A stretch of DNA of 64,000 bases from Corallococcus soli. GTDB lineage: Bacteria; Myxococcota; Myxococcia; Myxococcales; Myxococcaceae. Shown in pieces: positions 1 through 64,000 of this stretch. Position 1 is the first letter of the stretch; each line of letters begins with the position of its first letter. Position numbers and translations under genes: made by a program. Below the pieces are notes generated by a model. The model did no database searches, was not told where the DNA came from, and saw only the letters and a list, made by a program, of their open reading frames with translations. Location: the NCBI RefSeq assembly GCF_014930455.1, contig NZ_JAAIYO010000009.1, forward strand, positions 62,001-126,000, read 5' to 3'.

Positions 1-673
1 GCGCCAGCCCGTCGAGGTAGACCCTCCCCGTCGTCGCCGCGACCTCCTCGTCGAAGTCGAGCTGCTTGCGATAAGCGCGATACTCACGCCTGCGTTCGGC
101 CACGAGCGTCTGGAGCGCCTGGGAGAAACGATCCGGCTCCTTCTCCATCAGCTCACGGCATGCGTGCAATCGCATGTCCGGGTCGCCCTGCTCCACCACG
201 ATCGCCCAGCGCTCCAGCGTCAGTTCCAGTCCCGCGATGTCTCGGGGCGCGAGCACCCAGAGGTGCAGGAAGCGGGAGAAGAGAAAGTCCTCTTCGTATT
301 CGAGGTCCTGCACATGCCGCGTGGGGGAAAGGCGCGCGATGGCGCGAGCCGTGTCCAGGTCACCGGAGGCCAGCGCATCACTGAAGCCGCAGTTGTCACT
401 GGCGAGCAGGAACCCTGGCTCGTAGCGCCGCGCCCCTTGCAATGCGAGTTCCAGCAAGGCGAGCCGCGCCTGTCCGGCCTTGCACAGGAGGCCCGCGAAG
501 CCCTCCGTGTCCGCATCTCGAAGCAGGGTGCAGAGCGCCATCACGCGGTAGCACACGGCCGCATTCAGGAAGAGTTCGACGGGAGGCTCGTGGGTCTTCA
601 CCAGGGCCTCCAGCGTTTCGGCGAGAATCAGGGACTGATTGTGGCGTGCGATCTCCACGTAGTCGTGACTCAT
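1..673 (-). CDS. Imm49-like immunity protein (3' end cut by window edge)
   Basis: The minus-strand frame is open from ATG at 673 to the window edge (224 codons seen). The protein is alpha-helical, with an N-terminal ARHNQSL, a mid stretch AVCYRVMALCTLLRDAD and a later LEYEEDFLFSR, which reads like the immunity-49 family that sits beside toxin genes in myxobacteria. Its ATG overlaps the stop of the upstream Imm11-like gene (ATGA, 670-673), so the two are probably translationally coupled. Likely role: cytoplasmic protection against a polymorphic toxin. No toxin gene is visible; it may lie beyond the edge or have been lost. The family call comes from pattern memory and is moderate; the gene itself is secure. 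Confidence 0.6.
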   Translation of the reverse strand, partial: MSHDYVEIARHNQSLILAETLEALVKTHEPPVELFLNAAVCYRVMALCTLLRDADTEGFAGLLCKAGQARLALLELALQGARRYEPGFLLASDNCGFSDALASGDLDTARAIARLSPTRHVQDLEYEEDFLFSRFLHLWVLAPRDIAGLELTLERWAIVVEQGDPDMRLHACRELMEKEPDRFSQALQTLVAERRREYRAYRKQLDFDEEVAATTGRVYLDGLA

Positions 674-1278
674 GGAGTCAAGGCCACTTCGGTTCCCACG
701 GGATAGAGGGTCGGCCCCGTGACGCCCTCCCTCTCGAAGAGATCCTTGAGGTCTCCGCGAATGATGGGAATGGACGGCACCGTGGTCGTGCGAAAGAGCC
801 TGGCCTCGGGCGTGACCTTGGTCTCGTCCAGGACGAGACGCCTCACGAACACCAGGCGACGGGGGTTGAACTCACTCGCATCCCCTTCGCTTCGGGCCAT
901 GTCCACGCAATCCTGGGTTCCGATGAGATTGGCGATGTAGCAGTCCTCGCTGGCAACGCGCCCACGATGATTGAGGAGCGTGAAGCGAAGAAATTCGACC
1001 TCTCCTCCCGCGTGCTGCTCAAGCAGCGCTTTCATCCTTGCGGAGACCATGAGGTATCCCAGCGCATTGGGGATGACGTCGGCAACCTTCAGTCCCTTCT
1101 CCTCCTTGGCCATCTGGAAGCGCAACCCAGGCGGGTAGATATCCCCCATGCGCACTCCAAGGCCGGGCTTGTGGATGTCGCGCATGCCGCCTGGCATCTT
1201 GAAGATGGCGCAGTACCCATCCAACACCTCACTCACCAGCAGGAAATACTTGTTCGCCCCTTGGGGGACCGAGGACAT
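670..1278 (-). CDS. Imm11-family (DUF1629-like) immunity protein
   Basis: About 202 aa. The arrangement (N-terminal sheet, a stretch with DVIPNALGYLMVS, then a C-terminal VFVRRLVLDETKV and a RTTTVPSIPIIRGDLKDLF ending) resembles the imm11/DUF1629 proteins that myxobacteria carry in multiple copies as partners of secreted toxins. I chose ATG 1278 because AGGAG lies 6 nt upstream; a TTG at 1299 and an ATG at 1284 are in frame. The gene follows a truncated ketoacyl-synthase-like relic and overlaps the Imm49-like gene by 4 nt. Likely an immunity function in the cytoplasm; the cognate toxin is not in view. Confidence 0.6.
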   Translation of the reverse strand: MSSVPQGANKYFLLVSEVLDGYCAIFKMPGGMRDIHKPGLGVRMGDIYPPGLRFQMAKEEKGLKVADVIPNALGYLMVSARMKALLEQHAGGEVEFLRFTLLNHRGRVASEDCYIANLIGTQDCVDMARSEGDASEFNPRRLVFVRRLVLDETKVTPEARLFRTTTVPSIPIIRGDLKDLFEREGVTGPTLYPVGTEVALTP

Positions 1279-1305
1279 GTCCATCTCCTGTTGCGCCAAT
1301 TCCCT

Positions 1306-1581
1306 TCACATACAACCGGTAAGCCGACCGAGCCCGGTGAAACCTTCGGACACCATGGGAATCGTGTGTCCGCGCGCGGGCTCGTTTTGATGGGCCTCCT
1401 CGTCATGGACTGACACCTCGTCCACAGGCGCAATGCGCAGGATGCCCCCACTGCTGGCGACGCAGCTGCTTTCCACGTCCAACCCCAACGCAGACACCAC
1501 TCCCATGCCAGTGACCGCAAGCACACGGCATACGAACCTTTCATACCATGTCATCCAGGGGGCTCGCCATGGGCAGGACAT
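1306..1581 (-). pseudogene. N-terminal remnant of a beta-ketoacyl-synthase-like protein
   Basis: This 91-codon frame opens with MTWYERFVCRVLAVTGMGVV; VTGMGVVSALG is the standard opening of ketoacyl synthase folds. Such proteins are about 400 aa, and here the frame stops after GHTIPMVSEGFTGLGRLT, before any catalytic Cys/His. Catalytically dead or dedicated KAS-like proteins occur in type VI secretion and polymorphic-toxin neighbourhoods, which fits the two immunity-type genes directly downstream. The remnant ends a few bases before the Imm11-like gene, as if a deletion joined them. A short functional protein cannot be excluded. Confidence 0.5.
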
Positions 1582-1635
1582 TCCACGGGGCCGCCGGAGG
1601 TCGAGTCCTCCAGCGGCCCGTGAATCACCACCTGC

Positions 1636-3012
1636 TCAGTTCGCGGTGAGCGTCGTGTCATTGCGGTACAGCAACGTCTGGGACCAGTCCGCCGTGTAGA
1701 CCAGCGTGTCCACGCGGTAGGTGCCCGCGCCCAGCGACGTGGGAATGACGAACGCGGAGGTGTAGGAGCGCGTCTGGCCCGCAGTGAAGGCCTGCGCCGT
1801 GTACGCGCGGTCCGTCACCAGCGCTGAGTTGCCCGCATTGCGAATCTCATACTTCACCACCACCGTGCGCGCGGAGGACGACGTGACGGAGCCCGTCACG
1901 TTGAACGTCTGGCCACGCGTCACCGTCGTCGGGCTCACCGTCGCCTTCGTCGTGCTGGGCTGCGACGTCGGGGGCGGCTGCGTGATGCCCGCGTAGTAGT
2001 TCTTGAAGACCGTCGCGGCATTCGGAAACTCCGTGATGAAGGTGTTGCCTCCGCTGTTGTCCGCGCTGGAGAGCTGGTGGTGCCCGTCGCCCGCCTGGAT
2101 GTCGAAGTACGAGTGGTAGCCCACGTTGTTCGCCGGGTTGAAGATGAACGCCAGCATCTGCTGCACGTAGTACGTGTTGTCACCGCCGCCCATCGTGGCG
2201 CCGTCGTTCACGCCCCACTCCGGCACCGACAGCCGCTTGCCATGGGACTGGGCGAAGTTCTTGAACTTCGTCAGCGCCGGCCCGAATTGGCTGTTCCACA
2301 CCGACTGCCAGCGCGTCAGCGCGCACGAACCGGTGCAGCCCGCCGGAATCGGATAGGCCCCGTTCCAACCCTGGTCGTACATATCCAACCCGATGTAGTC
2401 CACGTACGCGTCCCCCGGATACGTCGCCGCCAGGTCCGCCGAGGAGATGTCGTAATTGGGGTTCCAGTCGAACTCGAACCCGGCGTTCGGCTGCTGCGTG
2501 CGCATGGCCGTCACGATGCGCCGGAAGCACCCGGCGAAGTTCGCCTGCTGCCCGTTGCCGGAGTACCAGGGCATCCAGTTGCCGCTGAACTCCCAGCCCA
2601 GCCGGATGATGGTGCCCTGGAGTTCATACGCCACCAGGTTCGACGCCAGGTTCTTGAAGCGCTGGTCATACGCACCCGCCGCGCACGACGCGAGGTTGCC
2701 CTGCCCGCTGGGGAACATGGACACCGAATAGTTGAAGCGTCGGCCCGCCTTCGCCTTCACCCACGTGCGCCACGAGCCCAACTGCCAGCCCGGGTTCTCG
2801 ATGTTGCCCCAGCTGTCCTTGGCCTGATGTCCCTGGCCCATCTTCACGTCGTAGCCCAGCCAGGTGGAGTACGCGTTCACGGTGTTCGGCTGCGAATACA
2901 CCTCGCCCCGGTACACGCCCGTCAGCGGCGCCGCCGCGAAGGCGGACGTGGCGCACACCGCGGACAGGGTGGCGGTGACGAAGACAGCGAACCGCTTGAG
3001 GCCTGCATGCAT
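1636..3012 (-). CDS. Secreted GH26 family endo-beta-mannanase-like glycosidase
   Basis: About 458 aa from ATG 3012, which has AGGAG 9 nt upstream and is followed by a clean Sec signal peptide (cleavage near residue 26, after AFA). The catalytic domain spans about 30-350: RLGWEFSGNWMPWY holds the probable acid/base Glu141 and SVPEWGV the probable nucleophile Glu265, both in the positions expected for clan GH-A family 26 (beta-mannanases and related enzymes). After a Thr/Pro-rich linker (about 352-365) comes a C-terminal beta-sandwich of about 100 aa (Ig/CARDB-like), probably for binding or spacing. Likely an exported polysaccharide-degrading enzyme of a predatory soil bacterium. Mannan is the usual family substrate, but specificity is not provable here. 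Confidence 0.82.
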   Translation of the reverse strand: MHAGLKRFAVFVTATLSAVCATSAFAAAPLTGVYRGEVYSQPNTVNAYSTWLGYDVKMGQGHQAKDSWGNIENPGWQLGSWRTWVKAKAGRRFNYSVSMFPSGQGNLASCAAGAYDQRFKNLASNLVAYELQGTIIRLGWEFSGNWMPWYSGNGQQANFAGCFRRIVTAMRTQQPNAGFEFDWNPNYDISSADLAATYPGDAYVDYIGLDMYDQGWNGAYPIPAGCTGSCALTRWQSVWNSQFGPALTKFKNFAQSHGKRLSVPEWGVNDGATMGGGDNTYYVQQMLAFIFNPANNVGYHSYFDIQAGDGHHQLSSADNSGGNTFITEFPNAATVFKNYYAGITQPPPTSQPSTTKATVSPTTVTRGQTFNVTGSVTSSSARTVVVKYEIRNAGNSALVTDRAYTAQAFTAGQTRSYTSAFVIPTSLGAGTYRVDTLVYTADWSQTLLYRNDTTLTAN

Positions 3013-3070
3013 GCTGGAAGGCTCCTGAAATGGGAAAGGAGTTATTTCAAGATTGTCATGATTTGAGGAC

Positions 3071-4045
3071 CTACGTGTCAATCAAGGCCAGCGGTGTTTC
3101 ACGGAGCGTGGGCGTCCGCCGATACGCGCCGGGTCCCACGCCCCAGCGGCGCTTGAAGGCCTTGCTGAACGCGGGCGCGCTCTCGTAGCCCGCGCGCTCG
3201 GCGATGGCGTCCAGGCTGTCGTCGGATTCGTGCAGCCAGCGCGCGGAGCGGGTCATCCGCCAGTTGGACAGGTATTGCAGCGGTGTCTCGCCCACCAGCG
3301 CGTGGAAGCGCGCGGCGAACCCGGAGCGAGACAGGCCCACGGCCGCCGCCAGTCGCTCCACCGTCCAGGGGTCGCCGGGCCGCTCGTGCATGAGGGACAG
3401 CGCGTTTCCAATGGCCGGATCCGCCAGGGCCTTCCAGCCCGCCTCGCCCGGCTTCGCGAGCACGGCCTGGGCGCGCAGCGCGTGCACCAGCAGCACGTCC
3501 GCCAGCCGTCCGAGCACGAGCGCGCTCCCCGGTCCCGGCGCGGCGGTCTCCGCGGAGATGAGCTGCACCGTGGCCGCGAGCCAGGGCGCCCTGCCGGGCT
3601 CCTGCGTGGACAGGTGGATGACGGAGGGGAAGGCGCGCAGCAGCGGATGCGTGGCGCCCGCCCCCAATTGGAAGCAGCCGGTGATCAGCGTGGTGCCCGC
3701 GCCTGGCCCGCCCAGCTGGAGGGGCGCGCCCGCGGAAGCCCGGAGCTGCTCGTTGGAGATGAAGTCGCGGACCGCTGGCGCCTTCCGGGTGCCATCGTCC
3801 AGCACGTGGGCGGGCGCACGCGGCAGCAGCACCACGTCGCCCGCGGACATGAACACCGGCTTCGCCGTGCCCTCCACCTGGAGGCGCAGGCTGCCCCGCG
3901 CCACCACGTAGAACGAGGCGTTCGCCTTGCGCGGCAGGCGCAGCGCCCATGGCGCGCCCAGGTCGACGCGGCCGAAGAGCAGCGTCTTGAAGCGCAGGGT
4001 CTCCAGCACGTCGGAGACGACGTCGGTCTTTTCGTCCACGGGCAT
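3071..4045 (-). CDS. AraC-family regulator with cupin-type sensor domain
   Basis: About 324 aa. Residues 1-190 form a cupin-like sensor domain (RGSLRLQVEG, SAGDVVLLPRAPAHVL) of the cupin_6 type; residues 225-315 hold the two helix-turn-helix units of AraC proteins (WTVERLAAAVGLSRSGFAARF, IAERAGYESAPAFSKAFKRR). Start ATG 4045 has AGGAG 4 nt upstream; longer in-frame starts exist. It diverges from the SnoaL/NmrA gene pair across about 90 bp, the usual arrangement for a local regulator of an NAD(P)-dependent reductase, so it probably controls that pair. The effector is unknown. Confidence 0.85.
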   Translation of the reverse strand: MPVDEKTDVVSDVLETLRFKTLLFGRVDLGAPWALRLPRKANASFYVVARGSLRLQVEGTAKPVFMSAGDVVLLPRAPAHVLDDGTRKAPAVRDFISNEQLRASAGAPLQLGGPGAGTTLITGCFQLGAGATHPLLRAFPSVIHLSTQEPGRAPWLAATVQLISAETAAPGPGSALVLGRLADVLLVHALRAQAVLAKPGEAGWKALADPAIGNALSLMHERPGDPWTVERLAAAVGLSRSGFAARFHALVGETPLQYLSNWRMTRSARWLHESDDSLDAIAERAGYESAPAFSKAFKRRWGVGPGAYRRTPTLRETPLALIDT

Positions 4046-4138
4046 TGGACTCCTGGACAGTTCTTTTGGACGCAGTGACATTGAGCGTCCATAACGCCAG
4101 CCCCATTCTAGGTCCATCACCTCTTGATGGAGCCTCCC

Positions 4139-4567
4139 ATGGACCGCACCGCAGCCCCTTCCCCCGACCTGACCCGCGTGATGGACGCGCACCTAGCGCT
4201 CATCGGCACGGATGTCGAACGCTGGCTGAGCCTGTTCGCCGACGACGCCGTCGTTGAATTCCCCTACGCCCCCTCGCTCGGCGCGTCCGCGCGCCTGGAG
4301 GGCATCAAGGCCATCCGGGGCTACTTCGTGCCCATCACGAAGCGGTTCCAGGGGCTCGCCTTCACGGACCTCCGGCGCTACCCGACCACGGACCCGGACG
4401 TCGCCTGGATGGAGGTCCACGGCACGGCGACCCTGCTGCCGGGCCACGTGCACTACGAACAGGACTACGTGATGCGGCTGCACCTGCGCGAGGGACGCAT
4501 CGTGCGCTACGCCGAGTACTGGAACCCCATGGCCATCCCGTCGTCCTTCATGAAGGAGCAGGCATGA
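4139..4567 (+). CDS. SnoaL-like / NTF2-fold protein
   Basis: A 142-aa single-domain protein with the SnoaL/NTF2 pattern: an N-terminal helix pair (DAHLALIGTDVERWLSLF) followed by DDAVVEFPYAP, then alternating strands ending in GRIVRYAEYWNP. Members bind or convert small hydrophobic molecules, but no specific reaction can be assigned. ATG 4139 has GGAG 6 nt upstream and is preferred over the TTG at 4124. Its stop overlaps the next start (ATGA, 4564-4567), so it is coupled to the NmrA-like gene and probably shares control by the divergent AraC regulator. Confidence 0.8.
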   Translation: MDRTAAPSPDLTRVMDAHLALIGTDVERWLSLFADDAVVEFPYAPSLGASARLEGIKAIRGYFVPITKRFQGLAFTDLRRYPTTDPDVAWMEVHGTATLLPGHVHYEQDYVMRLHLREGRIVRYAEYWNPMAIPSSFMKEQA

Positions 4568-5415
4568 AGCCGCGCATCCTCGTCATCGGCGCCGCTGGCA
4601 ACACGGGCCGTCCCCTCGCGCAGGGGCTGGTCGCGGAAGGGTTCCGGGTGCGGACCGCCACGCGGAGCACCACGCCCCCGCTCGCGTCCGCCGAACATGT
4701 GCGCTTCGACTGGGCGGACCCCACGACGCACGACGCGGCGCTGGAGGGGGTGGACCGGATGTACCTGCTGGCCCCCGGGCTGGTGGAGGACCCCTCCGTC
4801 CTCATGTGCCCCTTCATTGAACGCGCGTTGGCGCGGGGCGTGCGGCGCGTGGTCGTGCTCAGCGCCTCCGCCATCCCGGAGGGAGCCCCGGGAATGGGGC
4901 AGGTGCACCGCCTGCTGCGCGAACGCGCCCCGGAGTGGAGCGTGCTGCAGCCCTCGTGGTTCATGCAGAACTTCACCGACCCGCGCCACCACCACGGGGC
5001 GAGCCTCCGGCGCGACGGCACGCTGAGGTCCGCCACGGGCGAGGGACGCGTGGGGTTCGTGGACGCAGCGGACATCGCGGCGGTGGGCGTCCGCGCGCTC
5101 GCGGATGAGGCCTCGCATGACACCGCGCACGTCATCACCGGGCCGAGGGCCCTGAGCTACGACGACCTCGCGGCGGTCATCTCGAAGGTGGCGGGCCGGC
5201 CCGTCCAGCACGTGCACCTGGGCCCGGAGGAGGCGCGAAGACACATGCAGGACGCGGGCATGCCGGAGACCTACGCGCGCCTGCTCGTGGGGCTGGACGC
5301 GCTCATCCGCGAGGGGGCCGAGGACCGCGTGACGGACACCGTGCAACGCATCACGGGCCGGCCACCGCGCGACTTCGAGTCCTTCGCCCGGGCCCACGCC
5401 AGCGTCTGGCGTTGA
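4564..5415 (+). CDS. NmrA-like NAD(P)-binding protein (atypical SDR)
   Basis: 283 aa. The N-terminus RILVIGAAGNTGRPLAQGL carries the GxxGxxG dinucleotide motif of atypical short-chain dehydrogenases; the body (LAPGLVEDP, VVVLSASA, SVLQPSWFMQNF) matches NmrA/azoreductase-like proteins that act as reductases or redox sensors on NAD(P)H. A YxxxK catalytic pair is not evident. It overlaps the SnoaL-like gene by 4 nt. The pair probably modifies or senses one small molecule under the divergent AraC regulator. Confidence 0.83.
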   Translation: MKPRILVIGAAGNTGRPLAQGLVAEGFRVRTATRSTTPPLASAEHVRFDWADPTTHDAALEGVDRMYLLAPGLVEDPSVLMCPFIERALARGVRRVVVLSASAIPEGAPGMGQVHRLLRERAPEWSVLQPSWFMQNFTDPRHHHGASLRRDGTLRSATGEGRVGFVDAADIAAVGVRALADEASHDTAHVITGPRALSYDDLAAVISKVAGRPVQHVHLGPEEARRHMQDAGMPETYARLLVGLDALIREGAEDRVTDTVQRITGRPPRDFESFARAHASVWR

Positions 5416-5426
5416 CCCCGGCGGGC

Positions 5427-5855
5427 CTACTTCCGGAGCTGCTGGGCGAACCAGAGGATGACAAAGCAGGCCAGCAGGGCCATCACGGAGCCGAGGAGCA
5501 TCATCGGCAACTTCACCCAGGACGGTGTCTTGTCCCAGGGGCGGCCGGTCAGCAGCCCCGTGAGGCCCGCCGTGAGCCAGGCGGCGCCGATGAAGAGCGT
5601 GGGGATCAACACGACGGCGGGCAGCCCGCCCCCGCCCTTCATGCCCAGCACCACCACCATGACCCATAGGAGCAGACCTCCCAGGAGGACCAGGCCCAGC
5701 CCCTTCCCCAGGGTGCGCAGCGCGCGGAGGCGAACGGCGCCGGACGTGAGGGGCCCCCCGGTGCGGGTCGTCTCCGCCGCCAGCCGCTCCGCGGTGTGGA
5801 GCAGCACCCGGGCCGCTGCGTCACGCACGGGTGGTGTCTTCGTTTCAGGGGCCAT
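5427..5855 (-). CDS. Small membrane protein of unknown function
   Basis: About 142 aa. A charged N-terminal 45 residues is followed by three or four hydrophobic segments (LVLLGGLLLWVMVVVLG, AVVLIPTLFIGAAWLTAGL, LPMMLLGSVMALLACFVILW). The sequence is reminiscent of small holin-superfamily or phage-shock-like membrane proteins, but I do not recognise a family. Start 5855 is chosen from the Met preceding a typical polar leader; its Shine-Dalgarno is weak and an ATG at 5891 is possible. It lies tail-to-tail with the NmrA-like gene (11-bp gap) and diverges from mutA. Confidence 0.65.
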   Translation of the reverse strand: MAPETKTPPVRDAAARVLLHTAERLAAETTRTGGPLTSGAVRLRALRTLGKGLGLVLLGGLLLWVMVVVLGMKGGGGLPAVVLIPTLFIGAAWLTAGLTGLLTGRPWDKTPSWVKLPMMLLGSVMALLACFVILWFAQQLRK

Positions 5856-5916
5856 GCCCCTGAAGCATAGCGCCCCCCGCCACCATCCCATTGCCCCGGG
5901 CTGGCATTGCGCCTAT

Positions 5917-5959
5917 GGGAAGGGAACGGCACGGTCCGTCGGACGGTGCTCCCCTTCCC
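5917..5959 (+). promoter_or_regulatory. Long imperfect hairpin in the mutA leader
   Basis: The arms GGGAAGGG (5917-5924) and CCCTTCCC (5952-5959) are perfectly complementary; inside them GCAC/GTGC (5929-5932/5946-5949) and GTCC/GGAC (5934-5937/5941-5944) also pair around a 3-nt loop. The structure ends 13 nt before the mutA ATG. As DNA it could be an operator for a dimeric regulator; as RNA it could hide the ribosome site. It has no resemblance to the much larger cobalamin riboswitch. Confidence 0.5.
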
Positions 5960-5972
5960 GCGAGGACGCCGC

Positions 5973-7856
5973 ATGTCGTCAGAGCCTCTTCCCATCGCCA
6001 CCCAGTTCCCTCCCCCTCCCGTCGAGGAATGGCGTCGGCTGGTGGACAAGGACCTGAAGGGCAAGCCCTTCACCGTGCTCCAGTCGCCCCTGGAAGGCGG
6101 CCTGTCCCTCCAGCCCCTCTACACGCCCCAGGACGCTCCCGCCCCCTCCGAGCCCCCCGGCGTCGCACCCTACGTGCGGGGCACCCATCCCCTGGGCCAC
6201 ACCGAAGGGGGCTGGGTGGTGTGCCAGGAGTACGCCGGCCCCGACGTGGCCCGGACCGCCGAAGCGCTCCACAACGACCTGGAGCGCGGCTCCCAGGGCG
6301 TCTGGCTGGTGTTGGACGCGCCGCACGGCGTGGAGGTGAAGGACGCGGCCACGCTGGAGCGCCTGCTCGCGAACGTGCCGTTGGACCGCACGCCGGTGCA
6401 CTTCGAGCCGACCACCGACCTGCTCACGCCCGCCTCCCTCTTCCTCCAGTTCGCCCAGAAGCGCGGCGTCGCGAAGCAGGCCCTGAAGGGCAGCCTGGGC
6501 ATCGACCCCGTGGGTGCCCTGGCCCGGCTGGGCACGGCGCGGGTGGACGTGGCCGCGACCCTGGCCAAGGCCGCACCGCTGGTGACGTCGCTGTTGAAGG
6601 ACGCCCCGGGCCTGCGCCCGCTGCTCGTGTCGTCGCGGGCCTGGGCGGACGCGGGCGCCACGTCCGTGCATGAGCTGGCGTGGGCCATCGCCACCGGCGT
6701 GGAGTACCTGCGCGAGCTGGAGCGCGCGGGTGTGGCCCCCGGCGACACGGCGCGTTCCCTCCAGTTCGCCCTGTCCGTGGGCGGGCAGTTCTTCCCGGAG
6801 ATTGCCCGGCTGCGCGCGGCGCGGCTGCTCTGGTCCAAGGTCGTCGCCGCCTCCGGAGGCCCGCCGGAGTCGCAGGCCATGGTGCTGCACGCGCGCACCG
6901 CCAGCGCCACCAAGACGCAGCGCGACCCGTGGGTGAACATCCTGCGCGCCACCGCGGAGTCCTTCGCCGCCGTGATGGCGGGCGCGGACAGCGTGAGCAC
7001 GTCCCCCTACGACGAGCCCCTGGGCACGCCCGACGAACAGGGCCGGCGCCTCGCGCGCAACACGCAGCTCATCCTGCGCGACGAGTCCAGCCTCAACCGC
7101 GTCGCGGACCCCGCGGGCGGCAGCTACTACCTGGAGCAGCTCACCGGCGACATCGCCCGCGCGGCCTGGGCGGAGTTGCAGCGCATCGAGGCGCTGGGCG
7201 GCATCACGAAGGCGCTCGTGCAGGGCGACGTGGCCCGCGTCCTCGCGGAGACGCGCGCCGCCCGTGACAAGGCCGTGCGCACCCGGAAGCTGCCCATCGT
7301 GGGCGTCAGCGAGTTCCCCCACCTGAACGAGGCCCCCGTGCGGCGCGAGGCCCACGCCGCCGCGCCCGTGCAGGGCGAGGGCGTCGTCGCGCCGCCGCGC
7401 CCCTTCCGGATGTCGGAGGCCTTCGAGTCCCTGCGCGATGCGAGCGACCGCTACCACGCCGCGCACGGCGTCCGTCCGCGCGCCTTCATGGCGAACCTGG
7501 GCACGGTCGCGGAGCACACCGCGCGCTCCACCTGGATCTCCAACGTGCTGGCCGTGGGCGGCATTGAAGCCGACGAGCACCGGGGCTTCCCGGACGCGGC
7601 GGCCGCCGCGGAGCTGTTCGCGAAGGCGGGCACGACGCTCGCCGTCATCTCCGGTCCGGACTCGCTCTACCCGGAGCAGGTGCCCGCGCTCGTCGCGGCG
7701 CTCAAGGCGAAGGGGGCGCGCACGGTCGCCGTCGCGGGCCGCCCCGGTGAGCACGAGGCCGCCTTCCGCGCGGCCGGTGTCGATACCTTCCTCTACGCAG
7801 GAGCGGACCTCTTCCAGCTCCTGAAGACGCTGCACGCGCAGCTGGGAGTGGCCTGA
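5973..7856 (+). CDS. mutA: Methylmalonyl-CoA mutase small (beta) subunit
   Basis: 627 aa. With MutB it forms the heterodimeric adenosylcobalamin enzyme interconverting (R)-methylmalonyl-CoA and succinyl-CoA in propionate and branched-chain/odd-chain catabolism. The N-terminal two-thirds is a mutase TIM-barrel ([34 protein letters not shown]); the C-terminal 140 residues are a cobalamin-binding-like fold without the DxHxxG ligand motif, as expected for the non-catalytic subunit. ATG 5973 is preceded by GAGG at 7 nt; an upstream in-frame GTG/ATG region would only add low-quality sequence. It shares one base with mutB (TGATG), so the two are tightly coupled. Length is normal for MutA. Confidence 0.93.
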
Positions 7857-10045
7857 TGCGCCCCACCGTTCCGGACTTCTCCCGCGTCGCCTTCGACGCC
7901 CCCGAGACGCAGCCCGCGCCCGCCGCGCTCGACGCGCAGCGCACCCACGCAAGTGAAGCCACGCGCGCCGCCGAGCACTGGGACACCCCCGAGGGCATCC
8001 CCGTCAAGCCGCTCTACGGCCGCGAGGACCTGGAGGGCGTGGAGCACCTGGGCTCGCTGCCCGGCCTGCCCCCGTTCGTGCGCGGCCCCTACGCCACCAT
8101 GTACGTGCAGCAGCCGTGGACGGTGCGCCAGTACGCGGGCTTCTCCACCGCGGAGGCGTCCAATGCCTTCTACCGGCGCAACCTGGCGGCCGGCCAGAAG
8201 GGCCTGTCCATCGCGTTCGACCTGGCCACGCACCGGGGCTACGACAGCGACCATCCGCGCGTCGCGGGCGACGTGGGCATGGCGGGCGTGGCCATCGACT
8301 CCATCAAGGACATGCGCATCCTGTTCGACCGCATCCCGCTCGACCAGATGAGCGTGTCGATGACGATGAACGGCGCCGTCCTGCCCGTGCTCGCGCTCTA
8401 CGTGGTCGCGGCCGAGGAGCAGGGCGTGAAGCCCGAGCAGCTCAGCGGGACCATCCAGAACGACATCCTCAAGGAGTTCATGGTCCGCAACACGTACATC
8501 TATCCGCCCGGACCCTCGATGCGAATCATCGGGGACATCTTCAAGTTCACGGCGGAGAAGATGCCGCGCTTCAACAGCATCAGCATCAGCGGCTACCACA
8601 TGCAGGAAGCCGGCGCGACGCAGGACCTGGAGCTGGGCTACACGCTGGCGGACGGCGTGGAGTACGTGCGCGCGGGCCTCGCCGCCGGCCTGGGCGTGGA
8701 CGCGTTCGCCCCGCGCCTGTCGTTCTTCTGGGCCATCGGGATGAACTTCTTCATGGAGGTGGCGAAGATGCGCGCCGCCCGCCTCCTCTGGGCCCGCCTC
8801 ATCAAGGGCTTCAACCCGAAGAGCGACAAGAGCCTGGCGCTGCGCACCCACTGCCAGACGTCCGGCTGGAGCCTCACCGCGCAGGACGTCTACAACAACG
8901 TCGTGCGCACCTGCGTGGAGGCCATGGCCGCGACGCAGGGCCACACCCAGAGCCTGCACACCAACTCGCTGGACGAAGCCATCGCGCTGCCCACCGACTT
9001 CAGCGCGCGCATCGCCCGCAACACCCAGCTCTACCTCCAGTTGGAGAGCGGCACCACGCGCGTCATCGACCCGTGGGGCGGCAGCTACTACGTGGAGCGC
9101 CTCACCCACGAGCTGGCCCAGAAGGCCTGGGGCCACATCCAGGAAGTGGAGGCGCTGGGCGGCATGACCAAGGCCATTGAGGCGGGCCTGCCCAAGCTGC
9201 GCATCGAAGAGGCCGCCGCGCGCACCCAGGCGCGCATCGACTCCGGGCGCCAGGCCATCATCGGCGTGAACAAGTACCCGCCGGAGCACGAGGACCGCAT
9301 CGAGATCCTCAAGGTGGACAACTCCGCCGTGCGCGAGTCCCAGATTGCCCGCCTGCGCGAGCTGCGCGCCGAGCGCAACGCGGAGGACGTGCGCCGCCGC
9401 CTGGACGCGCTCACCGAAGCAGGCCGCCGCAACGAAGGGAACCTGCTGGCGCTCGCCATCGACGCGGCGCGGGCGAAGGCCACCGTGGGTGAAATCAGCG
9501 ACGCGCTCGAGAAGGTCTACGGGCGCTACGAGGCCACCGTGAGGAGCGTGTCCGGGGTGTATTCGGCGGAGGCCGGAGGGGCGCAGGGCATCGCGGAGGC
9601 GCGGGCGAAGGCGGATTCCTTCCTCGCGCGCTTCGGCCGCCGGCCGCGCATCCTCATCGCGAAGATGGGCCAGGACGGCCATGACCGGGGACAGAAGGTC
9701 ATCGCCACCGCGTTCGCGGACCTGGGCTTCGACGTGGACATCGGGCCCCTGTTCCAGACGCCGGAGGAGTCCGCGCGCCAGGCGGTGGAGAACGACGTGC
9801 ACGTCGTGGGCGCCAGCTCCCTGGCGGCCGGCCACCTCACGCTCGTGCCCCAGCTCAAGCAGGCCCTGAAGGCGCTGGGCCGCGAGGACATCATGGTGGT
9901 GGTGGGCGGCGTCATCCCCGCCCAGGACTACGAGCAGCTCAAGGCCGCGGGCGCCGCCGCCATCTTCGGCCCCGGCACCGTCATCGCGAAGGCGGCCCTC
10001 GAACTGCTCGACAAGCTGGCCGCCGCGCTGGAGGAAGAGGCGTGA
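7856..10045 (+). CDS. mutB: Methylmalonyl-CoA mutase large (alpha) subunit
   Basis: 729 aa, full length for the catalytic subunit. The mutase barrel (about 40-560) contains the substrate-channel stretch [11 protein letters not shown] and [17 protein letters not shown]. The C-terminal B12 domain has [10 protein letters not shown] with His609 as the lower axial cobalt ligand (D607-x-H609-x-x-G612), then the usual [16 protein letters not shown] tail. It works with MutA on methylmalonyl-CoA/succinyl-CoA. The stop overlaps the meaB GTG by 4 nt, giving a coupled mutA-mutB-meaB operon. Confidence 0.96.
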
Positions 10046-11025
10046 AGTCGCTGCCCGCGGACACCTACGTGGACGGCGTGCGGGCGGGTGACCGGGCGGT
10101 GCTCGCGCGCGCCATCACCCTGGTGGAGAGCGAACACCCGCGCCACGCGGCGCTCGCGCAGGAGGTCCTCACGCGGCTCCTGCCCTCCACCGGCAGGAGC
10201 CGGCGCGTGGGCATCAGCGGCGTTCCGGGCGTGGGCAAGAGCACCTTCATCGACGCGCTGGGCATGCACCTGGTCGGACACGGGCACCAGGTGGCGGTGC
10301 TCGCCATCGACCCGTCCAGCAGCGTGTCCGGCGGCAGCATCCTGGGCGACAAGACGCGCATGTCGCGGCTGGCGCGCGAGCCCGCCGCGTACATCCGCCC
10401 CAGCCCCTCCAGCGGCACGCTGGGCGGCGTCGCGCGCAAGACGCGGGAGACGCTGCTGCTCTGCGAGGCCGCCGGCTTCGACGTGGTGCTGGTGGAGACG
10501 GTGGGCGTGGGCCAGTCGGAGACCGTGGTCGCGGACCTGGTGGACTTCTACCTGGTGCTGATGCTCGCGGGCGCGGGCGACGAACTGCAGGGCATCAAGC
10601 GCGGCATCCTGGAGGTGGCGGACATGGTCGCCATCAACAAGGCGGACGGCGACAACAAGCTCGCCGCGGCCCAGGCGCGCAGCCAGTACCGCGCCGCCCT
10701 GCACCTGATGCGCCCGGGCGCGGAGCCGGTCGTCACGACGTGCAGCGCCATGGAGGGGACTGGCATCGACCTTCTGTGGGACTCCGTGGAGTCCGTCATC
10801 GCCCAGCGCGAGGCGTCCGGAGCGCTGGCCCAGCGCAGGACGCAGCAGCAGGTGGGCTGGATGTGGGCCATGGTGAACGACGGACTGCGGGCGGCCCTGC
10901 GAGCGCACCCCGACGTGGCCGCCCTCGTCCCCTGTCTGGAGCAGGACGTACGCGAAGGGCGCGCGACGCCCACGTCGGCCGCACTGCAGGTGCTGGGGGC
11001 CTTCCTTCCGCGTACGCAGGCCTGA
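10042..11025 (+). CDS. meaB: MeaB/ArgK G-protein chaperone of methylmalonyl-CoA mutase
   Basis: 327 aa. The Walker A motif GVPGVGKST lies at 60-68; downstream are [18 protein letters not shown] and [10 protein letters not shown], which are signatures of the MeaB/MMAA G3E GTPases that gate adenosylcobalamin loading and protect the mutase from inactivation. The start is a GTG at 10042 overlapping the mutB stop (GTGA); no better start is available. Position directly after mutB supports the role and rules out the old arginine-transport name ArgK. Confidence 0.93.
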
Positions 11026-11100
11026 CGGGCCGCGTCGTGCGGACGGCAATGCCTGTCCCAATCGCTTGCCGGGCCCTCACCGCACTCCTAGTGTACGCCC

Positions 11101-14100
11101 GTGCGACACCCCCAACCGACGACCGCTCCCCAGCCCTACAAGCCGCGCTTCCACGTCCGCATCGTCACGGCCGCCAGCCTGTTCGATGGACACGACGCCG
11201 CCATCAACGTGATGCGCCGCCTGATGCAGTCCTCGGGCGCGGAGATCATCCACCTGGGGCACAACCGCTCCGTGGCGGAGATCGTCGACTGCGCCATCCA
11301 GGAGGACGCCCAGGGCATCGCCCTCACGTCCTACCAGGGCGGCCACGTCGAATACTTCAAGTACATGATCGACCTGCTGCGCGAGCGCGGCGCGAACATC
11401 AAGGTGTTCGGCGGCGGCGGCGGCACCATCCTCCCCACTGAAATCGAGGAGCTGCACCAGTACGGCGTCACGCGCATCTACTCGCCGGACGACGGCCGGG
11501 CCATGGGCCTGCAGGGGATGATCGACGACCTCATCTCCCAGTGCGACTTCGAGGTCCGTCCCCCGGACTTCAAGCCCCTCCTGAAGCAGCCCCTGCCGCG
11601 CGAGCCCGCGCGCATCGCGTCGCTCATCACCATCGCGGAGAACTTCGCGGAGGCCGGCGAGGAGCTACGCACCGCGCTCGCGAACGCCCGCGTGGAGCAC
11701 CCGCGCGTGCCCGTGCTGGGCATCACCGGCACCGGCGGCGCCGGCAAGTCCAGCCTCGTGGACGAGCTGGTGCGCCGCTTCCTGGCGGACTTCCCGGACA
11801 AGACGCTCGCCGTCCTCTCCGTGGACCCGTCCAAGCGCAAGTCCGGCGGCGCGCTCCTGGGCGACCGCATCCGGATGAACGCCATCGACAACCCGCGCGT
11901 CTACATGCGCTCCATGGCGACCCGGCAGAGCAACCTGGCGCTGTCCCGCCACGTGGCCCACTCCATCGAGGTCTGCAAGGCGGCGGGCTTCGACCTCATC
12001 GTGGTGGAGACCTCCGGCATCGGTCAGTCGGACACGGAGATCACCGAGCACTCGGACGTGGCGCTCTACGTGATGACGGCCGAGTACGGCGCGGCGACGC
12101 AGCTTGAGAAGATCGACATGCTCGACTTCGCGGACGTCATCGCCATCAACAAGTTCGACAAGCGCGGCTCGCTGGACGCGCTGCGCGACGTGCGCAAGCA
12201 GTGGCGGCGCAACCACAACGCCTTCACCCTGCCCGAGGACACGGTGCCCGTGCACGGCACCATCGCGTCGCAGTTCAACGACCCGGGCATGAACACGCTC
12301 TACCGGGCCATCATCGACGCGCTGGTGAAGAAGACGGGCGCGTCGCTGCCGTCCGGCTTCGCGCTCACGCCCGGCATGAGCGAGAAGAAGTGGATCATCC
12401 CCCCGGAGCGCACCCGCTACCTGGCGGAGATCGTCGAAGCCTGCGAGTCCTACGACGGCTTCGTGCGCGCCCAGGCCGCCATCGCCCGGCGCATGTACCA
12501 GTTGCACGGCACCATCCAGGCCCTGCGCACCAACGTGGGCAAGAAGCGCCTGGAGATCGTTGAACCCAAGGACGCCTCCGACGTGGTGCAGGTGACGGAG
12601 CGCGTGGAGGGCGAGCCCGCGTACCTGGGTGACCTGGTCGCCCTGTACCAGGACCTGGAGAGCCGCCTGCACGCGGACTGCCGGCGCCTGCTGGCGGAGT
12701 GGCCGGCCACGAAGAAGCGCTACGCCGCGTCCAAGTACCAGTTCCAGGTGCGCGACAAGGTCATCGAGCTGGACCTCATCTCCGAGTCCCTCTCCCACCT
12801 GCGCATCCCCAAGATCTCCCTGCCCCGCTATGAAGACTGGGGCGACATCCTCACCTGGCTGCTGCGGGAGAACGCGCCGGGCGCCTTCCCGTTCACCGCG
12901 GGCGTCTTCCCGCTCAAGCGCGAGGGCGAGGATCCCGCGCGCATGTTCGCGGGCGAGGGTGGCCCGGAGCGCACCAACAAGCGCTTCCACTACGTGTCGC
13001 GCGGCCTGCCGGCGAAGCGCCTGTCCACGGCGTTCGACTCGGTGACGCTGTATGGCGAGGACCCGGACCACCGGCCGGACATCTACGGCAAGGTGGGCAA
13101 CTCCGGCGTGTCCATCGCGAACGTGGACGACGCGAAGAAGCTCTACTCCGGCTTCGACCTGGCGGACCCGTCCACCTCCGTGTCGATGACCATCAACGGC
13201 CCCGCGCCCATGCTGCTGGGCTTCTTCCTCAACGCCGCCGTGGATCAGCAGTGCGAGAAGTGGATCCGCGCGCAGGGCAAGGTGGAGGAGGTCGAGAAGC
13301 GCATCGAGGAGCTCTACAAGGCGCGCGGCGTGCCGCGTCCGCGCTACCAGGGCGAGCTGCCCCAGGGCAACGACGGGCTGGGCCTGCTGCTGCTGGGCGT
13401 GTCCGGCGACGAGGTGCTGCCCCCGGAGGTCTACGCGAAGATCCGCGCGCAGACGCTCCAGGCGGTGCGTGGCACCGTGCAGGCGGACATCCTCAAGGAA
13501 GACCAGGCGCAGAACACCTGCATCTTCTCCACGGAGTTCGCGCTCCGGGTGATGGGCGACATCCAGCAGTACTTCATCGACCAGAAGGTGCGGAACTTCT
13601 ACTCGGTGTCCATCTCCGGCTACCACATCGCGGAAGCCGGGGCGAACCCCATCTCCCAGCTCGCGTTCACGCTGGCCAACGGCTTCACCTTCGTCGAGTA
13701 CTACCTGTCGCGCGGGATGCACATCGACGACTTCGCGCCCAACCTGTCGTTCTTCTTCTCCAACGGCATGGACCCCGAATACGCGGTGCTGGGGCGCGTG
13801 GCCCGCCGCATCTGGGCCAAGGCCATCCGGGACAAGTACGGCGGCAACGACCGCTCCCAGAAGCTGAAGTATCACATCCAGACGTCTGGCCGGTCCCTGC
13901 ACGCGCAGGAGATTGCCTTCAACGACATCCGCACCACGCTGCAGGCGCTGCTGGCGCTCAACGACAACTGCAATTCCTTGCATACCAACGCGTATGACGA
14001 GGCCATCACCACGCCCACGGAAGAGAGCGTGCGGCGGGCGCTGGCCATCCAGCTGGTCATCAACAAGGAGTTCGGCCTGTCGAAGAACGAGAACCCCAAC

Positions 14101-14568
14101 CAGGGCTCGTTCATCATCGAGGAGCTGACGGACATGGTGGAGGCGGCGGTGCTGGCGGAGTTCCGCGCCATCTCCGAGCGCGGCGGCGTGCTGGGCGCCA
14201 TGGAGCGCATGTACCAGCGCTCCAAGATTCAGGAGGAGTCGCTCTACTACGAGATGCAGAAGCATGACGGGACGCTGCCCATCATCGGCGTGAACACCTT
14301 CCTGGACCCCAAGGGCTCTCCCACCGTGACGCCGCCGGAGGTCATCCGCGCGACGAAGGAGGAGAAGGACTACGCCATCACCGCCCGCGACGCCTTCTGG
14401 AAGCGCAATGAGAAGACGTCCGCGCAGGCGCTGGAGGCGGTGCGCCGCGCCGCACTGGACAACGGCAACGTGTTCGGCGCGCTGATGGACGCCTGCAAGG
14501 TGTGCACGCTGGGCCAGCTGTCCCGCGCGCTGTACGAGGTGGGCGGGCAGTACCGGCGCAACATGTAG
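11101..14568 (+). CDS. icmF: Fused isobutyryl-CoA mutase IcmF (B12 domain + G-protein + mutase)
   Basis: 1155 aa in the order typical of IcmF: an N-terminal cobalamin-binding domain ([11 protein letters not shown], His31 as cobalt ligand), a central MeaB-like GTPase (GTGGAGKSS at 210-218, INKFDKRGS), and a C-terminal mutase barrel (about 560-1155, with [20 protein letters not shown]). IcmF enzymes interconvert isobutyryl-CoA and butyryl-CoA; related fusions act on pivalyl- or isovaleryl-CoA, and I cannot decide the substrate by eye. It starts 75 bp after meaB at GTG 11101 without a strong Shine-Dalgarno, so it may be co-transcribed or have its own promoter. A strong hairpin follows the stop. 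Confidence 0.93.
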
Positions 14569-14576
14569 AGGACCGG

Positions 14577-14604
14577 GGGCGACCGCGCCTGTTCGCGGTC
14601 GCCC
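14577..14604. terminator. Bidirectional hairpin terminator after icmF
   Basis: A perfect 11-bp stem (GGGCGACCGCG / CGCGGTCGCCC) with the 6-nt loop CCTGTT lies between the convergent icmF and SDR genes. There is no T-run, as is common in high-GC myxobacteria. Confidence 0.7.
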
Positions 14605-14623
14605 AGGGCCCTCCTGGCGTTCA

Positions 14624-15364
14624 TCAGTACAGGCTCGCGGTGGGGCGGATGATGATTTCACTCACGTCCACGTCCGCGGGCTGGGCGATGGCGTAGGCGA
14701 TGGACCGGGCGACGGCCTCCGCCGGGATCGCGCCCTTGCGGAACTCGCGCATCACCTCGCGGGCGTTCGGGTCGGAGATGCTCTCCGCCAGCTCCGACGT
14801 CGTGACGCCCGGGGAGATCACCGTCACGCGGATGTCCGCGCCCACCTCCTGGCGCAGGCCCTCGGAGATGGCCATCACCGCGTACTTCGTGGCGCAGTAG
14901 ACGGCCGCCGTCGGGCTCACCGCGTGCCCGCCAATGGACGACAGGTTGATGAACTGGCCCGCCTTCTGCCGCTTCATCACCGGCAGCCCCGCCGCGATGC
15001 CGTGCAGCACGCCCCGGATGTTCACGTCGATCATCCGGTCCCACTCGTCCACCTTCAACATCTCCAGCAGCGACAGCGGCATCACGCCCGCGTTGTTGAT
15101 GAGCACGTCCAGCCGCCCGAACTCCTTGAGCGTGAAGTCCACGAAGCCCTGCACGTCCTCGCGCTTCGTCACGTCCAGCGCGCGCACCCGCGCTTCGCCG
15201 CCCTTCGCCTTCAGCTCGGAGGCCAGCACCTCCAGCCGGTCCACCCGCCGCGCCCCCAGCACCACCTTCGCGCCCTGCTGGGCGAGCAGGCGGGCCGTCG
15301 CCTCGCCAATCCCGCTGCTCGCTCCCGTGATGGCCACCACCTTGCCCTGGATGTTCGTCGTCAT
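14624..15364 (-). CDS. Short-chain dehydrogenase/reductase
   Basis: 246 aa, classical SDR length. TGASSGIG (cofactor glycine motif), NNAG, the catalytic Ser in INLSSIGG and YCATK (YxxxK) are all present, so it should be an active NAD(P)(H) oxidoreductase. ATG 15364 follows GAGGACAGG; the longer frame to 15532 lacks SDR character. It diverges from an AraC regulator across 155 bp and is probably its target. The substrate is unknown; the closest pattern is the YdfG/serine-dehydrogenase-like group. Confidence 0.88.
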   Translation of the reverse strand: MTTNIQGKVVAITGASSGIGEATARLLAQQGAKVVLGARRVDRLEVLASELKAKGGEARVRALDVTKREDVQGFVDFTLKEFGRLDVLINNAGVMPLSLLEMLKVDEWDRMIDVNIRGVLHGIAAGLPVMKRQKAGQFINLSSIGGHAVSPTAAVYCATKYAVMAISEGLRQEVGADIRVTVISPGVTTSELAESISDPNAREVMREFRKGAIPAEAVARSIAYAIAQPADVDVSEIIIRPTASLY

Positions 15365-15519
15365 GTGCCTGTCCTCGCGTGTGGGCCGGCGCGGAAGGCG
15401 CGTCGGCGACATGCACACCCTCTCAGGAGAGGTCCAGGGGGCGGTATCCGGATGCTCCCGGACTCTTGCCCATTCCTGCACGGGCGCCCCCGCCCCTTCG
15501 GGATTAAGACAGGCCCCGC

Positions 15520-16446
15520 ATGACGACCGCACGTCCCGCCTCCCCCCTGAACCCGCACCTGTCCGCGCTGTCCACGCTGCTCAAGCGCCACGCGCCCACG
15601 GACGGCATCCACGCCACCGCCATTCCCCGGCTGGTCCTCATCCGCGCCTCGCGGCCCACCACGCCGCTGCATGTGCTGCATGAGCCGGCGCTGTGCATCG
15701 TGGCGCAGGGCCGCAAGCAGGTGCTGCTGGGCGACGAGTCGTATGTCTATGGCCCGGACCAGTGCCTGGTCGCGTCGGTGGACCTGCCTGTCACGGGACA
15801 GGTCATCGAGGCCTCCCCCGCCACGCCCTACCTCTGCTTCCGGCTGGACCTGGAGCCCGGCCATCTGGGCGCCTTGATGATGGAGGCCCAGCTGGAGGCG
15901 CCTGCGTCGCGCGGCATGGGGCGGGGACTGGCGCTGGGCCCGGTGGACCCTCCGCTGCTGGATGCGACGGCGCGCCTCGTGCGGCTCCTGGACACGCCGC
16001 GCGACATCCCCGTGCTGGCGCCGCTCGTCATCCGGGAGATCCTCTACCGCCTGCTGTCCGCGGAGAACTCCGCGCGGCTGCGGCAGATCGCCATGGCCGA
16101 CAGCCGCCAGGAGTCCGTCACCCGCGCCATCCACTGGCTCAAGGCGCACTACGCCGCCCCCCTGCGCATTGAACGGCTGGCGCGCGCCGTCCACATGAGC
16201 CCGTCCGCGCTGCACCACCACTTCAAGTCCGTCACGGCGATGAGCCCGTTGCAGTACCAGAAGCAGCTGCGGCTCCAGGAGGCCCGCCGCCTGATGCTCG
16301 CGCAGGCGATGGACGCGGCGATGGCCGGGCACTCGGTGGGCTACGAGAGCCCTTCGCAGTTCAGCCGTGAATACAGCCGGATGTTCGGAGCGCCTCCCTC
16401 CCGCGACATCGCGCGGCTCCGCCAGTCGCTGGGCGCCACGCAGTAG
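15520..16446 (+). CDS. AraC-family regulator (AraC_N type)
   Basis: 308 aa. The N-terminal sensor domain (CIVAQGRKQVLLGDESYVYGPDQC) is the AraC_N cupin type; the C-terminal 100 residues hold two HTH units (RIERLARAVHMSPSALHHHF and GYESPSQFSREYSRMFG). ATG 15520. The divergent SDR gene is the likely target, an arrangement seen often for this regulator subfamily with SDRs and aldo-keto reductases. Confidence 0.87.
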   Translation: MTTARPASPLNPHLSALSTLLKRHAPTDGIHATAIPRLVLIRASRPTTPLHVLHEPALCIVAQGRKQVLLGDESYVYGPDQCLVASVDLPVTGQVIEASPATPYLCFRLDLEPGHLGALMMEAQLEAPASRGMGRGLALGPVDPPLLDATARLVRLLDTPRDIPVLAPLVIREILYRLLSAENSARLRQIAMADSRQESVTRAIHWLKAHYAAPLRIERLARAVHMSPSALHHHFKSVTAMSPLQYQKQLRLQEARRLMLAQAMDAAMAGHSVGYESPSQFSREYSRMFGAPPSRDIARLRQSLGATQ

Positions 16447-16632
16447 CCCGAAGACGCACCGCCCCCGGGGATGCCCGCTCCGTCCTCGCAATGACAGTCA
16501 TGGCCCGGCTCCCAGGCACGGCGGCCCCGGGGTCCCATGGACACCCTGGCGTCCCGTCCACAGCTTGAGCCCTCCCCCATGCCCCTGGCTCCACGAAGCC
16601 GAGCAGGGGTGCGCGCCCGGGAGGAGGGCTGA

Positions 16633-17349
16633 ATGTCGCCGGATGAAGACGTGAAGCAGGGACTGAAGCGCACGGCCCTGTTGCGCACGGCACAGGAGCT
16701 GGAGCACCTGGCCCACGCAGCCCCGGCGGGGGGCGCCGTGCAGTTCCTCCAGGGTCCCCTCGCGCGGATCGCCGGAGCGCTGGACGCGGTGGCCCCTTCC
16801 GCCTTGCGCAAGCGCATGAGCGGAGCCCTCCAGAGCCTGAAGGGGGCCAAGACCGCGCTCTTCGTGGACAGGTTGTGCGAGCGGCTCTCCTTCGAGAAGA
16901 CCAGCTCGCGGCTCTACGCGAGCCTCCTCCTCAAGACCCACGCGCTGGGCACCTACACGGGGGGCCCCTCTTCGGCGCGGCTCCTGGAGCTCCACAACCA
17001 GGAGCTGGAGCACCAGGCCCTGGTGCGCGAGGGCCTCTTGCGATTCGGAGTCCCGACCTCCCTGCGGACACCCTCCGGCGACGTCGCGGATTCACAGTCA
17101 CAGGCGCTCATCCAGGCCGTGGATGCTCCGGGCACCTCGCTCCTGGAGGCACTGCGCGCGACGCTCGTCTCGGAGCTCATCAACAACGCCGGCTGGGCGG
17201 TGCTCGTCGACCTGGCCGCGGAGCTGGGACCATCCGACCTGGAGCAGTCCTTCCGCGAGGTCCTGCTCGCGGAGTCGCGGCATCTGGCGGAGGTCACCGT
17301 CTGGGTCACGAACGGGACGTACACGGACGAAGCCTCCGCCCTCCGCTAG
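16633..17349 (+). CDS. Ferritin-like (YciE/DUF892-like) four-helix protein
   Basis: 238 aa and wholly helical. Two ExxH-type metal-binding patterns are visible, LLELHNQELEHQALVRE (about 115-131) and LLAESRHLAEV near the C-terminus, consistent with a four-helix-bundle diiron carboxylate fold; the exact family is uncertain. No signal peptide. It stands alone after a 186-bp gap and ends in a 4-bp convergent overlap with the next minus-strand gene. Possible role: iron or peroxide handling; no operon partner supports a more specific call. Confidence 0.6.
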   Translation: MSPDEDVKQGLKRTALLRTAQELEHLAHAAPAGGAVQFLQGPLARIAGALDAVAPSALRKRMSGALQSLKGAKTALFVDRLCERLSFEKTSSRLYASLLLKTHALGTYTGGPSSARLLELHNQELEHQALVREGLLRFGVPTSLRTPSGDVADSQSQALIQAVDAPGTSLLEALRATLVSELINNAGWAVLVDLAAELGPSDLEQSFREVLLAESRHLAEVTVWVTNGTYTDEASALR

Positions 17350-17921
17350 GGCACGGGGCGCCGGAGGGCGACCTTCGCGCGCACGGCTTCGATGAAGGCT
17401 GGCTTGTCCGCGCTCCCTCGCACGCGCTGGAAGTCCAGGCCCAGGTTCCCGGCGACCGCGCGCAGGTGCTCCAGACAGGGCTCGCCGTCGGGGGGCGCGC
17501 CTTGCACGAACACCGGATGGCAGCGTGAGCAGTAATTGACGACCCAGACGCGCTCGTCCGGCGGAATCTCCAGGGAGACGGGACTGCCGTCGCTCGCGCC
17601 ATCCACGGAGGGCTCAATGCGCCAGATGCCGGTGGCGTCACCGGCGCCCATCAGGACGTCCCGGTAGTTGAGGCTGGGGACGAACTCCCAGTCGCCCCAG
17701 TCGTAGCCAAACGGCCGCGTCTCGGTGCGACGGGCGCGGCCCCGTGCCTGTTCGAAGTCACGGGCGGTCGTGGGGGCATCCCCGGCGGCGAAGAAGAACA
17801 GGTCCAGCACGGCATGGTCGTCGCCCATGCCCTCCTCCTCGCACTCCTGGCCCGTCTGCTCGCCACACTCGTACGTCGTCGGTGGACCACAGACACTGCA
17901 CTGATAGTCATGGACGCCCAT
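17346..17921 (-). CDS. Hypothetical protein with N-terminal zinc-ribbon-like cysteines
   Basis: 191 aa from ATG 17921. The first 30 residues contain CSVC, then YECGEQTGQEC, suggesting a small metal site; the remainder is soluble, with a second cysteine pair in NYCSRCHP. No family recognised. No good Shine-Dalgarno is visible; the upstream in-frame extension overlaps the preceding gene and looks non-coding. It lies 26 bp after a membrane-anchored lipoprotein-like gene on the same strand, so they may be co-transcribed. Confidence 0.65.
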   Translation of the reverse strand: MGVHDYQCSVCGPPTTYECGEQTGQECEEEGMGDDHAVLDLFFFAAGDAPTTARDFEQARGRARRTETRPFGYDWGDWEFVPSLNYRDVLMGAGDATGIWRIEPSVDGASDGSPVSLEIPPDERVWVVNYCSRCHPVFVQGAPPDGEPCLEHLRAVAGNLGLDFQRVRGSADKPAFIEAVRAKVALRRPVP

Positions 17922-17947
17922 GACGGGAGCATACGCGCAGCCGGACC

Positions 17948-18706
17948 TCAGGCGTGGCGGCGCTCGCGCAAGAGCTCCTGCCTCACGGAGGACTCCCTGC
18001 GGAGCCTGGCCACGGAGAAGCTCAGGAACAGCAGCAGGCCCACCAGCAGGCCGCCCACGAAGGTGAGCGCGAGCAGCCACGGCTGGAAGGAGCGCATCAG
18101 ACCTCCGGCCACCCCCTGACTGAAGGCCCCGCCCAGCCGGCCCAGCGTCGCATCCCGACAGTCCACGGCCTGCGCCCCCTGAAGCCCTTCGCATTCCGGG
18201 AAGACGGAGCCCAGCTCGTCGCGCGACTGCTCCACCATGGACCCCGCCATCCGCCCCGCCGTGGCCGACAGGCTCCGTCCCAGCGGGCCAGAGCCATCCG
18301 GTCCCAGCTGGCGGCCCAGCTCCGCCGTGAGCCCCCGGGCCACCTGCGTCGCAAGGGATGAAGAGAAGGACCCCGAGCCCCCAATCCCAGGCCCCGTCAG
18401 CGCGGAGCCAGGCCCAGGCAGGCTGCCCGGTGGGGGGACCTCCGGCGAAGCGGCGAGCGGCGCGGAGGGCGGCCGTTCCGGCTGGGTGACGGCGTCCAGC
18501 ATGCCCCGGGCGGCCTGCTCCGCGTTGCGACGGGCCACGGCGTCATCCGTGGCCTGTTCCTCGGGGGTCTTCTGGGCCTTCTGCTCCTGGATGGTCTCCA
18601 GGGCGCCCTCGGTGCCCTGCTTCGCCATGTCGCGGGCGATGGCGCCACAGCCCACTTCCGCGACGAGCACGAGCAACCACAACCCCAGAGTCTTCACGCT
18701 GGCCAT
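17948..18706 (-). CDS. Hypothetical envelope protein with signal/lipobox and C-terminal TM segment
   Basis: About 252 aa. The N-terminus LGLWLLVLVAEVGC is a signal sequence with a marginal lipobox. It is followed by an Ala/Pro/Gly-rich low-complexity region and a C-terminal hydrophobic segment (LLALTFVGGLLVGLLLFLSF) ending in a basic tail with many Arg. No enzymatic motif. ATG 18706 is preferred over the in-frame upstream start at 18736 because it gives the shortest proper signal. Function unknown. Confidence 0.65.
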   Translation of the reverse strand: MASVKTLGLWLLVLVAEVGCGAIARDMAKQGTEGALETIQEQKAQKTPEEQATDDAVARRNAEQAARGMLDAVTQPERPPSAPLAASPEVPPPGSLPGPGSALTGPGIGGSGSFSSSLATQVARGLTAELGRQLGPDGSGPLGRSLSATAGRMAGSMVEQSRDELGSVFPECEGLQGAQAVDCRDATLGRLGGAFSQGVAGGLMRSFQPWLLALTFVGGLLVGLLLFLSFSVARLRRESSVRQELLRERRHA

Positions 18707-18807
18707 CTGGCCTCCCCGTCGCGGCCTTGTGGACACTACGGGATGAACCTAGGACCTGACCGTCACCAGGGTGAAGGGGTGACGGGCGGCGCCCCCCGCC
18801 TGCCCGC

Positions 18808-19407
18808 TCAGTCGTCGTCGTCGTCCCCACCACCGCCCCCCCCGCCCCCTCCATCCCCGTCGTCAGTGATGTCGGTCAGCCCGTACTCCGGGACGTTGAA
18901 GGTGCACGTCAGCTCACCGCCGTCCTTGTAGCGATAGACGAAGTGGCCTTCAGCGTGGTCCAGGGCGATGCGGTCCAGCGTCACCGACCCCTCCACCGGA
19001 ACCCCGGGCGCGGCGAGGTAGCCCTCGGCATCGCCCATGTTCCCCTTCCACTTCAGCACCAGCGACGTCTCCTCGGGGTCCAGTCGGTCCTCCCGGGGAA
19101 GCAGCTTCACGGTCTTCGAGCCACCCTCCTGGATCTTGACGTCCTTCACCAGCTTGATGTCCACGCCGAAGTCCTGGAGGCCCTCGACGCCGTCCGGCGT
19201 GTAGGACAGCTCAATCGCCGTGCTCCGCGTCCCATCCTCCATGAAGTCGATGCGCGACAGCACGGCATTGCTGGAGATGGGCCAGTTCACGCTCTGGCCC
19301 AGGTGGGTGCCCTTGCATTCCCCTGACGCCACGGGGGCCTCACAGGCGGAGGCGAGCAGGGCACAGGCGAGCAACGGAAGCGCGGTACGCGATGGGAAAC
19401 GGGTCAT
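18808..19407 (-). CDS. Lipoprotein with poly-Gly/poly-Asp C-terminal tail
   Basis: 199 aa. LLACALLASACEAP is a clear lipobox (Cys22). The middle is a beta-rich domain of unknown family; the C-terminus is a run of nine Gly followed by five Asp, coded by simple triplet repeats. The acidic tail may bind cations or simply be a replication-slippage tract. It is followed downstream by the gene at 17948-18706 after about 100 bp. Confidence 0.75.
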   Translation of the reverse strand: MTRFPSRTALPLLACALLASACEAPVASGECKGTHLGQSVNWPISSNAVLSRIDFMEDGTRSTAIELSYTPDGVEGLQDFGVDIKLVKDVKIQEGGSKTVKLLPREDRLDPEETSLVLKWKGNMGDAEGYLAAPGVPVEGSVTLDRIALDHAEGHFVYRYKDGGELTCTFNVPEYGLTDITDDGDGGGGGGGGGDDDDD

Positions 19408-19680
19408 GTCTTCATCCTAGACGCGGAGTCCCCTACCTCCGCCAGGGCCCCTGGAACCGGGGCCGCGGGCAATCCATGTCATCGGCCCATCACGCGCGGT
19501 GAGGTGACGACAGGGAAGCGCGGGTGCTATGAGTCCCGCCGCTCGCTGCCGGGACCCACCTGCCCTGTGTCGCTCAGGTTCGGGGCTCTGGTCACCGCGA
19601 CCTCACCTTTCATTCCGCCTGGAAGATGCACGAGGCCGTGGGCGCTTCGTGGTTCCTCCCTGGTTGCATCCTGGAGCCGT

Positions 19681-21366
19681 ATGTCCTTGTTTCATTCCAT
19701 CCCCGGGCTCCGTCTGGCCACGGGGGTCCTGACCGCCCTGCCCCTGATGCTGGGGGGGTGCGCCAGCTCCCCTCTTCCCGACCGGGGGCAGGTCATCATG
19801 CGGGATGTGTCCTTTCCCCTGCGGGACCTCCGCATGGTGTCTGGATTGCGCGTGGTGGTGGAGCGCGACGCGCGCTCGCCCGTGGTGGCGATGGTCGCGG
19901 TGGTGGGCGCGGGCGGCACCAGCGATCCCGCGGGCAAGCAAGGGCTGGCGCATCTGGTGGAGCACCTGGCGTTCCGCTCGCGCCTGACCGGAAGCGCTTC
20001 AGTGAAGGCGCGGATGGAGGCCGCTGGCGCGGGCTACTCCAATGGCTCCACGAACCTGGACTACACCACCTACGAAACGATGGCGCCCAAGGAGGCGCTG
20101 GCCACCCTGGTGAAGCTGGAAGGACAGCGGTTGTCCGCGCCTATCGCCGGCATCAGCCCGGAGGTGTTCGCGGTGGAGCGCGAGGTGGTGCGCAACGAGC
20201 TGCGCCAGCGCAACGAGACGGGCTACGTGGGGCAGGTGTCTGGCTGGGTGCACGCGGCGACCTTTGCCACGTGGGGCGCCTACAGCGAGTCCCATTTCGA
20301 GGGCAGTCTGGGGGACTGGGGACTGCATGGCGGCTCCAGCACGGGGCTGGACCATGTGCGCGTGGAAATGGCCGGCACGGCGGCCCACGTGGGCAACATG
20401 CTGGCGATGCTCACCGAGCAGCTCTCCACCATCCGGACGTCGGGGAACGCGGTGCGCTTCCTGAGCGAACAGGTCCTGCCGTGGCGCGAGGTGGTGGACA
20501 CCCGCCCGGAGGTGGTGGCGCACCGGAAGTTGATGCGGGCGCTCTACGCCACCCATCCCTACGGCAGCGAGGCGACAGGGGTACAGATGGCGCAGGTGTC
20601 CAAATCCGAGGCGCAGTCCTGGCTGGAGGATGTCTACCGCCCCGGTAACACGGTGGTGGTGGTGGCGGGCGAGTTCGACGTGAAGGAGGTCGAACCGTTG
20701 GTGCATGAGTACCTGGGCGACTGGAGCCAGGGCACGCCCCAGCCCGTGTTGGTCCCTCCGGCGCCAGCGCTGCCCGCCGCTTCCCCGCGCGTGAGCACGC
20801 TCTTCACCTCGCGCCCCGGGGCCACGCAGGGACAGGTGCAGCTGGCCTGCCGTCTGCCAACCGCGACTCCAGAGCTGGAGGCGCGGTACGCGCTGATGGC
20901 GGAGCTGCTGGAGGTGAAGGCGTACCAGGAGACGCGCACCGGGACGGGGACCACCTACGGCTTCGGGGCCTCGCCCTGGATTGCCCGGGGCGGTGCGGCG
21001 CATCTGAAGGTGACGGGCATGCTGGACGCACAGCGCCTGGAGGAAGGCGTCGTCGCCCTGCGCTCGACACTGGTGGAGTTCGCGAAGGACGTGTCGCCCG
21101 CGGACCTGGAGCAGGCCCGGTCCAGAGTGCTCGCGCAGCAGGCGGTGTCGTTCACCACCACGGAGGCGTGGGTGGACGCGCTGCTCGCCGCGCGCGTGAA
21201 GGGCTTCCCGGTGGAAGCGGTGGCCCAGCGTCCCGCGCACCTCCAGGCGGTGACCGTGGACCAGCTGAAGCAGGAGTTCGCCGGGTGCCTCCAGCGCCTC
21301 GTGGTGAGCGTCACCGGCGATGAGGCCCACAGCCGCGCCGCGCTCCAGGCGGTGTCGGTGCCGTAG
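19681..21366 (+). CDS. M16 (pitrilysin) family zinc metallopeptidase, lipoprotein
   Basis: 561 aa. ATG 19681 opens a lipoprotein signal (LPLMLGGC, Cys27). The inverted zinc motif HLVEH lies at 91-95 and the third ligand in EREVVRNE (167-174), so the N-terminal M16 domain looks catalytically competent; the C-terminal half is the second, non-catalytic M16 domain. Such proteins degrade or process peptides, here at the periplasmic face of a membrane. The last 11 codons and the stop lie inside a 122-bp repeat, so the native C-terminus may have been replaced. 273 bp of non-coding DNA precede the gene. Confidence 0.87.
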   Translation: MSLFHSIPGLRLATGVLTALPLMLGGCASSPLPDRGQVIMRDVSFPLRDLRMVSGLRVVVERDARSPVVAMVAVVGAGGTSDPAGKQGLAHLVEHLAFRSRLTGSASVKARMEAAGAGYSNGSTNLDYTTYETMAPKEALATLVKLEGQRLSAPIAGISPEVFAVEREVVRNELRQRNETGYVGQVSGWVHAATFATWGAYSESHFEGSLGDWGLHGGSSTGLDHVRVEMAGTAAHVGNMLAMLTEQLSTIRTSGNAVRFLSEQVLPWREVVDTRPEVVAHRKLMRALYATHPYGSEATGVQMAQVSKSEAQSWLEDVYRPGNTVVVVAGEFDVKEVEPLVHEYLGDWSQGTPQPVLVPPAPALPAASPRVSTLFTSRPGATQGQVQLACRLPTATPELEARYALMAELLEVKAYQETRTGTGTTYGFGASPWIARGGAAHLKVTGMLDAQRLEEGVVALRSTLVEFAKDVSPADLEQARSRVLAQQAVSFTTTEAWVDALLAARVKGFPVEAVAQRPAHLQAVTVDQLKQEFAGCLQRLVVSVTGDEAHSRAALQAVSVP

Positions 21367-21453
21367 CGGTAAGAGCTGCCGGAGCGCCTTCACCGCGCGA
21401 GGAGCGGTGAAGGCAGCCTCCCAGCCGTCAGCGAGGGCCCGACCGGGACACGC
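21332..21453. repeat. 122-bp direct repeat, copy 1
   Basis: Aligns without gaps to 24295-24416 at 118 of 122 positions (offset 2963). It carries the last codons of the M16 gene on the plus strand and the last codons of the broken transposase on the minus strand, plus a perfect 11-bp-stem hairpin. Its right edge is exactly where recognisable IS630 transposase sequence ends. Confidence 0.9.
21386..21414. terminator. Hairpin after the M16 peptidase gene
   Basis: The stem GCCTTCACCGC / GCGGTGAAGGC (11 bp, perfect) has a 7-nt loop. In repeat copy 2 the same stem has one A-to-G change that keeps a G-U pair in RNA. Likely a bidirectional terminator carried within the repeat. Confidence 0.6.
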
Positions 21454-22221
21454 GGCAGGAACACCCCGTGGCCACCGGCGGCCTCGACTGCCTCGCGCAC
21501 CCCGCGCTGCTTGTGGGCGCCCAGATTGTCCCACACCACGAGTTGCTCGGGGCGCAGCACGGGCACCAGGTGCTCGCGCACGAAGCGCTCGAAGACTTCC
21601 CCACGGGTGCCGCCCACCACCGTCATGTGCGCCACCATGCCGTTCAGGCTGATGGCCCCCAGCACGGTGGTGACGCGCCCTCGGTTGCGTGGCACGGCTT
21701 CCCGCAGGCGCTGGCCTCGGGGCGCTCGCCCGTGGGTGCGCGTCATGTCCACGCGCGTCCCCGCTTCATCGACGAAAAGCAGCTTCTCGGGCGCCACGCC
21801 CGCCATGCGCTCCACGTAGGACCACCTCAGCCGCTCGACCGCTTCGGTGTCCCTCTCGCTGGCGTGGAGTGACTTTTTTACGCGTCAATCCCAGCCGTCG
21901 CACCGTGCGGTTGACGGTCGCGGCGCTGACGCTCGCGCCCGTGCGCTGCGCATACAGCCGCTGCAACTTCTCATCGGTGAAGTCCGGCCGCTCCATGAGC
22001 AACTGTCGCAACACGGCCTCACCCTGCGCCTGGATGCACCGGGGCATTCCGCCCCCGGGCGGCTTCGGGCCGATTCGCCCCGTCTTCTCCCATTGCCCGA
22101 GGTAGCGGCGCACAGTCGCGTAGCCGACCAGGAAGCGCCAGGAGAGCTCTGCCTGACTCTCGCCGTCCTGCCTGGCCTGGATGATGCGCTCGCGCAAGTC
22201 GAGCGAGTGTCCGTATCCCAT
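21390..22221 (-). pseudogene. IS630-family transposase, two frames and truncated C-terminus
   Basis: Frame A (22221 to about 21875) holds the N-terminal helix-turn-helix domain (MGYGHSLDLRERIIQARQDG, a Helix_Turn domain with RKKVTPRQRE). Frame B, open to 21390, holds the DDE domain: LLFVDEAG with the first Asp and QLVVWDNLGAHK with the second. The third acidic residue, in the usual NPIE after FLP, is absent: after VFLPR the sequence changes into the 122-bp repeat and stops. The frames meet near a run of six A then G (21874-21879 on this strand), a slip site that could allow frameshifting in IS630 relatives. Without the third catalytic residue it should be inactive. Confidence 0.8.
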
Positions 22222-22351
22222 GGCCCTTTCCCCCTACAGGGCCAACACCCATCGGCAGCTCACCTCATCCGCTGGGCGCTGTGAGTGGTGTCGGGCGGAA
22301 ATCGACGCCGTGGGTGACGCTCCGCGGGGACCGTGGTGTTTCAGGGAGCAA

Positions 22352-23950
22352 ATGAATGAGACTCGAAACAAGAGAACGAAGCCAATGCCAGAGGTGGCAA
22401 CCGCCCTCCCTGCTCATCTCCAGCGTTCGCGCGGTTCGCAGTGGGGTCTGCTCTCCGTCTTGATCCTGACGGCCGTGGCGGGTTGCTCGGACAAGGCCCC
22501 TCCCGACGCAGCGCCGGGGGAGGGCAGGCCCCTTCTTTGGGGGAATTGCCCGGCGCTTCCGGATGGCGTCACCCGAGACCCTCGCCAGACGTGTGCGACC
22601 CTTCAGGTCCCGCTGGATTATCACCACCCGGCTGGGCGCACCCTCGAGCTCTCGATCTCGCGCATTGCCACCGCCAGACCGGACTCCCGACGAGGCGTTC
22701 TCTTGTTGAACCCGGGTGGACCGGGGCTCGGAGGACTTGATCTTCCGAGCCTGGCCGCCACCATGCTGCCTTCCGAGGTTCTCGAGCGCTACGACCTGAT
22801 TGGATTTGACCCTCGCGGTGTGGGACACAGCGCTCCTGTCACCTGCGGGCTGACCGACGTCAGCCTCGTCAACCTCTTCCCGTACCCCGCCGCGGACGGC
22901 TCCATCGACGCGAACGTCGCCCTCGCCCGCGAGACCGCGGCTCGATGTGCCGCATCCACCTCGGGCGACGTCCTGCCATTCATCACCACCGCCAACACCG
23001 CCCGTGACATGGATCAGATCCGTCAAGCGCTGGGGGAGGGGAAGATTTCCTACTGGGGCCAGTCCTACGGCACCTACCTGGGGGCGGTGTATGCGTCCTT
23101 GTTCGCCGAAAACACCGACCGGATGGTGCTCGAGGGAAATGTGGACCCTACGAGGGTCTGGTATGGCACCTTCCACTACTGGAGCGCGGGCATGGCCAGC
23201 CGGTTCCCCGACGCCGCCCGCGGCGCCGCGGCGAACAACGACACCGTCCACTTCGGCACGACCGTGGAGGAGGTGACGGCGGCGTACCTCGAGCTGGCGA
23301 GCCGGCTCGACGCGACCCCCGCTTCCGTCCCCGGAACGAGCGCGCGAATCTCAGGGGGGTTGTTCCGAACCGTCACCTACAGTTTGCTGGAAAAGAATGA
23401 GCAGCTTCCGCTTCTCGTCCAGCTCTGGCGCGCCATCGACAATCTCACCGCTGGAGCTCCCACCGCCGAGGATGCCGCGCTGCTCCAGCAGGTCTTCGCC
23501 CAGGAAGCGGCCAGGACGGACGTTCCCGCCGACAATCAGACGGCCGTCTTTCTGGCGCTCGCCTGTGGTGACGCGAGCTGGCCCACCGACATCGAGGTCT
23601 ACAGGAAGAAGACCGCCGAGGACCGGGCCGCGCATCCGCTCACCGCCGGCATGCCATTCAATATCTGGCCGTGCGCCTTCTGGAAGACCCAGCCTCGTGA
23701 GGCTGCGGTCGAAGTGACCCGCCAGGGAGAGCACAACATCCTCCTGCTGCAAAACCGACGCGACAACGCGACTCCATGGGAATCCGGGCTGGGCCTGCGA
23801 AAGGCCCTCGGAGCGCGCGCGACGTTTGTCGAGGTCGACGCAGGCGGCCACTATGTCTACGGTCAGGGCTCATCCTGCGTGGATGGCGTGTTCAATACGT
23901 TCCTCATGACCGGACAACTTCCCCAGGGCGACGTCTCCTGCGCGAATTAG
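22352..23950 (+). CDS. Secreted alpha/beta hydrolase, TAP-like tripeptidyl aminopeptidase family
   Basis: About 532 aa. A lipoprotein-type leader (LSVLILTAVAGC) precedes the alpha/beta hydrolase fold: NPGGPG forms the oxyanion region, GQSYGTYLG holds the nucleophile Ser, and NRRDNATPW and DAGGHYVYG near the C-terminus provide the Asp and His of the triad (TAP-like C-terminal domain, peptidase S33-like). ATG 22352 follows AGGGAG; an ATG at 22385 is also possible. Likely cleaves peptides or esters at the cell surface. The gene lies inside the block bracketed by the 122-bp repeats and may have arrived with it. Confidence 0.87.
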   Translation: MNETRNKRTKPMPEVATALPAHLQRSRGSQWGLLSVLILTAVAGCSDKAPPDAAPGEGRPLLWGNCPALPDGVTRDPRQTCATLQVPLDYHHPAGRTLELSISRIATARPDSRRGVLLLNPGGPGLGGLDLPSLAATMLPSEVLERYDLIGFDPRGVGHSAPVTCGLTDVSLVNLFPYPAADGSIDANVALARETAARCAASTSGDVLPFITTANTARDMDQIRQALGEGKISYWGQSYGTYLGAVYASLFAENTDRMVLEGNVDPTRVWYGTFHYWSAGMASRFPDAARGAAANNDTVHFGTTVEEVTAAYLELASRLDATPASVPGTSARISGGLFRTVTYSLLEKNEQLPLLVQLWRAIDNLTAGAPTAEDAALLQQVFAQEAARTDVPADNQTAVFLALACGDASWPTDIEVYRKKTAEDRAAHPLTAGMPFNIWPCAFWKTQPREAAVEVTRQGEHNILLLQNRRDNATPWESGLGLRKALGARATFVEVDAGGHYVYGQGSSCVDGVFNTFLMTGQLPQGDVSCAN

Positions 23951-24294
23951 CGTCGAAGGTTTCGTATGAGCGGGAGCCCCGTGGGATGGCCCTGCACGCG
24001 CTCTCCTCCCTCGATGACGAGCGAGCAGCTCCAGCCATTCTGCGTCACCTCCTGGAGTCGCCCACGTCGACGCTGGAGCACCTCGGCCCGACGTTGGCCC
24101 CGGTGCTGGTGGGGGTGCTGGAGGAGCCCCAGGCCAACCCCCTGCAAGTCGTGCGGATGCACGGCACCCTCGTGGTGCTGGAGGGACTGGCGCACCTGCT
24201 TGGCGGTGCAGGGCGTCTGGTGCGTGTCGAAGCGTCCGAGGGGCGGTGGCGAGCCACACCTTGGGTGACGCTCCCAGGCGCGCCGATGGCATAC
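23944..24294 (+). pseudogene. Headless fragment of a HEAT-like helical-repeat protein
   Basis: The plus frame reads ELASKVSYEREPRG, then helical repeats (ALHALSSLDDERAAPAILRHLL, LAPVLVGVLEEP) and ends GAPMAYAAP exactly where repeat copy 2 begins. There is no start codon with a Shine-Dalgarno, and the first residues overlap the hydrolase stop. It therefore looks like an internal or C-terminal piece of a longer HEAT-type protein joined to other DNA at both ends. The parent gene is not in the window. Confidence 0.5.
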
Positions 24295-24416
24295 GCCGCG
24301 CCGCGCCCCAGGCGGTGTCGGTGCCGTAGCGGGAAGAGCTGGCGGAGCGCCTTCACCGCGCGAGGAGCGGTGGAGGCAGCCTCCCAGCCGTCAGCGAGGG
24401 CCCGACCGGGACACGC
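24295..24416. repeat. 122-bp direct repeat, copy 2
   Basis: Second copy of 21332-21453 (four substitutions). It contains an in-frame relic of the M16 gene's last codons (AVSVP and stop at about 24326) and supplies the last codons of the 88-aa minus-strand gene. It separates the headless HEAT fragment from that gene. Confidence 0.9.
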
Positions 24417-24657
24417 TGTCGCCGTTCGCGCCGTGCATCACGGCGTGCACGCTGAGCAGGCCCCCCACGGCGCCCGCGAAGCCGCCGGTGGTGATGAGGA
24501 CCTGCGCGAAGCGGTGCAGCTCATCCGCGCTGGAGATGTGGACGAGGCCCGTGGCGCGCAGGGCCTCCTCCAGGACGAGGGGCCCCCGAGCCGGCCCCAG
24601 CACGGAGTTCAGCTTCGCGACCGCGATGCCATGCCAGTCTTTGGATTGGGGGCTCAT
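24391..24657 (-). CDS. Small conserved-looking protein coupled to the PAS gene; C-terminus replaced
   Basis: 88 aa. The body (DWHGIAVAKLNSVLGPARG, ISSADELHRFAQVLITTGG, GGLLSVHAVMHGANG) has two or three helices and looks like a real folded domain of unknown family. Its ATG overlaps the PAS gene stop (ATGA, 24654-24657), so the pair is translationally coupled and probably works together. The final residues (DSVSRSGPR) come from repeat copy 2, so the native C-terminus was altered slightly. Confidence 0.65.
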   Translation of the reverse strand: MSPQSKDWHGIAVAKLNSVLGPARGPLVLEEALRATGLVHISSADELHRFAQVLITTGGFAGAVGGLLSVHAVMHGANGDSVSRSGPR

Positions 24658-25304
24658 CGCGAGGAGAACTTCGCTTCGAGCTCCGCGACCCGCTGCTCCG
24701 CGGCGAGCTTCTCCGCGCGCAGGCGTACCAGCGCGGTCTCGGTCTCCCGCGCCTGCTTCGCCACCTCCGCCAGGAGCGCTTCCGTGCGCCGCTGCGACTC
24801 GCGCTGCTCGTGGATGTTCGTGTTGGTGCCCAGCCACTGGAGGATGTGGCCGCTCGCGTCCCGTTCCGGCACCGCCCGCGCCAGGTACCAGGCGTACTGC
24901 CCATCCGCCAGCCGGAGCCGGAACTCCACCTCGTAGCCTTCGCCCGTGCGCAGCGCGGTCGTCCAGCGCTCGATGGCCAGGGGCCGGTCCTCCGGATGAA
25001 GGACGTTGAGCCAGCCCTCGGAGAGCAGGGTTTGCAGCGGCACGCCGAACTCGATGACCGCCCGGGGGCTCACGTAGTCCAGCAGGCCGTCAGGCTTCGC
25101 CGTCCACACCTGCACCGGGATGGTCTCCGCCAGGAAGCGGAAGCGCGCATCGCGGGCCCCCAGAGAGGTGACGGCAGGACTCGGATGAGGGGGAGTGGGG
25201 GGCACTCGGAGCAGCTCACTTCGATAAACAGGGGGATTCCCACTGTACGTGGACGGCCACGAAACACCACCGTCTCCCCTCCGGCGGGGATCGTCTGGGC
25301 TCAT
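24654..25304 (-). CDS. PAS-domain signalling protein with C-terminal coiled coil
   Basis: 216 aa from ATG 25304. Residues 50-165 form a PAS_3-type domain (FLAETIPVQVWTAKPDG, LNVLHPEDRPLAIERW, YEVEFRLRLADGQYAWYLAR, WLGTNTNIHEQR); residues 168-215 are a heptad-rich coiled coil. No histidine kinase, GGDEF or other output is present, so it probably senses a ligand and signals through protein contact, perhaps with the coupled 88-aa protein. The Shine-Dalgarno is weak. The 78-bp gap to the divergent lipoprotein gene is its promoter region. Confidence 0.8.
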   Translation of the reverse strand: MSPDDPRRRGDGGVSWPSTYSGNPPVYRSELLRVPPTPPHPSPAVTSLGARDARFRFLAETIPVQVWTAKPDGLLDYVSPRAVIEFGVPLQTLLSEGWLNVLHPEDRPLAIERWTTALRTGEGYEVEFRLRLADGQYAWYLARAVPERDASGHILQWLGTNTNIHEQRESQRRTEALLAEVAKQARETETALVRLRAEKLAAEQRVAELEAKFSSR

Positions 25305-25382
25305 AGCAACGACAGGGATTGGCGCCAGCGTGACGAGCGGTGGGCCGGGACTCGCACGACCCGTTCCTGCGCCTGCGTCCGT

Positions 25383-26954
25383 ATGAGGTCCATGCGAGCC
25401 ACGACCTCCCGCCGTACCCGCCTCCTGCTGGGCCTCCTGGGAGGGCTGGCGACCTCCGCCTGCCATGGGACGGAGGACCTGCCGCCTCCCTGTGAGGGCA
25501 TGGGCTGCTGGGTTCCCGGCCAGGGGCTCGCGCACGCGTTCGAGCACGGGGGCGCGTCATCCCGCCAGGAGCCGCGCGCGAACTTCGGGGGACTCAAGGT
25601 ACGGAAGTCCTCCGGACGCACGACCGTGCTGGAGGCGAAGCGGGACGCGGAGGGTGGCGCCCGCCGTCGGCTCGCGGTGCGGACGCTGGACGGCGCGCTG
25701 CTCTGGCGCGTCGACGAAGCCGTGGGGGAGCACTTCAGCGACTTCACCGTCCACCCGTCCGGAGAGACGACGCTGGGCGTCGAGCGCACCGACGTGGAGG
25801 CGGGCGCGTTCGAACTGGTGCGCCTGTCCACCGGAGGGCAGGTGATGTCGCGGCAGCCGCTGCCCACGCCCGCGACGGTGCCGGCATCCGACCTGGGAGG
25901 AGAGCTGCTCCCCTCCCCCTTCCGCATGAAGTCGTCGTGGATCCACTCCCTCACCGACGGCTGGCTTCGCACGGAACCACGCGGCGAGGACCTGGCCGTG
26001 GCCTTCCTGTCGCGGGTGGCCCGCGCGGAGGGTGCCGTCGAAACGCAGCACCTGGCGACAGGGCTCATGACGCTCCAGTGGGAGGACGGCCGCTACCGCG
26101 AGCAGTGGACGCGCGTCGTCGACGGGCGCCACTCCACGCAGCCCGCGGCCTGGGCCTACGACGAGTTCCGCTGGCGCGAGGCGCCGCTGCGTCCGCTGCT
26201 GGGGGTGGATGGCGACGGACGGCTGGTGGTGGGACGGACGTGGAACCTGTCCCGCTGTCTGGCCGCGAGCCGCACGCTCAACGAGTTCACGAGCCTGCAC
26301 TGCAAGACGGGCGAAGACGTCACCTCGAACGTGGACACCGAACGCCAGCCTTTCGCCGTGACGACGTTCACCCCTGCGGGGGCCCGGCTGGGCACGCACA
26401 CCTTCGTCCCCGCCAGCGCGGCGGAGTTCGTCGTCTTCGACATGGCGGTGCGCGACGGGGAGCTGGCGCTCGCGGGCACCGTGGTGACGGGGGCCGGGGA
26501 CGGCACGCTGGCGTACTACCCGTCCGCGCCGGGAGCGCAGGACCGGATGACGCCGTATGACGGCTACCTGGGCGTGGTGTCGCTCGACACGGGCGCCCTG
26601 CGCTTCGAGCACCGGGTGGACACGGGGCGCGCGGACCACTTCTCCGCGCTGCGCTGGACGGACGCGGGGCTGCTCGCGGTGGGCGGCGCCGGGTGGGACC
26701 GGTGGTACGGCGGCATGAGCATCTCACGCGGCGCGGGGGCGCTGCTCTCACTGGCCTCCAGCGATGGACAGACGGTGCGCACGCGGCGGGTGGGCCCTGA
26801 GGGCCGGGACCGGCACTTCCACCTGCTGGGCGTGGACGCGGACGCGGAGGCCCTGGTGGCCGTGGGGCTCGCGGAGGCGCCGATGACGCACTCGGGAGAC
26901 GGAGGCGACACGGCGGCCATGACCTTCGGCGGCTTCACCGTGGAGCTGCGCTGA
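25383..26954 (+). CDS. Large lipoprotein, probable beta-propeller
   Basis: 523 aa (ATG 25383; an ATG at 25392 is equally plausible). The leader LLLGLLGGLATSAC is a lipobox. The mature part has repeated strand patterns ending in G[DE]L-type turns (VVSLDTGALRFEHRV, LLSLASSDGQTV, FSALRWTDAGLLAVGGAGW), as in PQQ/SBBP-like propellers of myxobacterial surface proteins. No catalytic residues recognised. Probably envelope-anchored; role unknown. Confidence 0.75.
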   Translation: MRSMRATTSRRTRLLLGLLGGLATSACHGTEDLPPPCEGMGCWVPGQGLAHAFEHGGASSRQEPRANFGGLKVRKSSGRTTVLEAKRDAEGGARRRLAVRTLDGALLWRVDEAVGEHFSDFTVHPSGETTLGVERTDVEAGAFELVRLSTGGQVMSRQPLPTPATVPASDLGGELLPSPFRMKSSWIHSLTDGWLRTEPRGEDLAVAFLSRVARAEGAVETQHLATGLMTLQWEDGRYREQWTRVVDGRHSTQPAAWAYDEFRWREAPLRPLLGVDGDGRLVVGRTWNLSRCLAASRTLNEFTSLHCKTGEDVTSNVDTERQPFAVTTFTPAGARLGTHTFVPASAAEFVVFDMAVRDGELALAGTVVTGAGDGTLAYYPSAPGAQDRMTPYDGYLGVVSLDTGALRFEHRVDTGRADHFSALRWTDAGLLAVGGAGWDRWYGGMSISRGAGALLSLASSDGQTVRTRRVGPEGRDRHFHLLGVDADAEALVAVGLAEAPMTHSGDGGDTAAMTFGGFTVELR

Positions 26955-27011
26955 GGGCCGGAAGGCGGCTGGGAATCCAAACCGGCGGCCTCCGGCCTAC
27001 ACTCCGCGCGC

Positions 27012-27770
27012 ATGACGACCTCCACCTCCGATGCCTCGCGGCTGCTGGACCTGCTGTGGGAGCGCTATGCCTCCGAAGTCCCCTTCGCGCGCACCTTCGT
27101 GGCGCTGTCGGGAGGACACTTCCGCAACGACCACGTCGCGTTCCGCACGCTCGCCCGGCCGGAGGGAGGCATTGCCCTGTTCTCACGGGTGTTCGAGCGC
27201 CTGGGCTGGCGCCCGGCGGGGACGTACACCTTCCCGGATGCGCACCTGTCCGCCATCTACCTGGCCCACCCGGACGGACTACCGCGCGTCTTCCTCTCCG
27301 AGCTGAAGTCGGAGGAGCTGTCACCGCGTGCCCGCGAGCTGCTCGCCGCGCTCCCCGCGGATCCGGCGCCGCCGGAGGACGTGGAGGCGCTCGCGGCGTG
27401 GTTCGCGCCACCGCCGCCGCCGGAGGAGGCCGCGCTGCTGGAACTGGAGAAGGAGACCCAGTACGGCGCGTGGCTGCTCGCGTTCGGCCGCAAGGTGAAT
27501 CACTTCACCGGCGCGGTGGACGACGTGGAGGCGTGGCAGCGGCGCATGCGCGAGGCGGGCGTGCCCATGAAGGCGGACATCGAAGGGGCGCCCGGCACGT
27601 CGCTGCGGCAGACGGCCACGCACGCCTCCCCCCTGCCCCTGCGGCTCCGGGACGGAGGCACGCGCGCGTGGCCCTATGCGTACTTCGAAATCGCCCAGCG
27701 CTCGGGGGGCTTCGACGGCTTCCTCGGCCCGCAGGCCCGCGCGCTGTTCGACATGACGAAGCGCGGTTGA
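27012..27770 (+). CDS. DUF1338 / HglS-like non-haem iron oxygenase-like protein
   Basis: 252 aa. The metal-binding set of the vicinal-oxygen-chelate-like DUF1338 family is present: His41 (NDHVAFRT), His164 (KVNHFTG) and Glu226 (YFEIAQR). The characterised member HglS/YdcJ converts 2-oxoadipate to D-2-hydroxyglutarate in lysine catabolism; this protein is the short form, so the substrate may differ. ATG 27012. No neighbouring lysine-degradation genes support a specific pathway. Confidence 0.8.
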   Translation: MTTSTSDASRLLDLLWERYASEVPFARTFVALSGGHFRNDHVAFRTLARPEGGIALFSRVFERLGWRPAGTYTFPDAHLSAIYLAHPDGLPRVFLSELKSEELSPRARELLAALPADPAPPEDVEALAAWFAPPPPPEEAALLELEKETQYGAWLLAFGRKVNHFTGAVDDVEAWQRRMREAGVPMKADIEGAPGTSLRQTATHASPLPLRLRDGGTRAWPYAYFEIAQRSGGFDGFLGPQARALFDMTKRG

Positions 27771-27855
27771 GGTTCGAGGACGGCCCCTCCGAGGAGCACG
27801 TCACGCCGCGCTCGCCTGTTCGCTGCGGGATGAACGCGGCCCCCCGTGGGGTGGG

Positions 27856-27879
27856 GCCTTCAGGCGTGGCCCTGAAGGC
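27856..27879. terminator. Hairpin between the DUF1338 gene and the next lipoprotein
   Basis: A 9-bp stem GCCTTCAGG / CCTGAAGGC with a 6-nt loop in the 179-bp gap. No T-run. Confidence 0.5.
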
Positions 27880-27949
27880 ACCTGCTTGCGGCGCCGGAGG
27901 CCACGTCCCCACCTTGCGCACGAAGAACTCACGACAGAGGAGGCTCACC

Positions 27950-28507
27950 GTGCCCATGTCCAGACTTTCGCTGGCCCTCGCCGCGTCCGCGGCGCTGTGC
28001 TTCACGGCAGGTTGTTCCAAGCAGGGGATGAACAAGTCCGAATCGACGAAGGCGACTTCCGCGTCCGCGTCCGCTGACCCGAACTGCCCCATGTCGGTGC
28101 CGGGCGCCCAGGTCCGCTCGCAGGAGACGTCGGACGGCGTGGCGCTCATCTTCACCACGTCGGATCCCTCCCATGTCACGGACCTCCAGATGCGCGGCCG
28201 GAAGATGATGGACGCGCAGGCCCAGTACGCGCGCTCGCAGACCCCCATGGACATGGCGCAGGCGGAAGACCTGGGCATCAGCCCGACGGAGGAGCAGGAC
28301 GGCGCGGATGACACCGGCACTGGCGGTGGCGGCTCCAAGGGCTCGGCCGGAGCCCCCACGGTGCCGTCGCGCGCGGTGGTGCAGGACACCGCGAACGGCC
28401 TCACCGTCACCTACTCCGCCGACGACGCGATGCAGAAGCGCCAGCTCATCGACCAGGTCAACGAGACGGCCCGCCAGTTGGAGAAGGGCTCCTGCCCCGG
28501 CATGTAG
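27950..28507 (+). CDS. Small lipoprotein of unknown function
   Basis: 185 aa. GTG 27950 sits 6 nt after GAGGAGG, better than ATG 27956. SAALCFTAGC is the lipobox. The mature part has two matching beta-like segments, GVALIFTTSDPSHV and GLTVTYSADDAMQ, joined by a Gly/Ser linker, and a single conserved-looking Cys near each end. Probably an outer-membrane or periplasmic lipoprotein; family unknown. Confidence 0.75.
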   Translation: MPMSRLSLALAASAALCFTAGCSKQGMNKSESTKATSASASADPNCPMSVPGAQVRSQETSDGVALIFTTSDPSHVTDLQMRGRKMMDAQAQYARSQTPMDMAQAEDLGISPTEEQDGADDTGTGGGGSKGSAGAPTVPSRAVVQDTANGLTVTYSADDAMQKRQLIDQVNETARQLEKGSCPGM

Positions 28508-28520
28508 CCGCGAGCAGGTC

Positions 28521-28550
28521 GCCGGGACGGCGCGAGGCGGCCGTCCCGGC
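28521..28550. terminator. Strong convergent hairpin
   Basis: A perfect 10-bp stem GCCGGGACGG / CCGTCCCGGC with a 10-nt loop lies between two convergent genes. Confidence 0.7.
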
Positions 28551-28558
28551 AGGTGGTC

Positions 28559-29149
28559 CTACCGGACGAACACGACCGTGAGGTTGTTGCTCGGCATCTC
28601 CACCACGCGCTCCCGCGTCAGCCCGTGTCGCAGCGCCTCGGCGGTGACCGCGCCCAGCTCGCGCACGCCCCAGGCCGGGTCGCGCGCCTTGAGCGAGGCA
28701 TCGAAGGCGACGTTGCTCGGCGCGGGCGCCGTGCCCTCCACGAAGTAGGGCCCGTACAGGACGAGCCGTCCCCCCGGACGCAGCACCCGTCCCGCGCCCC
28801 GCATCAGGCCCTGGCAGGCCGCCCACGGCGCGATGTGGATCATGTTCACGCACAGCATCGCGTCCGCGTGCTCCACCGGCCACGCGTCGGTGCTCGCATC
28901 CAGCAGGCGCGCGGGCAGCAGGTTGGGCGTGCCTTCCGCGGCCCGCCACGCATCAATGCTCGCCAGCGAGTCCGGGTCCCCATCCGTCGGTTGCCAGGCA
29001 AGCTCCGGGAAGGCCCGGGCGAAGAAGGCCGCATGCTGGCCGGTGCCGCTCGCCACCTCCAACAGGACGCCGGACGAAGGCAGCACCTCCTTCAGGACGG
29101 CGAGGAGCGGTTCGCGGTTTCGCTCGGTGGCGGGGGCATGGCGCATCAT
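28559..29149 (-). CDS. DUF938 SAM-dependent methyltransferase-like protein
   Basis: 196 aa from ATG 29149. VLLEVASGTGQHAAFFA is the SAM-binding motif I; NMIHIAPWAACQGLM and GRLVLYGPY follow as in DUF938 proteins (a class I methyltransferase fold of unknown substrate). ERNREPLLAVL at the start is typical for the family. No strong Shine-Dalgarno. Standing alone, convergent with the lipoprotein gene. Confidence 0.83.
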   Translation of the reverse strand: MMRHAPATERNREPLLAVLKEVLPSSGVLLEVASGTGQHAAFFARAFPELAWQPTDGDPDSLASIDAWRAAEGTPNLLPARLLDASTDAWPVEHADAMLCVNMIHIAPWAACQGLMRGAGRVLRPGGRLVLYGPYFVEGTAPAPSNVAFDASLKARDPAWGVRELGAVTAEALRHGLTRERVVEMPSNNLTVVFVR

Positions 29150-29439
29150 GAGCGCCGGTCTTCCACACCCGTCCCCAGGTGAAAAGCCCGCACTCGCGGT
29201 TCTGCGCAACCCCACGCACGGCGCTTCGCTGGCGCCCAGGCAACCGTGCGGCATGAAACATCCGCTGCCTTCAAAGCAGCCTGTCGCGGAAGTTTGCAGT
29301 CGGGGTCCATGCGAACCAACGAACTGCGGGAATACCGCAACAGTCTTTCGCCCTTTTCGACAACTTCCTGCGAAAGCGAGAGCGCCGTCGGCTCTCGTGG
29401 ACGTCCCTGTCTCGCATCACCATCCAGGCTGGAGTGACC

Positions 29440-31098
29440 TTGAAGTTCTTCAATCGCAATGTCTCACGCATGTTGTGCTCGGTTTCGCTGCTCGCGTTCG
29501 CGGGCTGCGGGCCGCAGGACGCGGACACCGCGTCTCTTCCGGAGCAGTCCGAGCAGTCCGGCGTCTCCGCCGGGGTCGGCACCACGGGTCAGGCGCTGTC
29601 CACCATCGCCTACCGCAGCAGCAGCACCGCGAGCGGGACCACCCGCACGTCCCTGAGCATCACGAAGCCCGCGGGCATCGTGGCGGGTGACGTACTGCTG
29701 GCGCGCATCATCAACCGCAACGTCGTGGCGGCGGTGGCGACGCCGCCCGCGGGCTGGACGTTCCTGCGCTCGGACCAGAGCGCGTCGCAGATCAAGGCGT
29801 GGATCTTCTACAAGGTCGCGACCGCGTCCGAGCCCACCAGCTACGCGTTCACCCTGGACCTGGCCAGCTACATGGCGGGCAGCATCTCCGCCTTCTCTGG
29901 CGTGGACCCGACGAACCCCATCGACGCGCAGACGGGGCAGAAGAACGGCACCACGGCCAGCTTCAACACGCCCGCGCTCACCACGAGCACGGCCAATGGC
30001 GTCGCGGTGTGGTTCGGCTCGCAGCTGTGGACTGGCAGCGCGTGCCCGGCGAGCCCCATCGTCCCGCCCGCGGGCTTCACGGAGCCGGTCGACACCTGCC
30101 ACGTGTCCTCGTCCACCGGCATGCTCTACAACGTCGCGCACAAGGAGCTGACCGCCGCGGGGGCCCAGGGCGCGTTCAACGGCTCGTCGCCCTTCCCGAA
30201 CACGAACATCGCGCAGGTCGTCGCGCTGCGCGCGGTGGGCGCGTCCGCGTCCTGCTCCGTGGGTGACACCTTCGCCACCTCGTACACGATCCAGGGCAGC
30301 GTGGCGTCCCCCGCCATCGTGGAGCCGTCCGGCCTGGCGATGAGCCGCCTCACGCCGGGCGTCCTCTACGTGCACAACGAGGACACCACCGCCATCGTCG
30401 CCATCAGCACCACGGACGCCTCCACGCTGGGCACCTTCAACGTGTCCAACGTGACGCCCGCGGACTGGGAGGACGTCGCCTCCGGCCCGTGCCCCACCGG
30501 CCAGTGCATCTACATGGGGGACATCGGCCGCTCGAGCGCGAACTTCCCGACGCCGCCGTCCACCTTCGCCGTCTACCGCATCCCGGAGCCGAACATCGGC
30601 GCGGGCACGACGATCGGCAACCTCACCGCGACGGCCTTCCCGTTCCAGTACCCGGACTCGCCCAAGGACGCGGAGACCATCATGGTCCACCCCACCACGG
30701 GCGACATCTACATCATCACCAAGTCCTACGCGGGCGCGAGCAAGGTCTACAAGTTCCCCCAGCCGCTGCCGGCCCCGGGGACGATGTCCACGCTCGTCTT
30801 CGTGGCGAACATCCAGCTGCCCACCAACCCGGACGACTCCAACTTCGCCGCGGCCACCTCCGGCAACATCCACCCGTGCGCCAACCGCTTCCTGCTGCGC
30901 ACGTACCGCAAGGTGTATGAGTTCCGCGCCGCCCCGGGCGCCGCGTTCGAGACCGCCTTCGCCGCCACGCCCGTCTCCCTGACGGACACCGTGGAGGGCC
31001 AGGGTGAGGCCATCGAGTACGACCCCACCGGCACGGCCTATTACACGATGAGCGAGTCGGGCCCGCCCTTCCGGCTCCGGCGCGTCGTGCGTCAGTAG
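29440..31098 (+). CDS. Large lipoprotein with C-terminal propeller-like domain
   Basis: About 552 aa. TTG 29440 is preceded by GGAG at 5 nt; a GTG at 29434 overlaps that site and is less likely. SVSLLAFAGC is the lipobox. Residues about 45-275 form a beta-rich domain with YRSSSTASGTTRTSLSITKP and PPAGWTFLRSD, as in adhesin-like surface proteins; residues 290-552 look like a propeller (EPSGLAMS, WEDVASGPC, YIMGDIGRSS-type segments, EYDPTGTAYYT). Probably surface-exposed. No enzymatic motif. Confidence 0.78.
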   Translation: MKFFNRNVSRMLCSVSLLAFAGCGPQDADTASLPEQSEQSGVSAGVGTTGQALSTIAYRSSSTASGTTRTSLSITKPAGIVAGDVLLARIINRNVVAAVATPPAGWTFLRSDQSASQIKAWIFYKVATASEPTSYAFTLDLASYMAGSISAFSGVDPTNPIDAQTGQKNGTTASFNTPALTTSTANGVAVWFGSQLWTGSACPASPIVPPAGFTEPVDTCHVSSSTGMLYNVAHKELTAAGAQGAFNGSSPFPNTNIAQVVALRAVGASASCSVGDTFATSYTIQGSVASPAIVEPSGLAMSRLTPGVLYVHNEDTTAIVAISTTDASTLGTFNVSNVTPADWEDVASGPCPTGQCIYMGDIGRSSANFPTPPSTFAVYRIPEPNIGAGTTIGNLTATAFPFQYPDSPKDAETIMVHPTTGDIYIITKSYAGASKVYKFPQPLPAPGTMSTLVFVANIQLPTNPDDSNFAAATSGNIHPCANRFLLRTYRKVYEFRAAPGAAFETAFAATPVSLTDTVEGQGEAIEYDPTGTAYYTMSESGPPFRLRRVVRQ

Positions 31099-31209
31099 GC
31101 GCAATCGCAGGTGTCGTTCCCAGGCCGCGTCCGGCTTTCCATGCCGGGCGCGGCCTTCGTGCATGAGGAGACCGTCCCATGGAGGTCCATCGAGGCGTAT
31201 AAGACAACG

Positions 31210-31731
31210 ATGCGAAGCACAGCGGACAGCTCCTTTCGTTCCCCGGCACTGGCACGCCCGGCAACGTTCCTCTGGACGCTCGTGCTCATCGCCACGGCGT
31301 GCGGTGCCGACAGGGGCGCCATCCGCAAGCAGGATGGCCGCCATCAGGGCACCAAGGCGTCGCGCAGGACGGACGACAAGCTCCAGGACTTCATCCGCCT
31401 CGCAAGCACCCATAGGGACTGCGATCAGGAGCAGATTGAATGTTTCAACGCTTGCTGGAGTTCGACGCCGCCTTGGCCCTACAAGAAAGGCGACAAGAGT
31501 TACGGCACCTATTGCGCGAACCTCTGCCTCAAGAAGTACATGCAATGCGTCGAGGAGCTCAAATCCCGTCCTGTATCGTTCTCCTCGATGCAGCAAGCGC
31601 GTGACTGGGTGTCCGAGCACGAGACAGAGCTTCTGATTGGAACCGTCATCCTCGTCTCGGGAGCGGCCTTCATCGTGGGAACAGGCGGTTCGGGAGCCTT
31701 GATTCTCATACCCATCGCAGTCGCCCTCTAA
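31210..31731 (+). CDS. Sit-like lipoprotein without toxin domain
   Basis: 173 aa. ATG 31210 gives a lipoprotein leader (FLWTLVLIATAC). Then comes a cysteine-rich segment (CDQEQIECFNACW, YCANLCLKKYMQC) and a conserved-type ending, ARDWVSEHETELLIGTVILV followed by a glycine-rich hydrophobic stretch. This layout resembles the delivery part of SitA/SitB lipoproteins that myxobacteria pass between cells by outer-membrane exchange. The protein stops where a SitA toxin domain would begin. The next gene follows after 12 bp. The family call is from memory and uncertain; an upstream ATG (31141) is possible. Confidence 0.55.
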   Translation: MRSTADSSFRSPALARPATFLWTLVLIATACGADRGAIRKQDGRHQGTKASRRTDDKLQDFIRLASTHRDCDQEQIECFNACWSSTPPWPYKKGDKSYGTYCANLCLKKYMQCVEELKSRPVSFSSMQQARDWVSEHETELLIGTVILVSGAAFIVGTGGSGALILIPIAVAL

Positions 31732-31743
31732 TAGCATCGCCCC

Positions 31744-32127
31744 ATGGCATCCCCTCTGGACGACTTCGATTTCGACGCGCTCTTTCCTGTCATGGAGCGA
31801 CTCTCCAAGACAGCAGCCCCCGAGGATGAACGCGTCCTGAGAATCGCGGCCTACGGTCTTCACTACCTCCACAAGCTGTCGATGCTCGACGGCTTCAGGA
31901 TGTATCTGCGAGACGCGCAGGCGCCCGCCACCGACGTGAACCTCATCGAGCACGAGTTCGTTTCGATGCCGGACGCACGTCAATGGCTGTCGCAGGCACA
32001 CGGCCAGGACGTCGGGACGTTGGTGAGGATCGCGGGGAGAACCCACGCGGTCTGGCGGGAGGCGTCCGGCGAACTCACCCTGGTTCCTTCCCTGACACCC
32101 CAGGACCTGGAGCCCCACACGAAATGA
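31744..32127 (+). CDS. Small partner protein of the Sit-like lipoprotein
   Basis: 127 aa, acidic, no signal peptide. HEFVSMPDARQWLSQAHGQD has the look of small proteins that accompany Sit-type or polymorphic toxin genes in myxobacteria, in several of which a similar FxSMxxAxxWL phrase recurs. The lipoprotein upstream has the related phrase FSSMQQARDWVSEH, so the two may share ancestry in that segment. Role as immunity or accessory protein is an inference. Confidence 0.6.
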   Translation: MASPLDDFDFDALFPVMERLSKTAAPEDERVLRIAAYGLHYLHKLSMLDGFRMYLRDAQAPATDVNLIEHEFVSMPDARQWLSQAHGQDVGTLVRIAGRTHAVWREASGELTLVPSLTPQDLEPHTK

Positions 32128-32202
32128 ACATCCCTTCCCTTCACAGCGGACACAGGTCCGAAAGGGATTGCACTTCGTCCTGACACGGTTCACCGTCCGT
32201 CC

Positions 32203-33504
32203 GTGTTCTCGAACCTGCGCGCCCCGCTCCTCGCCACCGTCCTGTTCGCCGTGCTCGCCCCTGCGTCCGTCCTGGCGCAGTCGTCGGCGGCCCCGCCCCG
32301 CTCGTACCTGCTGCGTCCGGCGCGTGTCTTCGACGGCACCACGGCCAGGCCCCACACCGGCTGGGTGGTGCTCGTCACCGGGGAGCGCATCGCCGCAGCG
32401 GGACCCGCGCAGGGCGTGAAGGCGCCGGAGGGCACGGAGGTCATCGACCTGCCTGGGGCCACGCTCCTGCCGGGCCTCATCGAGGGCCACTCGCACCTGT
32501 TCCTCCACCCGTACAACGAGGCGTCGTGGAACGACCAGGTGCTCAAGGAGTCGCTGGCCCTGCGGGTGGCTCGGGCCACGAACCACGCGAAGGCGGCCCT
32601 GCTGGCGGGCTTCACCACCACGCGCGACCTGGGCACCGAGGGCGCGGGGGACGCGGACGTGGGCCTCAAGCAGGCCATCGACCAGGGCATCATCCCGGGC
32701 CCGCGCATGCTCGTCACCACGCGCGCGCTGGTCGCCACCGGCAGCTACGCGCCCAAGGGCTTCGCCGCTGAATGGGCGGTGCCGCAGGGCGCGGAGGAAG
32801 CGGACGGCGTGGACGGTCTGGTGCGCGCGGTGCGTGGGCAGATGGGACGCGGCGCGGATTGGATCAAGGTCTACGGCGACTACCGCTGGGGCCCCCGTGG
32901 CGAGGAGCTGCCCACCTTCTCCCTGGAGGAGATGCGCCTCATCGTGGAGACGGCGAGGAGCGGCGGACGCCCGGTGGCGGTGCACGCCAGCACCCCGGAG
33001 GGCATGCGCCGCGCGGTGCTGGCCGGCGCGGAGAGCATCGAGCACGGCGACGGCGGCACCCCGGAGGTCTGGAAGCTGATGGCCCAGCGGGGCGTGTTCC
33101 TGTGCCCCACGCTCGCGGCGAGCGACGCGCAGCTGCAGTACCGGGGCTGGAAGCGCGGCGTGGATCCGGAGCCGGAGCCACTGAAGAAGAAGCACGCGGG
33201 CCTCAAGGCCGCGCTCGCGGCGGGCGTGCCCCTGTGCATGGGCGGGGACTCGGGCGTGTATGCGCACGGCGACAACGCGCGGGAAATGGAGCTGCTGGTG
33301 GCCCTGGGCGTGACGCCCGCGCAGGCGCTCCAGGCCGCCACCTCCGGCAACGCGCGCATGCTGCACCGGGAGGACCGCCTCGGGCAGGTGAAGGCGGGGT
33401 TCCTCGCGGACCTCGTCGCCGTGGAGGGCGACCCCACGCAGGACATCTCCGCCGTGCGGAAGGTCCGGCTCGTCCTGAAGGGCGGCACGCCCTACCGGCG
33501 CTGA
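32203..33504 (+). CDS. Exported metal-dependent amidohydrolase (prolidase-like)
   Basis: 433 aa from GTG 32203, with a Sec signal peptide (LFAVLAPASVLAQ). Amidohydrolase superfamily motifs occur in order: GHSH (HxH), KVYGDY with the bridging Lys, VHAS and EHGD with the next His ligands, and GGDSGV with the catalytic Asp. The closest pattern is the Xaa-Pro dipeptidase/imidazolonepropionase-like group of secreted amidohydrolases. Probably periplasmic; substrate unknown. Confidence 0.88.
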   Translation: MFSNLRAPLLATVLFAVLAPASVLAQSSAAPPRSYLLRPARVFDGTTARPHTGWVVLVTGERIAAAGPAQGVKAPEGTEVIDLPGATLLPGLIEGHSHLFLHPYNEASWNDQVLKESLALRVARATNHAKAALLAGFTTTRDLGTEGAGDADVGLKQAIDQGIIPGPRMLVTTRALVATGSYAPKGFAAEWAVPQGAEEADGVDGLVRAVRGQMGRGADWIKVYGDYRWGPRGEELPTFSLEEMRLIVETARSGGRPVAVHASTPEGMRRAVLAGAESIEHGDGGTPEVWKLMAQRGVFLCPTLAASDAQLQYRGWKRGVDPEPEPLKKKHAGLKAALAAGVPLCMGGDSGVYAHGDNAREMELLVALGVTPAQALQAATSGNARMLHREDRLGQVKAGFLADLVAVEGDPTQDISAVRKVRLVLKGGTPYRR

Positions 33505-33608
33505 CCTTCGCGCAACCGTCCGGGAGCCCACGAACAGCGACACCGTGAGGAACCCCACCCGCAGGGTCGCCATGTCCCAGTCCACGGGGTTCCGGTGTCT
33601 GATGAGGC

Positions 33609-34589
33609 ATGCTCGGATACGGCTGGAAGTCGGTCACGGTGGGGATGTTCCTCCTGGGGATGGGGGCGGTGCTTCCGCCTTCGGCGCAGGCCTGCGTCGC
33701 GCCCAACTGCATGCGGGGGGTCCGCGTCCCGCTCCCACCTGACGGCGCGAGCGTGCCCACGAACCTCCCGGGGCTGGTGGTGGTCCCGCCGCTGCTGGAG
33801 CGCGTGGAGCCCGCGACCGTCCGGCTGCTCCTGGCGGATGGAACCCCGGTGCCCGCGACCGTCACCCCGGGCGCCCACTCAACGCAGGTCCTGGTCCCGG
33901 AGGCACCGCTGGTCCAGGGGGCGGAGTATCGCCTGGAGGCGACGGGCGTCTGCACCTTCCAGGGGTCCCAGCCCGGGGAGAAGACCTTCACCGCTGGCGC
34001 GCCCCTGCCGCTGCCCACGACGCTCGGGACGCTGACGGCGGAGACGCCGCGCCGGGGAACCTTCGTCGTCTACGGGGATTCGAACTGTGGAAACACGCAA
34101 CAGGAGGGCGACTCCACCCACCTGCGCTTCACACCGTCACCGGAGCTGGTGCCGTTCCTTCCCTGGATGCACTGGACCGTGCAGGTGGACGGAGCGCCCT
34201 GGTCCTACGCGAAGCACGGCGGGGTGACCGCGACGGGTGAAGAGAACTTCGATACCCGCCTGTACGAGTACAACCGCAGGCTGCTCTTCCTCTACACGGT
34301 CTGCGAAGCACTCCAACCCCAGTTCCCGAACACCGGCCTGGCGCCCGGCCGCCACCGGGCCACGCTCCAGGGAACGCTGGAGCACGCCAACCTCACGCTG
34401 CCGCCGCTGGAGGTGGACTTCGAGCTGACGTGCGACCCGAAGCCGGTGGAGCCAGCCCCGGAGGAGCCGAAGCCGGTGGAGCCCGGGAGCCCGTCGTCCG
34501 GTGGAGGCTGTACCCAGGCCGGAGGAGGCCTGACGGCGCTGGGCCTCCTCGCCACGCTCCGGCTCTGGCAGCGCCGCGCCAGGGATTGA
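33609..34589 (+). CDS. MYXO-CTERM-type surface protein with Ig-like domain
   Basis: 326 aa. Signal peptide (GMFLLGMGAVLPPSAQA), then an SbsA Ig-like domain (VPLPPDGASVPTNLPGLVVV, YRLEATGVC), a mid domain with paired Cys, a Pro/Glu linker (KPVEPAPEEPKPVEPG) and a C-terminus GGGCTQAGGGLTALGLLATL followed by an Arg-rich tail. That ending (GC motif, hydrophobic segment, Arg cluster) is the MYXO-CTERM sorting signal, for which myxosortase processing and surface anchoring have been proposed. Diagnostic for the Myxococcales. Confidence 0.8.
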   Translation: MLGYGWKSVTVGMFLLGMGAVLPPSAQACVAPNCMRGVRVPLPPDGASVPTNLPGLVVVPPLLERVEPATVRLLLADGTPVPATVTPGAHSTQVLVPEAPLVQGAEYRLEATGVCTFQGSQPGEKTFTAGAPLPLPTTLGTLTAETPRRGTFVVYGDSNCGNTQQEGDSTHLRFTPSPELVPFLPWMHWTVQVDGAPWSYAKHGGVTATGEENFDTRLYEYNRRLLFLYTVCEALQPQFPNTGLAPGRHRATLQGTLEHANLTLPPLEVDFELTCDPKPVEPAPEEPKPVEPGSPSSGGGCTQAGGGLTALGLLATLRLWQRRARD

Positions 34590-34656
34590 GGCCAGGAGAC
34601 ACCCGCACGGGCCCGCTTGGACGATCGCCGGACGGATGTGCTTCTGTCCTCCCGAC

Positions 34657-35112
34657 ATGAACTTCCAGACGACCGTGACCACCGTCCTCGCCATCGCCCT
34701 GGGCGCCACCGCGGAAGCACGCGACCCCGCGCAGGACGAACGCGACCTGCTCAAGGTCGAAGCGGCCCTCTGCCGTGCCTTCGAGACCGGCGACGCCGAC
34801 ACCCTCCGCAAGAGCCTGGACAAGCACTTCACGCTCACCGACTCAAAGGGGACGGTGACGAACCTGGACCAGAACCTCGCGGAGGTGGTGAAGCGCGACC
34901 CCGTCTACGAGGTCTTCAAGAACCACCACCAGAAGGTCCGGCTGTATGGCGACGCCGCCGTCGTCACCGGCATCACCACCCTGAAGGGCCGCTCCGGCAA
35001 GACGCAGTTCGAGGGCGACTTCCAGTTCACCGACACCTGGGTCCATCGCGAGGGCCAGTGGAAGCTCGCCGCGAGCCACGTGACCCGGCTGTCCAAGCCC
35101 GCGGCCCCCTGA
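34657..35112 (+). CDS. Exported NTF2-fold (DUF4440-like) protein
   Basis: 151 aa from ATG 34657 (ATG 34636 also in frame). Weak signal peptide (VTTVLAIALGATAEA). The rest is a single NTF2-like domain (ALCRAFETGDADTLRKSLDKHF, AVVTGITTLKGRSGKTQFEG, WVHREGQWKLAASHVT), the pattern of DUF4440. Function unknown. It is convergent with the MocR relic 10 bp away. Confidence 0.8.
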   Translation: MNFQTTVTTVLAIALGATAEARDPAQDERDLLKVEAALCRAFETGDADTLRKSLDKHFTLTDSKGTVTNLDQNLAEVVKRDPVYEVFKNHHQKVRLYGDAAVVTGITTLKGRSGKTQFEGDFQFTDTWVHREGQWKLAASHVTRLSKPAAP

Positions 35113-35122
35113 GCGCCCTGCC

Positions 35123-36018
35123 CTACGCAGCAGAGAGGCAGGCCCCCAGGCGCCGCAGCCCCTCCGGGATGCGCGCGGTCGGCAGCGCGCCGTAGCCCAG
35201 CACCAGCCCCGGCCGTGCACGGGGCCCGGCGTAGTAGCGCCAGAGGGTGACGAGCCCGACGTCCGCCGCCCGGGCCCGCGCCACGGCCTCCCGCTCCATT
35301 TTCAGGCCGCCCCGCTGGAAGGTCGCGCAGAGGTGCAGCCCCGCGACCGAAGGCACGACCTGGAGCCAGTGCGCGTCAGTCCTTCCGTGATGCGCGCGTG
35401 CCGCTCCTCGTAGTCGCGCCGCAGCTTGCGGATGTGCCGCGCCAGCATCCCGCTGTCGATGAAGCGCGCGAGGGCCGCCTGTTCGACGAGCGGGCTGTGC
35501 AGGTCCATCAGGCGCCGGGCCTGACGCAGCTCCCGCTGGAGTGAAGGCGGTGCGATGAGGAATCCCAGCCGCAGCGTCGGGAGCATCACCTTCGAGAACG
35601 AGCCGACGTAGAGGATCCGGCCGGAGCGATCCAGGCCATGCAGCGTCTCCAGGGGACGTCCGCCGAAACGGAACTCGCTGTCGTAGTCGTCCTCGACGAT
35701 CACCGCGTCGCGCTGCTTCGCCCAGTCCAGGAGCGCGCCGCGCCTCGCCGGGGACAGGGGCATGCCCAGCGGGAACTGGTGCGAGGGCGTGACGTAGACG
35801 AGGCGCGCGGAGCCCGGCAGCGCCCGGACGTCGAGCCCCTCCGCATCGACGGGGACGGGCACGACATGCGCGCCCAGCGATTGGAACACCTGTCGCGCGG
35901 GCGGATCGCCCGGCTCCTCCACGGCGACGCAGTCTCCCGGTTCGATGAGCACCCGGCCCACCAGGTCGAAGGCCTGCTGCGCGCCATTCGTGATGACGAA
36001 CCGGCGGTCCTGCTCATC
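35123..36018 (-). pseudogene. Broken MocR/PdxR-type transcriptional regulator
   Basis: What remains is most of the aminotransferase-like domain: FVITNGAQQAFDL, PSHQFPLG, VEDDYDSEFRFGGRP, YVGSFSKVMLPTLRLGF (PLP Lys present), then after a frame change HWLQVVPSVAGLHLCATF to the end at 35123. The N-terminal GntR winged helix and the first part of the fold are missing upstream of about 36018, and a 1-base deletion (or 2-base insertion) near 35370-35376 breaks the frame. PdxR-type proteins control pyridoxal phosphate genes; this copy cannot bind DNA. No pdx genes nearby. Confidence 0.82.
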
Positions 36019-36157
36019 AACGTGCGCGGCGCCATCGAATACCTGGGCCCGGACGGCGAGGTGCTCGGCCGGGTGACGTCCGCGGACCGGCTGGAGACCT
36101 ACCGGCGCTGGTGCGAGGCGAACGGCGCGCCGTTCCTCGCCACCTGCGAATGACGGC

Positions 36158-36979
36158 TCACGGGACGCGGATTCCGTGGCGCAGGAGCGGCGCCTTCACC
36201 TGCGCCTCCACCGTCTCGTGGGTCACCGCGACGTAGTCCTGGGACTCCATCCAACCCAGCGCGTTCACGTGCTCCAGGAGGAAGCCCTCGCGGGTGACGC
36301 CGTCCTTCGCGCTGCTGCGAAGCTTCTCCCAGAGCGGCGCCTGCGCGTCCAACGTCCTCCGCGCGACGCGCCCCAGCCGCTCCTTCTCCGAAGGCCCCAG
36401 CTCCGGGGCAATCCAATCCAGATACAGATACCCGAGCCGCCCGTGCAGGGCCTCCTCCTGGACGAGCGTCGTGAGCACGGCGCGCGTCAGGGGATGCGAC
36501 GTCGCGCGCAGGCAGCCCGACAGCAGCGCGAAGGAGAGCGTCTCCCCCACGCAGCACACCTGGACGATGAGCTCGCTGGCGCGCTGGAGGAAGGTGAGCG
36601 ACGGGTCGAAGGCCACCGCGAAGGCCGCCGGCTCGTACGTCAGCCGGGTGCCCCCACCCAGGCTCATGGCCATCCGCGCGCACAGCTCCACGTGGTGGAT
36701 CTCCTCCGCGGGGAACCGCGCCGCCAGGCTCCACAGGTCCAGGGGGACGCGTGCCTCGCCCAGCACCTGCACGAGCTGCCCCATGACCGTGGCGCTCCCG
36801 AACTCGTTGAACGCGCGCAGGGTCCAGGAGTGCCGGGCCCGCTCCACCAACAGCGGCGGATAGCAGGACGGGTCCATCGACGCCCAGGGATAGCGCTGGC
36901 CCAGGTCCCCCGTCGCCCGCTCGTGCAGCGTCAGCGCGGGGCCGTCCGTCAGGTCGATTTCGAAGAGCTCGGAGGCCAT
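36158..36979 (-). CDS. Ferritin-like domain protein
   Basis: 273 aa, helical. EEIHHVELCARM and LVQEEALHGRLGYLYLDW are ExxH-type diiron ligand patterns spaced as in ferritin-like proteins; the N-terminal 50 residues and the C-terminal 70 lie outside the bundle. No signal peptide. It follows, after 13 bp, a tiny lipoprotein gene on the same strand, a pair I associate with myxobacterial genomes. A hydroxylase- or oxygenase-like role is possible; substrate unknown. Confidence 0.8.
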   Translation of the reverse strand: MASELFEIDLTDGPALTLHERATGDLGQRYPWASMDPSCYPPLLVERARHSWTLRAFNEFGSATVMGQLVQVLGEARVPLDLWSLAARFPAEEIHHVELCARMAMSLGGGTRLTYEPAAFAVAFDPSLTFLQRASELIVQVCCVGETLSFALLSGCLRATSHPLTRAVLTTLVQEEALHGRLGYLYLDWIAPELGPSEKERLGRVARRTLDAQAPLWEKLRSSAKDGVTREGFLLEHVNALGWMESQDYVAVTHETVEAQVKAPLLRHGIRVP

Positions 36980-36992
36980 GGCGCGCCCCTCC

Positions 36993-37289
36993 CTACGGAT
37001 TCACCAGCGTCCCGGCGTCCACCCCGGCGTCGAGGCCCGCGTCGGAGCCGTCCTGGGGATCGCCGTTCACGCCATTGCTCGGGTCGCAGTCGTCATCATA
37101 GAAGCCGCCGTCGTAGAGGCAGGGCGCCGGGTTGGTGGTCATGTAGGGTTCGCACCCTGAGACCGCCAGGGCCGCCCCAGCGGCGGTCGCGGCCAGGAGC
37201 GCCCGGCCCCTGCGGCGGCGCTCCGGCGCGGCGGGTTCGGACGGCGTGGGAGATGAAGACGGTTCCTGCTTCCGGGGCAAATCGCTCAT
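36993..37289 (-). CDS. Small lipoprotein upstream of the ferritin-like gene
   Basis: 98 aa. A basic N-terminus ([20 protein letters not shown]) leads to the lipobox AVSGC. The mature peptide is short, acidic and rich in Asp/Gly ([29 protein letters not shown]). The two Cys could form a disulfide. Probably co-transcribed with the ferritin-like gene. Confidence 0.72.
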
Positions 37290-37329
37290 GGTTCACTCGC
37301 GCTTCGCCGGCCCGACAGCTCGCGTGGAA

Positions 37330-37550
37330 TGCTACCCGAAGTGCCCGTGACGTGGCGACCCCCTGGGGAACATCGAGCTGTGCCGCATCACCTCTCCGTC
37401 CGCGAGCGTCTCCCACGTGATGCTCAAGGGCTACGCCGACCACACCGGCGTGGAGCTGAAGGCCTCCTACTCGCCCCGAGGAAGCAGGCAGGCCCGGCCC
37501 CAAGTCTTCTTTCTTTCCTCGGGGCCGGGGTGGGGAAACACTCCGCCCCC
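37330..37550. other. Intergenic region with possible gene relic before sthA
   Basis: Between the lipoprotein start and sthA, a plus frame reads VECYPKCP, an in-frame TGA, then [16 protein letters not shown] and [20 protein letters not shown], ending just before the sthA ATG. The residue mix looks protein-like, but there is no good start and one stop. Either a relic or chance; it also holds the sthA promoter. Confidence 0.3.
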
Positions 37551-38948
37551 ATGAGTGCTCGGCAGTTCGACGTGGTGGTCCTCGGCTCCGGTCCGGGGGG
37601 TGAAGGTGCTTCCATGAAGGCGGTGAAGTCCGGCCGCCGGGTGTGCTCCGTGGAGCAGAGCCCGCTCGTCGGCGGCGCCTGCACGCACACGGCCACCATC
37701 CCCTCCAAGGCGCTGCGCCACGCCATCCAGCGCCTGATGGACGTGCAGCGGGACCACCCGGAGCTGCGCTCCGAGCTGGCGCGACACACGCCGCTGGCGG
37801 ACATGATGCGCGCCGCCACCTCCGTGGTGTCCAAGCAGGTGCAGCTGCGCAGCACCTTCTACGAGCGCAACCGCGTGGAGCTGGTGGTGGGCCGCGCGCG
37901 CTTCCGGGACGCGCACACGGTGGAGGTGACGGAGCCGCGCGGCTCCGTGGAGCTGATGACAGCGGGGGCCTTCGTGGTGGCCACCGGCTCCAGGCCCTAC
38001 CACCCCCGGGGCGTGGACTTCCGCCACCCGCGCATCTTCGACTCGGACACCATCCTGCGGCTGCGCGAGTCCCCTCCGTCGATGATCATCTACGGCGCGG
38101 GCGTCATCGGCTGCGAGTACGCCTCCATGTTCCGGATGCTCGGCGTGAAGGTGGACCTGGTGAACACGCGCGACCGGCTGCTGTCGTTCCTGGACGACGA
38201 GATCTCCGACGCCCTCTCCTACCACCTGCGCGAGCAGGGCGTGCTCATCCGCCACCAGGAGGAGATGACGAAGGTGGAGGCCCACGACCACGGCGTGGTG
38301 CTGCACCTGAAGAGCGGCAAGCGGCTCAAGGCCGACGTCTTCCTCTGGGCCAACGGGCGCTCCGGCAACAGCGAGGACCTGGGCCTGGAGGCGCTGGGCA
38401 TCGCGGTGGATTCGCGCGGCTGCATCCAGGTCAACGACGCGTACCAGACGTCCGTGCCGCATATCTACGCGGTGGGGGACGTGGTGGGCGCCCCGTCCCT
38501 GGCGAGCGCGTCCTATGACCAGGGCCGCTTCGCCGCCACGCACATCGTGGAGGGCCGGCTGGAGCACAAGCTGGTGAAGGACATCCCCACCGGCATCTAC
38601 ACCAGCCCTGAAATCAGCAGCCTGGGCCGCACCGAGCGCGAGCTCACCCAGGCGGGCATCCCCTACGAGGTCGGCCACGCCTTCTTCAAGAGCCTGGCCC
38701 GCGCCCAGATCACCGGCCGCACCGTGGGCATGCTGAAGCTGCTCTTCCAGCGGGAGACCCGGGAGATATTGGGCATCCACTGCTTCGGGGACAACGCCTC
38801 CGAAATCATCCACATCGGCCAGGCCATCATGACGCAGGAGGGGCCGGGCAACAGCATCGACTACTTCATCAACACCACGTTCAACTACCCCACCATGGCG
38901 GAGGCCTACCGCGTCGCCGCGCTCAACGGCCTCAACCGCCTGTTCTGA
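37551..38948 (+). CDS. sthA: Soluble pyridine nucleotide transhydrogenase
   Basis: 465 aa flavoprotein. [19 protein letters not shown] binds [19 protein letters not shown] is the modified redox stretch: it keeps [13 protein letters not shown] but lacks the second Cys of lipoamide-type enzymes, as in Sth[18 protein letters not shown] is the NAD(P) site; the C-terminal interface domain ([28 protein letters not shown]) is complete. It transfers hydride between NADPH and NAD+, balancing the pools. ATG 37551. Confidence 0.92.
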
Positions 38949-38984
38949 AGCACGGGCAGGACGCCCCTCCCCGGAAACGACAAA

Positions 38985-39016
38985 GGGCACCGCGGGCGAC
39001 ATGGCCCACGGTGCCC
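38985..39016. terminator. Convergent hairpin between sthA and ahcY
   Basis: Outer stem GGGCACCG / CGGTGCCC, inner stem GGGC / GCCC. It serves both convergent genes. Confidence 0.75.
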
Positions 39017-39038
39017 CGGATGTCACGACCGCTTGGGA

Positions 39039-40469
<1,431 letters not shown>

Positions 40470-40558
40470 GGAATGGCTCCGGGTCCAGGTGGCGCGCCGT
40501 CCTGGCGAGGAAGGGGTACGGCCCTCAAGCCGACTCACCCTCGCAAGAAACGCGTACA

Positions 40559-40630
40559 GGTGAGCGCCGTTGGGTCATTCGGCTTCGAGCCTGGGGCCGG
40601 GAGGGCCTCGCAACGCTCCTCGAAGTCGCG
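40559..40630 (-). promoter_or_regulatory. SAH riboswitch upstream of ahcY
   Basis: On the RNA strand the order is TTCGAGGAGCGTTGC, a short GC hairpin, CCCAGGCTCGAAG, a linker, then AACGGCGCTCACC. These match the SAH riboswitch consensus (P1 from CTTCGAG at 40619-40625 with CTCGAAG at 40583-40589; pseudoknot GAGCG 40614-40618 with CGCTC 40562-40566). The family is a gene-activating switch that binds S-adenosylhomocysteine and classically precedes ahcY. Distance to the ATG is about 90 nt. Confidence 0.85.
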
Positions 40631-40834
40631 GTGGAAACTACGGGAAGGCGCTTCGAATTTCAAAGGGAGATTGCCGGCCCGGGGGCGGCCCCGGGTCGCA
40701 CGAAGGGGTACCCTGGAGGACACCCGCTCGCTCGCCTGACGTGCCCGCCGCCACGGTGGCGGGCAGTCCAGCGGTGGCCGTCCCAGGTCCCAGGGCCCCG
40801 GCGTTGCCAGTTTCCCTGTCGGGGAGGCACGCCA

Positions 40835-43630
<2,796 letters not shown>

Positions 43631-43751
43631 GCCTCGCGCCGCGCACCCCCAGCAGGGGGCCCGGCACGCGCCCGCGCGCCCCCCGCCCCACCGCGCCCTG
43701 GCCTGCTCGCCGTGGCTACCTTCAAGGCAACCCCTACGTGGAGGGCTTCCC

Positions 43752-45050
43752 ATGACCATCGCCTGCGCCACCCTGCTCTCCGACGCGTCCCGCCGCGCCT
43801 CCGAAACGGCGGTCCTCCTCGCCCGGCGGATGGGCGTCTCCCTGTGCCTGGTCCACGTGCTGCCCGGCAACGCGGTGCGGACGCTCGGGCAGCCCATCTG
43901 GGAGGCCACCCAGGCCGCGCTGCTGGAGGAGGGCCGGCGGCTGGAGGAGCTGGGCGGCGTGACCGTGGAGCGGGTGCTGCTGACAGGCGAGCCGGAGCGG
44001 GCCCTGGCGGAGCTCGTGGAGAAGCGCGGCCTCCAGGCGGTGGTGGCCGCCGCGCCGCGAAAGGACACGCCCTTCATGGGTTTGGGCGGCACCCTGGACC
44101 GGATGGCGCAGGCCCTGGAGGTGCCCTTCCTGGTGGTCCGCGATGGGACGGCGCTGGAGGCCTGGGCGCGCGGCGAGCGCCCCCTGCGGGTGATGCTGGG
44201 GGTGGACCGCTCGCGGCCGTTCGAGGTCGCGCGCGACTGGGTAAAGGGACTGGCGCGGTTCGGGCCGCTGGACGTGCTGGGCGGCCGGGTGTTCTGGGTC
44301 TCCGAGGAGGCGGAGCGCCTGGGGCTGGTGCATCCGCACAGCTACAAGGACGTGTCGGACGAGCTGCGCGAAGCCCTCGTGCGGGAGGTGTCCATGCAGT
44401 TGGAGCCGCTGCGCATGGAGGGCGTGACGGTGCGCGTGCGGCTGGAGCCGGGCCTGGGCCGCATCGCGGACCACCTGGTCGCGATGGCCTCCGATGAGCA
44501 GGTGGACCTGCTGGTGGTGGGCACGCACCATCGCAAGGCGCTCGCGCGGCTGTGGAGTGTTTCGCACCACGCGCGGCGACTGGCCACCATGTCGGTGGTG
44601 AGCGTGCCCGTGGCCGCCCCCGAGCTGGGCCAGGAGGAGGAGCTCCCCCGCGTGCGCTCGGTGCTGGCGACCACGGACTTCCTGGCGGCGGGGGACCGCG
44701 CCATCGCGTACGCCTTCGCGCTGACGCCGCCGGGGGGCACGGTGCACCTGCTGCACGTCGCACCCGCCCGCGCGACGCCGGAGCAGCTCCAGGAGGCTCG
44801 GCGCCAGTTGGAGCTGCGCGTGCCCCGCGCGGAGAAGGCGGGGACCCACCGGGTGGAGCTGTCGGTGCTGACCGGGGACGACGTGGCGGGCGTCATCACC
44901 CAGGCCGCCGAGCGCCATTGCGTAGACCTGCTCTGCCTGGGCACGCACGGCCGGGGCGGCGTGAGCCGGGTGGTGCTGGGTTCGGTGGCCCAGCAGGTGA
45001 TGGCGCGCAGCGACCGGCCCACGGTGACGGTGCGCATGCCGCGCGCATGA
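43752..45050 (+). CDS. Triple-domain universal stress protein
   Basis: 432 aa with three tandem UspA-like domains: about 1-130, 144-290 and 303-432. Only the third carries a clear ATP-binding loop, GTHGRGGVSRVVLGSVAQQV; the second has a partial one (VVGTHHRKALARLWSVSHHA). Single and tandem USPs are the norm, so three is unusual. It lies between the cation ATPase and a zinc alcohol dehydrogenase, a grouping recalling hypoxia- or stress-response clusters. ATG 43752. Confidence 0.87.
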   Translation: MTIACATLLSDASRRASETAVLLARRMGVSLCLVHVLPGNAVRTLGQPIWEATQAALLEEGRRLEELGGVTVERVLLTGEPERALAELVEKRGLQAVVAAAPRKDTPFMGLGGTLDRMAQALEVPFLVVRDGTALEAWARGERPLRVMLGVDRSRPFEVARDWVKGLARFGPLDVLGGRVFWVSEEAERLGLVHPHSYKDVSDELREALVREVSMQLEPLRMEGVTVRVRLEPGLGRIADHLVAMASDEQVDLLVVGTHHRKALARLWSVSHHARRLATMSVVSVPVAAPELGQEEELPRVRSVLATTDFLAAGDRAIAYAFALTPPGGTVHLLHVAPARATPEQLQEARRQLELRVPRAEKAGTHRVELSVLTGDDVAGVITQAAERHCVDLLCLGTHGRGGVSRVVLGSVAQQVMARSDRPTVTVRMPRA

Positions 45051-45146
45051 GCGGACAGGCAGCGGCGCGTTGCATCCCGTCCTGGCGCTTCCGAGCTTCT
45101 GTGGGGAAGGCCTCCCTTCCCGCGCAGTCGCGCCAGGAGCAGACCC

Positions 45147-46202
45147 ATGCGAGCAACCGTGTTTCGGGGCATCAACCAGGTGGGCGTGGAGGACGTCGAC
45201 CGGCCGAAGGCCGGCGTGGGAGAGGCCGTCGTCCGGGTGACGCTCACCACCATCTGCGGCACCGACGTGCACATCGTCAAGGGCGAGTTCCCGGTGAAGC
45301 CGGGCCTGACGGTGGGCCATGAGATGGTGGGCGTCATCGACGAGCTGGGCGAGGGCGTCACCGGCTACCGGGTGGGCGAACGCGTGCTGGTGGGCGCCAT
45401 CACGCCGTGCGGCCAGTGCCGGGGGTGCCTGGGCGGTCACCCGGCCCAGTGCGGACACGGCACCGGCATGGAGGCGGCGGGCGGATGGCGCCTGGGCAAC
45501 ACGATGAACGGCGTGCAGGCGGAGTACGTGCGCGTGCCCTTCGCGCAGGCCAACCTGGCGCCCATCCCGGACGGGCTGACGGATGAGCAGGTGCTGCTGC
45601 TGGCGGACATCGCGTCCACCGGCTTCAGCGGCGCGGAGTCCGGCGGAGTGCGCATCGGGGACGCGGTGGTGGTCTTCGCGCAGGGCCCCATCGGGTTGTG
45701 CGCGTCCGTGGGGGCGCGGCTCATGGGCGCGTCGCTCGTCATCGGCGTGGACGGGGACGAGACGCGGCTGGCCATGGCGGGCAAGCTGGGCGTGGACGTG
45801 GCGCTCGACTTCCGCGAACAGGACGTGGTGGCGGCGGTGAAGCGCATCACTGGCGGCGGGGTGGACGTGGCCATCGAGGCACTGGGCACGCAGCAGACCT
45901 TCGAGAGCGCGCTGCGCACGTTGAACCCCGGCGGCACGCTGTCCAGCCTGGGCGTGTACTCCGGCAAGCTGCAGCTGCCCTACGACGCGTTCGCCGCGGG
46001 GCTGGGCGACCACCGCATCGTCACCACGCTCTGCCCGGGCGGAAAGGAGCGCATGCGGCGGCTCATGGAGGTGGTGCGCACGAAGCGCGTGGACCTCACG
46101 CCGCTGTTCACGCACCGCTTCGCGCTCAAGGACATCCGCGACGCCTACGAGCTCTTCAGCCAGCGCAAGGATGGCGTGCTCAAGGTCGCCATCCACCCCT
46201 GA
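45147..46202 (+). CDS. Zinc-dependent alcohol dehydrogenase (isopropanol-dehydrogenase-like)
   Basis: 351 aa. The catalytic zinc set is Cys37 (CGTD), His58 and Glu59 (GHE); the structural zinc cysteines 88, 91, 94 and 102 are all present. The Rossmann glycines (FAQGPIGL) and ADIASTGFSGAE match the NADP-dependent secondary alcohol dehydrogenases of Thermoanaerobacter and Clostridium. It acts in the cytosol on secondary alcohols/ketones or related substrates. It ends the ATPase-USP-ADH group; spacing is about 95 bp. Confidence 0.87.
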   Translation: MRATVFRGINQVGVEDVDRPKAGVGEAVVRVTLTTICGTDVHIVKGEFPVKPGLTVGHEMVGVIDELGEGVTGYRVGERVLVGAITPCGQCRGCLGGHPAQCGHGTGMEAAGGWRLGNTMNGVQAEYVRVPFAQANLAPIPDGLTDEQVLLLADIASTGFSGAESGGVRIGDAVVVFAQGPIGLCASVGARLMGASLVIGVDGDETRLAMAGKLGVDVALDFREQDVVAAVKRITGGGVDVAIEALGTQQTFESALRTLNPGGTLSSLGVYSGKLQLPYDAFAAGLGDHRIVTTLCPGGKERMRRLMEVVRTKRVDLTPLFTHRFALKDIRDAYELFSQRKDGVLKVAIHP

Positions 46203-46301
46203 CCAGCCCCCCCCGCCGATGCGCGCCGGAATATGCGCGCGGTCCGGCGTAATCCCCTGCGAAGGCGGCATTTACCGCTCGACCTCCTCCGGGGTACTCC
46301 C

Positions 46302-47603
46302 ATGGCGCAGCACCTCCTCCGATTCTCGCGGCTCCTCCCGGTCCTGGCAGCGTCCGTGCTGGCCGCCTGTGGTGGAGAGGACGACCCCGGCGACGACAAC
46401 CCTCCCGGAGAGACCTGCGTCCGGGACGTCACCGGGAAGCAGACCGCGGCGACGACCTGGTCGCCGGGGGACGACGGCTGCGCCTACGTGGTGGAGGACG
46501 TCGTGGAGGTGAGCGGGGCGCTGACCATCGCTCCCGGGACGGTGGTCCGCTTCGGGCCGGAGGCGGGCCTGCTCATCACGGAGACGGGCTCCCTCAACGC
46601 GGTGGGCACCGAAGCCAGTCCCATCACCTTCACCGGGACGACGCAGACGCCGGGCTTCTGGAAGGGGCTCGCGTTCAAGTCCAACAACCCCGCCAACGTG
46701 CTGGAGCACGTGGTCATCTCCTACGCGGGCAGCGAGGACCCCTTCTGCTGCGACCTCTTCTACGGCCCCGGCGGCAGGCTGGATGCGCGGGCCGCCGTGC
46801 TACTGGGCTCCAACTCGCGGAGTGCCGCCACCACGGTGCGCATCGCGAACACGACGATTGAGAAGAGCGGCACGCAGGGCCTCTTCGCCTTCAACAAGGC
46901 CCGGCTTCCCGGCTTCTCGCAGAACCTCTTCCGGGGCAACCTGGGCGCTCCCGTCACCGTGAGCATGTCCCTGGTGGGCGCGCTGGACAGCGCGACCGTC
47001 TACTCCGGCAACAGCGCGACCAGCCCCCAGGCCAACGGTGACAACACCGTCCACGTCCTGGCGGCGCCGGCGTCGGACTCCGGGGGAACCCAGACGCTGC
47101 GCAAGCTGGACGTGCCCTACGGCATCGCCACCGGCCTGCCGGACACGACCGTCTCCTACACCGGCGCGCTCACCATCGACCCGGGCGTCCGGCTCCAGTT
47201 CGAGGCGCAGTCCGGCCTGCGCATTGAACAGGATGGTTCGCTGGTGGCGCGGGGCACGGCGGCGGAGCCCATCGTCTTCACCGGCAGGACCGAGACGACG
47301 GGCTTCTGGAAGGGCCTCTCCTTCCGCTCCTCCAGCGGCAACAACGTCATCGCCTTCGCGCAGGTGAGCCACGGCGGTTCGGACACGTTCTGCTGCGACG
47401 CCTTCACGGGCGCAGGGGACATCGTCGCCAACATCTCCGTGGGCGGCGCGGTCGACTCCTCCGGACTGGGCCGGCTCCAGCTCACCGACACCGTCATCTC
47501 CGGGAGCCCCGCGTATGGCGTCTTCGTCTTCAAGAAGGCCACCTTCAGCGAGAGCGGCAACACGTACAGCGACAACAACCAGGACTTCGCACGCGAAAAC
47601 TGA
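46302..47603 (+). CDS. Lipoprotein with internally duplicated beta-helix-like halves
   Basis: 433 aa. Lipobox PVLAASVLAAC. Two halves repeat the same phrase order: GALTIAPGTVVRF ... FTGTTQTPGFWKGLAFKS ... PFCCD in the first, and GALTIDPGVRLQF ... FTGRTETTGFWKGLSFRS ... TFCCD in the second. The strand-turn pattern suggests a right-handed parallel beta-helix. The paired CC in each half is unusual. Probably surface-anchored; substrate or partner unknown. Confidence 0.8.
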   Translation: MAQHLLRFSRLLPVLAASVLAACGGEDDPGDDNPPGETCVRDVTGKQTAATTWSPGDDGCAYVVEDVVEVSGALTIAPGTVVRFGPEAGLLITETGSLNAVGTEASPITFTGTTQTPGFWKGLAFKSNNPANVLEHVVISYAGSEDPFCCDLFYGPGGRLDARAAVLLGSNSRSAATTVRIANTTIEKSGTQGLFAFNKARLPGFSQNLFRGNLGAPVTVSMSLVGALDSATVYSGNSATSPQANGDNTVHVLAAPASDSGGTQTLRKLDVPYGIATGLPDTTVSYTGALTIDPGVRLQFEAQSGLRIEQDGSLVARGTAAEPIVFTGRTETTGFWKGLSFRSSSGNNVIAFAQVSHGGSDTFCCDAFTGAGDIVANISVGGAVDSSGLGRLQLTDTVISGSPAYGVFVFKKATFSESGNTYSDNNQDFAREN

Positions 47604-47628
47604 GGCGGTGCCTCCAACGCCGCTTCAC

Positions 47629-47665
47629 CCGCCGCGCGCTGTCCCTGGAGGACGGCGCGCGGCGG
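47629..47665. terminator. Very stable hairpin after the beta-helix lipoprotein
   Basis: A perfect 11-bp stem CCGCCGCGCGC / GCGCGCGGCGG with a 15-nt loop, between two convergent lipoprotein genes. Confidence 0.75.
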
Positions 47666-47681
47666 TCGATTTCGCGGGCGG

Positions 47682-48599
47682 CTACTGGGGGGAAAATTGC
47701 CCGTTCACGACGCCCTGAAGGTACCCGTCCCCGGAGTTCTCTCTTGCGACGACTCTCGCCACGCCTTGCATGGAGTAGGGCTGGAGGACCGGATATCCGT
47801 CTGCGTCATTGATGACCGAAAGGACGCCCAGTTCAAGTTGGAGGCGCGCTGGAGCCCCGGGCGCTCCCAGTTCGATGAAAGGCAGGTACATCACGCCCCC
47901 GGGCTGCGTGCGGTAGAGCTGAAGGTGCATCGAGTTCCCATTCATGGAAGGAACAAGCTGCTTCAGGAGGAGTTCGGACGCCCCGCCAAACTGGGCAGTG
48001 ATGGGGGAGGTCTCCACACTCACCATCCCCCAGGAGCGGTCCACCACCGCGGACTCGTAGCTGATGACGAACGGGACCGTGGTTCCCGCCAACTCCGCGA
48101 AGATTTCCGATTCACCCGGGGCAAGCGGATCGAACGTGATGCTGCCGGAAATCCAACCCCCGTGGTCCACGCGGAAGCCCACATCCGCGGTGCCATCTCC
48201 CTCCACCTTGAAGAGGAAGCGCACCGGACGCGTCTCTCCCTCCCCCAGGGTGAACGACATCGGGTTCGGAGAAACGAGTGTGGCGGGCACCGTCTGGCCG
48301 GGAGCATCCGTGCGCTCGACATGCCATGGGCCGGTCATCTGGATTGAATAGAGGCCGGCCATCAGCGGCGTGCTCACCGAGTCCACTGTTGTATCGGTGA
48401 GGGTGACGGACTGCGGCCCCGTGATGACGAACGTCGCCCCCACGAGCTTGTAGCTCCGCCCCGCGGTCGTCGTTGAGAGCAGGGGCAGCTCCAGCAATCC
48501 CTCACCCGGCAGCAGGGTGGGATTGGCTGGCATGGACGACGAACCGCAGGCGACTACAAGCAGCGCAATCGCTGCTACGAAACCCTTCAAGACTCGCAT
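47682..48599 (-). CDS. Lipoprotein of unknown function
   Basis: 305 aa. ATG 48599 has GGGGGAG 3 nt upstream; the leader AIALLVVAC is a lipobox. The mature protein is beta-rich without recognised motifs (GSITFDPLAPGESEIFAEL; MYLPFIELGAPGAPARLQLE). Codon use is slightly less GC-rich than its neighbours. Diverges from rraA over about 160 bp. Confidence 0.75.
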   Translation of the reverse strand: MRVLKGFVAAIALLVVACGSSSMPANPTLLPGEGLLELPLLSTTTAGRSYKLVGATFVITGPQSVTLTDTTVDSVSTPLMAGLYSIQMTGPWHVERTDAPGQTVPATLVSPNPMSFTLGEGETRPVRFLFKVEGDGTADVGFRVDHGGWISGSITFDPLAPGESEIFAELAGTTVPFVISYESAVVDRSWGMVSVETSPITAQFGGASELLLKQLVPSMNGNSMHLQLYRTQPGGVMYLPFIELGAPGAPARLQLELGVLSVINDADGYPVLQPYSMQGVARVVARENSGDGYLQGVVNGQFSPQ

Positions 48600-48762
48600 G
48601 AACTCCCCCTCTGGAAGGCGGGGACGATAGGGTTTTGGACGTTTCAGCGTCAAGCCGAGTGGACCCGCACGCGCAATAACAGTCAGACCCACGCATGGCG
48701 TGTACCCGACTCGCGACGCTTTCCTGGATTGCATCCCTGCGGGCCCCGCGCAGGCTGGGTGC

Positions 48763-49260
48763 ATGAATGACCCCACCGCTCCCAAGACGGCCGACCTCTG
48801 TGACGCCCACGCCGGCACCGCGCACTTCCAGGTCGCCGAGCCGGGCTTCCTGGACTACGGCGGCCGCCGTGACTTCCAGGGTCCCATCAGCACCGTGCGG
48901 GCCCCGGAAGACAACTCACTCGTGCGCAAGGCCTTGGAGGAGCCCGGCCAGGGCCGCGTGCTGGTGGTGGATGGCGGGGGCAGCCGCCGGTGCGCACTGG
49001 TGGGGGATCAGCTCGCCGAACTCGCGCGGAAGAACGGCTGGGCGGGCGTCGTGGTGAACGGCTGCATCCGCGACGCGGAGGAGGTGGGCCGCACCGCCAT
49101 CGGCGTGAAGGCGCTGGGCACCCATCCGCTGAAGAGCGGCAAGCGCGGCGAGGGCCAGCGCGACGTGGAGGTGCGCTTCGCCGGGGTGAGCTTCATCCCG
49201 GGCCATCACCTCTACGCGGACGCGGACGGCATCGTCACCGCCGCGAAGGCGCTGTCCTGA
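48763..49260 (+). CDS. rraA: RraA-family protein
   Basis: 165 aa. [20 protein letters not shown] and [21 protein letters not shown] match the RraA/HMG-CHA aldolase fold; the D-x20-R-D pattern of aldolase members ([16 protein letters not shown]..., CIRD) is present, so this may act as a class II aldolase (4-hydroxy-4-methyl-2-oxoglutarate type) rather than an RNase E inhibitor. ATG 48763. Its 3' end overlaps the convergent oxyR by 26 bp. Confidence 0.85.
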
Positions 49261-50182
49261 CCTTCGCGGGCTTCGTGCTCCCCGGCCACACCGAGCGCAG
49301 CGTCCCGGCGATGGCGCGCAGCGCCTCCGCCCTGGGGTGGCCCTGGCGCCACGCCAGCACCAGGGTCCTTCCCGGCACCGGCGGGGCGAAGGGCCGCACC
49401 ACGAGCTGCCCCTGCCGGTTCTCCCGGGACACCGCGAGCTGGGGCAGGAGCGTGACGCTGCCGGACGCCATCACCATCTGCGCCAGCGTCGTCAGGCTGG
49501 TGGCCCGGAAGTCCACCTCGCGCGCGCCCACCCGCGTGCACAGCGCCAGCGTCTGGCTGCGGAAGCAGTGCCCGTCCTCCAGCAGCAGCACGTCCTCGTC
49601 GTCCAGGTCGCGCAGCCGCACCTCCTTCTTGCGCTCCAGCGGGTGCCCCGGCGGCGCGGCGACGACGAAGGGGTCCTCCGCGATGATCTCGTGCTCCATC
49701 GCCTGGCCCTGCTCCGCGTCCAGCGCCAGCAGCGCCGCGTCCAGCCTGCCCTCGTCCATGTCCCGCACCAGCACCGCCGTCTTCTCCTCGCGCAGCCGCA
49801 GGCGCAGCTTCGGGTAGCGCTTCACCAGCGCCGGCACCACCTCCGGCAGCACGTAGGGCGCCACCGTCGGGATGGCCCCCAGGTGCAGCGGGCCGGCGAA
49901 CGGGTCCCCCATCCCCTCCGCCGCCTTCAGGAGATGCTCCGCCTCCGTCAGCACCCGCCGGGCCCGGGCCACCAGCGCCGTGCCCGCGGGCGTGGGCATC
50001 ACCCGGCGCGCGTTCCGTTCGAACAGCTTCACGCCGAGCACCGCCTCCAGCTGCTGGATTTGAGCGCTCAGGGCCGGCTGGGAGACGTGGCACCGCTCGG
50101 CCGCCCGCCGGAAGCCCAGCGTGTCCGCCACCGCCACCAGGTATTCGAGCTGCCGCAGGGTGATGTCGTTGAGAGAGGCCAT
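49235..50182 (-). CDS. oxyR: OxyR-type hydrogen peroxide sensing LysR regulator
   Basis: 315 aa. N-terminal LysR helix-turn-helix ([32 protein letters not shown]). In the sensor domain Cys206 (EDGHCFRSQ) and Cys215 are nine residues apart, as the redox pair Cys199/Cys208 of E. coli OxyR. Peroxide would oxidise the pair and turn on katA. ATG 50182 has AGGAGG 4 nt upstream. It diverges from katA, with a perfect OxyR-type palindrome in the shared promoter. Confidence 0.9.
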
Positions 50183-50198
50183 GGACCCTCCTGGAGCC

Positions 50199-50215
50199 GA
50201 TAGGCAGGGCCTATC
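50199..50215. promoter_or_regulatory. OxyR-type operator between oxyR and katA
   Basis: GATAGGCAGGGCCTATC is a perfect 7-bp inverted repeat with a 3-bp spacer; it contains ATAG-N7-CTAT, the LysR/OxyR half-site arrangement. It lies 17 nt upstream of the oxyR ATG and about 95 bp upstream of katA, so it can both repress oxyR and activate katA. Confidence 0.75.
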
Positions 50216-50308
50216 ACTCCCATCCAAACGATGTCTTGGCCTGATTCACGGGCGCGGCCTACTGTTCCCCCCGTTGAAGTCCCCTGAAGCCTTCGCGAAG
50301 GAGAGTCC

Positions 50309-51784
50309 ATGTCGTCCAAGCGCCCCACCCTGACCACCGAAGCGGGAGCCCCGGTCTCCGACAACCAGCACTCGCAGACGGCGGGCCCCGGCGGCCCGGT
50401 GCTGCTCCAGGACCACCACCTGCTGGAGAAGCTGGCCCGGTTCAACCGCGAGCGCATCCCGGAGCGCGTGGTGCACGCGGTGGGCTCCGGCGCCTACGGG
50501 ACCTTCGAGGTGACGTCGAAGGAGGTGTCGCGCTACACGCGCATGAAGCTCTTCAGCGACGTGGGCAAGAAGACGGAGGCGTTCCTGCGCTTCTCCACCG
50601 TGGCGGGCTCCAAGGGCGCGCCGGACACGGCCCGCGACCCGCGCGGCTTCGCGGTGCGCTTCTACACGGAGGACGGCAACTGGGACCTCGTGGGCAACAA
50701 CACGCCGGTGTTCTTCCTGCGCGACGGCATCAAGTTCCCGGACTTCATCCACTCGCAGAAGTACGACCCGTACACGAACTGCCAGGAGCCCGACAACGTC
50801 TGGGACTTCTTCTCCTACTCGCCAGAGGCCACGCACCAGTTCACCTGGCTCTTCGGTGACCGGGGCATCCCCGCGAGCCTGCGGCACATGGATGGTTTTG
50901 GCTCCCACACCTTCCAGTGGGTGAACGCGCAGGGCGAGCGCTTCTGGGTGAAGTTCCACTTCAAGACCGACCAGGGCATCCGTACCTTCACCACGCCGGA
51001 GGCGGAGGTCGTCGGGGGCAAGGACCCGCAGCACCACCAGCGCGACCTGTACCAGGCCATCGACCGGGGCGAGTTCCCCTCGTGGACGCTGAAGGTCCAG
51101 GTGATGCCGGAGGCGGAGGCCGTCAACTACCGCTTCAACCCGTTCGACCTCACCAAGGTGTGGCCCCACAAGGACTACCCGTTGATGGAGGTGGGCCGGC
51201 TCACGCTGAACCGCAACCCGGAGAACTTCTTCGCGGAGGTGGAGCAGGCGGCCCTGGACCCGGCGAACTTCGTGCCCGGCATCGGCCCGTCGCCGGACCG
51301 GATGCTCCAGGCGCGCCTGTTCGCCTACGGCGACGCGCACCGCTACCGGCTGGGCATCAACGGCACGCAGCTGCCGGTGAACTCGCCCCGGGGGGTGAAG
51401 GGCGGCGCGCGCAACTACGGCCGCGACGGCGCCATGCGCTTCGACGGCAACGGCGGGCGCGGCCCCAACTACGAGCCGAACAGCTTCAACGGCCCGGCGC
51501 AGACGGAGGAGGCGTCCGGCCTGGGCTACACGGTCAGCGGCCTGACGGGCACCTACGTCCACGGCAAGCACGCGGAGGACAACGACTTCGTGCAGGCCGG
51601 CGACCTGTACCGACTGATGACCGAGCCACAGAAGCAGCGACTGGTGGAGAACATCTCCGGCAGCCTCGCGCAGGTGAGTCAGGAGGACATCATCGTCCGC
51701 GCCATCTCCCACTTCCGCGCCGCGGATGAGGAGTACGGTGCCCGCATCGCCACCGCCGTGCAGCAGCTGCGCCGCGCGCGCTGA
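50309..51784 (+). CDS. katA: Monofunctional haem catalase (small-subunit type)
   Basis: 491 aa. Distal His56 ([12 protein letters not shown]), the Asn of [10 protein letters not shown] (130/131) and the proximal haem Tyr in [14 protein letters not shown] are all present. Size and lack of a C-terminal flavodoxin domain put it in the small-subunit catalase group. It disproportionates H2O2 in the cytoplasm. ATG 50309. Expression is probably driven by OxyR; an ankyrin gene follows after 20 bp. Confidence 0.95.
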
Positions 51785-51804
51785 GTCCGAAAGGAACACC
51801 GCCC

Positions 51805-52344
51805 ATGAATCCGCCCACCGACCCGAAGAATCCCCCCACCCCTCCTGGCGCGGACGCTGACGACGCCGCCCTGATGGAGCTGGCGCGGGGCGCTTTCACG
51901 CTCGCGCGCGCGGGGGATGCCCAGCAGCTGGGCGGGCTGCTCGACGCCGGGCTCCCGGTGGGCCTGCGCAACGAGCGGGGGGACTCGCTGTTGATGCTGG
52001 CCAGCTACCACGGCCACGCGGAGGCCACCCGCGTGCTCCTGGAGCGTGGCGCGGATCCGGAGCTGACCAACGACGCCGGACAGACGCCGCTCGCGGGGGC
52101 CGCCTTCAAGGGCAACACCGCCATCGCCGCGCTGCTGCTGGACCGGGGCGCGCGCGTGGACGGCGCGGGCAGGGATGGGCGCACGGCGCTGATGTTCGCG
52201 GCCATGTTCGACAAGCTGGAGATGCTGGAGCTGCTGCTCCAGCGCGGCGCGAAGCAGGACCAGCGGGACGCGGACGGGCGCACGGCCCTGGACTACGCCC
52301 GGTCCATGGGCGCCGCGCGCACGACCGCCCGACTGGAGTCCTGA
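51805..52344 (+). CDS. Ankyrin-repeat protein, catalase partner
   Basis: 179 aa with four ankyrin repeats (ERGDSLLMLASYHGHAEATR, DAGQTPLAGAAFKGNTA, DGRTALMFAAMFDKLEMLE, DGRTALDYARSMG). It follows katA by 20 bp and is surely co-transcribed. In Pseudomonas an ankyrin protein (AnkB) next to a catalase gene is needed for full catalase activity, so an accessory role for KatA is likely. No signal peptide seen. Confidence 0.88.
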   Translation: MNPPTDPKNPPTPPGADADDAALMELARGAFTLARAGDAQQLGGLLDAGLPVGLRNERGDSLLMLASYHGHAEATRVLLERGADPELTNDAGQTPLAGAAFKGNTAIAALLLDRGARVDGAGRDGRTALMFAAMFDKLEMLELLLQRGAKQDQRDADGRTALDYARSMGAARTTARLES

Positions 52345-52368
52345 CGTCGGCGTGGGTCCGGACGGCCC

Positions 52369-52392
52369 GGCCCGGGAGGCGCCTCCCGGGCC
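52369..52392. terminator. 24-bp perfect palindrome between the ankyrin gene and transketolase
   Basis: GGCCCGGGAGGC meets its exact complement without spacer; in RNA a very stable hairpin serving two convergent genes. Confidence 0.7.
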
Positions 52393-52398
52393 CGGGCT

Positions 52399-54303
52399 TC
52401 ACGCGTTCGTGTGGCCCCAGGTGCCCGCCTCCGGCCGGCCATCCGACTCCGTGTCCAGGGGCGAGTCCTCCACCAGCGAGGTGACGCTGTCGACGATGTG
52501 CTCCGCGTCGATGCCGGCCGCGCTCAGCAGCTCGTCGGGCTTGCCGGAGCCGGGCAGCTTCTTCACCGCCAGGCGCACCACGGTGGGCAGCCGCGCGCGC
52601 TCGCCCGTGAAGGCCTCCAGCACCGCGTCCCCCAGGCCGCCCTCGGACCAGTGGTCCTCCACGACCAGGATGCGGCCCTGCGTTTCGCGCGCGGCCTTGC
52701 GCAGCGTCTTCACGTCCACGGGCTTCACCGAATAGAGGTCGATGACGCGCACCTGGACGCCGTCCTCCTTCAGCAGCGCGTACGCCTTGAGCGCCTCGTG
52801 CAGCGTGATGCCGGCGCCCACCACCGTCGCCACGTCCTGGTCGGACTGGCGCAGCACCTTGCACCCGCCAATGGGGAACTCCTCCGACGCGGGGTAGAGC
52901 ACCGGCGTCTTCTCCCGCGTGCTGCGCAGGTAGGTGATGCCCTGGCACTCCACCAGCTGCGCCAGCAGCTTCGCGGTCTGGTTGGCGTCGCTCGGGTAGA
53001 CCACGGTGCTGCCCCCCACCGCGCGCATCATGGCCAGGTCCTCCAGTGCCATCTGGGAGGGCCCGTCCTCGCCAATGGACACCCCCGCGTGGCTGCCGCA
53101 CAGGTGCACCGTGGCGTTGGAGAGGGCCGCCATGCGGATCTGATCGTACGCGCGCGACAGGAAGGCCGCGAAGGTGCTCACGAAGGCGCGCTTGCCCAGC
53201 ACCGCCATGCCCACCGCGGTGGACACCATGTTCTGCTCGGCGATGTACATCTCGAAGTAGCGCTGGGGGTGGGCCTTCTTGAACTCCTGCGAGTAGGTGG
53301 AGTTGGAGACCTCCGCGTCCAGCGCCACCACGTCCGGGCGCGCGGTGCCCAGCGCCAGGAGCGCGTCGCCGTAGGCCTTGCGCGTGGCCTCCTTCTGACC
53401 GACCTCGTACATGGGCAGCTTCAGCGCGGAGGCCGCGTCCTGGCCGGAGGGGCGCATCGCGTCCGGCTTCTTCACCTGGATGCGCACGTCGCGCTCGCCG
53501 CCCAGCTCCTGGATGGCCTCCTTCGCCTTGTCCTCCGGGAGCGGCTTGCCGTGCCAGCCGGGCTGGTTGGCGATGAGCGAGTAGCCCTGGCCCTTCTGCG
53601 TCTTGAAGACGATGCAGGTGGGCTGGCCCCTCTTGCCCTGGGCCTCGGTGAAGGCCCGGTCGATGGCCTCCAGGTCATGCCCGTCCACGGCCACCGCGTG
53701 CCAGCCGAAGGCCCGGGCGCGGGCGAGGTACGCGTCCGCGTCCCAGCCCAGCTCCGTCTCCGTGCTCTGGCCCAGCCGGTTCATGTCGATGAGGGCGCAC
53801 AGGTTGTCGAGCTGGTAGTGGCCCGCCTTGTCGAAGGCCTCCCACACGGAGCCTTCGGCGGTCTCGCTGTCCCCCATCAGCACGTAGGTGCGGAAGGGCA
53901 GCCGGTCCAACCTCGCGGCCAGCGCCATGCCCACGCCAATGGCCAGCCCCTGCCCCAGCGAGCCGGTGGCCACGTCCACGAGCGGCAGGACGTGTGGATT
54001 GGGGTGGCCCTCCAGCCGGCTGCCGAACTGGCGCAGCGTCATCAATTCCGTGTCGTCGATGGCGCCCGCCGCCTTGAACGCGGAGTAGAGGACCGGGCAG
54101 GCGTGGCCCTTGGAGAGCACGAAGCGGTCGTTGTTGGGCGCCTTCGGCTGCTGGAAGTCGAAGCGCAGGTGCTTCTGGAACAGCACCGCCACGATGTCCG
54201 CCGCGGACATGGACGAGCTGGGGTGGCCCGAGCCCGCCGCCGTGGTGCAGCGGATGCTGTCGATGCGCAGCTGCGCCGCGAGGTCCGCCAAGGTGTCCGC
54301 CAT
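52399..54303 (-). CDS. tkt: Transketolase
   Basis: 634 aa, single chain. The thiamine diphosphate motif is clear (GDSETAEGSVWEAFD ... NRLGQS), as are GHPSSSMSAADIVAVLF near the N-terminus and the pyrimidine domain with EQNMVSTAVGMAVLG. The length and pattern match the shorter transketolases of the animal/archaeal type rather than the 660-aa TktA. Moves two-carbon units in the non-oxidative pentose phosphate pathway. ATG 54303. Diverges from tal over 211 bp, so the two are likely coregulated. Confidence 0.92.
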   Translation of the reverse strand: MADTLADLAAQLRIDSIRCTTAAGSGHPSSSMSAADIVAVLFQKHLRFDFQQPKAPNNDRFVLSKGHACPVLYSAFKAAGAIDDTELMTLRQFGSRLEGHPNPHVLPLVDVATGSLGQGLAIGVGMALAARLDRLPFRTYVLMGDSETAEGSVWEAFDKAGHYQLDNLCALIDMNRLGQSTETELGWDADAYLARARAFGWHAVAVDGHDLEAIDRAFTEAQGKRGQPTCIVFKTQKGQGYSLIANQPGWHGKPLPEDKAKEAIQELGGERDVRIQVKKPDAMRPSGQDAASALKLPMYEVGQKEATRKAYGDALLALGTARPDVVALDAEVSNSTYSQEFKKAHPQRYFEMYIAEQNMVSTAVGMAVLGKRAFVSTFAAFLSRAYDQIRMAALSNATVHLCGSHAGVSIGEDGPSQMALEDLAMMRAVGGSTVVYPSDANQTAKLLAQLVECQGITYLRSTREKTPVLYPASEEFPIGGCKVLRQSDQDVATVVGAGITLHEALKAYALLKEDGVQVRVIDLYSVKPVDVKTLRKAARETQGRILVVEDHWSEGGLGDAVLEAFTGERARLPTVVRLAVKKLPGSGKPDELLSAAGIDAEHIVDSVTSLVEDSPLDTESDGRPEAGTWGHTNA

Positions 54304-54514
54304 CGTGTCGCTCCCGGTCAGAGAAGGGGGCACCCCGGTGCCCTCCGTACTGTGTTGACTGACGCGGCCTGGGAGAAGCGGTCCACCCCGCCGGCCCCGG
54401 GCCCAGGCAGAATCCGCGAGTGCCCGCCCGCCCGCTCGGACATGGGGGACCGGACGTGGTCATCTTGAACGAACGCCATCCGGGAGCCTCCGCGCTCCCC
54501 CCGGAGAAAGACCC

Positions 54515-55636
54515 ATGAACCCGCTTCGACAGCTTGCCGAGCTTGGCCAATCCCTCTGGGTGGACAACCTCCAGCGCAGCTACATCACGAAGGGCACCCT
54601 GAAGAAGTTCATTGAAGAGGACGGGCTCAAGGGCCTCACCTCCAACCCCACCATCTTCCAGAAGGCGGTGTCGGGCAGCGAGGACTACCAGGACCTCTTC
54701 GACGCGGCGAAGGGCAAGGGGCTGTCCGGAAACGACCTCTATGAGCAGCTGGCGGTGCGGGACGTCCAGGGCGCGGCCGACATCCTGAAGCCGGTCTACG
54801 AGGCGACGAAGGGCCAGGACGGCTATGCGTCGCTGGAGGTGTCGCCCCGGCTCGCGCTCGACACGAAGGCGACGCTGGAGGAGGCGCGGCGGCTGTGGAA
54901 GACGCTCGCGCGCCCCAACGTGATGATCAAGGTCCCGGGCACGCTGCCGGGACTGCCGGCCTTCGAGCAGCTCACCGCCGAAGGCATCAACGTCAACGTG
55001 ACGCTGCTCTTCAGCCAGGAGCGCTACAAGGAGATCGCCGAGGCGTACGTGTCCGGCCTGGAGAAGTTCGCCGCGTCAGGCGGGGACGTGAGCCGTGTCG
55101 CGAGCGTGGCGTCGTTCTTCATCAGCCGCATCGACGCCATCGTGGACAAGGAGATTGAGAAGAAGGTGAAGGCGGGCGCCACGCCCGAGCAGCAGAAGGC
55201 GCTGGAGGGCCTGAGCGGCAAGGTGGCCATCGCCAACGCGAAGCTCGCCTACCGCACCTTCAAGCAGGTCTTCAGCGGCGCCCGGTGGGAGGCGCTCGCG
55301 AAGAAGGGCGCCAAGGTGCAGCGCGTGCTCTGGGCGAGCACCAGCACCAAGAGCCCCAAGCTGCGCGACGTGCTCTACGTGGAGGAGCTCATCGGCAAGG
55401 ACACGGTGAACACCATGCCGCCCGCGACGATTGATGCCTTCCGGGACCACGGCAAGGTGCGCGCGAGCCTGGAGGAGGACCTCCCGGCCGCGGAGGCGAC
55501 GATGCGCCAACTGGAGACCGCCGGCATCTCCATGAAGACCGTCACCGACCAGTTGGCCACCGACGGCATCCGCCTGTTCGAGGAGTCCTTCGACCAGCTC
55601 CTGTCCGCGGTGGGCGAGAAGCTGGCGAAGACCTAG
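54515..55636 (+). CDS. tal: Transaldolase (long type)
   Basis: 373 aa. LTSNPTIFQKAVSGSEDY at the start, the Schiff-base Lys in NVMIKVPGT and NVTLLFSQERY are all there; the length fits the 360-380-aa bacterial group (TalB class with C-terminal extension, as in cyanobacteria and actinobacteria). Transfers dihydroxyacetone units. Together with the divergent tkt it completes the non-oxidative pentose phosphate branch. Confidence 0.93.
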   Translation: MNPLRQLAELGQSLWVDNLQRSYITKGTLKKFIEEDGLKGLTSNPTIFQKAVSGSEDYQDLFDAAKGKGLSGNDLYEQLAVRDVQGAADILKPVYEATKGQDGYASLEVSPRLALDTKATLEEARRLWKTLARPNVMIKVPGTLPGLPAFEQLTAEGINVNVTLLFSQERYKEIAEAYVSGLEKFAASGGDVSRVASVASFFISRIDAIVDKEIEKKVKAGATPEQQKALEGLSGKVAIANAKLAYRTFKQVFSGARWEALAKKGAKVQRVLWASTSTKSPKLRDVLYVEELIGKDTVNTMPPATIDAFRDHGKVRASLEEDLPAAEATMRQLETAGISMKTVTDQLATDGIRLFEESFDQLLSAVGEKLAKT

Positions 55637-55923
55637 CGCGGCGGCGGCACCGCCAACGGTGGGGGCCCCGCGGGCTCGCGGACCTCGAAGGCGCCCGGGT
55701 TCGCCAGGGGGCCTTCCAGCGCGGGCCCCCGCTTCACCGTGCGCGGCTGGCCGCGCGAAGCTTCAGGACATCGCACTTCTCCAGCGTAGGAGGCAGGCCG
55801 ACACTGGACGGGAGAGGCAGGCATCGCGATGTCCGAAAACACTCGCACCTCCTCGATGTGCTCCTTGAAGGGCAAATCCTCGCACACGACCTTCCGAACG
55901 CTTCGCGTCGGAAGGAGAAGACA
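55637..55923. other. Intergenic region after tal
   Basis: No gene that I can support. A minus-strand frame (55887-55633, 84 codons, Pro-rich end) is open but has no Shine-Dalgarno, no conserved-looking pattern and ends on top of the tal stop. The right part must contain the promoter of the next lipoprotein gene, whose GGAAGGAG site is at 55910-55917. Confidence 0.4.
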
Positions 55924-57363
55924 ATGCAGGTCAGGAATTGGGGTGCCCTGGGATGGCTGGGGCTGGCGGTCGCGGGGTGTGGGGGAGAGCTCCCTCCTGT
56001 CTCTCCCGAAGGAGAAGGCTCTCGCCAGGTGACGGCCCAGGCGTGTCCTGCCGGGGTGGCGTCACGGGTGAAGGCCATCAACTCCGCCCTGTACGAACCC
56101 ACCGATGTGCAGGGGACGCTCTACTTCACCACCGGCGCCCCCGGGGGTGGCACCCTCCTGTGGCGCAGTGATGGCACGGAGGCGGGCACCGTCCAGGTGC
56201 GGGTGTTCCCGACCGGCATCTACGCGACGGGCGACTCGGTGGCGGTGGGCAACACGCTCTACTTCCAGCTCTCCGAGCTGGGAGTGCCGACGGAGCAGCT
56301 CTGGATCAGCGATGGGACGTCGGGTGGAACGCGGTTCCTCAGGTCCTTCCCGCGCGACAGCCTGGGCGGCTCGCTGCTGTCCAGCTTCACGGCCCTCGGC
56401 AGCCAGTTGGTCTTCTTCCACCAGCCGGTGGGAATGGCCCCCGAGCTGTGGCGCTCGGATGGGACGAGCGCGGGCACGGTGGGGGTCGCGCAGCTCCCCG
56501 GGGTCATCGGACTCGACCAGGGCCAGACCCTGCGCGTCGGCAACGCCCTGCTCTTCTTCCGCTCCCAGGGAGGGAGCACCACGCTGTGGCGCACCGATGG
56601 CACGAGCGCGGGGACGCGCGCCCTGGAGCAGGTGGATGCGGGCGCCGTGAGCCTCAAGGAGGTGAGCGCGGCGGGGAGTCCGGGCCTGTTCGTCTTCCAG
56701 GACGGCCCGAACCACGAGGTCTGGCGAACGGATGGCACGGCGGGGGGCACGTTCCGGATGGACGCGTTCGGCAGGCCCGTCCAGTTGCTCGGGACGTTGG
56801 GCTCCTTCGTCTACGTGGCGTCCACGGAGCCGACGACGAACCGGCTGCGCATCGACCGTCTGTCATTGGGCGGCGGGGGCAAGACGCTCATCACCACCCT
56901 GCCCCCCAATCCGGCCGGCCTGTTGCCCGAGGTGCGGCAGAAGACCGTCTCCGGAGGCAGCCTCTACTTCTCGGTGGGCCTGCGCGACACGGGGGGCGTG
57001 CTCCAGGAGGTGTCGCTGTGGACGAGCAATGGGACCGCTGCGGGGACGCGCCAGCTCTCCCGCACGCTGCCCGTGGATCCGTACAGCGACTCCCCGGTGT
57101 TCGCCACCGGCGGGGGCGTTGTCCTCTTCCACAGTGAGTCCAATTCCGTCTCCACGCCCTGGTTCACCCGGGGCACCGTGGCGACAACCGGCCAGTTGTC
57201 GGGTGTCCGGGTCCTGGGGATTCCGAACGCAGGGAGGGAGCCGTTCGTCCGCTCGGGCAACCGCGTCTTCTTCTCAGCCATCGAGGAGAATGCCGTGGCC
57301 CAGCTCTGGTCCGCGCCGGTCAGCTTCACCTGCCCGCCGGGGTTGAGCGAAACGCGGGAGTAG
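55924..57363 (+). CDS. Lipoprotein with ELWxxDGTxxGT repeats
   Basis: 479 aa. ATG 55924 is 6 nt after GGAAGGAG; lipobox GLAVAGC. Six copies of the ELWxxDGTxxGT phrase are visible (LLWRSDGTEAGT, QLWISDGTSGGT, ELWRSDGTSAGT, TLWRTDGTSAGT, EVWRTDGTAGGT, LWTSNGTAAGT), each about 50-70 residues apart, probably blades of a propeller. Such repeats are common on myxobacterial surfaces. No catalytic site. Confidence 0.83.
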   Translation: MQVRNWGALGWLGLAVAGCGGELPPVSPEGEGSRQVTAQACPAGVASRVKAINSALYEPTDVQGTLYFTTGAPGGGTLLWRSDGTEAGTVQVRVFPTGIYATGDSVAVGNTLYFQLSELGVPTEQLWISDGTSGGTRFLRSFPRDSLGGSLLSSFTALGSQLVFFHQPVGMAPELWRSDGTSAGTVGVAQLPGVIGLDQGQTLRVGNALLFFRSQGGSTTLWRTDGTSAGTRALEQVDAGAVSLKEVSAAGSPGLFVFQDGPNHEVWRTDGTAGGTFRMDAFGRPVQLLGTLGSFVYVASTEPTTNRLRIDRLSLGGGGKTLITTLPPNPAGLLPEVRQKTVSGGSLYFSVGLRDTGGVLQEVSLWTSNGTAAGTRQLSRTLPVDPYSDSPVFATGGGVVLFHSESNSVSTPWFTRGTVATTGQLSGVRVLGIPNAGREPFVRSGNRVFFSAIEENAVAQLWSAPVSFTCPPGLSETRE

Positions 57364-57388
57364 CGTCAGCAGCCTTCAATATCGCGGG

Positions 57389-57414
57389 CTCCGGGGCAGC
57401 GACCGTCCCCGGAG
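57389..57414. terminator. Hairpin at the left edge of the nuclease/radical SAM patch
   Basis: Perfect 8-bp stem CTCCGGGG / CCCCGGAG with a 10-nt loop between the convergent lipoprotein and radical SAM genes. Confidence 0.65.
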
Positions 57415-57426
57415 CTCCGGGCGCTC

Positions 57427-57921
57427 TCAAGCAGTCGTCGCACCAACACCGTCCATGCTCACGCGGATGAAGTGGACGCTGCCGCGAAGGCGCTCAGCCA
57501 GCTCACTGTCTATGTGGTGGCCGTGCGTCGTGAACGACACCGAGAGCCGCGTCTCGCGGGCCGCGTACTGACAGAGCTTTACGAACTCGAGGTAGCGCGT
57601 CGGCTCGCCACCACCGAATCCGATCCCCAGAGTGGCGTGCGCATTGAGTTCGGCGAGCCATCGCATGATCGTATCGAACCGCAGCTCGTCGCGAGATTTC
57701 GGCGCGTAGCAGTGCGCGCACGCCAAGTCGCAGCGGTTCGTGAGCGCGATGGAGACCTGCCGAGGTGCGCGAGAGTGGAGAGAGGCAGGAACAGGGATTT
57801 CGTCGAGAAGTACGTTTAGACCAGTAGTACGGTCGAAGAGATGTACGCCTGCCGCCGAACACCGTTGCTTCCACTGGCGTCGTGGAGTGGCACGACGTTC
57901 GTGGGATGAGGTGCCGTTCAT
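57427..57921 (-). CDS. Truncated radical SAM protein
   Basis: 164 aa. After FDRTTGLNVLLDEIPVP comes the radical SAM core: Cys64, Cys68 and Cys71 in CDLACAHC (CxxxCxxC), then GFGGGEPT (SAM-binding) and VSMDGVGATTA, where the protein stops. Family members continue about 150 residues further, so the C-terminal half of the barrel and any SPASM domain are gone; the remaining piece could bind a cluster but probably lacks full activity. Its ATG overlaps the nuclease stop (ATGA). The stop is close to the edge of native-looking DNA, so truncation at the insertion edge is likely. Confidence 0.75.
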   Translation of the reverse strand: MNGTSSHERRATPRRQWKQRCSAAGVHLFDRTTGLNVLLDEIPVPASLHSRAPRQVSIALTNRCDLACAHCYAPKSRDELRFDTIMRWLAELNAHATLGIGFGGGEPTRYLEFVKLCQYAARETRLSVSFTTHGHHIDSELAERLRGSVHFIRVSMDGVGATTA

Positions 57922-59048
57922 GAGCGTCTCCGTAGATGCGTCGCTCGGGGAACGACCGCATTCTCCGGCGCGAGCTGCGCGTACAACTCGTGGAGCTTCG
58001 CCCGTAACAGCTCCTTTGACGGCAGGAACGTCTGGTACTCGGCGACGAGCGTGGGCGCCGTCGTCCGCGCGAGCGCGTACTCGACGACCTCGTCGTCCTT
58101 CGTTGCGCAGAGGAGCACGCCTATCGAGGGCCGCTCGTGGAGCTTCTTCACGTCGCGGTCAAGCGCCTCGACGTAGAACGACAGCTGTCCGAGATCGGCA
58201 GGCTTGAACTTGTCGACCTTCAGCTCGAAGGCGACGAGGCACTGAATACCACGGTGGAAGAACACGAGGTCGATCGCGAAGTCCTGGCTACCGACCTGCA
58301 CCGGGTACTGCGAGCCGACGAAACAGAAGTCACGACCCAGCTCGGTGAGGAAGCGGCCGAGGTTCCGAAGGAGCGCGTCGTGGAGGTCGGCCTCGGAGTG
58401 ATCCGCGGCGAGGCCGAGAAACTCAATGTTGTAGGCGTTCTTGAACTCGTCGATTGCCGTCGGGTGGGTTTGTCTCACCGCTGGCGAGACTTTCTTCGTG
58501 GCGCGTGCCTCGCGAAGGACGGCGCCCGATCGGATCTGCCGTTCGAGTTCCCGCTTGGGCCAGCGATCCTTGATGGCGGCGAGGATGTAGAACTCGCGTG
58601 TCTCGACGGGCTTGGCCTGGCTGAGGATGATGAGGTGGTGCGTCCACGGCAATTGTCTCACCAGCGGTGAGACTTTTCGGTTCGACCGGTACGCCTCATA
58701 GAACTGGCGCATCCGAAAGAGGTTCGGGCGCGTATAGCCCCGGACGCCCGGGTAGCGCCTCGCGAGATCGGCGGCGAGATCCTCGACGATGCCATCGCCC
58801 CACTCGGCGCTGGCGATCTTCTGGCTGATGTACTCGCCCAGCTCCCAGTAGTGGGCCACCAGCTCCGTGTTCACCGCCTGGTACACGCGTCGTCGGGCCG
58901 CCTCGATGAGCACGATGATCTCGACGAACCGCGTGTCTCCGCCGTCGACGATCGCCCGCCTTGCACGAGGCACGGCGAGCGCCGTCGCCTTGGTGGCTGC
59001 GGGCTTCGTGCGCGTGAGGCGCTTCTTCGAGGAGGACTTCTTCGTCAT
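57918..59048 (-). CDS. YhcG/DUF1016 family PDDEXK nuclease
   Basis: 376 aa. Lys-rich N-terminus, then the DUF1016 N domain (RVYQAVNTELVAHYWELGEY, LFRMRQFYEAYR, QLPWTHHLIILSQAK) and a C-terminal PDDEXK core: FAIDLVFFHRGIQCLVAFELK (D-x-n-ExK). Many members come with mobile or defence elements; some associate with restriction or toxin functions. ATG 59048. GC is visibly lower than in the flanking genes. Overlap with the radical SAM gene suggests one mRNA. Confidence 0.88.
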   Translation of the reverse strand: MTKKSSSKKRLTRTKPAATKATALAVPRARRAIVDGGDTRFVEIIVLIEAARRRVYQAVNTELVAHYWELGEYISQKIASAEWGDGIVEDLAADLARRYPGVRGYTRPNLFRMRQFYEAYRSNRKVSPLVRQLPWTHHLIILSQAKPVETREFYILAAIKDRWPKRELERQIRSGAVLREARATKKVSPAVRQTHPTAIDEFKNAYNIEFLGLAADHSEADLHDALLRNLGRFLTELGRDFCFVGSQYPVQVGSQDFAIDLVFFHRGIQCLVAFELKVDKFKPADLGQLSFYVEALDRDVKKLHERPSIGVLLCATKDDEVVEYALARTTAPTLVAEYQTFLPSKELLRAKLHELYAQLAPENAVVPRATHLRRRS

Positions 59049-59548
59049 GCGAAAGGGGGGAACATAGGTTCCGGCGAACCTTGCAATTTCGCAAGCGAAT
59101 CTGGCCGGTCGATTTCGTGTCCCGTTTCGGCGGGGAAGACCGCGTTTCTTTCCCAGAGACCCACCAAAGGACCACCCCATTGCGGCTACCGGAAATTCGG
59201 GGCCAGTGCCCGAGTGCGTCAGCGAACACGTCATTGCATGTGAGCTTGCCCCGGCGCTCCCAAGCAGTGAACGCACCATTCGGGTGCTTGCCATGGCACC
59301 CTGCTCGACAGGAGGCAGAGGGTGTGAGGCCGAGGGAAAGGCCGTAAGGCTGAATTTATGTTGGATTACTTCGTGGACACTCCACTCGCGACGGCCCTGC
59401 GGGAATGGCGCCCTCCGGCCGTGGTTGAAGCGGAAACCGGGCGCACCGTGCCGCCCTGCCCGCCCTCCGTCTCCGAGGGAACCTCGGATTGAAGCCCGAT
59501 TCCACCGCATGGTAGGACGCGGGTGGCCGCTCGCCTCGACGGAACATC
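59049..59548. other. 500-bp region without a supported gene
   Basis: Lower GC than the surroundings from about 59050 to 59380 (for example the AT-rich stretch near 59349-59372). It must hold the nuclease promoter and the promoter of the AsmA-like gene. A minus frame extends the nuclease upstream to 59510 but lacks the family's sequence and is not credible. Possibly the right edge of the acquired patch. Confidence 0.4.
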
Positions 59549-62500
59549 ATGGAATCCCCCGGAGCTGGACGGCCTCGTCGGCGAGTGAAGCGGATCATCG
59601 CGGGCGCGCTGCTCGGGCTCGTCGCGACCGTCGTGCTGCTCGTGGTCGTCGCAGTGGCCGCGCTGCACGACCTCGGTCGCCCCTGGCTGAAGCAGCGCAT
59701 CGTCTCCCAGGTGGAAGCGGCCAGTGGCCTGCGGGTGGACTACCAGGCCGCGCGCGTCGCGGTGCTCTCCGGGTTGTACCTGGAGGGGCTGGTGGTGCGG
59801 ACCCCGCCACCATTCGACAGCGCCGCACCCGAGCTGCTGCGCGTCGGGAGGCTGGAGGCGCACTGGTCGCCCGGCGACCTGCTGAGCCGGACACCTCGCG
59901 TCGAACGCGTGGTCGCGAGGGACGTGACCTTCACCCAGGTGGCCGATGATGCGGGGCCCACCTCCGTCGATTCCTTGTCGGGCCCCGAAGCCCCCGAGCC
60001 GGCGCCCGTCGAACCTCCCCTCGGAGCCTCGCGACAGGCCGCGGACTTCCTCGCCTCCGCCCCACCGTTCGGGAGGATTGAGCTGTCGAACGTGTCCCTG
60101 GGCTACGTCCGCGTCCGGAACGGCGCCGTGGTCGACCGCTGGATCCTGGGCGGGCTCGCTGCTGGGATTGATGCGAAACGCCACGACGGGAAATGGAAGC
60201 TCTTCGCGGAGCTGGGCCAGCCCGGACAGCCCCTGCCGCTCGTGCTGGGCCGGGAAGCTCCCGCGACGCCCGCCGCCCAGGCCGAGTTGGAGCTGGCCCT
60301 CTCGGTGGAGGTGGGTGCCTCCGACGCACGCGCGAAGGTGGACCTGGACGTCGCACGGCAGACGTTCGCTCCCCGGTTCACCGTCCGCACGCTGCTGCAC
60401 GGCGCGGTGTCGGCGAAGTTCGAGGGCGACAAGCAGCACATCGCCGTCGACCTGGACCGCACCCGACTGACCGACAGCGCCGAAGTGCAGGCGCAATTGC
60501 TGCTCCCGGATGCGGCGGAGCTTCCCCCCGTCCTGACCCGGGCCCTGGCGGACGTGGACCTGGGACGGCTGTTGCAAGCGGTCCCCGCTGACCTGCGCCC
60601 CATCTCCCTGGAGCGCGGCAAGGTGCACCTGGATGCGCGGGACGTCACGCTCAGCGCCATGCCCCAACTGGGGCCACAGGGCAGGCTCGGGCTGGAGGTG
60701 GAGGTCTCGGCGCTCCAGCACGTCCAGGACACGCTCCGGCTGTCACTCGGCGGGGGAAACATCTCCCTGAGCGCGACCCCGGATCCCCAGCAGGGACTCA
60801 CCGCGCAGCTCACCTTCGCGCTCCAGGGGCTGGATGTCCGGGGGCCCACCGCGCTGCGCATCCCCAAGGCCTCCGGCGAGCTGACAGGCCGCCAGCTGCG
60901 ACCGGACCTCGCATCGCCCCTCCAGGTCGCGGGGGACGTGGCCCTGTCTGGCAAGGTGGAGGCCTTGGAGGCCCGCACCTCCGGCGTTCAGGTGATGGCG
61001 GAGCGTCTGGGATTGGGTCTTCAGGCTCCGCTCGCCGGCAAGCCACCCTTCACGCTGAAGGCAGACATCCCCGTGGGGATGCTCCAGGTCATCACGGCGG
61101 AGGGACGCGAGCTGCTGAAGGGCCCGGTGAACGTGAAGCTCCACGCATGGGACGCGTTCCCCGTTTGGGATGAGCCCCGGCGCAGCCGCGCGCGCGCCCG
61201 GCTGGACCTCGACGTCGGCACGCTGCACGCATCGCTGGAGGCCACCAAGGGGACCGACGACGTCGCCTATGCGCTGGACGTGAAGACACCGGACCTCATC
61301 GCCGCCCGGCCCTTCATCCCCGACTCCGTCGCCGCGCACGTCCCCTGGAAGGAGTTGGGGGTGGCCCTGACGTCCAAGGGCAAGCTGACGGCGCTCTTCT
61401 CCGCCTCACCCCGGCTGGAGCACCAGACGGAGCTGCGCTTGCAGCGGCCAGGTTGGGGCGACGTGACGGCGCGCGACGCCGCCTTCGTGCTGCGCTCCCA
61501 CGGCGATGCGTGGCGCCACCAGGGCGAGCTGGATCTCCAGCTCGAAGGGCTGCGCATTGGCGACAGCGACGCGGGCACCCAGCATCAGCGCCTCACGCTG
61601 GACCTGGATCGCCGCAAGCCTTCGCTTCGGCTGGGAATCACCGGCCAGACGGGGCTGAAGCTCTCTCTCGATGCCGCGCTGGCCTTCGACCGCAAGACCC
61701 GGGGACTCCGCGTGGACGTGAAGGGCGACCTTCCACCCCTGGGTCCCCTCTCGCCCCTGCTGGTCCGGGCCCGGGTTCCCCGGGAGCTGGAGCCCTCGCG
61801 GATGGCCTTCAACGGGGAGATCCACGGCACGCTGTTTGGCGTGCTCACGGGCTTCGCCGCGGATGGCACCCCACGCTTCGCGCCCGATCCGCTGCGCACC
61901 ATCGCCTTCGACGGAACCGCGGTGGTGGACGGGCGGGGGCTCCGCTGGAAGCAGGATGCCCTGTCCATCAACCTCCCCGAGGCGCGCTGGAAGGCCGAGT
62001 CACACATCGACGGGCCCCGGCGCCGCCTCCACAGCCTCCTGACGGCGGAGAAGCTCTCCGTGGGCATGAGCGACCGGCGCCTGTCATTCGCCGGGCTGTC
62101 GAGCGACACCACCGTCAACTTCACCGACAAGCTGGAAGCGGCGGAGATGGAAGGCAGACACCAGATCAAGGTCCGCACCCTTGAACAGAAGCCGGCGCTG
62201 CCCTACCCCGCCCAGGACCTGGAGACGTCCTTCACCCTCCGCCACAACCCCCGTGGCGTCCTCCACGTCCCCGACCTGAAGCTCTCCAGCCCGGGGACCG
62301 GCACCGAGCTGAAGGTGCAGGGGCGGTTCGACTTCAGCGACGGCCGGCGCCGGCTGGCCTTCCGAGGGGAGCTGGAGCAGGACCTGTCCCGGCTCGCGCA
62401 AGCGGGCCGCATCGAGAGCAGCGGCAAGGTCGCCGTCACCTTCCGGGTGGCGTCACCCGACCTCGTGGTCTTCCGGACCCTCTCCCACCTGGTCTTCCAG

Positions 62501-63235
62501 AACGTGAACCTGCGGCTGCCCGGCTCCGGCGTCGCGGTCGAGACGCTCGATGGCAACGTGCCGCTGACGGAGAACGTGCAGTTCACCGACGGTCAGGTGC
62601 GGCTCTTGAGCGACAGCGACGTCAACCCCTACTCGATGCTGCGCTTCGCCGACCAGCACCCCCTGATGTCGGGCAGCAGCTTCGTGTCGGTGGGCCGCAT
62701 CACCACGCCCATGCTCACCATCGCGCCCCTCGCGGGCAACCTGTCCATCCACCAGAACGTGGTGTCCATGAGCCAGTTGGAGATGGGCGTCCGGGGCGGG
62801 CGCATCACCGGCCAGTGCCTGCTGGACTGGCAGGGCAAGCACTCCACGCTGGAGGCCCACGTGCGGGCGACGGGCGTGAAGTCGTCCCGGGGCGAGCCCT
62901 TCGACGGCAACGCCGCCGTGGTCATCTCCGCCAGGGACCGCAGCGTCAACGGGCGCGCGGAGATCCTGCGCATCGGCAACCGCCACCTGCTCGACCTGCT
63001 CGACCTGGAGGATCCACGCCACGTGGATCCCGCCACCAACCGCGTCCGCTACGCGTTGCGACTGGGCTACCCGGAGAACGTGCGGGTGAGCTTCAACCAC
63101 GGCTTCGGCAGCCTGCGCATCACCATGGGCGGGCTGGCGAAGCTCATCAGCATCGATGAGATCCGGGGCATCCCCATGGGACCGCTCGTCGACCGGATGC
63201 TCCTCTCCCTGACTCCCCCGGAGGCCACGCCATGA
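59549..63235 (+). CDS. AsmA-like/YdbH-type inter-membrane protein
   Basis: 1228 aa. One N-terminal transmembrane segment (IIAGALLGLVATVVLLVVVAVAAL) followed by AsmA-type sequence (HDLGRPWLKQRIVSQVEAASG, VRVDYQAARVAV) and a very long beta-rich periplasmic part; the C-terminal region (IRGIPMGPLVDRML) is like the DUF748/YdbH group. AsmA-like proteins (TamB, YhdP, YdbH) form hydrophobic grooves carrying phospholipids between membranes. Its stop overlaps the next gene (ATGA), a DUF1318-like lipoprotein, as YdbL follows YdbH in E. coli. ATG 59549. Confidence 0.78.
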   Translation: MESPGAGRPRRRVKRIIAGALLGLVATVVLLVVVAVAALHDLGRPWLKQRIVSQVEAASGLRVDYQAARVAVLSGLYLEGLVVRTPPPFDSAAPELLRVGRLEAHWSPGDLLSRTPRVERVVARDVTFTQVADDAGPTSVDSLSGPEAPEPAPVEPPLGASRQAADFLASAPPFGRIELSNVSLGYVRVRNGAVVDRWILGGLAAGIDAKRHDGKWKLFAELGQPGQPLPLVLGREAPATPAAQAELELALSVEVGASDARAKVDLDVARQTFAPRFTVRTLLHGAVSAKFEGDKQHIAVDLDRTRLTDSAEVQAQLLLPDAAELPPVLTRALADVDLGRLLQAVPADLRPISLERGKVHLDARDVTLSAMPQLGPQGRLGLEVEVSALQHVQDTLRLSLGGGNISLSATPDPQQGLTAQLTFALQGLDVRGPTALRIPKASGELTGRQLRPDLASPLQVAGDVALSGKVEALEARTSGVQVMAERLGLGLQAPLAGKPPFTLKADIPVGMLQVITAEGRELLKGPVNVKLHAWDAFPVWDEPRRSRARARLDLDVGTLHASLEATKGTDDVAYALDVKTPDLIAARPFIPDSVAAHVPWKELGVALTSKGKLTALFSASPRLEHQTELRLQRPGWGDVTARDAAFVLRSHGDAWRHQGELDLQLEGLRIGDSDAGTQHQRLTLDLDRRKPSLRLGITGQTGLKLSLDAALAFDRKTRGLRVDVKGDLPPLGPLSPLLVRARVPRELEPSRMAFNGEIHGTLFGVLTGFAADGTPRFAPDPLRTIAFDGTAVVDGRGLRWKQDALSINLPEARWKAESHIDGPRRRLHSLLTAEKLSVGMSDRRLSFAGLSSDTTVNFTDKLEAAEMEGRHQIKVRTLEQKPALPYPAQDLETSFTLRHNPRGVLHVPDLKLSSPGTGTELKVQGRFDFSDGRRRLAFRGELEQDLSRLAQAGRIESSGKVAVTFRVASPDLVVFRTLSHLVFQNVNLRLPGSGVAVETLDGNVPLTENVQFTDGQVRLLSDSDVNPYSMLRFADQHPLMSGSSFVSVGRITTPMLTIAPLAGNLSIHQNVVSMSQLEMGVRGGRITGQCLLDWQGKHSTLEAHVRATGVKSSRGEPFDGNAAVVISARDRSVNGRAEILRIGNRHLLDLLDLEDPRHVDPATNRVRYALRLGYPENVRVSFNHGFGSLRITMGGLAKLISIDEIRGIPMGPLVDRMLLSLTPPEATP

Positions 63236-63771
63236 AACACCGTGGGTTGCTGCTCCTCGCCGCGCTCGCCGCTCCCGGCTGCATCCGCGCCCCGGAGATC
63301 GTCCTGGTCGACCGCGCGACGGCGCTGGAGGAACAGGCCGCGGGCTCGTTCAAGGACGTGGAGCAGCGGCTGGCCCGCGCGGGCATGAACCCGACGCCGG
63401 TGCCGCTCACGCCCAATCAATTGGAAGACCTGGGTATCCAGCCCACGCCGCTCATCGAGAACATCGGCAGGACGCAGGCGGACCGCGTCGACGACCTGTT
63501 GCGGCGTCACTGCGTGGGCGAGGGCCGGGAGGGGCTGCTGGTGGTCACCCGGCGCCAGTGTCAGGCCGGGCGCATGTCCTCCGACGACGTCGCGCTGGTG
63601 GAGCGGGTGAACCGCGGCCGGATGCAGGTGTGGCGGTGGATGCACTCGGTGCGCCCGGGCGTGCCGGAGGCAACGCTGCGCAAGAGCTGGCAGCAGGCGC
63701 ACGCGGAAGGGGTGGTCTGCGGCGGCTGGGTGGAAGCGGGCGACGGCACCTGGGGAGAGAAGAAGTGCTGA
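63232..63771 (+). CDS. Lipoprotein with YdbL/DUF1318-like domain
   Basis: 179 aa. Lipobox LLAALAAPGC. The C-terminal half (RRHCVGEGREGLLVVTRRQC, ALVERVNRGRMQVWRWM) has the GExxxGyl and VNxxRxxxY order of DUF1318 (YdbL); the N-terminal part may correspond to the small lipoprotein YnbE. It is coupled to the AsmA-like gene and to the next PD40 gene (overlaps of 4 and 7 nt). Confidence 0.72.
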   Translation: MKHRGLLLLAALAAPGCIRAPEIVLVDRATALEEQAAGSFKDVEQRLARAGMNPTPVPLTPNQLEDLGIQPTPLIENIGRTQADRVDDLLRRHCVGEGREGLLVVTRRQCQAGRMSSDDVALVERVNRGRMQVWRWMHSVRPGVPEATLRKSWQQAHAEGVVCGGWVEAGDGTWGEKKC

Positions 63772-64000
63772 CGCCCGGGGGCCGGTGGCTCGCGGTCCTG
63801 TGCGTGCTCCTGGCGGGCGTGGCCGGGGCCCAGGATGACGAGCCCGACGGGGGCATGCGCACGCTCTCGCGGCTCACCGTGGGCATGGGGGACCAGTTCC
63901 TGGGGCAGCTGGCGCCGGATGGGAACACGCTGCTCTTCGTGTCCAACCGCAACATCGCGACCGAGCTCTACACCCAGGACCTGGAGCAGGGCCGCGAGCG
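63765..64000 (+). CDS. PD40/TolB-like propeller protein (5' end only)
   Basis: GTG 63765, preceded by GGAGAG. Signal peptide (VLCVLLAGVAGAQ), then SRLTVGMGDQFLGQLAPDGNTLLFVSNRN and ATELYTQDLEQGRER, the opening blade of a TolB/PD40 propeller. Runs off the window. Overlaps the lipoprotein stop by 7 nt, so it is the third gene of the envelope operon. Confidence 0.75.
   Translation, partial: MLTPGGRWLAVLCVLLAGVAGAQDDEPDGGMRTLSRLTVGMGDQFLGQLAPDGNTLLFVSNRNIATELYTQDLEQGRE

Follow-up and report, generated by a model that had tools for sequence, protein, structure and literature searches.

A candidate two-part OxyR operator in the divergent oxyR-katA promoter of Corallococcus soli and its relatives

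The site at 50199–50215 of the Corallococcus soli DNA analysed here (a 64-kb stretch of contig NZ_JAAIYO010000009.1, hereafter the window) is very probably part of the operator of the adjacent OxyR regulator, as predicted from comparison of related genomes. It lies between the divergently transcribed oxyR and katA genes (Table 1) and is followed at fixed spacing by a second conserved block, the two together making up a 41-bp element. The module is an ordinary OxyR-katA-ank arrangement under a well-known type of control; what is mildly new is that relatives carry a conserved site beside a HupE-like gene, none being found in the window's genome.

Table 1. Features of the oxyR-katA-ank locus in the window
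Feature	Position	Strand	Remarks
oxyR, LysR-type regulator	49235..50182	-	315 aa; C206 and C215
Putative oxyR ribosome-binding site AGGAGG	50187..50192	-	read from sequence
oxyR-katA gap			126 bp, between oxyR ATG 50182 (minus) and katA ATG 50309
First dyad GATAG-N7-CTATC	50199..50215	.	GATAGGCAGGGCCTATC; proposed high-affinity OxyR dyad
Conserved 41-bp element	50199..50239	-	CCAAGACATCGTnnnGATGnnnnTGATAGnnnnnnnCTATC in the oxyR direction; aligned in 22 loci; proposed OxyR operator
Second block	50222..50236	.	ATCCAAACGATGTCT; proposed activation dyad; centre 22 bp from first dyad centre
Putative katA -35 TTGGCC	50236..50241	+	TTGG (CCAA) invariant in 22 of 22 rows
Putative katA -10 TACTGT, weak	50260..50265	+	18 bp after the -35
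katA, haem catalase	50309..51784	+	491 aa; Pfam Catalase, 630.8 bits
ank, ankyrin-repeat protein	51805..52344	+	179 aa; Pfam ankyrin repeats; 20 bp after katA

A first-pass annotation had placed ATAG-N7-CTAT in the divergent oxyR/katA promoter, and so it is: the exact motif occupies 50200–50214, with G and C on its flanks. The same annotation described the site as an exact 17-bp palindrome, which is wrong, since only seven of the eight arm pairs of GATAGGCAGGGCCTATC are complementary and A50206 stands opposite G50208. The extent given for the site was also too short: 50199–50215 is only the oxyR-proximal half of the conserved element.

The assignment of the regulator rests on several comparisons. 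The oxyR product carries the LysR helix-turn-helix (PF00126) and substrate-binding (PF03466) domains, both above cut-off, and the two NCBIfam models that fit it best are both for OxyR. The OxyR equivalog NF008361, best of the 25 families shown, scores 285.7 bits, below its curated cut-off of 329. Among solved structures, the protein comes closest to chains named OxyR or hydrogen peroxide-inducible genes activator. C206 and C215 lie nine residues apart, exactly as had been claimed for this protein, and align with both cysteines of chain 1i6a, which we take to be E. coli OxyR. Of the 96 family genomes, 50 have an OxyR homologue (E <= 1e-40); each of the residues Thr106, His205, C206 and C215 is conserved in 39 of the 40 loci scanned from these homologue-bearing genomes, Thr106 missing from the truncated L029 and the other three from the truncated L168.

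We compared the 50 OxyR loci together with their upstream DNA and counted 24 close oxyR-katA gaps, leaving out nine loci without a motif of at least 6/8 (L029, L037, L045, L046 and L048–L052) and a further 17 that did not belong to the close katA-linked set. The first dyad matches the motif at 7 or 8 of 8 positions in all 24 gaps, and the eight ATAG/CTAT columns are 79–100% identical; because this dyad anchored the alignment, its own conservation is favoured, while that of the second block is not. The second block (minus strand AGACATCGTnnnGAT) is identical in 12 of its 15 columns across all 24 gaps and runs into the putative katA -35. At the position of the putative -10, relatives carry TACCTT or TACTTT. 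A generic promoter scan returned no katA promoter at this gap; such a missing match is what an activator-dependent promoter would normally give, yet it lends no support.

In PMC8787470, OxyR targets are described as two tandem ATAG-N7-CTAT dyads with a 7- to 10-bp interval; according to PMC3953959, a tetramer binds four ATAG elements set 10 bp apart. Set against this layout, the window has a first dyad at 8/8 consensus positions, an interval of 7 bp and a second dyad at 4/8. The dyad spacing fits the published OxyR layout, with a second block that is poor in consensus. Like the operators bound by OxyR in E. coli and Shewanella oneidensis, the element consists of two tandem dyads with a 7-bp interval, the first being ATAG-N7-CTAT; unlike them, the second block of this family keeps four of the eight consensus positions and has a conserved sequence of its own, AGACATCGT...GAT.

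How closely the element follows OxyR was followed with a sequence-only model built from 22 elements. At E <= 0.01 the model gave 58 matches, 22 of them training rows, in 45 of the 96 family genomes. OxyR is present in 50 genomes, the element in 45, both in 44 and neither in 45 (Fisher p 1.4e-19, a value that ignores kinship). The exceptions are G085, with a weak partial element match without OxyR, and six genomes with OxyR and no element match (G073, G088, G091, G093, and G029 and G037, whose loci are broken). By our own assignment, 57 of the 58 matches lie beside oxyR, catalase, katG, ahpC or a HupE-like gene: 25 are in oxyR-katA gaps, two at oxyR beside another catalase, five at oxyR starts without a catalase match, 20 at hupE-like genes, three at catalases whose upstream 2 kb, as read, contain no oxyR (L064, L065 and L066), one at an ahpC-like gene (Pfam) and one at katG (a frame recognised by eye, with a partial match). 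The G085 match is unassigned.

Co-occurrence was scored over the 96 family genomes, and beyond the family OxyR was searched for in the genomes bearing a model match. When the search was extended to the order (145 genomes, family included), 13 further matches appeared in nine genomes outside the family, all 13 beside relevant genes: two at katG, four at Dps/ferritin-like genes (one divergent from oxyR), two at rubrerythrin, two at katA divergent from oxyR, two at hupE-like genes and one at oxyR. One katG, one Dps-like and one rubrerythrin assignment were checked with Pfam. An OxyR match of 53–59% identity is present in eight of these nine; in the ninth, G121, which is 74% complete, the best OxyR match is 28% identical.

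The HupE-like gene occurs in 32 of the 96 family genomes and has a model match upstream in 20. It encodes a HupE/UreJ-like membrane protein (e.g. L125:3096-3683, L123:3095-3685 and L133-L162); its Pfam match is borderline, with 24.7 bits in one protein (cut-off 24.5) and 21.3 in another, and there was no NCBIfam match. The DNA upstream of hupE could be read in 30 of the 32 genomes. In all 27 that also bear OxyR it scores at least 15.2 with the matrix (one of them a training row); in the three without OxyR, G055, G061 and G064, the scores are -17.1, -7.6 and -17.6. In close relatives oxyR sits just behind hupE, and in these three it is gone, the best remaining LysR-type matches being 33–34% identical. 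Upstream of their hupE genes CGATGTCTTGGAAC and the downstream promoter are retained, while GATAG-N7-CTATC has decayed. The three genomes are closely related, and a single event may lie behind all three. Taken by its upstream sequence, the HupE-like gene is a probable OxyR target.

ATAG-N7-CTAT is compatible with the general T-N11-A shape of LysR-type sites, and each genome holds many LysR-type genes (several weaker matches apiece); another LysR-type or an unrelated regulator could thus bind the dyad, with OxyR a mere neighbour. We consider this unlikely, given that the element tracks OxyR across the 96 genomes, that elsewhere it precedes katG, dps, rubrerythrin and ahpC-like genes, and that the GATAG dyad has decayed in the three oxyR-less genomes even though they retain other LysR-type genes. 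We infer OxyR to be the binder, as first proposed, because of the co-occurrence (OxyR is present in 44 of the 45 element-bearing family genomes), the identity of the neighbouring genes inside and outside the family, and the fact that the dyad has decayed in the genomes that lost oxyR.

A role of the inverted repeat as a hairpin of the oxyR leader RNA is very improbable. The minus strand of the C. soli genome does allow a stem of 7 bp closed by a 3-base loop immediately 5' of the ribosome-binding site, but across the 24 loci the inner pairs drift (pair 6 is complementary in 7/24, pair 7 in 18/24 and pair 8 in 1/24), and the dyad is also found 5' of the putative -35s of hupE and of oxyR-distant catalases, outside those transcripts. 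We therefore reject the hairpin.

A search for the motif elsewhere in the genome had been suggested as a check. ATAG-N7-CTAT occurs at a single place in the window (shuffles: mean 0.01, with a match in one of 100) and at three places in the 9.44-Mb genome, against five for a reversed control pattern; GATAG-N7-CTATC with up to two mismatches occurs 430 times against 443 for its control, and without mismatch once. The bare motif is thus not enriched over the reversed control in the 9.44 Mb, and with three places against five it means little: what counts is its location in the gap. One of the other two places lies just 5' of a 476-aa frame (L002) and the other within an 840-aa frame (L003), and neither region gave a score with the 41-bp matrix. 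The full element, by comparison, is found once, at oxyR-katA: the only full model match in the genome is the window site (E 1.6e-10, with the best 150 of 3027 first-look candidates scored), and with a matrix stripped of own-genus rows and L006 this site reaches 57.0, the next place in the window 0.5. Chance as the source of the site is scarcely credible and is rejected: the genome count of the bare motif is at control level, but the probability of such a site landing in the oxyR-katA gap is ~4e-5 to 6e-5, and its spacing to the second block is fixed in 24/24 gaps and conserved across genera.

The two halves of the element do not always travel together. At nine OxyR starts without an upstream catalase match (L030, L033, L035, L038, L040, L042, L043, L044 and L053), 6 to 8 of the 8 positions of the first dyad are retained, whereas the second block is mostly or wholly missing. 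On the simplest reading of these sequences, the first dyad would anchor OxyR and serve autoregulation, while the second would serve activation of the facing gene. Against a strict rule of this kind, L027, L034, L036 and L041 keep both halves without a catalase match, and at L039 (G073) a divergent oxyR-catalase pair has a weak 6/8 dyad and lacks the second block.

Autoregulation had been predicted for the site, and the place of the first dyad agrees with it. The first dyad lies 17–33 bp ahead of the oxyR start codon, and bound OxyR should consequently limit its own transcription; the prediction is less general, since 9 of the 50 OxyR starts have no motif of at least 6/8. Two of these nine are truncated genes, and the other seven (L037, L045, L046 and L048–L051) are apparently whole starts without a 6/8 dyad. 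In L008 (G022) and L011 (G020) the leader is shorter and the dyad falls directly on the oxyR start codon (CTATG), an overlap also seen in several more distant relatives; oxyR may be leaderless in L008 and L011.

In the mechanism that we infer, an OxyR tetramer would sit on the two tandem dyads of the shared promoter, the strong one next to oxyR and the weaker one abutting the putative katA -35. Peroxide would drive formation of the C206-C215 disulfide, upon which the tetramer would shift its contacts; so reshaped, it would bring RNA polymerase to katA, yielding catalase and the ankyrin protein. Bound OxyR would at the same time limit oxyR transcription. OxyR binding, the redox switch, the promoter assignments and the sign of each regulatory effect are here predictions, built on the observed element with its spacing, conservation, co-occurrence with OxyR and neighbouring genes.

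As the target of this control, katA-ank had been proposed from the outset, and both its position and the presence of an ank homologue downstream of the catalase in 14 of the 16 loci examined support it. A haem catalase gene directly followed by an ankyrin-repeat gene is the make-up of a katB-ankB-type operon. The katB-ankB operon of P. aeruginosa is OxyR-controlled, and AnkB is said to be required there for optimal KatB activity. The window locus resembles it in the order of catalase and ankyrin genes and in its putative OxyR control, but differs in that oxyR is divergent from the catalase gene. Divergent oxyR-katA pairs are known from alphaproteobacteria such as Agrobacterium and Sinorhizobium, where, as here, regulator and catalase share one control region; the window locus belongs to another phylum and has an ankyrin gene after its catalase.

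Within the C. soli genome the element has a single high-scoring site. At two other catalases and at three AhpC-like matches the DNA read contains no element, and a search for a HupE-like gene gave no match at E <= 1e-8. OxyR of C. soli may serve only its own locus, although weak sites would escape the search. A broader proposal, to which we give even chances, is that OxyR of Myxococcota also commands the HupE/UreJ-like protein and that in Corallococcus, which lacks the gene, the OxyR regulon has shrunk to one locus. The membrane protein would then plausibly be a metal transporter and a standing branch of the peroxide response, and Corallococcus OxyR would serve only itself and katA-ank; the proposal taken whole could equally well prove right or wrong.

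For predatory myxobacteria, the element offers a candidate operator of the peroxide response. Its two halves are partly separated by natural variation: several oxyR starts carry the GATAG dyad but no second block, both halves precede catalase and hupE genes that are away from oxyR, and loss of oxyR is accompanied by decay of the GATAG dyad. No study of the operator was among the matches listed for OxyR in Myxococcus xanthus, myxobacteria, Myxococcales or Anaeromyxobacter, nor among those for OxyR with HupE/UreJ or OxyR comparative genomics; this silence is weak evidence of novelty, as subscription journals lie mostly outside the coverage.

Several loci of the family depart from the usual arrangement. 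In L079 (G029) and L080 (G037), oxyR and katA are present without facing 5' ends and without the element: the OxyR match of L079 begins at residue 34 and its katA match at residue 5, and the katA match of L080 begins at residue 137. Either a natural deletion or an error of assembly could account for these broken loci. Four fragmented genomes from the window's genus (G023, G025, G026 and G030) gave no OxyR, catalase (E <= 1e-150) or element match, for which whole-locus loss and missing contigs are alternative explanations. Finally, beside katA-ank in the window, at 52399–55636, transketolase-like (minus strand) and transaldolase-like (plus strand) frames were recognised by eye.
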